From Devosia sp. (GTDB lineage Bacteria > Pseudomonadota > Alphaproteobacteria > Rhizobiales > Devosiaceae): 39,010 bases of DNA. The position numbers and the translations under genes were made by a program. Under the pieces are notes generated by a model. It was given only the letters and a program-made list of their open reading frames with translations. It did not search any database and was not told where the DNA came from. Positions 1 to 39,010 of this stretch are shown here, in pieces (position 1 is the stretch's first letter; every line of letters starts with the position of its first letter). The DNA lies in assembly GCA_030680995.1 (NCBI GenBank), contig JAUXUM010000064.1, positions 1-39,010 of the forward strand, in the 5' to 3' direction.

Positions 1-159
1 ATCAGGTCAGGCTCATGCGCAGCCCGGGCGGGGACGACTCCCCATCCCCCGGTTGTCCCGCGCCAAGCCGTTCGTCGCGACTTCGCCCGTATCGGCGCGG
101 AATGGGGGGAGTCTACAGGGCGTGGAGAGGGCGGGGATAAGTATCGGAGGGGCACCGGC

Positions 160-299
160 TCCGCGGCCGTCTCCCTACCCGCAAAGGGGAGGGATCGAGG
201 GTGGAGGTTGGCGGCGGACACCGGGCGTGCTGCTCCCCCCACCCTGCTCGCAATACGGACTTGGCAAGCCAAGTCCTTGCTCGCTTCCCTCCCCGCAAG
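160..299. repeat. Intergenic palindromic repeat cluster, target of the IS1595-like element
   Basis: gtctccctacccgcaaaggggagggatcgag at about 168..198; perfect hairpin GGACTTGGC-AA-GCCAAGTCC at 257..276; ccctccccgcaagggg interrupted by the IS, with the other half (acaagggggagggagacggccgaggg) resuming at about 4104. Confidence 0.5.
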
Positions 300-404
300 G
301 GGGATTATATACTTGACAACGGACAGGGGCGGCTCTCCGTCTCTGCGCCCTTTACTCGGTCGGCCGACCTCAATATCGTCCCCGGAATATTAGGGGGACA
401 ATTA

Positions 405-1751
405 ATGGCCGCGATACCGTTGAAGATCGAGCACTTAGTGCTCGATAGCGATAATCCACGAATTACTCATGCGGCTGGCCAACAAGAAGCCCTCCAGAAG
501 GTAGTCAAGGATCAAGGCGCTAAACTGGTGCGCTTGGCCGAGAGCATTGTCGAGCATGGCCTGAGTCCAATCGAAAGATTGATGGTGCTGGAAGTTAGCG
601 CCAAGCCAAGACGATTTATCGCACTAGAGGGCAATCGACGCGTCACGGCCCTGCGGTTGCTGGTCAACCCGGCGGCAATGACCGGCCTCGACATGCCGGT
701 TACGACGCGTAAAGCCCTCGAACGACTGGCCGCCGTTTTTGACAAGACCAAGGTCGAGCCGATCGATGCTTATGAGACCGAGTCGCGCGAGGCCGGACGC
801 TATTGGATTGGGCTTCGCCACAATGGCGAGGACGAGGGCCGCGGAGTCGTCGGTTGGAAGCCAATCGTCGCTGCGAGGTTTCGCAAAAGGGAGCCTGCAA
901 TCCAAGCGCTCGACTTGGTTCTGGAACATGGCGGGTTTGGTGAGGATGAGGCGGAAACGATTAGGTCGAAGTTTTCCCTAACGACTCTTCGCCGCCTCAT
1001 CGAATCAGAAGAAGTCCGAGCGCTGATGGGGCTGACTGTCGAGGACGGGCAGCTCATGACGACACTGCCCGGCAATGAGGTCATCAAGCCGCTAAAGCGG
1101 CTTGTCCGCGACATTGCGGCCAAAGAGGTCAACTCGCGAAGCTTCAACAAGACGAAGCAAATGGTCGACTATGTGCAGCGTTTCGGGAAGGCAGAGCGCC
1201 CCGATTTGGCGAAGACCCAAGCGCCCCGATCGGTGGAAGGTCTCCAAAAGAAAGAGTTCACGAAGACCGGGACGGCAGCCGCCAAGCGGCGGCAAAAAAG
1301 CGTGTCAGAGCGCCCGAACGTGGTTCCCAAGAACTGCCCCATCAACGTCACCGACAACCGCATCGATGAGATCTATGGCGAGCTACGCAGCCTGAAACTT
1401 GTCGACGCTCGCAACGCCATCGCCGTCCTCTTGCGGGTGTTTCTTGAGCTGTCGATTGATCATTTTCTCGAAGCGAATGGCAGCTCTTTACAGGTCACGT
1501 TCGAGACCGGGAAAACAAAATGGAAAACCCTCGACACCAAGCTGGCCGAGGTGGTGGACATTCTGGTAGGCATAGGTGTGCCGCGCGCTTATTTCGCGGC
1601 TGTCATCAGAAGTGTGAGCGACAAGGCCAGCCCCATGCACATCGATCTATTTCATCGATATGTCCACGACAGGTTCCAAACGCCTGTGACGACGGACCTT
1701 ATCGCCGCATGGAACAACGCGCAGCCGCTCCTAGAGAAAATTTGGCCGTGA
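405..1751 (+). CDS. ParB/Srx-type N-terminal domain protein (passenger gene)
   Basis: Frame of ORF 201..1751, with ATG at 405 inside the element. N-terminus IEHLVLDSDNPRI...LAESIVEHGLSPIERLMVLE...FIALEGNRRVTALRLL is ParB-like. C-terminal region has RNAIAVLLRVFLELSIDHFL. Confidence 0.8.
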   Translation: MAAIPLKIEHLVLDSDNPRITHAAGQQEALQKVVKDQGAKLVRLAESIVEHGLSPIERLMVLEVSAKPRRFIALEGNRRVTALRLLVNPAAMTGLDMPVTTRKALERLAAVFDKTKVEPIDAYETESREAGRYWIGLRHNGEDEGRGVVGWKPIVAARFRKREPAIQALDLVLEHGGFGEDEAETIRSKFSLTTLRRLIESEEVRALMGLTVEDGQLMTTLPGNEVIKPLKRLVRDIAAKEVNSRSFNKTKQMVDYVQRFGKAERPDLAKTQAPRSVEGLQKKEFTKTGTAAAKRRQKSVSERPNVVPKNCPINVTDNRIDEIYGELRSLKLVDARNAIAVLLRVFLELSIDHFLEANGSSLQVTFETGKTKWKTLDTKLAEVVDILVGIGVPRAYFAAVIRSVSDKASPMHIDLFHRYVHDRFQTPVTTDLIAAWNNAQPLLEKIWP

Positions 1752-1753
1752 GT

Positions 1754-2659
1754 ATGTCTGAGAGCCGACCGCGAAGGTTGGTGCACTTCACGCCGCTCCG
1801 CTACCCCGGCGGCAAAGGCAAGCTCGCTGCCTATGTCAAAGAGATCATTCGAGCCAATCAGCTATTCGATGGCGAGTACGTCGAGCCCTATGCGGGCGGG
1901 GCGGCTATAGCGCTTGAACTGCTGTTTCAGGAGTACGTCTCCAGCGTCCACATAAACGACCTGAGCGGGCCGGTTTACTCGTTCTGGAAGAGTGTTCTGA
2001 ATGACACCGAGGCGCTGTGCAAGCTGGTCAAGAACACCAAGCTCACCGTAGCCTCATGGGACCGTCAGAAGCGCATTTTCAGCAATCCTGACGACCATAG
2101 CTATGTCGAGGTTGGCTTCGCGACCTTCTTCCTGAATCGAACGAACCGCTCTGGCATCTTGAACGCTGGGATCATCGGCGGACGCGACCAGACCGGCCCC
2201 TGGAAGATTGACGCCCGGTACAACGCCGACGAATTGATCTTCCGCATCGAGTCCATCGCCAAAATGAAGAAGCGGATCAAGCTCACGCAGAGCGACGCTT
2301 TAGCCCTGCTCAAGCATGGCATGACCAAGTGGACGGACAAGACACTGATCTACATGGACCCGCCGTATTTCGAGCGCGGGCGCGATCTCTACTACGACTT
2401 CTATCGCTCTGACGACCACGCCGACCTCGCGCAGTTCGTGGCAAAGAACCTTGCGGGGCGGAAGTGGATTATCTCATACGACAACGTCAAGGCGATCACC
2501 GACCTCTATGCGGGTTTCCGCAGCGTGGTCTATGATGTGGGCTACTCGGCGCGAGAAAATCGCGTTGGACGGGAAGTGATGTTCTTTGCACCAAAGCTGA
2601 CGATCCCGGCTGTGGCTGGTCCGATCAAGCAGGTGGGCAAGGTAAGGGAGGCGGCGTAA
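1754..2659 (+). CDS. D12-class (Dam-like) DNA adenine N6-methyltransferase
   Basis: Motifs LRYPGGKGKLAAYV, EPYAGGAAIALELL and YMDPPYFERG (DPPY). ATG lies 2 bp after the ParB-like stop. Confidence 0.92.
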   Translation: MSESRPRRLVHFTPLRYPGGKGKLAAYVKEIIRANQLFDGEYVEPYAGGAAIALELLFQEYVSSVHINDLSGPVYSFWKSVLNDTEALCKLVKNTKLTVASWDRQKRIFSNPDDHSYVEVGFATFFLNRTNRSGILNAGIIGGRDQTGPWKIDARYNADELIFRIESIAKMKKRIKLTQSDALALLKHGMTKWTDKTLIYMDPPYFERGRDLYYDFYRSDDHADLAQFVAKNLAGRKWIISYDNVKAITDLYAGFRSVVYDVGYSARENRVGREVMFFAPKLTIPAVAGPIKQVGKVREAA

Positions 2660-2937
2660 TGGCTAGAGCGCAAAAGCCCGCTGGGACTCGGACCAACTCT
2701 GGAAGAAAGCTGAACGAGCGTTGGAACATAGGCGCGGCTCACGCGCTCTATCATCGCGAAGGCACGTGGTTCAATCTTCTCGAGCGGTTCCCCGGCGCGC
2801 TGTGTGACCCCAATGGATATGTGCTTTTCTCTGGCAAGTCCGAGTACGAGAATTCGCCGGACGTTCATATCGGCCAACAAACGAATGTTCCGGGCGGAAT
2901 TCATCGGATGAGCGGCTACACTCGGATGACAAGATGA
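2659..2937 (+). CDS. Small protein resembling the C-terminal region seen in some HNH endonuclease-type proteins (HALYHREGTWFNLLERFPGALCDPNGYVLF...INVPGGI-like)
   Basis: 92-aa ORF, TAATG overlap with the methylase stop. Family resemblance is from memory of the motif only; no HNH catalytic motif is visible. Confidence 0.6.
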   Translation: MARAQKPAGTRTNSGRKLNERWNIGAAHALYHREGTWFNLLERFPGALCDPNGYVLFSGKSEYENSPDVHIGQQTNVPGGIHRMSGYTRMTR

Positions 2938-3086
2938 AGAAGCCCAAGCTCGACCTTAAAACGATCGAGGTGCTGAAGCGGGTGCTAGCGATGCCGCCAA
3001 AGCCGCACGACGAGATGAAGGTTGGGCAATCGAAAAAGCGGAAGCCTAAAGCCCCCGCCTCTTCCTCCAAGCCGCCAGCCTCTTAA
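2934..3086 (+). CDS. 50-aa basic hypothetical protein MKKPKLDLKTIEVLKRVLAMPPKPHDEMKVGQSKKRKPKAPASSSKPPAS
   Basis: Manual translation; not in the supplied ORF track (below its length cutoff). ATGA overlap with the upstream ORF. Its TAA (3084..3086) shares the TTAA tetramer with the convergent transposase stop. Confidence 0.6.
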   Translation: MKKPKLDLKTIEVLKRVLAMPPKPHDEMKVGQSKKRKPKAPASSSKPPAS

Positions 3087-4039
3087 TGAACTGCCGTTGA
3101 TCGGTGATTTCCGTTAGTCGGCCGGTACGTGAGACGCTTGCCTTCGATACCCTTGGCAATCAGCGCGGCACGTTCTCCATCGGAGTTCTTGCGGGTGTTG
3201 TACTTAAAGTCCCATTCGACAAGGTAGCGAGAAAGGTGGGCGGCACTGATCGAGTGGTGGGTACCGTAAACCGCGCGCTTCATGAGGCTAAAACGACCTT
3301 CCGCCGTATTGGTGTATGCATCACCGCGAACGTACTCGTCCTTGCCGTGGTCAACCATCTCATGACGCGTAAACTCCTTGCCGACATGCAGGTAGCCGCC
3401 AGCGGTATCGGTCATCAGAGTTGACTTGCGGCTCACACGCTCATCGAGAACTGTCCGCAACGTCGCGCCGCTGATGTTGGCGATATGCTCAGACCGCGCG
3501 CGACCGTCCCGCTCGACCAGAGTGTGGACAATCTGCTTGCCTGCGCCGCCGATGTTCCCGGCCTTGCGCTTCCCGACGTGCTTGTTCTTCTCGCGACCAC
3601 CAATGTAGGTCGTGTCCGCTTCAACAATCTTCCCTTCTCCACCAATGGGAGTGGGGTTGACCTCGGTCATTGCCTCGCGAATTCTGTGGCACAGAAACCA
3701 TGCCGTCTTGTACGTGACACCAAGCATTCGGCTCAACTGTAGAGCGCTCATGCCCTTTTTCGATGCGCCCACGAGATGCATGGCGAACAGCCACTTTGAG
3801 AGGGAAATTTTGCTCCGCTCCATGACGGTGCCGACCGTGACCGTAAACTGGCCGTTGCACGCAGCACAGTAGTAGAGCCCGGCGCGGTGCGCAGTGCCTT
3901 GCCCCTTGGCGATCTTCTCCTGATCCAAATTGCCGCAATGGGGGCACACGGGACCGTCAGGCCAACGGACGGACTCAAGCGCTTCGCGGGCCGCGCCGTC
4001 ATCGAAAAATGCAGGGTTCTGAATAGCGGCTTGGGCCAT
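3083..4039 (-). CDS. IS1595-family transposase (ISXO2-like DDE domain)
   Basis: CPHCG...YYCAACNGQFTVTVGTVMERSKISLSKWLFAMHLVGASKKGMSALQLSRMLGVTYKTAWFLCHRIREAM; EADTTYIGGREKNKH; downstream DHGKDEYVRGDAYTNTAEGRFSLMKRAVYGTHHSIS. Confidence 0.95.
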   Translation of the reverse strand: MAQAAIQNPAFFDDGAAREALESVRWPDGPVCPHCGNLDQEKIAKGQGTAHRAGLYYCAACNGQFTVTVGTVMERSKISLSKWLFAMHLVGASKKGMSALQLSRMLGVTYKTAWFLCHRIREAMTEVNPTPIGGEGKIVEADTTYIGGREKNKHVGKRKAGNIGGAGKQIVHTLVERDGRARSEHIANISGATLRTVLDERVSRKSTLMTDTAGGYLHVGKEFTRHEMVDHGKDEYVRGDAYTNTAEGRFSLMKRAVYGTHHSISAAHLSRYLVEWDFKYNTRKNSDGERAALIAKGIEGKRLTYRPTNGNHRSTAVH

Positions 4040-4158
4040 GACGATCTCCTATGACCTTAGAATCGTCATTCCGGTCTCCGTTGTCAAGTATATAATCCCC
4101 CCCACAAGGGGGAGGGAGACGGCCGAGGGATCGGGTCCAAACATGCCACTCCCACCGG

Positions 4159-4350
4159 CCGTCATCCCGGCGGACGCCGGCGTTGAGGCTTTCACGGGAT
4201 TGCGCGGCAGTGTCCAACGCATTGCCCGAGCCGATGACCTTGCTTGCATGGTCAGTCGTGGTCAGTCGCGCGCGCGAGCGGGACGCCCTCGGAAGCAGCC
4301 GCAAATCCGGTGAGTACTGGGTCCCGGCTTTCGCCGGGATGACGGCCAGT
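4159..4350. repeat. Pair of inverted GTCATCCCGGCGxxxGCCGG repeat units (dispersed-repeat-like)
   Basis: gccgtcatcccggcggacgccgg at about 4160..4182 and ccggctttcgccgggatgacggc at about 4324..4346 are near-perfect inverted copies. Confidence 0.55.
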
Positions 4351-4368
4351 GGGGGTGGCGGGATGAGC

Positions 4369-4642
4369 CTACAGCTCGAACTGTAGTACACCATCTGCCC
4401 GGCATCGCCCTTCATCGAGCGGTAGAGCCCGTTGGCCGCATCGTTGTCGAGTTCGGTGCCGAGCCAGGCTTCGCCGCAGCCGAACTCGCGGCCCCAGGCG
4501 AACATTTCGTCCATCATGGCGCGGGCGTGCGGAGATAGGCGCGCATCCGCTCCGGATGGATCGGTTCGCCGAAAACGTCCGGCGCAATGCGATCGAACAC
4601 AGCCTCATCGCCGAGGGTCATCCGTTTCAGGATCACCGACAT
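4369..4642 (-). pseudogene. Degenerate GNAT-family acetyltransferase (internal deletion plus C-terminal frameshift)
   Basis: From ATG 4642: MSVILKRMTLGDEAVFDRIAPDVFGEPIHPERMRAYLRTPAP*, then in another frame MMDEMFAWGREFGCGEAWLGTELDNDAANGLYRSMKGDAGQMVYYS, then a third frame ending FEL*. The GNAT core between the two parts is missing. Confidence 0.75.
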
Positions 4643-4649
4643 TTTAGCT

Positions 4650-4712
4650 CCTCTACCCCTCATCCGGCGCTTCGCGCCACCTTCTCCCGCAGGGGGAGAA
4701 GGGAACTCCGAG
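4650..4712. repeat. Rhizobiales-type intergenic palindromic repeat
   Basis: cccctcatccggcgcttcgcgccaccttctcccgcagggggagaaggga; nested palindromes ggcgcttcgcgcc and ccttctcccgcagggggagaagg. Confidence 0.55.
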
Positions 4713-4730
4713 CATGCCGTGCCGCTGCGG

Positions 4731-5960
4731 CTACCCCGCCAGCGCTTCGCGGTCTTTCCGGCTCAGCCGCTCGGTCTCGCTCTTCAATTGCCCGCAGGCG
4801 GCGAAGATGTCGCGGCCGCGCGGCGTGCGCACCGGGCTGGCGTAACCGGCGGCGTTGACGATGTCGGCGAAGCGTTCGATGCGGGACGAGGACGAGCAAT
4901 CGTAATTGGTGCCCGGCCAGGGGTTGAACGGAATAAGATTGATCTTGGCCGGAATGCCGGCCAGCAGCCGCACCAGTTCGCGCGCATCGGCGTCGCTGTC
5001 GTTGATGTCCTTGAGCATCACGTATTCGAAAGTAATGCGCCGCGCATTGGAGAGCCCCGGATAGGCGCGGCAGGCGTCCAGCAGCTCCTTGAGCGGCCAC
5101 TTCCTGTTGATCGGCACCAGCATGTCGCGCAGATCGTCGCGCACCGCGTGCAGCGAGATCGCCAGCATGACGCCGATCTCGCGGCCGGCCGGCTCGATCT
5201 GGGGCACGACGCCCGAAGTCGAGAGCGTGATCCGGCGCCTGGAGAGCGAAATCCCCGCCTCGTCCGAGGCGATCAGCAGCGCCTGCTTGACGTTGTCGTA
5301 ATTGTAGAGCGGCTCGCCCATGCCCATCATCACCACATTGGTGATGGCCCGGCTGTCGCCCTCCGACCCGCCCGAGCCGCGCGGCGCCGGCACCAGCCCG
5401 CCGTCACCGGGCCGCGACCCACCCGGAAAATCCCCCAGCCGCTCGCGCGCCATCAGAATCTGCCCCAGTATCTCCCCGGCGCTGAGATTGCGCACCAGCA
5501 TCTGGGTGCCGGTGTGGCAGAACGAACAGGTCAGCGTGCAGCCTACCTGGCTGGAGATGCAGAGCGTGCCCCGGTCTTCCTCCGGGATGTAGACGGTCTC
5601 GATCTCGACCGGCGGCATGTTCGGATTGGCCGGATCGCGGAAGCGGAACAGCCATTTGCGCGTGCCGTCGGTGGAAACCTGCTCGGAGACGATTTCGGGC
5701 CGGTCGAGCAGGAAGTTGTCCGCCAGCGTCCGCCGGAAGCCCTTGCCGATATTGCTCATGCGCTCGAAGTCGGTGATCCCGTTATGGTAGATCCAGTTCC
5801 ACAGCTGGCTGGCGCGCATCCTGGCCTCGCGCGCGTCGAGCCCTGTCGCCCCCAGCGCCACCGCCAACTCGGTCCTCGAAAGCCCGACCAGCGACGACTT
5901 GCCGCGGGCTTCGCGGTGTGCGGCATTGGCGGCATGGTCGAGATTGAGGGCAATGCTCAT
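4731..5960 (-). CDS. rlmN: 23S rRNA (adenine(2503)-C(2))-methyltransferase RlmN
   Basis: Radical [12 protein letters not shown] motif, [66 protein letters not shown]. Confidence 0.97.
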
Positions 5961-6096
5961 GGTGGTTCCGGTCAATCTTTGGCGCCATTAACATAGTGCG
6001 CGTCAGGACGCAAAGAAGGCCCCCTCACCCGGTTCCCCCGCTTCCCCGGGGGGGCAGCCGGGCAGACCCACCCACCGGCCGTGAGTTGTGGAGCGC

Positions 6097-6609
6097 TCAG
6101 CAGCCGCCCTCGATCGCCCGCGACGCCGCGGTCGCTCCGGAGAGCGAGAAGGTCTGCGCGATCCTGATGCCCTTGTCCGAGGTGCCCTCGACCACCAGCG
6201 TCGAGCCCGCGCGCATGGCGCTGGCCAGATTGCCGCTCTGCGCCGGATCGAGCAGCCAGGCCGCATCGTTCTCGGTGAACAGATCGAAGCTGCGGCCCGA
6301 TATCGTCACCGTCGCCGGGCTGTCGGGCGCAAAGGCGAAGCCGGCAACCAGGTTGAATTCGTTGCGGACGCCCTCGGCCGGCCGGTTGGTGAGATAGAGA
6401 TAGGCCTCGGCATAGCCGTCCGGGATCGGATTGATGTCCCGCGGCTTCGAAAGCGCGAAGCAGAGCGCCCCCGCGCCTTCGGACGTCGCATAGGCCGACC
6501 AGTCGCGGAAATCCCCGATCAGCCGCACCGACTGCGCCAGGGCGGGAAAAGTGCACAAAAGGCCGGCGGCGAGGACGCCGAAGGCAAGGCTGGCGCGATG
6601 GAACATCAA
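6097..6609 (-). CDS. Secreted protein, invasion-associated locus B (IalB)-like
   Basis: N-terminal signal peptide; W-x(n)-CF-LS-P / L-Y-LTNRP / E-F-N pattern; paralogous to the neighbour at 6737..7270. Confidence 0.6.
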   Translation of the reverse strand: MMFHRASLAFGVLAAGLLCTFPALAQSVRLIGDFRDWSAYATSEGAGALCFALSKPRDINPIPDGYAEAYLYLTNRPAEGVRNEFNLVAGFAFAPDSPATVTISGRSFDLFTENDAAWLLDPAQSGNLASAMRAGSTLVVEGTSDKGIRIAQTFSLSGATAASRAIEGGC

Positions 6610-6736
6610 GTCCGGTCTCTCATTGTCCCGGTTCTTAGCAGGCCGATTGCGCCGATTCCAAGTCCTGTCGGCGCAAAGTCTTGCCGGTCAAGCCGGTCGA
6701 CGGGCCGCGGCCCCGCCTGGTTCCGGACCGGACCGA

Positions 6737-7270
6737 TCAGGCGCAGGCCTTGTCGATCTCGGTCATCGCCGCCGTCACCCCGCCGAGCGAATAGGTGTCG
6801 GTGGTATTGGTGCCGCGCTGGCTGGTGCCCTTGACCACCAGCGCCGAGCCGGCCTTGAGCGCGGCGACGAAATTTGCCTCGTCTCCGGCGCTGGCGAGCC
6901 AGGCCGCTTCGCCTTCGGTGACCATCGGATAGGTCTTGCCGTCGATGGTGGCGCTCGCACCGGCGCCGGAAGTGTTGAAGGGATAGCCGATCAGCGTCTG
7001 CACCTCGTTCTTGGTCCCCAACCCCTTGCGGTGAATGACCAGGAAATGGATGGGGCTGCGGTTGACCCCGTCGGGTGCGGACTTTTCAGGCTGGCTGGAA
7101 ATATAGCACATTTCGCCATTGGCGTCCCTGCCCTTCCAGGCGGTCCAGGCCTTGAACGTTCCCAGATTGGTCGCTTCCTGCGCGATCGCCGGAGCGGCAA
7201 AGCTCGAAGCGGCGAGGCAGGCAACGAGGCTCAAAACGAGGCCAAGTCGAGATGATGTCATCGAAAACAC
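6737..7270 (-). CDS. Secreted protein, invasion-associated locus B (IalB)-like
   Basis: Signal peptide ending APAIAQ; FKAWTAWKGRDANGEMCYISSQPEKS...VVKGTSQRGTNTTDTYSLGGVTAAM aligns with its neighbour. Confidence 0.65.
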   Translation of the reverse strand: MFSMTSSRLGLVLSLVACLAASSFAAPAIAQEATNLGTFKAWTAWKGRDANGEMCYISSQPEKSAPDGVNRSPIHFLVIHRKGLGTKNEVQTLIGYPFNTSGAGASATIDGKTYPMVTEGEAAWLASAGDEANFVAALKAGSALVVKGTSQRGTNTTDTYSLGGVTAAMTEIDKACA

Positions 7271-7452
7271 CCCTAGTCCCTAAGGTTGCACCATCAGCAT
7301 CCGCACCATGGCATCGTGCCACCGCATGGTTACCAAGGTCTCAAAGCCGAAGCGCATTTGAATTAATTGGCGACCATAGCGGCAATCGTGTCGGCATTTT
7401 GGCGCGCGCCGGCAGGTTATTGCCTGTTTGCCGTCCGAGGGTGAAGGAAGAG

Positions 7453-8010
7453 TTAACCAATTCGCAGCAGTCGGGCGGCCAGGGGATACGACTGTTCCAC
7501 CAGATAGGGGCCGCCGCCGACCGAATCGCGGCTGGAAAACAGCACGAACCGCCCCACCGCAAATTCCAGCGGCTCGAAGCGCCCCGAAAAGGTCATCAGG
7601 CGCGCCAACTCCCCCGCCGAGGTGCCGCGCAGCCGCGCCAGCGACACATGCGGGACGAACTTGCGGCCCTCCGGCTCGAGGCCGAGCCGCTGCAGCACCC
7701 GTTCCTGCGCCGCCTGCAGCCGCTGCAGCGCGCCGTTGTTCTCGACCCCGGCATATAGCGCCCGCGGCTTGTCGCCGCCGAACGAGCCCAGATGCCCGAG
7801 CTTGATGGTGAAGGCTTCGCTGTTGGTCAGCCGGTCCAGCCCATCGGTCACCTCGTTGGCGGTCGCATAATCGACATCGCCGATGAAACGGAGCGTGATG
7901 TGGTAGTTTTCCGGATCGATCCAGCGGGCGCCATAGAGGCCGCCGCGTTTAAGCGAGAGTGCGAATGCCACATCGTGTGGGACTTCGAGACCAGTGAAGA
8001 GTCTGGGCAA
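7453..8010 (-). CDS. thpR: RNA 2',3'-cyclic phosphodiesterase
   Basis: Two HxTL/HVSL motifs (YHITLRFIGDV and FVPHVSLARL). TTG start at 8010 preceded by AGGAGG five nt upstream. Further upstream ORF extension enters the ISAs1 element and is rejected. Confidence 0.9.
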   Translation of the reverse strand: MPRLFTGLEVPHDVAFALSLKRGGLYGARWIDPENYHITLRFIGDVDYATANEVTDGLDRLTNSEAFTIKLGHLGSFGGDKPRALYAGVENNGALQRLQAAQERVLQRLGLEPEGRKFVPHVSLARLRGTSAGELARLMTFSGRFEPLEFAVGRFVLFSSRDSVGGGPYLVEQSYPLAARLLRIG

Positions 8011-8110
8011 TTGCCCCTCCTCTTTCCAACCAGGGAACGCGATTCGCAGCACACGCACGACAACCCTAGCCGTCAACCCGGGGAGCCGCAATGGGGGTTG
8101 CGACCGGTTC

Positions 8111-9381
8111 CAGGGCGACGGGTTCAGGTTAACGCCGAATGTGGGTTGACGGTTTGGACCTGGGCTATCGGAGGGGGGACGGTTCTGATTCCATCTGGAG
8201 CTTCTGATTCTGGAGGTCTCGATGTTGGATGTTCCGCCCAAGCCGCGCCTGCGCAGCTTGCTCGAACACTTTGCGGTCATCGGCGACCCGCGCCAGTCGT
8301 GGAAGGTGATGTATCCGCTGCGGGAGGTCATCCTGCTGGTGGTCTGCGCCACCATCGCGGACTGCGACGACTATGACGAGATCGCCCTGTGGGGCGAGGC
8401 GCACCTTGATTTCCTGCGCGGGCTGTCGGAGTTCCACTTCGGGATCCCCTGCGAGGACTGGCTGCGCGATCTGATGAACCGCATCGACCCGGCCTTGTTC
8501 CGCGCCTGTTTCGAGGCCTGGGTCGCCGAGCGCTGGCCGCAGCCGGCCAGGCTGGTGGCGCTCGACGGCAAGACCTCCCGCGGCAGCCGTGACGACGCCG
8601 GCGAACGCAAGGCCCTGCATCTGGTCTCCGCCTTCGCCACCGACCGCGACCTCGTGCTCGGCCAGGAGGCGGTGACGGAGAAGTCCAACGAGATCACCGC
8701 CATCCCGCTGCTGCTGGAGCGCCTGGCGCTGGACGGGGCGCTGGTGAGCATCGACGCCATGGGCTGCAACCCGGCCATCGCCCAGAACATCCTCGACGCC
8801 CAGGCCGACTACCTGCTGGCCGTGAAGGACAATCAGCCCACCCTGCACGCCGAGATCGAAAGCTATTTCGACACCGCCCCCACCCAAGAGGTCCAGGTCT
8901 TCCAGGATATCGACAAGGGCCATGGACGGATCGAGAGCCGCACCTGCCGTGTCTCCAGCACCATCGACTGGCTGCAGGCCGACCGCGCCTTCCCCGGCGC
9001 CTTCCGCTTCCCCGAGGCCGCCGCCATCGCCGTCATCGACACCCGCGTCGAACACAAGGGCCGGATCGCCACCGCCCGGCGATCCTACATCACCTCGCGC
9101 CCCCTGTCGGCATTGGACCTCGCCCAGGCCGTGCGCGGTCACTGGGGCATCGAAAACAAGCTGCACTGGGTGCTCGACGTCGACTTTGGCGAAGACCGAT
9201 CCCGACTGACCGGCCACGGCGCCCACAACATGGCCATCGTCCGCCACTTCGCCATCAATCTGGTCCGAACCAGGACCGACAAAAAATCCATCAAGTCCCG
9301 CAGAAAATGCGCCTCCTGGGACACCAGATATCTCCTCGGCATCCTCTCTCAATCCACCGTTAACCTGGACTCGTAGCCCTG
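8111..9381 (+). mobile_element. ISAs1-family insertion sequence, complete
   Basis: Imperfect 24-bp inverted repeats CAGGGCGACGGGTTCAGGTTAACG / CAGGGCTACGAGTCCAGGTTAACG. Perfect 10-bp direct repeat CGACCGGTTC at 8101..8110 and 9382..9391. Confidence 0.95.
8222..9376 (+). CDS. ISAs1-family transposase
   Basis: LVALDGKTSRGSRDD, YLLAVKDNQPTLHAEI, GHWGIENKLHWVLDVDFGEDRSR. Confidence 0.96.
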   Translation: MLDVPPKPRLRSLLEHFAVIGDPRQSWKVMYPLREVILLVVCATIADCDDYDEIALWGEAHLDFLRGLSEFHFGIPCEDWLRDLMNRIDPALFRACFEAWVAERWPQPARLVALDGKTSRGSRDDAGERKALHLVSAFATDRDLVLGQEAVTEKSNEITAIPLLLERLALDGALVSIDAMGCNPAIAQNILDAQADYLLAVKDNQPTLHAEIESYFDTAPTQEVQVFQDIDKGHGRIESRTCRVSSTIDWLQADRAFPGAFRFPEAAAIAVIDTRVEHKGRIATARRSYITSRPLSALDLAQAVRGHWGIENKLHWVLDVDFGEDRSRLTGHGAHNMAIVRHFAINLVRTRTDKKSIKSRRKCASWDTRYLLGILSQSTVNLDS

Positions 9382-9454
9382 CGACCGGTTCCCGGACGCT
9401 CCTTCACGGGTGAGCGGGCAGGCGAAGTTTCCCCTCTAAACTCAAACGGCTGCG

Positions 9455-9500
9455 CCGCATTACAACGCGGTAAGGACCGCGTAGCTCTCTTGTAATGCGG
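9455..9500 (+). ncRNA. Candidate structured leader upstream of the YbhL homolog (possible ybhL RNA motif)
   Basis: Nested perfect hairpins: outer CCGCATTACAA (9455..9465) with TTGTAATGCGG (9490..9500); inner CGCGGT (9466..9471) with ACCGCG (9476..9481), loop AAGG. An alphaproteobacterial ybhL leader family is described upstream of this gene family; consensus match not verified. Confidence 0.6.
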
Positions 9501-9586
9501 GCCGCGCGCCGCCATATTAGCGGCCAGGATCGAGTGCGCCCGTTGCGACGCTCTCGATGATGCGTCGCCAGCAAAGGGATATGATC

Positions 9587-10312
9587 ATGGCTGAATTCGA
9601 CCGATCGACAATTGCCGCGCGGGCCGGAACCGCCGCGGTCATGGATGAGGGCCTGCGCAGCTACATGCTGCGGGTCTACAATTACATGGGCATCGGGCTG
9701 GCCGTGACCGGCTTCGTCGCCTATTTCTTCAATCGGTGGCTCGAGACCACGCCCGGCATGATGGAAGCGTTCTACACCAGCCCGCTGATGTGGGTGGTGG
9801 CGCTCTCCCCGCTGGCCTTCGTGCTGGTGCTGAGCTTCGGCATCCAGAAGATGAGCGTCGGCGCCGCGCAGCTGACCTTCTGGGCCTTCGCCATGGTGAT
9901 GGGGCTTTCGCTGTCGTCGATCTTTGCGGTCTATACCGACGCTTCGATCGCCAAGGTGTTCTTCATCACCGCCGCGACCTTCGGCGCCATGAGCCTCTGG
10001 GGTTACACCACCAAGCGCGATCTGACCGGCATGGGCAGCTTCCTGTTCATGGGTCTGATCGGGCTGATCATCGCCATGGTGGTCAACATCTTCCTGGCGT
10101 CGAGCATGCTCGAATTCGCCATCTCGGCGATCGGCGTGCTGATCTTCGTGGGCCTCACCGCCTACGACACGCAGAAGATCAAGGAAAGCTACTCGGAGAA
10201 CCACGGTGCCGACGCCCTGGCCAAGGGCGCCATCATGGGCGCGCTGCGGCTCTATCTCGACTTCATCAACCTGTTCATGATGCTGCTGCGCCTGTTCGGC
10301 AACAGGGAATAG
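9587..10312 (+). CDS. Bax inhibitor-1/YccA (YbhL) family membrane protein
   Basis: Seven-TM hydrophobic pattern; YMGIGLAVTGFVAYF; GLTAYDTQKIKESY; GALRLYLDFINLFMMLLRLFGNRE. Confidence 0.95.
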   Translation: MAEFDRSTIAARAGTAAVMDEGLRSYMLRVYNYMGIGLAVTGFVAYFFNRWLETTPGMMEAFYTSPLMWVVALSPLAFVLVLSFGIQKMSVGAAQLTFWAFAMVMGLSLSSIFAVYTDASIAKVFFITAATFGAMSLWGYTTKRDLTGMGSFLFMGLIGLIIAMVVNIFLASSMLEFAISAIGVLIFVGLTAYDTQKIKESYSENHGADALAKGAIMGALRLYLDFINLFMMLLRLFGNRE

Positions 10313-10350
10313 CGATAGCAGCAATCAGCAAGTCCGATTGGAAATCGGAG

Positions 10351-10384
10351 GGGCCGCGGTCTACAAAGGCCGCGGCCCTTTCAT
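10351..10384 (+). terminator. Rho-independent terminator after the YbhL-family gene
   Basis: GGGCCGCGG (10351..10359) / CCGCGGCCC (10370..10378) stem followed by tttcattt. Confidence 0.75.
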
Positions 10385-10897
10385 TTGGAAACTCCAGACT
10401 TGTCCGAGCTTTCGATCCGTCCCTTCGCCTGGCGCGACGTCCCCGGGATCACCGCCATCTACCGTCACTATGTCGAGAACTCCGTCGCCACCTTCGACCT
10501 CGAGGCGCCGGGCGAAACCTTCATGGCCGAGAAGTTCGGCCATATGGTCGAGCTGGGGCATCCGGCGGTGGTCGCCGAGCGCGACGGCCGGCTGCTGGGC
10601 TATGCCTATGCCTCCATCTACCGGCCGCGGCCGGCCTATCGCTTCACTTGCGAGGACACGGTCTACTGCGCGCCCGATGCGCAGGGCCAGGGCATCGGCA
10701 CCGCGCTCGTCTCGCACGTCATCGAGCTCAGCCGCGAGTTCGGTTTCAAGCAGATGATCGGAGTCATTACCGGAGAGAGCACGGGCTCTATCCGGCTGCA
10801 CGAAAAGCTCGGCTTCCGGGTGGTCGGCACCTATGACCAGGTCGGCTACAAGTTCGATCGCTGGCTCGACATCGTGCACATGCAGAAGGCGCTGTAG
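10385..10897 (+). CDS. GNAT family N-acetyltransferase (phosphinothricin acetyltransferase-like)
   Basis: IRPFAWRDVPGITAIYRHYVENSVATFD; SIYRPRPAYRFTCEDTVYCAPDAQGQGIGTAL; STGSIRLHEKLGFRVVGTYDQVGYKF. TTG start (10385 or 10400) uncertain. Confidence 0.88.
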   Translation: METPDLSELSIRPFAWRDVPGITAIYRHYVENSVATFDLEAPGETFMAEKFGHMVELGHPAVVAERDGRLLGYAYASIYRPRPAYRFTCEDTVYCAPDAQGQGIGTALVSHVIELSREFGFKQMIGVITGESTGSIRLHEKLGFRVVGTYDQVGYKFDRWLDIVHMQKAL

Positions 10898-10904
10898 GCG
10901 CTCG

Positions 10905-11297
10905 TCACTTCACCAGCGCCAGCTGCGGATCGAGCACGCGGAGCACCGCATCGAGGTCGTGCCCGCGCTTGAGCACCCGGCCGTCCTGGCTCATGACTAT
11001 GTATTGCCCCTGCCGCTGCCTGAGCCTGGGGTTCTTCTCGATCACGTAGACCGGATGCTCGGAGTTGCGGCAATAGACGGAGAACAGCGCCCGCTCGCGC
11101 AGGAAATCCATGGCGTAATCGTGCCAATCGCCTTGGGAAACCTTGCGGCCGTAAAGATTGAGGATGGCTGTCAGTTCGAACCTGCTGAAGCTCACGGCCG
11201 GCAGGCCCCTTGAGAGCTGGCCTGTTCGCGATCGGCCCGCGGCATGCCCGAAATCGATGAGCAGGCCCGAGCCGCGCTGCGAAGGTTCTTCAACCAT
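10905..11297 (-). CDS. DUF2794 domain protein
   Basis: FSRFELTAILNLYGRKVSQGDWHDYAMDFLRERALFSVYCRNSEHPVYVIEKNPRLRQRQGQYIVMSQDGRVLKRGHDLDAVLRVLD; start chosen at Met 11297. Confidence 0.8.
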   Translation of the reverse strand: MVEEPSQRGSGLLIDFGHAAGRSRTGQLSRGLPAVSFSRFELTAILNLYGRKVSQGDWHDYAMDFLRERALFSVYCRNSEHPVYVIEKNPRLRQRQGQYIVMSQDGRVLKRGHDLDAVLRVLDPQLALVK

Positions 11298-11454
11298 TCC
11301 GCATCCTCGTTGCACAGACCTCATGATCGCGGGATTTTCCGCGGGATGCAAGCGGCTCAAAACCTCCGCAACCGGCTATGGGACAGCGCCAAATACCTAA
11401 TTTTGGTCACAATCCCTCCCTTGTTGCGCCAGAATGGATTTCTACAAATGGAAC

Positions 11455-11581
11455 ATTGCCTCCAGTGGCTGGCATCCGGGCTGACCGAGCCCCCAAACCA
11501 CGATGCCCGGGTGCCAGCCGCCCCTACATGCACCAGTCATTCTTGCTCCCGTCTGCCTCCGGCAGGCGGGAGTTCTGTTTT
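11455..11581 (+). ncRNA. Candidate small RNA or riboregulator in an intergenic region
   Basis: -35/-10-like TTGTTG (11421..11426), 16 nt, TACAAA (11443..11448). 15-bp stem GGCTGGCATCCGGGC (11467..11481) / GCCCGGGTGCCAGCC (11505..11519) with one G-U. Second 12-bp stem 11546..11557 / 11561..11572 followed by TTCTGTTTT. Confidence 0.45.
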
Positions 11582-11601
11582 GGCCCTGTGGACAGCCCCG
11601 C

Positions 11602-12330
11602 TCAGCGCAGGAACGACGCCGCGCCGATGATGCGCCCGGGCAGCCCGTTGCGCTCTTCCTGAACAAGGATCACGGCGCCGTTGGAGCCTTCCCGCAGCAC
11701 CTCGGCGAGCGGCAGCTTGAGCCTGGCGCCGGTTGCCGGCTCCCACATGCCCAGCAGCTGCCGGCCGGTGACGATCTGCGTATAGACGATCTTCTTGCCT
11801 TCGTTCTCGCCCCGCTCGATCGCGACCTCGGCCCGGTCGACGAAGGTCACCAGCCACACCACTGATTCGTTGAGGCCCGCCTTTGGAGCGATGCTGATCC
11901 TGAGCATGCCGCCATGGCTCCTGAACTCGACCGGCAGCACCAGTTCACTGTTCTGGATGGCGATGTCGACTTCCTGCCGGCGCGAACCGACCACCCCCTC
12001 GGCGCCGTTCACCACCAGCTGCGGCGTGAAGATGCGCGAGGAGCCCCAGCGCTGCGCATAGGCGCGCTGGTGATCGGAATTGGCCTTGTCGCCGAAGGTA
12101 TCGGGCCAGCCGATATAGTCCCAGTAGTCGACATGATAGGCCAGCGCAATGATGTCGGACTTCTTGCCCAGTTCCGCCAGCACCGCGTCCGCCGCCGGGC
12201 AGGAGGAACAGCCCTGGCTGGTGAACAGCTCCAGCACCGCCTTGGGGTTTTGGCGCACTTCGCCCGCCCCTGCCGGTGAGGTGAAAACGATCGCAAGGGC
12301 GACTACGGCAGCAAGGAGTCGAGGAAACAT
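11602..12330 (-). CDS. DUF1223 thioredoxin-like secreted protein
   Basis: Signal peptide, LELFTSQGCSSCPAADAVLAEL, LAYHVDYWDYIGWPDTF, YTPQ-like IFTPQLVVNG. Confidence 0.9.
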   Translation of the reverse strand: MFPRLLAAVVALAIVFTSPAGAGEVRQNPKAVLELFTSQGCSSCPAADAVLAELGKKSDIIALAYHVDYWDYIGWPDTFGDKANSDHQRAYAQRWGSSRIFTPQLVVNGAEGVVGSRRQEVDIAIQNSELVLPVEFRSHGGMLRISIAPKAGLNESVVWLVTFVDRAEVAIERGENEGKKIVYTQIVTGRQLLGMWEPATGARLKLPLAEVLREGSNGAVILVQEERNGLPGRIIGAASFLR

Positions 12331-12415
12331 GGCGACCTTCTTAGGCACGCCCCTCAACAAGTGCGAGTCAATTTGGCGTTAGCTCGACGGCCGAACGCCC
12401 GGCGGACCCCGCCTC

Positions 12416-15178
<2,763 letters not shown>

Positions 15179-15362
15179 GGGGTTCGCCTGTCTCTTGTCG
15201 TTTTCGTGCGCCTGCTAGAGCCGCGCGGCGGACCGAAAGAGGGGCCCGTTGGGGCATCGGGGCGCAAGCGCCTGACTGGAGGCATTCCAATCTAGGAGGG
15301 CTTATAGAGAAACAAATTCCCGCTTGCCAGCCCGGACTTTCTTCCAATACGAGATGGGAGCC

Positions 15363-16004
15363 ATGAGCCCGTCCCACGCCCTCCCGCAGCGCCGTTTGAA
15401 AGTTTCCGGCCTTTGCTGCCGGCGCGGCGAGCGCCTCCTGATCGACCAGCTCGACTTCGAGGTGGCTGCCGGAGAAATCCTGCTGCTGCGCGGTCCCAAC
15501 GGCGCCGGCAAGACCACGCTGTTGCTCGCCCTGGCCGGCGTCGTGCGGCCCGAGGCCGGCAGCATCGCGCTGACCGGCGGCGAGGCCGACGCGGGATCCA
15601 TGTCCGACCTGCATCTGCTGGGGCATCGGGCGGCGGTCAAGCCGCGCCTGACGGTCGCCGAGAATCTGCGATTCTGGGCCGACATGAACGGCGGCGAGCG
15701 GGCGCTGATCGAACCGGCACTGGTCGCCGCCGGCCTTGCCCATGCCGAAGCGCTGGAGGCCGGCCACCTCTCCGCCGGGCAGACCCGCAGACTGGCGCTG
15801 GCACGCCTGCTCGTCGCCGAGCGGCCGGTCTGGCTGCTCGACGAGCCGACCGCCGCCCTCGACAGCGATGGCGAATTGCTGGTCGGCCGGCTGCTCGACG
15901 CCCATCTTCTGCGCGGCGGCCTGGTCGTCGCCGCCACGCATCACGATCTGGCGCTCCGGCCCCCGGTCCGTCTCAGAACCCTCACTCTGGGAGTTCCGGC
16001 ATGA
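15363..16004 (+). CDS. ccmA: Heme exporter ATP-binding protein CcmA
   Basis: Walker A GPNGAGKTTLLLALAG, LSAGQTRRLALARLL, LLDEPTAALD; followed by ccmB/C/D/G. Confidence 0.95.
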   Translation: MSPSHALPQRRLKVSGLCCRRGERLLIDQLDFEVAAGEILLLRGPNGAGKTTLLLALAGVVRPEAGSIALTGGEADAGSMSDLHLLGHRAAVKPRLTVAENLRFWADMNGGERALIEPALVAAGLAHAEALEAGHLSAGQTRRLALARLLVAERPVWLLDEPTAALDSDGELLVGRLLDAHLLRGGLVVAATHHDLALRPPVRLRTLTLGVPA

Positions 16005-16654
16005 GGGCGTTCACCGCGCTGATCGCCCGCGACCTGCGGCTCAGCCTCCGCATAGGCGGGGAGGCGCTGACGCTGGTGCTGTTCTTCGTGATGATCGGGG
16101 TGATCGTTCCCTTCGCCATCGGGCCGGACAAGGGGCAATTGGCGCGGCTGGCGCCGGGTATCGTCTGGATCGCCGCCTTCCTCTCGATGCTGCTGGGCCT
16201 CGACCGCCTGTTCCGCAATGACGACGACGACGGTTCGCTGCTCCTGTTCCGGCACGCCGCCATCCCGCTCGAAGCCATTGTTGCCGCAAAAACAATCGCG
16301 CACTGGCTCCTCACCGCGCTGCCGCTGCTCGTGGCGACGCCGGTGCTGGCCATCCTGCTCGCCATGGATTTCGAGAGCTGGTGGCGCACCACATTCTCGC
16401 TGCTGCTGGGTACGCCGGCGCTGGTCGCCTTCGGAGCGCTCGGTGCCGCCGTCACCGTAAGCCTGCGGCGCGGCGGGCTGATCGCCCCGGTGCTGATCCT
16501 GCCGCTTTGCGTGCCCGTCCTGATCTTCGGCGTGGGCGCTATTTCCGGCGGGTCCTCGGGGCCGGCGCTGCTGTTTCTGGCCGCCATCAGTCTCGTCGTC
16601 TCGACCTTCGCGCCATTCGCCGCAGCGCTTGCCTTGCGCGTGGCCGGAGACTAG
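16001..16654 (+). CDS. ccmB: Heme exporter permease CcmB
   Basis: ATGA overlap with ccmA; LIARDLRLSLRIGGEALTLVLFFVMIGVIVPFAIGP; multi-TM. Confidence 0.95.
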   Translation: MRAFTALIARDLRLSLRIGGEALTLVLFFVMIGVIVPFAIGPDKGQLARLAPGIVWIAAFLSMLLGLDRLFRNDDDDGSLLLFRHAAIPLEAIVAAKTIAHWLLTALPLLVATPVLAILLAMDFESWWRTTFSLLLGTPALVAFGALGAAVTVSLRRGGLIAPVLILPLCVPVLIFGVGAISGGSSGPALLFLAAISLVVSTFAPFAAALALRVAGD

Positions 16655-16748
16655 ACGGTTCTGAATTGATTCTGATCAATCGACGCATCCCGCTTTGGCG
16701 GTAAGGACAGTGGACGCAGAGGATCCGGCACGAGCCGGAAAGATATCC

Positions 16749-17516
16749 ATGACCCTCGACGCAGCAGCCAAGAAGTCCAACTGGTTCAGCCGGCTGGCCC
16801 ATCCGGGCCAGTTCCTGAGCTGGTCGCGCCCACTGGTGCTGCCGCTGGCGGTGCTGTCGGCGCTGCTCTTTGCGATCGGCCTCTGGCTTTCGTTCTTCGC
16901 TTCGCCCGAGGACTATCAGATGGGCGACATGGTGCGGGTGATGTATGTCCACGTGCCCAACGCCTGGCTCAGCCAGTTCGTCTATGGGGTGATGGCGGTC
17001 TCCGCGCTCGGCACGCTGGTCTGGCGGCACCCACTGGCCGACGTCGCCGGCAAGGCCGCCGCGCCGCTGGGCGCGGTGTTCACGGCGCTGGCCCTCTATA
17101 CCGGCGCGCTCTGGGGCCGCCCCACCTGGGGAACGTTCTGGGAATGGGACGGGCGCATGACGTCCACCCTCGTCCTCCTGCTCATCTATCTGGGCATCAT
17201 CGCGCTGTGGCGCGCCTTTGACGACCAGTTGCGCGCCGCGCGCATCGTCGCCATCGTCACCCTGGTCGGCGCCATCAATATCCCGGTGATCAAGTTCTCG
17301 GTTGATTGGTGGAACACGCTGCACCAGCCAGCCAGCATCTTCACCGCCAAAGGACCCAGGATGCCGCTTTCCATCCTCACCCCGCTCCTGATAATGGCCA
17401 TCGCCTTCACCCTGCTCTTCCTCACTCTCCATATCGTGAGCATGCGCACCGAGATCTTCCGCCGCCGCGCCGAGACGCTGTCGCGGCAGGCCGCACTTTC
17501 CGCCGAGGCGAATTGA
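16749..17516 (+). CDS. ccmC: Heme transporter CcmC
   Basis: MVRVMYVHVPNAWLSQFVY; LYTGALWGRPTWGTFWEWDGRMTSTLVLLLIYLG; SVDWWNTLHQPAS. Confidence 0.97.
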   Translation: MTLDAAAKKSNWFSRLAHPGQFLSWSRPLVLPLAVLSALLFAIGLWLSFFASPEDYQMGDMVRVMYVHVPNAWLSQFVYGVMAVSALGTLVWRHPLADVAGKAAAPLGAVFTALALYTGALWGRPTWGTFWEWDGRMTSTLVLLLIYLGIIALWRAFDDQLRAARIVAIVTLVGAINIPVIKFSVDWWNTLHQPASIFTAKGPRMPLSILTPLLIMAIAFTLLFLTLHIVSMRTEIFRRRAETLSRQAALSAEAN

Positions 17517-17677
17517 TGGAACACGCAGTTTTCATCCTCTGGGCCTATCTGGGCGTCGCCGTACTCGTCGCGGCGCTTGTCCTTTATGTCGCCTGGGACG
17601 CGCGCCGCGTCGCCGCCAGGCTCAAGGCGCTGGAAGCCAGGGGCATCCGCCGCCGTTCGGCAGGGAAGGCTTCTTGA
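17516..17677 (+). CDS. ccmD: Heme exporter protein CcmD
   Basis: 53-aa single-TM protein MEHAVFILWAYLGVAVLVAALVLYVAWDARRVAARLKALEARGIRRRS between ccmC and ccmG. Confidence 0.9.
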   Translation: MEHAVFILWAYLGVAVLVAALVLYVAWDARRVAARLKALEARGIRRRSAGKAS

Positions 17678-18210
17678 CCCGCATCGTCCTGCTCGTCACC
17701 CCGCTGGTCGCGCTCGTGGCGCTGATCGTCGTCTTCGCGCTCAGCATCGACCGCGATCCCTCGCTGATTCGCTCGGTGCTGATCGACAAGCCGGCACCGG
17801 ATTTCACCCTGCCGCCGGTCGAAGGTCTCGATGTGCCCGGCTTCGATACCGCAGCGCTCAAGGGCCGGGTGACGGTCGTCAACGTCTTTGCCAGCTGGTG
17901 CGTTCCCTGCCGCGACGAGCACCCGGTCCTCACCGCGCTGAAGGCGCGGACCGGGGTGACGCTCTATGGCATCAACCAGAAGGATGCGCCGGAGAACGCC
18001 CGGGCCTTCCTCGACGAACTCGGCAACCCCTATGACGCGGTCGGCGCCGATGCCACTGGCCGCGTCTCCATCGACTGGGGCGTCTATGGGGTGCCCGAGA
18101 CCTTCGTCGTCGACGCCGACGGCGTGATCACCTTCAAGCATGTGGGACCGCTATCGCCGCGAAGCCTTGAAGAAGAGCTGTTGCCCGCGATTGAACTGGC
18201 GAAGGGGTGA
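17674..18210 (+). CDS. ccmG: Thiol:disulfide interchange protein CcmG/DsbE
   Basis: VVNVFASWCVPCRDEHPVL (WCVPC); YGVPETFVVDADGVI; TTG start overlapping the ccmD stop. Confidence 0.95.
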   Translation: MTRIVLLVTPLVALVALIVVFALSIDRDPSLIRSVLIDKPAPDFTLPPVEGLDVPGFDTAALKGRVTVVNVFASWCVPCRDEHPVLTALKARTGVTLYGINQKDAPENARAFLDELGNPYDAVGADATGRVSIDWGVYGVPETFVVDADGVITFKHVGPLSPRSLEEELLPAIELAKG

Positions 18211-18214
18211 AGCG

Positions 18215-18850
18215 TCATTCCCCCGGCGTTGGCACCACCGGGTCGGGCGCATACTTGGACAGCACCGGCAGCTGGAACATCGAGAACACCACCGTCAACG
18301 GCATGATGCCCCAGACCTTGAACGCCACCCACAGGTCGGTGGCCGCCTTTGCATCGGTGATGAACGCATCGGCACCGCGCCAGACCACCTCGTTGGCGAT
18401 GGCGAGGAAGAAGAAGAACAGCCCCCAGCGGATAGTCAGCACCAGCCAGCCCGCGGGCTTGAGCTTGTAGACGTCGCCGAAGACGTAGCGCAGCAGCGAC
18501 TGGCCGAACACCAGCCCGCCCAGCAGCACGGCGCCGAACAGGGAATTGACGATGGTGGGCTTCATCTTGATGAAGGTGTCGTCCTGCAGATAGAGCGTCA
18601 GCCCGCCGAACACCAGCACCACGACCCCGGTCACCAGCGGCATGACCGCGACGCGCTTCAGGATGAACCAGCTCAGCGTCAGCGACGCCACCATCGCGCC
18701 CATGAACCAGGCGGTGGCGGCGAAGATGTCGGCATTGGCGTTGACGAGGAAAAACACCACCAGCGGGCCGAGCTCGAGCGCGATCTTGATGAGCTGGGGG
18801 CGCAGTTCGGCCCAGTTGACCTGCTCGGCTTTGGTTTCTTCGGTGGCCAT
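18215..18850 (-). CDS. yciB: Inner membrane-spanning protein YciB (septation protein A family)
   Basis: [73 protein letters not shown]. Confidence 0.93.
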
Positions 18851-20079
18851 CAGTGCTTTCCTGCAATCGCCGCGGCGAAATCGGCGGCCGCGAACGTCTC
18901 TATGTTATCTACGCCTTCGCCCACCCCGATGAAATGCACGGGCAGGCCAAATTTCTGCGCGATGGCGACAAGGATGCCGCCGCGCGCGGTGCCGTCGAGC
19001 TTGGTCATCACGATTCCGGTGACGCCGGCACGTTTACCGAAGATTTCGACCTGATTGAGAGCATTCTGTCCGGTCGTCGCATCCAGCGTCAACAAGGTTG
19101 CGTGCGGCGCGGTCTCGTCCACCTTCCTGATGACGCGGATCATTTTCTCCAGTTCGCTCATCAACTCCTCGCGGTTGTGCAGCCGACCGGCGGTATCGAT
19201 GATGAGGACTTCGGCATCCTCCTCCCTGGCCCGCGTCACCGCCTCGAAGGCCAGCCCCGAGGCGTCCGAACCGGCCGGCCTTGCGATCACCGGAGCCCCG
19301 GTGCGCTCGCCCCAGACCTGCAACTGCTCGATCGCGGCGGCGCGGAACGTGTCGCCGGCCGCGAGCATCACCCTCCGGCCCTGCGCCCGCAGCAGGCTCG
19401 ACAATTTGCCGATGGTGGTGGTCTTGCCCGAGCCGTTCACGCCCACCACGAGGATCACGAAGGGTTTCCTGCCCGGCTCGATGACGAGCGGCCTGGCCAC
19501 CGGCTCCAAGACCTTCCGCACCTCGCCGGCGAGCACCGCCCGCACCTCGTCGGTGGTGATGTCGCGATCGAAGCGGTCCCGGCGCAGCGTGGCGGTGACG
19601 CCGGCCGCCATCTCCAACCCGAAATCGGACTGGATCAGCAGATCCTCGAACTCTTCGAGCATCGCCTCGTCGAGCTTCTTCTTGGTGAAAACCGAGGTGA
19701 TGCCGCTGGTGAGCTGATCGGACGAGCGCTTCAGCCCGGAGGCGAGGCGCTGGAACCAGCCCAGCTTCCGTTCCGGCTCCGGCGCCGCGGCCACCGGTTC
19801 GGTACCCTCCTCTTCGGCCGCCTCGACTTTTTCGATGTAGTCGACGGTGGTCTCGGGCGGTCCGGCGAGCGCACGCTCCTCGGCGGAGGCGACTGGAGGT
19901 TGCGGTACTTCGACCGGAGGCGCCGGACCCTCGTCCGGAGGCCACGGAATCTCCAACGGCCGCTCCGGCGCCGGTTCGGCCGGCCTGGCTTCCCCCGGTG
20001 GAAATGGCGGCGGAGTCTCGGGCGGCGGCTTGGGGCCGCCGCCAAACAGCCTTTCGAGCAGACCCGGCTTCTTCTCCAT
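18850..20079 (-). CDS. ftsY: Signal recognition particle receptor FtsY
   Basis: [86 protein letters not shown]. Confidence 0.97.
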
Positions 20080-21344
20080 CACGCTGCCGTCCTGACGGCC
20101 TCGCCGACGAGGCCGGCGCCACCGATCCCGACGACCCGCACCGGGACGATCTGCCCGGCGGCAAAGCCGGGCACATCGATTGGCACGAACTGCTCGGTGC
20201 GGCCCATGCCGTCGCGTTCGACCAGCACATTCTCCATCGCGCCCAGCCGGCTCTCGCAATGCTTGCGGAACTGCCGTTCGCCTTCAATGCGCAGCAGTGC
20301 CGCCCGGTCCCTGGCCAGCTTCCGGCCGACCTGCGGCATGCGCGCTGCCGGCGTTCCCTCGCGCGGCGAGAACGGAAAAACGTGGAGATAGGCGAGATCG
20401 GCCTCGCCGACGATCTTCAGCGAATTCTCGAACATCGCGTCGGTTTCGGTCGGGAAGCCGGCGATGATGTCGGCGCCGAACACCATGTCGGGCCTCCCGG
20501 CGCGCACTTGGTTGACGAACTCAAGCGTGTCGCCGCGCAAATGCCGCCGTTTCATCCGCTTCAAGATCATGTCGTCTCCTGACTGAAGGCTCAGATGCAA
20601 ATGCGGCATCAGCCGGCGGTCGGAAGCGATCGCCTCGTGCAGCGCCTCGTCCGCCTCGATCGAATCGATCGAGGAAATCCTTAAGCGCGGCAGGTCCGGC
20701 ACGTGCCGCAGGATCGCCTGTACCAGCCTGCCCAGGTTGGGTGCGCCCGGCAAATCCGGGCCATAACTCGTTATATCGACCCCGGTCAGCACCACCTCGC
20801 GGTAGCCGTTGCCGGCCAGTTTCCTGATCTGCTCGACCACCAGCCCCATCGGCACCGAGCGCGACGGCCCGCGGCCATAGGGAATGATGCAGAAGGTGCA
20901 GCGGTGATCACACCCGTTCTGCACCTGGACGAAGGCGCGCGCCCGCCCGTCCATCCCCTCGATGAGATGGCCCGCGGTCTCGCGCACGCTCATGATGTCG
21001 TTGACCTGCACCTTGTCGTTGAGCGGCGCCCCGAACGCCATCGGCGCGTAGCTCTCGGACTTGAGCTTGTCGTTGTTGCCGATGACCAGATCGACCTCCG
21101 CCATGTCGCCGAAGGAGCGCGCCTCGGTTTGCGCCGCGCAGCCGGTGACGATGATCTTCCGGTCCGGGTTGTCGCGCCTGGCCTTGCGGATCGACTGCCG
21201 GGCCTGGCGCACGGCTTCGGCCGTCACCGCGCAGGTGTTGACGATCAGGGCGTCGGCAAGCCCGGCCTTCTCGGCCTCGGCCCTCATCACCTCGGATTCA
21301 TAGGTATTGAGGCGGCACCCGAAAGTGAGGGTTTCGACGCTCAT
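20079..21344 (-). CDS. mtaB: tRNA t6A37 methylthiotransferase MtaB
   Basis: VETLTFGCRLNTYESEVM; NTCAVTAEAVRQARQSIRK; QNGCDHRCTFCIIPYGRGPSRS; ends at the ftsY start codon. Confidence 0.95.
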   Translation of the reverse strand: MSVETLTFGCRLNTYESEVMRAEAEKAGLADALIVNTCAVTAEAVRQARQSIRKARRDNPDRKIIVTGCAAQTEARSFGDMAEVDLVIGNNDKLKSESYAPMAFGAPLNDKVQVNDIMSVRETAGHLIEGMDGRARAFVQVQNGCDHRCTFCIIPYGRGPSRSVPMGLVVEQIRKLAGNGYREVVLTGVDITSYGPDLPGAPNLGRLVQAILRHVPDLPRLRISSIDSIEADEALHEAIASDRRLMPHLHLSLQSGDDMILKRMKRRHLRGDTLEFVNQVRAGRPDMVFGADIIAGFPTETDAMFENSLKIVGEADLAYLHVFPFSPREGTPAARMPQVGRKLARDRAALLRIEGERQFRKHCESRLGAMENVLVERDGMGRTEQFVPIDVPGFAAGQIVPVRVVGIGGAGLVGEAVRTAA

Positions 21345-22204
21345 GCCGCCTTGCCTTCGACGAGTTCGGCGGGCAGCACGCCCTCACCGTCCAGCGACCA
21401 GGTGCCGGTCATCAGGATATGGTCGTCGCTCTCGCGCCATTCGAGATCGAGCGGGCCGCCCGGCAGTTCGATCGTGACCTTGCGGCCGCTCAGCTTCTTC
21501 CGCGCCGCCGCCACCGCGACCGCGCAGGCCGCCGTGCCGCAGGCCCTGGTCAGCCCGGCGCCGCGCTCCCAGACGCGCACCTTGATGCGGTTGGGCGAAA
21601 TCACCCGCGCCAGCGAAATATTGGCGCGCTCGGGGAAGATCGGATGGTTTTCGAGCAGCGGCCCGAAGCGCCCGAGATCGTAGCGTTCGACATCGTCGAC
21701 CCAGAAGATGGCGTGCGGATTGCCGACATTGACCACCGAGGGCGTATGCAGGATCGGCGCATCGATGGGCCCGATCTGCAGCTCGATGCCGGTGGTGTCG
21801 GCGAATGCTTCAGCCAACGGGATCTGGTCCCAGGCGAACCGGGGCTTGCCCATGTCGACGGTGACCACGCCGCCCCTGACCTCGGCGGCGAGCAGCCCGG
21901 CATTGGTTTCGAGCGTGACGGCATTGCGGCCAGCCTCCTCGGCGACCAGCGCCGCAATGCAGCGGGAGGCATTGCCGCAGGCGTCGATCTCGCCGCCATC
22001 GGCGTTGTAGATGCGCATGAAGACGTCGGCGCCGTTCGCCTTGGGCCGCTCCAGAACGATGAACTGATCGGCTCCGATGCCGGTCGCCCGGTCGGAAATC
22101 CTGCGCACCGCATCGGCGGAGAAATGCCGCCCGCTTTCCCGCGCATCGACGACGACGAAGTCGTTGCCCAACCCGTTCATCTTCAGAAACGGCACGGTGC
22201 TCAC
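21341..22204 (-). CDS. dapF: Diaminopimelate epimerase
   Basis: FLKMNGLGNDFVVVDAR; YNADGGEIDACGNASRC; VRVWERGAGLTRACGTAACAVAVAA. Confidence 0.98.
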   Translation of the reverse strand: MSTVPFLKMNGLGNDFVVVDARESGRHFSADAVRRISDRATGIGADQFIVLERPKANGADVFMRIYNADGGEIDACGNASRCIAALVAEEAGRNAVTLETNAGLLAAEVRGGVVTVDMGKPRFAWDQIPLAEAFADTTGIELQIGPIDAPILHTPSVVNVGNPHAIFWVDDVERYDLGRFGPLLENHPIFPERANISLARVISPNRIKVRVWERGAGLTRACGTAACAVAVAAARKKLSGRKVTIELPGGPLDLEWRESDDHILMTGTWSLDGEGVLPAELVEGKAA

Positions 22205-22435
22205 TTTTTCCTCTCGGAACCTGTTTGGGCCCTATATGGCGGATGTTCCGCCCAATTGCCAGTCTCGGCGGCTATCGCCGGCTCATAGCATCCCAATCCG
22301 GGCATTCTAATGTTCGCAAGGTTCACCAGCGCTTAACCAGGCTGCAAGCGCTGCGGACCTGTCCCGGCAAATTAGGGATTGAGCAGGATCGGGGGACTAT
22401 CCTCGGCGCCAACAGCACGAGGAGCGGCAGGCGTC

Positions 22436-23746
22436 ATGCACTCGACGGCCACGGCACGGCGGGAACCGATCCGGGATGGGACGGGCGAGCAAGGCAGCGG
22501 GCGCGCCGGCGACGCCGCGGCCGGGGAACCGATGCGGCATGACGCCCAGGGCCATGCCGCCGCCGGCCCGCTCCGCATCACCGTTTTCGACACCATCGAG
22601 GCGGCCGAAGCGCCCTGGCGCGCGCTCGAAAAGACAGCGATTTTCACCCCCTATCAGCGTTACGACTGGATCAAGGCGCTGTTCGACAGCCGCGGCCTCG
22701 ACGGGAAGCGTTGCGCCGTTGCCGTCATCGAGAACGAGACCGGCCTCGCTGCCTTGTTTCCCTTCGCCATCGGGCGCCGCTTCGGCGTCTCGACCGCCGA
22801 GATCATCGGCGCCGATATCGGCAATGCCGGCTGGCTGCCGGTGCAGCGCGGCGCCGCGTTGCGGTTCACGCCTGCCGTGCTGATGCAAATCTTTGCCGCG
22901 ATCGGTCGGGTTGTGGCCGGCCTCGACATGGTCTTCCTGCGCAACCAGCCAGGGACCTGGCTCGGCCTCGACAACCCCCTGCTCGCCTTCCAGCACCAGC
23001 CGGCGCCCGACCATCTTTACGTGGCGCCGATCGACCCAGCCACCCCCCGCGCGCACCTCAACGGCAAGCGCATCCGCAACCTGCAGCGCGGACGGCGGCG
23101 GCTCGAGGAGGCGATGGGCCCGGTGACGCTGCGCCGCGCCAACAGTGTCGATGAGATCGAGAGGGTGCACGCCGCCTTTCTCCAGCAGCGGGGCGCGCGC
23201 TTCGCCCAGATGGGGGTCAGGAACATCTTCGCCGAGGATTGGTTCGTCGCCTTCTTCAAGCGCGCCGCCGCCATCTCGCTCGGCAGCGACCTGCCGGCAC
23301 TGCGTTTTCACGCGCTCTATGCCGGCGACCAGATCGTCGCCACCTCCTGCGGCGCCTGCGCCGGGACGCACTATTCGCAATACATCAATTCGACCGCTTC
23401 GGGTCCGGCCGCCAGGTACAGCCTGATGGGCATTCTGATGTACGAACTCGTCGCCGAGTTCGCCGGCATGGGCATCACCTCGCTCGACATGGGCCTGGGC
23501 GATTTCGATTACAAATCTGACTGGACCGACAAGCAGCTTGTCCATGACAGCGTGATTCCAGTCACCGCCGCCGGCAGGATCGCCGCGCCGGTCGTGCGCG
23601 GCCTGCGCCGGCTCAAGCGCGCAATCAAGCAGAACGAGACGCTGTTCGGCCTGTTCAAACGGCTTCGCGCGATGATGCTCAAGAGCAAAGACCAGGACGA
23701 CGGCGCCACGACCGCGCCTGCGCCGGACTCCGAGGAGACGAGATAG
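22436..23746 (+). CDS. GNAT-fold protein, CelD/BcsL (acetyltransferase-like, BioF2-like) family
   Basis: ALEKTAIFTPYQRYDWIKALF; KRIRNLQRGRRRLEE; YSLMGILMYELVAEFAGMGITSLDMGLGDFDYKSDWTD. Confidence 0.85.
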   Translation: MHSTATARREPIRDGTGEQGSGRAGDAAAGEPMRHDAQGHAAAGPLRITVFDTIEAAEAPWRALEKTAIFTPYQRYDWIKALFDSRGLDGKRCAVAVIENETGLAALFPFAIGRRFGVSTAEIIGADIGNAGWLPVQRGAALRFTPAVLMQIFAAIGRVVAGLDMVFLRNQPGTWLGLDNPLLAFQHQPAPDHLYVAPIDPATPRAHLNGKRIRNLQRGRRRLEEAMGPVTLRRANSVDEIERVHAAFLQQRGARFAQMGVRNIFAEDWFVAFFKRAAAISLGSDLPALRFHALYAGDQIVATSCGACAGTHYSQYINSTASGPAARYSLMGILMYELVAEFAGMGITSLDMGLGDFDYKSDWTDKQLVHDSVIPVTAAGRIAAPVVRGLRRLKRAIKQNETLFGLFKRLRAMMLKSKDQDDGATTAPAPDSEETR

Positions 23747-23748
23747 AA

Positions 23749-24930
23749 ATGGCACTGCAAACCTTCTCCGAATCCCATCATTCCCCCGTCGCAGCGGTTG
23801 ATGCCGGCGGCCCGCTGGCGGGCAAGACACTCGGGCATCGCAGCCTCGATGCCGAGGGCCTGCGCGAACTGGACGCCGCGGCATGGGATGCGCTGGCGAC
23901 GAACGCCCTGGTCGAGAACCCGTTCTACGCCCGTCAATATGTGCTGGCCGGGCTGGCCACCATCGACAGGGACGCCGGGCTCCGCGCGCTCGCTATTTCC
24001 GATGCCGCCGGGACTTTGCTCGGCCTCTTCCCCTTCCGCAATCGCGGCATGGTCCCTTCGCCCCTCCCCACCGCCTTTGGCGCCGCCAACAAGTACCAGT
24101 TCTGCGGTACGCCGCTGGTACACAAGGACCATGCCGAGGCGGTGGTTGGCGCCTGGCTCGACCTTTTGGCGCAGGGACAGCCGCGCGGGCTCTGGGCGCT
24201 TCCCGACCTCGACATGAATACCCCGCTCGCCGAGCTGATCCTCGACGGGGTGCTGGCGCGGCAGATGCCGGCGCAGCAGGCAAACGCCTATCGGCGCGCC
24301 TTCCTCACCCGCCTGCCGGGCGGTTTCGAGGCCCATCTGGAAACCGTGCTGTCCAAGAACCGGCTCAAGGACGTGCGCCGCACCATGCGCAGACTGCAGG
24401 AGGCGGGGACTATCGCGCTCGAGCATGTGAGTGGGCCGTCCTCATTGCGCGCGCGGCTCGAGGATTTCCTAGCGCTCGAACATGCCGGCTGGAAGGGTGA
24501 GAACGGCACGTCCTTCCTCTCCAGCGCCACAGATGCCGATTTCGCGCGGCAAGCCTATGTCGTGCCCTTCGCCGCGATCGACAGCCTCCTGCTCGACGGG
24601 CGGCCGATTGCCATGAAGCTCTCGATCCACACCGGCGACACCGCCTTCACCCCCAAGATCGCCTATGACGAGACGCACAAGAAGCTTGGCCCCGGCATGG
24701 CGCTAGAATATCTGCTGATCGAGGAATTCTACCGCTCCGGCCAGCCCGGCGCCGTCGACGCCGCCGCCACGGCGGAAGGACATTCGGCGCTCAACTTCTT
24801 CAATGGCGAAAAATCCATGGCGACGCTGATCGTCGGCAGAAGCGGCTGGCAGGTGCGGCTGCTCGCCTGGCTGTACGAGAGCCGCGAGAGCGTGAAGCGC
24901 CGGGTCAAGGCGCTGCTGAAGATCGGTTAG
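23749..24930 (+). CDS. GNAT-fold protein, CelD/BcsL family (second tandem copy)
   Basis: AWDALATNALVENPFYARQYVLAGLA; LSKNRLKDVRRTMRRLQEAG; FTPKIAYDETHKKLGPGMALEYLLIEEFY. Confidence 0.85.
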   Translation: MALQTFSESHHSPVAAVDAGGPLAGKTLGHRSLDAEGLRELDAAAWDALATNALVENPFYARQYVLAGLATIDRDAGLRALAISDAAGTLLGLFPFRNRGMVPSPLPTAFGAANKYQFCGTPLVHKDHAEAVVGAWLDLLAQGQPRGLWALPDLDMNTPLAELILDGVLARQMPAQQANAYRRAFLTRLPGGFEAHLETVLSKNRLKDVRRTMRRLQEAGTIALEHVSGPSSLRARLEDFLALEHAGWKGENGTSFLSSATDADFARQAYVVPFAAIDSLLLDGRPIAMKLSIHTGDTAFTPKIAYDETHKKLGPGMALEYLLIEEFYRSGQPGAVDAAATAEGHSALNFFNGEKSMATLIVGRSGWQVRLLAWLYESRESVKRRVKALLKIG

Positions 24931-24983
24931 CCCCTTTTCCTTGACTCCCCGGCCCATCCCGCCTAAGGGGACGCCACATTCTG

Positions 24984-25143
24984 TCAGGCTGAAACCCTGA
25001 GCCACCGACCGGGACCCGCAAAGGTCTAAAGAGATCCCGGAGGTCAGCATCCGCCAGCGCAAGCGCCCGCGGGTGTGTTTGGCGTTTGGCGTGATGGAGC
25101 GTTTTGAGGAAAAGTCGCTTGCGCTTTTCCGGCTCGAAAACGC
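24984..25143 (+). ncRNA. Candidate structured leader of ffh (three successive hairpins)
   Basis: TCAGG/CCTGA at 24984..25000; GACCGGGA (25007..25014) / TCCCGGAGGTC (25035..25045); GCGTTTTGAGGAAAAG / CTTTTCCGGCTCGAAAACGC at 25099..25143. Confidence 0.35.
25099..25143. repeat. Rhizobiales-type dispersed palindrome (GCGTTTTxxGGAAAAG...CTTTTCCxxxGAAAACGC)
   Basis: Imperfect long inverted repeat; the motif resembles widespread intergenic palindromes in Rhizobiales genomes (from memory). Confidence 0.5.
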
Positions 25144-25206
25144 GACAAATGAAGATCCGCTTCCCATATCCCGGCTGTGCCGTGATCCGGGAACAAGGGA
25201 ACAAAG

Positions 25207-26802
25207 ATGTTTGAAAGCCTAAGCGACCGGCTTGGAAAAATCTTCGAGGGCCTGCGCGGCCGCGGCGCCCTTTCCGAGAGCGACGTCAACGAAGCGCTGC
25301 GCGAAGTCCGCCGGGCGCTGATCGAGGCCGACGTGTCGCTCGAAGTGGTGCGCGCCTTCGTCGAACAGGTGCGCGAGCGCGCCGTCGGCGCCGAGGTCAC
25401 CCGCTCGGTGACGCCCGGCCAGCAGGTGGTCAAGATCGTCCACGACGAGCTGGTCCGCGTCCTGGGCGAGACCGCCGTCCCCATCGATTTCAACGCCACC
25501 CCGCCGGTCACCATCCTGATGGTCGGCCTGCAGGGCTCGGGCAAGACCACCACCACCGCCAAGCTCGCCAAGCGGCTCAAGGAGCGGCAGAACAAGAAGA
25601 TCCTGCTCGCCTCGCTCGACACCCGCCGCCCGGCGGCCAAGGAGCAGCTGCGCGTGCTCGGCGAGCAGGTTGGCGTTGCCACCCTCTCGATCATCGCCGA
25701 CGAGACGCCGGTCGAGATCGCCCGCCGCGCCCTGCGCGAGGGCAAGCTCGGCGGCTACGACGTGCTCATCCTCGATACCGCCGGCCGCATCCATATCGAC
25801 GAAGAGCTGATGGCCGAGACGGCCGAGATCAAGGCGATCTCGAACCCGCACGAAATCCTGCTCGTCGCCGATGCGCTGACCGGCCAGGACGCCATCAACC
25901 TCGCCCGCTCCTTCGACCAGCGCGTCGACCTGACCGGCATCATCCTGACCCGCGTCGACGGCGACGGGCGCGGCGGCGCGGCGCTGTCGATGCGAGCCGC
26001 GACCGGCAAGCCGATCAAACTGATCGCGACCGGCGAAAAGATGGACGCGCTCGAGGATTTCCATCCGTCCCGCATCGCCGACCGCATCCTGGGCATGGGC
26101 GACATCGTCTCGCTGGTGGAAAAGGCGGCGCAGCACGTCACCGCCGAAGACGCCCAGAAGATGGCCAAGAAGCTCAGGAAGGGCAGCTTCGACCTCGAGG
26201 ATCTGCGCGGCCAGCTGCTGCAGATGAAGAAGATGGGCGGCATGGGCTCGCTGATGAACATGATGCCGGGCATGGGCCAGGTGAAGAAGGCCATGGCCGG
26301 CGCCAATATCGACGAGAAGGTGTTCGACCGGCAGGTCGCCATCATCAACTCGATGACCAGGAAGGAGCGGGTCAATCCGGACCTGCTCAACGCCTCCCGC
26401 CGCAAGCGCATCGCCGCCGGCTCGGGCACCGAGGTTTCCGACGTCAACAAGCTGATGAAGCAGCACCGTCAGATGGCGGACATGATGAAAAAGGTTTCCA
26501 AGGGCGGCATGGGGAGCCTTGCCGGGATGTTCGGCGGCAAGATGGGCGGCATGATGCCGGGCCTGGGCTCGATGCCCGACATGTCGAACATGGACCCCAA
26601 GCAGCTCGAGCGGATGGCGCGGGAAATGGGCATCGACCCGGCCTCGCTGCCGCAGACTCCCCCCAAGGACCTCTCCGAAAAGCTGCCGACCGATGTCGGC
26701 CAGCTTCTGAAATCCGGCCCGGGCCTCCCCGGGCTTGGCGGCGCGCCCCGCTTCCCTGGCCTCCCCGGCCTCGGCGGCGGCTTCGTGCCCAAGAAGAAAT
26801 AG
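25207..26802 (+). CDS. ffh: Signal recognition particle protein Ffh
   Basis: [52 protein letters not shown]; Met-rich M domain [24 protein letters not shown]. Confidence 0.98.
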
Positions 26803-26836
26803 CCCCCAACCCGAAGACACCCAGGAGACTACCAGA

Positions 26837-27241
26837 ATGGCACTCAAACTTCGTCTCGCCCGCGCCGGCACCAAGAAACGCCCCTACTATCACGTGGTGG
26901 TGGCCGATGCCCGCTCGCCCCGCGACGGCCGCTTCATCGAGCGTATCGGCACCTACGATCCCAGGCTCGCCGACACCGAAAAGCGCGTGAACTTCATCAT
27001 TGAGCGGGCCCAGCATTGGCTGAGCGTCGGCGCCCAGCCGACCGATCGCGTGCTGCGCTTCCTCGATGCCGCCGGGCTCCTCAAGCGCGCGCCGCGCAAC
27101 AACCCGGAAAAGGCCAAGCCGGGCGCCAAGGCGATCGAACGTGCCGCGGCCAGGGTCAAGGCCGAGGCGGACGCCGCCGCGGCAGCCGCTGCCCCCGCTC
27201 CGGCCGAAGCGCCGGCCGAAGCAGCAGCCGCGACCGAGTAG
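26837..27241 (+). CDS. rpsP: 30S ribosomal protein S16
   Basis: [42 protein letters not shown]; Ala-rich C-terminal tail. Confidence 0.98.
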
Positions 27242-27245
27242 GCCC

Positions 27246-27791
27246 GTGGCCAAGGATGGCGCAGCATCGCAGAGACTGCTCATGGGCCGGATCGGTTCGG
27301 CCCATGGCCTCAAGGGCGAGGTGCGCATCCAGTCCTTCACCGAAGACCCGCTGGCGCTGGCGGATTACGGTCCGCTGGCGACCAACAAGCCCGGCCTTTC
27401 CGTCACCATCCTCTCGGCCCGCACCAGCACCAATGTGCTGATCGCCATGATCGAGGGAGTGAACGACCGCACCGCGGCCGAAAAGCTCAACGGCGTCGAA
27501 CTCTATCTCGACCGGGCGTCGCTGCCTGAAACCGAAGATGAAGACGATTTCTACCATGCCGACCTGATCGGGCTCGAGGCCCGGCTGGACAGCGGCGCCG
27601 TGCTCGGCGAGGTGATCGCCGTGCCCAATTTCGGGGCCGGCGATCTCATCGAGATCCGCGATCCGCGCAGCGGCGACACCTACCTTTATCCCTTCACCCG
27701 CAAGGTGGTGCCCGAAATCCATCTCAAAGCCGGTTATCTCGTCATCGAGGTGCCGATCGAGGCCGAGCCCGGTGACGAGGAACCCGATTGA
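27246..27791 (+). CDS. rimM: Ribosome maturation factor RimM
   Basis: [60 protein letters not shown] start 27246. Confidence 0.95.
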
Positions 27792-28471
27792 GCTTCTCCG
27801 CTGACGTCGTCACGCTTTTCCCAGAACTGTTTCCCGGCCCGCTCGGCGCCTCGGTGATCGGCCGCGGCCTTGCCGATGGCCTCTGGTCGCTCAGAACCAC
27901 GCAGTTGCGCGATTTCGCCGCCGACAGGCACCGCACCGTCGACGACACCCCCGCCGGCGGCGGCCCGGGCATGGTGCTCAAGCCCGATATCCTCGCCGCC
28001 GCGATCGACGCCGTCTCGCCCCCGGGCGACCCCCGCCCGCGGCTGCTGATGTCGCCGCGCGGCACCCCGCTCGGCCAGGCCCGCGTGCGCGAACTGGCGC
28101 GGGGGCCCGGCGCGGTCATCGTCTGCGGCCGCTTCGAGGGCGTCGACCAGCGCGTGATCGAGGCCCGCAACCTCGAGGAAGTCTCGATCGGCGACTACGT
28201 GCTGGCCGGAGGGGAAGTGGCCGCCATGGCGCTGCTCGAAGCCGCGGTGCGGCTGATCCCCGGCGTGCTGGGAGCGGCCGAGAGCCACGCCGAGGAAAGC
28301 TTCGAGGGCGGGCTGCTCGAATATCCCCAATACACACGGCCACAGATCTTCGAGGGCCGTGAGATACCGGCGGTGCTGACCTCCGGCGACCACGGCAAGA
28401 TCGCCAGGTGGCGGCGCGAGGCGGCCGAAGCCCTCACTCGCACCCGCCGCCCGGACCTGCTCAAGCGCTGA
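27788..28471 (+). CDS. trmD: tRNA (guanine-N1)-methyltransferase TrmD
   Basis: [98 protein letters not shown]. Confidence 0.97.
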
Positions 28472-28525
28472 GCCCTGACGAGCGTCTCAAAGTGCGCCGC
28501 GCAGATTCCTCCACGCTGGACGTTC

Positions 28526-29947
28526 TCATATCAGGTCGTCATCGACCATTACGGTGCCGTCGAAGGCCGAAAACTGAGCCAGCAAGGCCGGATCGAGCGT
28601 CGATTCGGCCTTCGCGAGGTCGGCGGCAAGCTGCTGCGCGTCGGCGTCCGGGACCCCGATCCGGACCAGGTTGCCCGCATCCTTGAGCCCGTCGCCAGAG
28701 CAAAGATGTACCGCCCAGCCCGAAGCTGCCTTGCGCAGCAGGGCTCGCCCGCCGGAACCGTCTTGCGACCAGCCGGCGATGGCATATTCGCCCGAGACGA
28801 CCACCGGGGCGATCAAGAGCGGCGAGGCCGGTGTTTCGAAAATACTCTTGAGCAGCGTGGTGATGGCGTCGACATCGCCGGGGCCGGCCTGATCGACGGG
28901 AGTTGCACCATGGTCGTGATGCATCGGGGCATGGGTGCCCGTGGCGGCATCCGCTCCAACCGCCCCAACCTGCAGTTGCACCTCGACCGTCCCGGCCTTC
29001 TCGAAGGTCAGCGTCACCGGGATGGCCGAGCCTTCCTCAAAGGCTTGCTTCAGTCCCATGAACATGATGTGCAGTCCGCCGGGTGCCAGCACCACCGTTT
29101 CGCCGGCCGGAATCTCGATGCCGTGTTCAAGCTCGGCCATCTTCATGACGTCGCCCTCCATCTTCATTTGGTGCAACTGCACCTTCTCAGCGACGGGCGA
29201 GGCCGCACCGATGAGCCGGTCAGCTTCGCCGCCCTTGTTGACGATGGTCAGGAAGCCGCCGCCGACCTTGGCCGAGGGCAACGTCGCGCGGGTGAACGCG
29301 CCACTGATCTCGAGGTCTCCGAGCGTGATCGCGGCGGGCGCATCCATGCTCATGCCGCCATGGTCTTGCGCCGCCGCGCCGTGCTTGTGCGCTACCGCGC
29401 CATGCTTGTGGTCGGGCGCATCGACAGCGGTCGGCGTGACGGTGAGCACAGGCGCCGGGTGTTCCAGGGAATGGGCGTCCCGGCCTTCGGCCGGCACCTG
29501 GTCCCAGGCCACCGAGGCAACGCCGCAGAGCTGGGTGGTCGCGAAGGGCAGCGCCGCCCCGGCATCGAAGCCCTGGACTGTGCCCCGGACGACGAACTCG
29601 TCGAACTGGTCGTCGGGCACCGAGCCGCCCGTCCATTTGATCTCAACCGGGCCCGAAGTCATCTTCTTGCCGTGGAGTTCATAGCTCTTGGCGTAGTCGG
29701 CCTTGGTGATCTCGATCGTCCAGCCGGCTTTCACCTGCGGTTTGACACTCACAAAGCCCTCGGGGAGCTTGATGATCACCGTGTCGGTTGGAGCGCCATC
29801 GCAGCCGTGCGGAATGGCGATGGCGACTTTCACCGATGCGCCGTTCGCCGCCTCCCTGGGCGTGAGCGACGCATGGGCGAGCGCAAGACTGGTTGAGCAG
29901 ATGAGCATGGTTGCTGCCAGCGCCGTGGCAGAAGCGATCTTGGTCAT
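28526..29947 (-). CDS. Three-domain periplasmic copper protein: YcnI-like (DUF1775) + PCu(A)C copper chaperone + copper-uptake-associated C-terminal domain
   Basis: AHASLTPREAANGASVKVAIAIPHGCDGAPTDTVIIKLPEGF (YcnI-like); GDLEISGAFTRATLP...VQLHQMKMEGDVMKM...LAPGGLHIMFMGLKQ (PCuAC); C-terminal VVVSGEYAIAGWSQDGSGGRALLRKAASGWAVHLCSGDGLKDAGNLVRIGV. His-rich linker between domains. Confidence 0.85.
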   Translation of the reverse strand: MTKIASATALAATMLICSTSLALAHASLTPREAANGASVKVAIAIPHGCDGAPTDTVIIKLPEGFVSVKPQVKAGWTIEITKADYAKSYELHGKKMTSGPVEIKWTGGSVPDDQFDEFVVRGTVQGFDAGAALPFATTQLCGVASVAWDQVPAEGRDAHSLEHPAPVLTVTPTAVDAPDHKHGAVAHKHGAAAQDHGGMSMDAPAAITLGDLEISGAFTRATLPSAKVGGGFLTIVNKGGEADRLIGAASPVAEKVQLHQMKMEGDVMKMAELEHGIEIPAGETVVLAPGGLHIMFMGLKQAFEEGSAIPVTLTFEKAGTVEVQLQVGAVGADAATGTHAPMHHDHGATPVDQAGPGDVDAITTLLKSIFETPASPLLIAPVVVSGEYAIAGWSQDGSGGRALLRKAASGWAVHLCSGDGLKDAGNLVRIGVPDADAQQLAADLAKAESTLDPALLAQFSAFDGTVMVDDDLI

Positions 29948-30022
29948 GGTTGGTCTCTCGTTGTTTCGGCTGCGCCCGCGGCGGGGCGTCAGCACGGTTG
30001 ATCTCGAAGCTGTGGCAGGGGA

Positions 30023-30373
30023 TCAGACGAGAGCGGGAGGAGCGCGTTGCGCACAGGCGCGCCAGTTGGCGCGGAGCACGATCGCACGGCGATCGGTTGC
30101 GTCGTGAACCGGGGGGGCGAGCCCGCGGCCTGGTTCGATGGAACAGGGCGGGGGCGGCAGATCGGCACCACTGCCGATACGGCAAACTTGGCACGGATTG
30201 GCCTTCGCCTCGGCCGGGCCATCGACCGGATCACCGCAGAAATTGACGCCATGCCGCGCGGCAGCCGCTTCCGCCCCCGCCGCCAGCGGCACATGGCCGA
30301 AATTGAGGAAAACCAGCGCGATCACGCAGAGCGCACGCAACAGGTCCTGCAATTTGGCGTTTCCTCGTGCCAC
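30023..30373 (-). CDS. Small membrane/secreted hypothetical protein upstream of the copper gene (possibly DUF2946-like)
   Basis: GTG start with hydrophobic N-terminus LLRALCVIALVFLNFGHVPLA, then FCGDPVDGPAEAKANPCQVCRIGSGADLPPPPC (Cys motifs). Family assignment uncertain. Confidence 0.45.
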   Translation of the reverse strand: MARGNAKLQDLLRALCVIALVFLNFGHVPLAAGAEAAAARHGVNFCGDPVDGPAEAKANPCQVCRIGSGADLPPPPCSIEPGRGLAPPVHDATDRRAIVLRANWRACAQRAPPALV

Positions 30374-30487
30374 CGCTTGCCCCCGAGCCAACAACGCCGA
30401 TCCTAGCGCATCCGCGACATCCTCATCATGCGGCAAATGCAGCACGGATCAGTTGATCTAAATCAGAAGACCTGCCAGAGATAGCGT

Positions 30488-30720
30488 GATGGTGCTCGCC
30501 GTTTGCGAGTGAAACGGGAAGCAGGATCGAGGCGCGATCGGCGGCGGTGGTTTCCACTCTTGCGGATCGAGAGCGCGAAGGAAAGGGATAAGCCTGCGCC
30601 GCCCCCGCGACTGTAACGGGTCAGCTCCTCCAACGTGCCACTGGTTTGCGACCGGGAAGGCGGAGTCAGGCGATGTCCGGAGCCAGGAGACCGGCCGTCG
30701 TAACGTCAAACTGCATGCGG
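30488..30720 (+). ncRNA. Cobalamin (AdoCbl) riboswitch
   Basis: gtgaaacgggaagc; gcctgcgccgcccccgcgactgtaacgggtcag; gtgccactggtttgcgaccgggaaggcg; B12 box gatgtccggagccaggagaccggcc, immediately upstream of a HupE/UreJ gene. Confidence 0.95.
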
Positions 30721-30746
30721 GACGGTGGGTCCCAAAGGAGATATTC

Positions 30747-31331
30747 ATGCGCGCGCTTCTGGCCCTGGCCCTCACCCTCGTTTCGACCGCAGCCTTCGCC
30801 CATGCCGGCCATGCCGGCACGTCCGGTTTCCTGCTCGGCGTCGAACACCCGATCGGCGGGCTCGATCACGTCCTCGCCATAATCGCGGTCGGCGTTTTCG
30901 CCTATGTGCTCGGCGGCCGCGCGCTGTTCCTCGTGCCGCTGAGCTTTGTCGCCATGATGGTGGTGGGCTTCCTGCTCGGCGCGGGAAGCGTTGACCTTCC
31001 CCTCGTCGAACTGGGGATCGCACTCTCGAGCATTGTGATCGGTGCGGCTGCTGCGCTTGGCCGGCCAATGCACGTCGCCGGCGCGATGGCGCTGGTCGGC
31101 GCCTTCGCTGTCTTCCACGGCCACGCCCACGGCGCCGCGATGCCCGCCGACGCTTCCGGTCTCCAGTACGCGCTGGGCTTCGTCGCAACCACCGCATTTC
31201 TGCACGCCGCCGGCGCCGCCGCGGCGACAGGGGTGGCCAGCCTCGCCGGCAAATATGGCAGGCCCGTCGCGCAGGTCGCCGGTAGCCTTTTTGCCCTGGG
31301 CGGCCTCGGCGTGCTCGCCGGCTGGCTCTAG
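30747..31331 (+). CDS. HupE/UreJ family metal transporter (likely cobalt, given riboswitch)
   Basis: HAGHAGTSGFLLGVEHPIGGLDHVLAIIAVGVFAYVLGGRALFLVPLSFVAMMVVGFLLG; AVFHGHAHG; preceded by AAAGGAGAT. Confidence 0.93.
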   Translation: MRALLALALTLVSTAAFAHAGHAGTSGFLLGVEHPIGGLDHVLAIIAVGVFAYVLGGRALFLVPLSFVAMMVVGFLLGAGSVDLPLVELGIALSSIVIGAAAALGRPMHVAGAMALVGAFAVFHGHAHGAAMPADASGLQYALGFVATTAFLHAAGAAAATGVASLAGKYGRPVAQVAGSLFALGGLGVLAGWL

Positions 31332-31351
31332 CGCAGGTCAAATCGACGCTG

Positions 31352-31380
31352 GAGCCGGCCCCGGCTGGCCGGCTCTTTGC
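31352..31380 (+). terminator. Rho-independent terminator after hupE
   Basis: GAGCCGGCC (31352..31360) / GGCCGGCTC (31367..31375), loop CCGGCT, then tttgctt. Confidence 0.7.
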
Positions 31381-31541
31381 TTCGACAACTGGACTCCGCC
31401 GCGTTCTTGCTCTATACGCGCGCTCGCTGCTGCCTACGGCGGCGGCCAATAACAGCCAAAAACTCCGTGCAACCAAGACCGGGCGGTCGGCAAAGCAGCC
31501 GATGAAACGCTCCATTGAAAAGATCAGAACGGATCGACGAA

Positions 31542-31988
31542 ATGAACATCATCGAACAGCTCAACAAGGAGCAGTACGACGCGCTTTCCGCCAAGAACGC
31601 GCGCCCCGACTTCACCCATGGCGACACCGTCAAGGTCTGGGTGAAGATCCGCGAAGGCGACAAGGAACGCCTGCAGGCCTATGAGGGCGTCGTGATCGCC
31701 CGCTCCGGCACCGGCATTATGGAAAGCTTCACCGTCCGCAAGATTTCCTACGGCGAAGGCGTGGAACGCGTGTTTCCGGTACTCTCGCCCAATATCGACC
31801 GCATCGAGGTCTTGAAGCGCGGCAAGGTGCGCCGTGCCAAGCTCTACTACCTGCGCGACCGCCGCGGCAAGTCGGCCCGTATTTTCGAGTCGACCAGTGC
31901 GCGCACCCGCAAGATCGAGGCCGGCGAGCGCGATGCCGCGCTCGAGGCCAAGGCCGCCCGTGAGGTCGAAAAGATTGCCGCCGCCTAG
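31542..31988 (+). CDS. rplS: 50S ribosomal protein L19
   Basis: [18 protein letters not shown]...[95 protein letters not shown]; ends at TAG 31986..31988. Confidence 0.98.
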
Positions 31989-32120
31989 GCGCTGGCGGTC
32001 GAACTGGCCCAGAAGGATGCCGAGGAAGCGGCCGCTGCCGCGGCGGCGGAGCAGGCTGCCGCTGAGGCCGCCGCCGCCGAACAGGCAGCCGCCGCCCCCG
32101 AAGAGCAGAAGGGCGAATGA
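31989..32120 (+). other. In-frame open continuation of the rplS tail beyond the amber stop (ALAVELAQKDAEEAAAAAAAEQAAAEAAAAEQAAAAPEEQKGE*)
   Basis: Same frame as rplS, 43 sense codons, no further stop until TGA 32118..32120; composition matches an Ala/Glu-rich ribosomal protein tail. Confidence 0.7.
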
Positions 32121-32159
32121 GCCAGGGCTTCATAGCAGCCCTTGCTTCGCAAATTCAGG

Positions 32160-32190
32160 AAGCCCGGCCCCGCGAGGAGCCGGGCTTTTC
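32160..32190 (+). terminator. Rho-independent terminator of the rplS transcript
   Basis: AGCCCGGC (32161..32168) / GCCGGGCT (32179..32186) followed by TTTC. Confidence 0.8.
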
Positions 32191-32212
32191 GATTCAATCG
32201 GGAGGAAACGAG

Positions 32213-32806
32213 ATGAGCGACGAGCAACGCGCCGCGTGGGCGGCAAAGTTGCGGCAGGAAGCAGCCGCCCTGCTGGCCGGGACGGGTCTCTTGGATTTGC
32301 TGCTGTCTCGCTTCGGCGAGGCCGTGGTCACCGGCAGCGCCGGCTACGATTTGATGGTCTGGCGCGATATCGATATCCACATGCCGATCGAAGCCGAGGC
32401 CTGGGCCGGTTGGGCCAACCTTGGCGGCGAGATCGCCGCCCGGCTCGCGGCTGCGGGCCTCGCGCTGCACAAGGCGCAGTTCCTCAACGACTATGTCGAC
32501 CCGCACCCGCTGGGCGCCGGACTCTATTGGGGCATCGAGTTCCGCGACGCGGCGGGCAACCCGTGGAAATGCAACATCTGGGGCTGGGACCCCTTCGATT
32601 TCGCCGTGCGCCAGGCGCGCGACGCCAATCTGCGCGCCGATCTCTCGACCGCCGACCGCGACCTCATTCTGCGTCTGAAGCACGAGGCCCGCACCCGCGA
32701 GGGTTATTATGGCGCCATAGTCTCGAGTTTCGACATCTACCAGTTCGCCATCGACGGCGCCGGCCAGACGCTGGATGAACTGGAGGCCTGGAAGGAGGCG
32801 CGCTGA
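32213..32806 (+). CDS. Nucleotidyltransferase-fold hypothetical protein
   Basis: GSAGYDLMVWRDIDIHM (GSx(n)DxD-like) ; ATG preceded by GGAGG at 32201. Confidence 0.6.
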   Translation: MSDEQRAAWAAKLRQEAAALLAGTGLLDLLLSRFGEAVVTGSAGYDLMVWRDIDIHMPIEAEAWAGWANLGGEIAARLAAAGLALHKAQFLNDYVDPHPLGAGLYWGIEFRDAAGNPWKCNIWGWDPFDFAVRQARDANLRADLSTADRDLILRLKHEARTREGYYGAIVSSFDIYQFAIDGAGQTLDELEAWKEAR

Positions 32807-33049
32807 CCTCGACCCTGGCAACGCGTGGAGTCGGGGATGCCATCCTTCATCCGCACCACCTGCGGGGTCGGCTACGCGCCGATCCATCCGCATGCGATCA
32901 ACCGCGACTGGGTGATGCGCCCCAGCGAGCGCATCGCCTGCCGGACCAGCGAGAACCGTTCCGGTCAAGTCACTACGACCTAGTGTCGACTCCCTATTTC
33001 GATCAAATCGCTCTAACATATCGGCCTCTTTGGAAAGGCAGGACCGCAA

Positions 33050-35911
33050 TTGAACGACATGGCGCCGCTTGCGGTGGATCGGAAGGCCGCGGCAGCGGGG
33101 GTTGTCGCGCGGCTCAAGGGCATCATCCGGCCCGAGCGGATCATGACCGATCCGCTCTACACCTATGCCTATTCGAGCGATGCCAGTTCCTACCGGCTGA
33201 TCCCGGCGGTCGTCGTCATCATCAATTCCGAGGACGAGGTCCGCGCCGTGATCGAGGCGGCCCGCGCCGAGGACCTGCCACTCACGTTCCGCGCCGCCGG
33301 CACCTCGCTCTCCGGCCAGACGGTGACCGAAGGCGTGCTCGCCGTGCTCGGCGACGGCTGGCGCAAGCTCGAAATCCACGACGGCGGTGAGCAGATCACG
33401 CTGGGCCCCGCGATCATTGTCGCCCAGGCCAACCGGGCGCTGAAGCCCTTCGACCGCAAGATCGGGCCGGATCCCGCAAGCCAGGCAACCTGCAAGATCG
33501 GCGGGGTGGTCAACAACAATTCGTCGGGCATGTGCTGCGGGGTAGCGCAGAACACCTACCATACCATGGCGCGGCTGCGGATCGTCCTCACCGACGGCAC
33601 CATGCTCGATTCGGGCGACGAGGCCTCGCGGGCCGCGTTCCGCGTCAGGCGCCGCGACCTGCTCGAGGCGCTCCACACCCTCCACCACCAGGTGATGGCG
33701 GACGAGGAATTGGTGGCGCTGATCCGGCGCAAGTACCGGATCAAGAACACCGTCGGCTATTCGCTCAACGCGCTGGTTGATTTCCACGACCCGCTCGATA
33801 TTCTCATCCATCTGATGGTGGGCTCGGAAGGCACCCTCGGCTTCGTCTCCGAGGTGACCTACAACACCGTGCCCGACCATCCGTTCAAGTCGACGGCGCT
33901 CGTCCCCTTCCCCGATCCCTATTCGTGCGCGCGCGCCATCACCCGGCTCTCCAGCGGCGGCGTGCATGTGACCACCGGCGTTACGGCGGCCGAATACATC
34001 GAGCGGCGGGCGCTCGCGACGGTGCAGCACCTGCCGGCGATGGCGCCGCTCCTGCCGTTCCTCACCGACGATTCCCCCGCAGTGCTGATCGACGTCACCG
34101 CGCCGGACGGCGAGGAATTGGCGGCGGAGGTTGCGAAAGCCGAGGCGATTCTCGCCGGCGAAGGCGCTACCTCGATCGATTTTTCCACCGATCCGGCCAG
34201 ATCCGATGCGCTCTGGGACGTGCGGAAGGGTTTCTTTGCCTCGGGCGGCGCGGCGCGGCCCAAGGGCACCTCCATGCTCACCGAGGACGTGGCCGCGCCG
34301 ATCGACCGGCTGGCCGAATTCGTCATCGATATGCGCAAGCTCCTCGACCAGCACGGCTACGAGGACGCCATCATCTTCGGCCACGCGCTCGCGGGTAACC
34401 TGCATTTCCAGATGAGCGACAACTTCATGCTGCCCGGCGCGGCGGAAAAGTTCGACACCTTCTCCAAGGCGCTCTCGGAGCTGGTTTCAATCCGCTACCA
34501 GGGCTCGCTCAAGGCCGAACACGGCACCGGCCGGGCCATCGCTGCTTTCGTCGAAGCCGAATGGGGCACCAAGGCCTACCTCCTGATGCGCCGCATCAAA
34601 TCGCTGTTCGATCCGGAGGGGCTGCTCAATCCGGGCGTGCTGCTCAACGCCGACCCGGACATCCACATCAAGAATTTGAAGCTGATGCCGCTGACCGATC
34701 CACTGATCGACATGTGCATCGAATGCGGCTTCTGCGAGCCGGCCTGCCCTTCGGCGCAGATGACTCTGTCGCCGCGCCAGCGCATCGCCGTTACCCGCGA
34801 GCGCGCCCGGCTGCACCAGACCGGCGACGATCCGGAGCGGCTGGCAGCGCTCGACGAGGGCTTCCAGCATGCCGGCCTCGACACCTGCGCCGCTTGCAAC
34901 CTCTGCTCGCTCCGCTGCCCGGTGGGCATCGAGACCGGCACCATGATCATCGGCGAGCGGACGCGCCGGCGTTCGGACGCCGACCGCAAGGTCGCTCACT
35001 TCGCCGCCTCCCATACCGGCGCCATCGAGATGGCGATGGGCCTGGCGGTCGGCGCACAGGCCCTTTCCCGCGCCGTCATCGGCGACGGCGCCACCGACGC
35101 GCTCGCCCGCACGGCGCGGAAACTCAGCGGCAAGCGCGTCCCCCGCGTCTCCCGCGCCCTGCATCCAGGGCCCGGCGCGCCGAAACCCGGTCCCGCCGCC
35201 GCCACCGCGCCCAATGGCCGCGTCGTCTATTTCCCCTCCTGCGCCACCCGCATGTTCGGCGCGCCCAGGACCGAATACGATCTGCTGCCGACAACCGAGG
35301 CGATGCTGGCGCTGCTCCGCCGCGCCGGCTTCAGCCCCGTCATGCCGGAGCATCTCAACGGCCAGTGTTGCGGCCAGCCCTTCCTCTCGAAAGGTTTTCC
35401 CGAGGAAGCCGCCCGCGTCGGCGGCAAGCTCGATACCGAGCTGACGGCTCTTTCCGGTGCCGGCCGCTTCCCGGTGGTGACCGATGCCTCGACCTGCGCC
35501 AAGCATATGCGCGGCGGCGATGGAACGCCGGTTGCCGACAGCGCCGAGTTCCTGCTGGCCGAAGTGCTGCCGCGGCTCAGCGTCACCCGGCCTGTCCCGG
35601 TGGTGGCGGTGCATCACAATTGCTCGGCCCAACGTTTGAAGGAGCAGCCGATCATCGAGGCATTGGCCCGGGCGATGGCCGAAAAAGTGGTGGTGCTCTC
35701 CTCCCTCACCTGCTGCGGTTATGCCGGCGACAAGGGGCTGTTCGTGCCCGAACTCAACGCGCACGCCACCCGCTTCGTGAAAAACGACATTCCAGCCGGC
35801 GCCAGGATCGGCATCTCAACCGTCTCGACCTGCGCCTCGGGCCTTACCGAACACGCCGGCATCCCTTTCGTGTCGCTGGCGAGCCTGCTGGAAGCGGTCA
35901 GCCGCCCCTGA
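33050..35911 (+). CDS. FAD-binding and Fe-S-binding dehydrogenase (GlcD/Dld-type FAD-linked oxidase fused to 4Fe-4S and CCG domains; D-lactate/2-hydroxyacid dehydrogenase-like)
   Basis: TFRAAGTSLSGQTVTEGVLA; GGVVNNNSSGMCCG; FGHALAGNLHF; CIECGFCEPACPS; CAACNLCSLRCPVGI; CCGQPFLSKGF; SSLTCCGYAGDKG. Confidence 0.93.
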   Translation: MNDMAPLAVDRKAAAAGVVARLKGIIRPERIMTDPLYTYAYSSDASSYRLIPAVVVIINSEDEVRAVIEAARAEDLPLTFRAAGTSLSGQTVTEGVLAVLGDGWRKLEIHDGGEQITLGPAIIVAQANRALKPFDRKIGPDPASQATCKIGGVVNNNSSGMCCGVAQNTYHTMARLRIVLTDGTMLDSGDEASRAAFRVRRRDLLEALHTLHHQVMADEELVALIRRKYRIKNTVGYSLNALVDFHDPLDILIHLMVGSEGTLGFVSEVTYNTVPDHPFKSTALVPFPDPYSCARAITRLSSGGVHVTTGVTAAEYIERRALATVQHLPAMAPLLPFLTDDSPAVLIDVTAPDGEELAAEVAKAEAILAGEGATSIDFSTDPARSDALWDVRKGFFASGGAARPKGTSMLTEDVAAPIDRLAEFVIDMRKLLDQHGYEDAIIFGHALAGNLHFQMSDNFMLPGAAEKFDTFSKALSELVSIRYQGSLKAEHGTGRAIAAFVEAEWGTKAYLLMRRIKSLFDPEGLLNPGVLLNADPDIHIKNLKLMPLTDPLIDMCIECGFCEPACPSAQMTLSPRQRIAVTRERARLHQTGDDPERLAALDEGFQHAGLDTCAACNLCSLRCPVGIETGTMIIGERTRRRSDADRKVAHFAASHTGAIEMAMGLAVGAQALSRAVIGDGATDALARTARKLSGKRVPRVSRALHPGPGAPKPGPAAATAPNGRVVYFPSCATRMFGAPRTEYDLLPTTEAMLALLRRAGFSPVMPEHLNGQCCGQPFLSKGFPEEAARVGGKLDTELTALSGAGRFPVVTDASTCAKHMRGGDGTPVADSAEFLLAEVLPRLSVTRPVPVVAVHHNCSAQRLKEQPIIEALARAMAEKVVVLSSLTCCGYAGDKGLFVPELNAHATRFVKNDIPAGARIGISTVSTCASGLTEHAGIPFVSLASLLEAVSRP

Positions 35912-37104
35912 TGGTCAGAACCACAATCACCGCCCTCGGTCAGCGCGGCGAGGGCATCGCCGAGGTCGGCGGCCAGCGGGTTTACGTGCCCTTCACCCTG
36001 CCCGGCGAAGCGGTCGAGATTTCCGTCGAGGGCGAGCGCGGCGCGCTGCTCTCGATTCTCTCGCCCAGCCCCGATCGCATCGACCCCTTCTGCCCCTATT
36101 TCGGCACCTGCGGCGGCTGCGCGCTGCAACATGTGGCGCCCACCGCCTACGCTGCGTTCAAGCACGGACTGCTGGTGACCGCCCTCAGCCATGCCGGCAT
36201 CGACGTTGCCGTCGGCGAACTGGTCGACGCGCGCGGCAATGGCCGCCGCCGCGTCACCCTCCACGCCCGCGCCGCAGGGGCCGGTTACATGCGGGCCCGC
36301 AGCCACGACCTGCTCGCGATCGAGGCCTGCCCGATCCTGGTGCCGGCGTTGCAAAAGACCGCGCCGCAGATCGCCCGCGCGCTGCACGCCGCGGTCGGCG
36401 ACAGCGACATCGGCTTCACCGCCACCGCCACCGGCCTCGATGTGACGGTCCGCAACGGGCGGAAGCTAAAACCCCAGAAGCTCGTGCCGATGGCACAAAA
36501 CCTCAAGCTGGCGCGGCTGGCGCTCAATGGCGAACTGGTGCTGCAGGCGCAGCCGCCTTCCGTGCGCATGGGCAAAGCGTTGATCGAGCTGCCGATCGGC
36601 AGCTTCCTGCAAGCCACCGAGGCCGCCGAGGAGGTGCTGGCGAGTCTCGTCCTTGCGGGCCTCAAAGGCGCGAAAAACGTCGCCGATCTGTTCTGCGGCG
36701 TCGGTCCGTTCGCCCTGCGGATTGCCGAGAGCGCCAGGGTCCTGGCCGCCGACAGCGACAAGCCGGCCGTTGCCGCGCTTGCGAACGCGGTCAAACACAC
36801 GATGGGCCTGAAGCCGGTTACGACGCTGAGCCGCGACCTCTTCCGCGATCCGCTGGCGCCAGCGGAGCTCGCCCCGTTCGACGCCGTGGTCTTCGATCCG
36901 CCGCGCCCCGGCGCCGAGGCGCAGGCGCGCGAACTGGCCCGCTCCAAGATCAAGACGGTTGTCGCCATCTCCTGCGAACCGCGGACATTCGCCCGCGATG
37001 CGGCGATCCTCACCGCTGGGGGTTATCGCCTGCAAAGTGTGACGCCGGTGGATCAGTTCGCCTATTCGACCCACGTGGAGCTGGTGGGCGTGTTCCGCCG
37101 CTGA
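35911..37104 (+). CDS. TrmA/RlmD-family class I SAM-dependent RNA methyltransferase
   Basis: TRAM-like N-terminus ALGQRGEGIAEVGGQRVYVPFTLPGEAVEI; CPYFGTCGGCALQHV; VADLFCGVGPFALRIA; VVFDPPRPGAEAQ; VAISCEPRTFARDAAIL. Confidence 0.95.
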   Translation: MVRTTITALGQRGEGIAEVGGQRVYVPFTLPGEAVEISVEGERGALLSILSPSPDRIDPFCPYFGTCGGCALQHVAPTAYAAFKHGLLVTALSHAGIDVAVGELVDARGNGRRRVTLHARAAGAGYMRARSHDLLAIEACPILVPALQKTAPQIARALHAAVGDSDIGFTATATGLDVTVRNGRKLKPQKLVPMAQNLKLARLALNGELVLQAQPPSVRMGKALIELPIGSFLQATEAAEEVLASLVLAGLKGAKNVADLFCGVGPFALRIAESARVLAADSDKPAVAALANAVKHTMGLKPVTTLSRDLFRDPLAPAELAPFDAVVFDPPRPGAEAQARELARSKIKTVVAISCEPRTFARDAAILTAGGYRLQSVTPVDQFAYSTHVELVGVFRR

Positions 37105-37116
37105 AGAGGAGCGCAG

Positions 37117-38538
37117 ATGCCCAGACATCGCCCCGCCAGAAACCATGCGGACCTGGGCGACGGCTTCTTCGACCTGGCGCAGCCAGCCGAGTTTCCGCGG
37201 CATATCCTGCGCTACCGCAACCAGCGGGCGGCCGCGCGGATGGGGCTGGACGACCTGACCGATGAACAATGGGCCGCCCATTTCGGCAAGTTCGAGCCCT
37301 TGCCGGGCAGCTTCGAGCAGCCCCTGGCGCTGCGCTATCACGGTCACCAGTTCCAGACCTACAACCCCGGTCTCGGCGATGGCCGCGGCCTCCTCTTCGC
37401 CCAACTCATCGATCTCGAGGACGGGCGCCTGCTCGACCTCGGCACCAAGGGCTCGGGCCGCACCCCCTGGTCGCGCGGCGGCGACGGGCGGCTGACGCTG
37501 AAGGGCGGGGTGCGCGAGGTGCTGGCGACTTCGATGCTCGAGGCGCTGGGCGTCGATACTTCCAAAAGCTTCTCGCTGATCGAGACCGGCGAGGAGCTGG
37601 AGCGCGGCGACGAGCCCTCGCCGACCCGCTCCTCGGTGCTGGTCCGGCTTTCCCACAGCCACATCCGCATCGGCACCTTCCAGCGCCTCGCCTTCTTCAA
37701 GGACGCGGAGCGGCTGGGAAAGCTGCTCGATTATTCGGTCAGGACCTATATGCCCGAGCTCTGGCAGGAGGGCGACAACGCCCGGGCTGCCGCGTTTCTG
37801 GGCGAGGTCTCCGAACGCGTGGCCCGCACCGGCGCGCGCTGGACCGCCGCCGGCTTCGTGCATGGCGTGCTCAACACCGACAACATCAATATCACCGGGG
37901 AGAGCTTCGACTATGGACCCTGGCGGTTCCTGCCCACCTACGACCCGGCCTTCACCGCCGCCTATTTCGACAATACGGGACTTTATGCCTTCGGCCGCCA
38001 GCCCGATACGCTGGCCTGGAACCTGACGCGGCTGGCCGAGTGTCTCTCGCCGCTTGGCGAGCACGAAGCACTGGAAAGGGCGCTCAACCGCTTCTGGCCG
38101 GCGTTCCAGAAGGCGATCCGGGCGGCCACCCTCGACCGGCTGGGCCTCGTCTCGCTGGGTGACGAAGCCGATTCCGGGCTGGTGACCAAACTCTTCGAAT
38201 TCCTCCATGCGAGCCAGGCGCCTTATGAGCAATTCTTCTTCGATTGGCGCGGCGGCAGGCGCGGCGCCGGCCGCGCGGCGAAGAGCCCGTCTTCGGCCCA
38301 TTATGCCTCGGAGCTCTTCGCGCCACTGCGCGTCCTGATCGAGGCCCACGAGCCGGCCCCCGGCGTCAATCTCGACCATCCCTATTTCGCCCGCGAAAAA
38401 CCCCGAACCATGCTGATCGAGGAGATGGAGGCGCTGTGGGCCCCGATCGCCGGAAGCGACGACTGGTCGGCGTTCGAGGCTGCGTTGGCCGGGATCGAGG
38501 AGATGCGGCAGGCCTATTCGGCGACCGCAACGACCTGA
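37117..38538 (+). CDS. selO: Protein adenylyltransferase SelO (YdiU/UPF0061)
   Basis: LRYHGHQFQTYNPGLGDGRGLLFAQLIDLEDGRLLDLGTKGSGRTPWSRGGDGRLTLKGGVREVLATSMLEALGV; GFVHGVLNTDNINITGESFDYGPWRFLPTYDP. Confidence 0.97.
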   Translation: MPRHRPARNHADLGDGFFDLAQPAEFPRHILRYRNQRAAARMGLDDLTDEQWAAHFGKFEPLPGSFEQPLALRYHGHQFQTYNPGLGDGRGLLFAQLIDLEDGRLLDLGTKGSGRTPWSRGGDGRLTLKGGVREVLATSMLEALGVDTSKSFSLIETGEELERGDEPSPTRSSVLVRLSHSHIRIGTFQRLAFFKDAERLGKLLDYSVRTYMPELWQEGDNARAAAFLGEVSERVARTGARWTAAGFVHGVLNTDNINITGESFDYGPWRFLPTYDPAFTAAYFDNTGLYAFGRQPDTLAWNLTRLAECLSPLGEHEALERALNRFWPAFQKAIRAATLDRLGLVSLGDEADSGLVTKLFEFLHASQAPYEQFFFDWRGGRRGAGRAAKSPSSAHYASELFAPLRVLIEAHEPAPGVNLDHPYFAREKPRTMLIEEMEALWAPIAGSDDWSAFEAALAGIEEMRQAYSATATT

Positions 38539-39010
38539 TCGGGCGCGAAATCGGCGCGGCGGCCGGTCAGTCTCTCGTAGAACGGAACCAGACGCGGATC
38601 GACCGAAGCAGCCTTGAGCCCGCAGCTAGCGACCAGAGCCGTGGTATCGCGACCATCGCGCAGCGCTCCCAGCAACCGCTCATGCCCGGCCCGCAGGGCA
38701 GCGAACTCGGCGGATTGGGCGAGGGCCGGGTCGCCGACCAGGATATGGATCGCCTCGCGGCGCCTCTTGCCCTTGAGCAGGATCGACCCGGCTTCGAGCA
38801 AGGCGAAGTCGGCGGCCTCGGCCCGCGTCGTCTCGGCTACGACGATGTCGTAGCCGATCTCCTTGCAGGCGCCCTCGATGCGCGAAGCGGTGTTGATGGT
38901 GTCGCCCACCGCCGAATAGTCGAAGCGGGTTTCGAGGCCCATATTGCCCACCAGCGCCTCGCCGGTCGCAATGCCGATGCCGATGACGATCTCGTCGATG
39001 CCGGCCTCGC
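38514..39010 (-). CDS. Class III adenylate/guanylate cyclase catalytic domain, C-terminal part (continues beyond window)
   Basis: Frame open to the window edge: GIGIATGEALVGNMGLETRFDYSAVGDTINTASRIEGACKEIGYDIVVAETTRAEA; overlaps the 3' end of selO convergently. Confidence 0.88.
   Translation of the reverse strand, partial: EAGIDEIVIGIGIATGEALVGNMGLETRFDYSAVGDTINTASRIEGACKEIGYDIVVAETTRAEAADFALLEAGSILLKGKRRREAIHILVGDPALAQSAEFAALRAGHERLLGALRDGRDTTALVASCGLKAASVDPRLVPFYERLTGRRADFAPDQVVAVAE

Follow-up and report, generated by a model that had tools for sequence, protein, structure and literature searches.

The window analyzed here is the whole 39,010-nucleotide stretch of Devosia sp. contig JAUXUM010000064.1, near whose left end lies an IS1595-family transposon with the following features:

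292..299, unstranded: left copy of the target site duplication (TSD), CCCGCAAG, from a joint end/TSD search
300..4100, unstranded: IS1595-family transposon, 3801 bp; inverted repeats 24/24, TSD 7/8, transposase intact
300..323, + strand: left terminal inverted repeat, GGGGATTATATACTTGACAACGGA, from an inverted-pair search and alignment with related elements
405..1751, + strand: PD-Lambda-5 A, a ParB/Srx-like protein of 448 aa (PADLOC PDLC03998, E 7.6e-126, residues 5-447)
1754..2659, + strand: PD-Lambda-5 B, a D12-class adenine methylase of 301 aa with a DPPY motif (PF02086, 69 bits; PDLC04018, E 1.7e-118)
2659..2937, + strand: P0003, a lineage-specific ORF of 92 aa (homologue only in the AR07 element; dN/dS 0.13)
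2934..3086, + strand: P0004, a K-rich ORF of 50 aa (family defined by an iterated HMM; dN/dS 0.21)
3083..4039, - strand: IS1595 transposase, 318 aa (PF12762, PF12760, NF033547; Zn-ribbon; D142, D211, E247, K254)
4077..4100, - strand: right terminal inverted repeat, from the same search and alignment as the left one
4101..4108, unstranded: right TSD copy, CCCACAAG, with one mismatch, from the joint end/TSD search

The four cargo ORFs all lie on the + strand with overlapping or nearly touching ends, and the transposase faces them convergently; no sigma-70 promoter within the element scored above shuffled sequences. The sequence-only reading had proposed a single ISXO2-like transposase, and the profile searches agree, with an ISXO2-like DDE domain well above threshold (PF12762, 115.4 bits with a cut-off of 27; NF033547, 180 with a cut-off of 75), an N-terminal zinc ribbon (PF12760, 45.6 with a cut-off of 25.4) and residues D142, D211, E247 and K254 conserved in the alignment with relatives. 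The window element thus has the DDE domain, zinc ribbon, terminal inverted repeats and 8-bp TSD (7/8) of an IS1595-family member. Longer members of this family carrying passenger genes, of the ISNwi1 type, are known. The window element has in common with them a zinc-ribbon and ISXO2-like DDE transposase, ends of about 24 bp, an 8-bp TSD and the presence of cargo, while for PD-Lambda-5 as the cargo and for the recurring K-rich small ORF the searchable papers gave no earlier description.

A repeat search of the window gives a perfect 25-bp inverted pair at 299-323/4077-4101, and the joint end/TSD search over related elements sets the limits of the element at 300 and 4100. The perfect 24-bp terminal repeats seen initially are retained after alignment with related elements (24/24), and of the 8-bp target duplication the duplication itself stands, with seven rather than eight of its positions matching (CCCGCAAG vs. 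CCCACAAG). The end/TSD score of the window element is 32.4, compared with 26.6-33.6 for elements with a full 8/8 TSD and with best scores of 21.4-22.2 at four transposase loci without placeable ends, which serve as a chance control. In a same-genus genome (L180) the palindrome CCTCCCCGCAAGGGGGAGGGAGAC runs unbroken between rlmJ and an acetyltransferase gene, and this is the product of joining the window flanks using the left TSD copy. Since the empty site equals the left-copy join, it is probably the right copy that has changed, at some time after insertion. The left flank is short (299 bp) because the contig begins there.

C/G-rich palindromes of the CCTCCCCGCAAGGGGGAGG type occur at window positions 174-192, 288-306 and 4097-4115, one of them being the insertion target; these three copies compare with 0.02 expected, and same-genus genomes have copies too. 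The window element is present as a single copy in its genome, which also holds a second IS1595 element (L007, G000:C206:50000-64000, positions 6681-8998) with a perfect TSD (CCCTCGAG), a transposase 65-66% identical and an uncharacterized 215-aa cargo protein, likewise inserted in a C/G-rich palindrome. Just beyond that second element, at L007 4464-6303, a C5 cytosine methylase gene precedes the gene of an Eco29kI-type restriction endonuclease, and the two apparently make up a type II restriction-modification system. Within the window, positions 8222-9376 hold another transposase-like ORF of a different type, which we take to resemble the ISAs1 family.

The cargo had been described as a ParB-like gene with a D12 methylase, and both assignments hold in that the two proteins are full-length matches to the A and B components of PADLOC PD-Lambda-5, with B adjacent and downstream, as the system requires (A stop at 1751, B start at 1754). 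B exceeds the D12 methylase cut-off of 22 bits on PF02086 and scores 61.8 on NCBIfam dam, under the cut-off of 114.85. For A, nothing in Pfam rose above cut-off and a PDB profile search gave no match; we read it as ParB/Srx-like because its NPR and EGNRR motifs are invariant across five homologues and a homologue is publicly annotated with a ParB/Srx N-terminal domain. The AlphaFold model of A (pLDDT 39) is unusable; the dN/dS of A is 0.09.

PD-Lambda-5 is a two-gene defense system that was selected experimentally and gives broad protection; it was shown to guard E. coli against phages, in a test host without the mrr region, and its discoverers regard it as an RM+Abi-like system in compacted, prophage-borne form (Vassallo et al., 2022; PMC9519451). 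The window pair has the same two components in the same order with full-length matches, a likeness to the E. coli-tested system that is one of profile matches only, and it differs in setting, the published system being found in a prophage (PMC9519451) and this one in an IS1595 transposon, where two additional small ORFs accompany it. B also shares its D12 N6-adenine methylase class with the orphan Dam-type methylases of mobile elements, from which it differs by its dedicated partner A and by the sub-cut-off dam score. The defense role suggested earlier for the cargo is upheld insofar as the pair is PD-Lambda-5, and membership in that family is the ground on which A and B would be expected to have anti-phage activity.

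The remaining two cargo ORFs, P0003 and P0004, had been called HNH-associated-like. We find no support for this association and dropped it, as neither ORF has a match in Pfam, NCBIfam, PADLOC or PHROGs. The low dN/dS values (0.13 for P0003 and 0.21 for P0004) indicate purifying selection, and therefore that both are real genes. P0003, whose AlphaFold model (pLDDT 44) is unusable, has so far been seen in no element but those of the window and AR07, and the L199 element described below lacks it; a match in G155 (E ~0.005) sits in ABC-transporter sequence and was taken as chance, and a further one occurs in G405 (E ~0.005).

That the cargo and transposase move as one unit is seen most directly in two related insertions. 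A first protein scan of the genome contigs returned no relatives, and an alignment scan returned AR07 and one fragment only. On a conjugative plasmid of Mesorhizobium sp. AR07 (L008), the same gene order lies within the ends of an element with a perfect 8-bp TSD, including full-length PD-Lambda-5 A and B matches. Identities to the window are 73% for A, 79% for B, 78% for P0003, 74% for P0004 and 72% for the transposase; all parts of the unit have diverged together. The second insertion, on an IMG/VR contig classed as viral (L199), is a 4289-bp version with 24/24 ends and CTCGAACC as the TSD on both sides (A 51%, B 73% and transposase 74% identical to the window proteins). It interrupts a gene for an ATP-dependent DNA ligase: one flank matches the middle domain (DNA_ligase_A_M) and the other the C-terminal domain (DNA_ligase_A_C), both in the same orientation. 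When the flanks are joined so that a single TSD copy is kept, they form an open frame of 323 aa (...LCRR|RFEGVIAKRADKPYRAG...), which becomes shorter if the junction is moved by one or two bases. The restored ligase frame is direct evidence that cargo and transposase were inserted together.

These insertions bear on the notion that a transposase and unrelated genes merely came together by chance within decayed ends. The TSD mismatch in the window and the fact that PD-Lambda-5 is mostly found elsewhere would fit such an accident. Against it, a unit with perfect TSDs occurs in two unrelated places, its parts have co-diverged and the ligase frame is restored; we regard chance proximity as refuted by the L199 insertion and the perfect TSDs, and its residual probability as negligible. 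The ends, TSDs and related insertions all confirm the single transposable unit bounded by inverted repeats, and the splitting of the ligase gene by the whole 4289-bp unit contradicts the alternative, raised in the sequence-only reading, that only the transposase part moves.

Order and class searches of the surveyed genomes gave 16 genomic A+B loci, 14 of which are outside IS1595 elements, the exceptions being the window and L084. Since most surveyed PD-Lambda-5 loci stand outside IS1595 elements, the module is a passenger of the transposon. A predominance of cargo homologs outside repeat-bounded units had been put forward as a reason to doubt the unit; it is indeed what we find, and it indicates an independent module that was captured and does not refute the unit. 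L084 is a 3600-bp IS1595 element with an 8/8 TSD whose A and B are full-length and distant. The A+B tree groups the cargo of the window element with the cargos of AR07 and L199 (98/97 support for this clade), and L084 falls apart from it both there and in the B tree. A forced single clade including L084 is rejected by the AU test (p = 2.6e-7 for B and 0.001 for A+B), with p ~0.001 being the safer figure because some tree branches are long. Because the trees and AU tests set L084 apart, IS1595 elements appear to have acquired PD-Lambda-5 at least twice, or else PD-Lambda-5 would have left them more than once.

We consider it likely that an IS1595 transposon, made up of two ends, a transposase and the small K-rich protein, took up an anti-phage operon of the PD-Lambda-5 type and now carries it between chromosomes and plasmids as a single unit. 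The transposase acts on the 24-bp ends and inserts the unit of 3.8-4.3 kb in its entirety, duplicating 8 bp of the target, as the ends, the TSDs and the split ligase gene show. As PD-Lambda-5 membership suggests, B would methylate adenine in host DNA and A, through its ParB/Srx-like DNA-handling N-terminal domain, would answer unmodified phage DNA by cutting or growth arrest. The defense module may thereby benefit the host, such that the transposon is retained.

Two other uses of the same genes have to be weighed against this. Restriction-modification pairs can act as addiction modules, and the cargo could serve mainly in this way, with A harming the host once methylation by B is lost and the transposon being stabilized as a result. 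The nearly touching A and B genes and the toxin/antitoxin-type domains (PIN, SocA/Panacea) in the cargo of related elements are compatible with this, but a lone chromosomal insertion needs no segregational stabilization, and we judge it improbable as the main function. It is similarly improbable that the methylase and A serve the transposon itself, with B providing anti-restriction methylation on entry and A acting as a regulator or partition-like protein. Orphan methylases are frequent on mobile DNA, and a conjugative plasmid and a contig from IMG/VR do harbor such elements, yet A and B constitute a conserved two-gene system residing largely outside the elements (14/16 surveyed loci), no methylase family is among the Pfam matches of other elements' cargo, and PD-Lambda-5 has tested anti-phage activity (PMC9519451).

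Capture of an anti-phage operon by the transposon, the reading we prefer, can also be set in the context of other cargo-bearing IS1595 elements. We found 42 bounded elements of 2.0-7.1 kb in the order, 37 with a perfect 8-bp TSD, and 48 in the IMG/VR and plasmid set, of which 42 have an 8/8 TSD. Cargo varies from element to element among the 42 and is mostly uncharacterized, with 14 Pfam families compared to 62 in flanking genes; PIN, SocA/Panacea, GmrSD, NYN and HNH domains occur in some cargo, as seen with simple ORF calls and with no significance claimed. PADLOC matches are no more common in cargo (~7/57 proteins) than in flanking genes (~7/57; both counts estimated from family tallies), so we dropped the idea that IS1595 elements are general defense carriers. 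Nested or overlapping elements were seen at L127 1014-8113 and L201 5922-11811, and at L105 5708-10500 two opposite-facing elements with different cargo have one 8-bp target copy between them (ATTTATTT / AAATAAAT), as if the second had entered the duplication of the first.

The P0004 family, defined by an HMM iterated from the window protein and without a Pfam or NCBIfam name, lies inside 35 of the 42 elements of the order and inside 38 of the 48 from IMG/VR and plasmid records, whatever their cargo; this unnamed K-rich small-protein family marks 70+ cargo-bearing IS1595 elements, in most of which the ORF is opposite in direction to the transposase. Only two other matches below E 0.01 occur in 861 kb, both beside transposases without placeable ends; 17 extra matches in the IMG/VR and plasmid set are at transposase loci, outside accepted bounds or with unaccepted ends; and loci with PD-Lambda-5 only gave no match. 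At L111 5822-6913 a small K-rich domain is fused to the C-terminus of the cargo protein, and the Trypsin_2 match in the cargo set probably belongs to this fusion. Because P0004 accompanies the transposon and not any one cargo, its role is most likely to help in transposition or in control of cargo expression. More tentatively, and with the balance somewhat against it, these elements may form a large unrecognized group built on a core of transposase and ~55-aa K-rich protein, the latter needed for mobility or cargo control, which shuttles interchangeable single modules, PD-Lambda-5 included, that were captured repeatedly.

The defense pair and cargo-bearing IS1595 elements are both known kinds. 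In the searchable literature (which did not extend to ISfinder or to the 2009 paper on the IS1595 family, so that absence is not proven) we found no description of PD-Lambda-5 on an IS1595 element, nor, within the same limits, of its capture at least twice or of the signature small protein. The locus shows that a complete anti-phage system moves with a simple element that has one transposase, and not within a prophage or a defense island, with the split ligase gene as a direct record of insertion, and that dozens of cargo transposons have in common an unannotated small protein that is open to a transposition assay.
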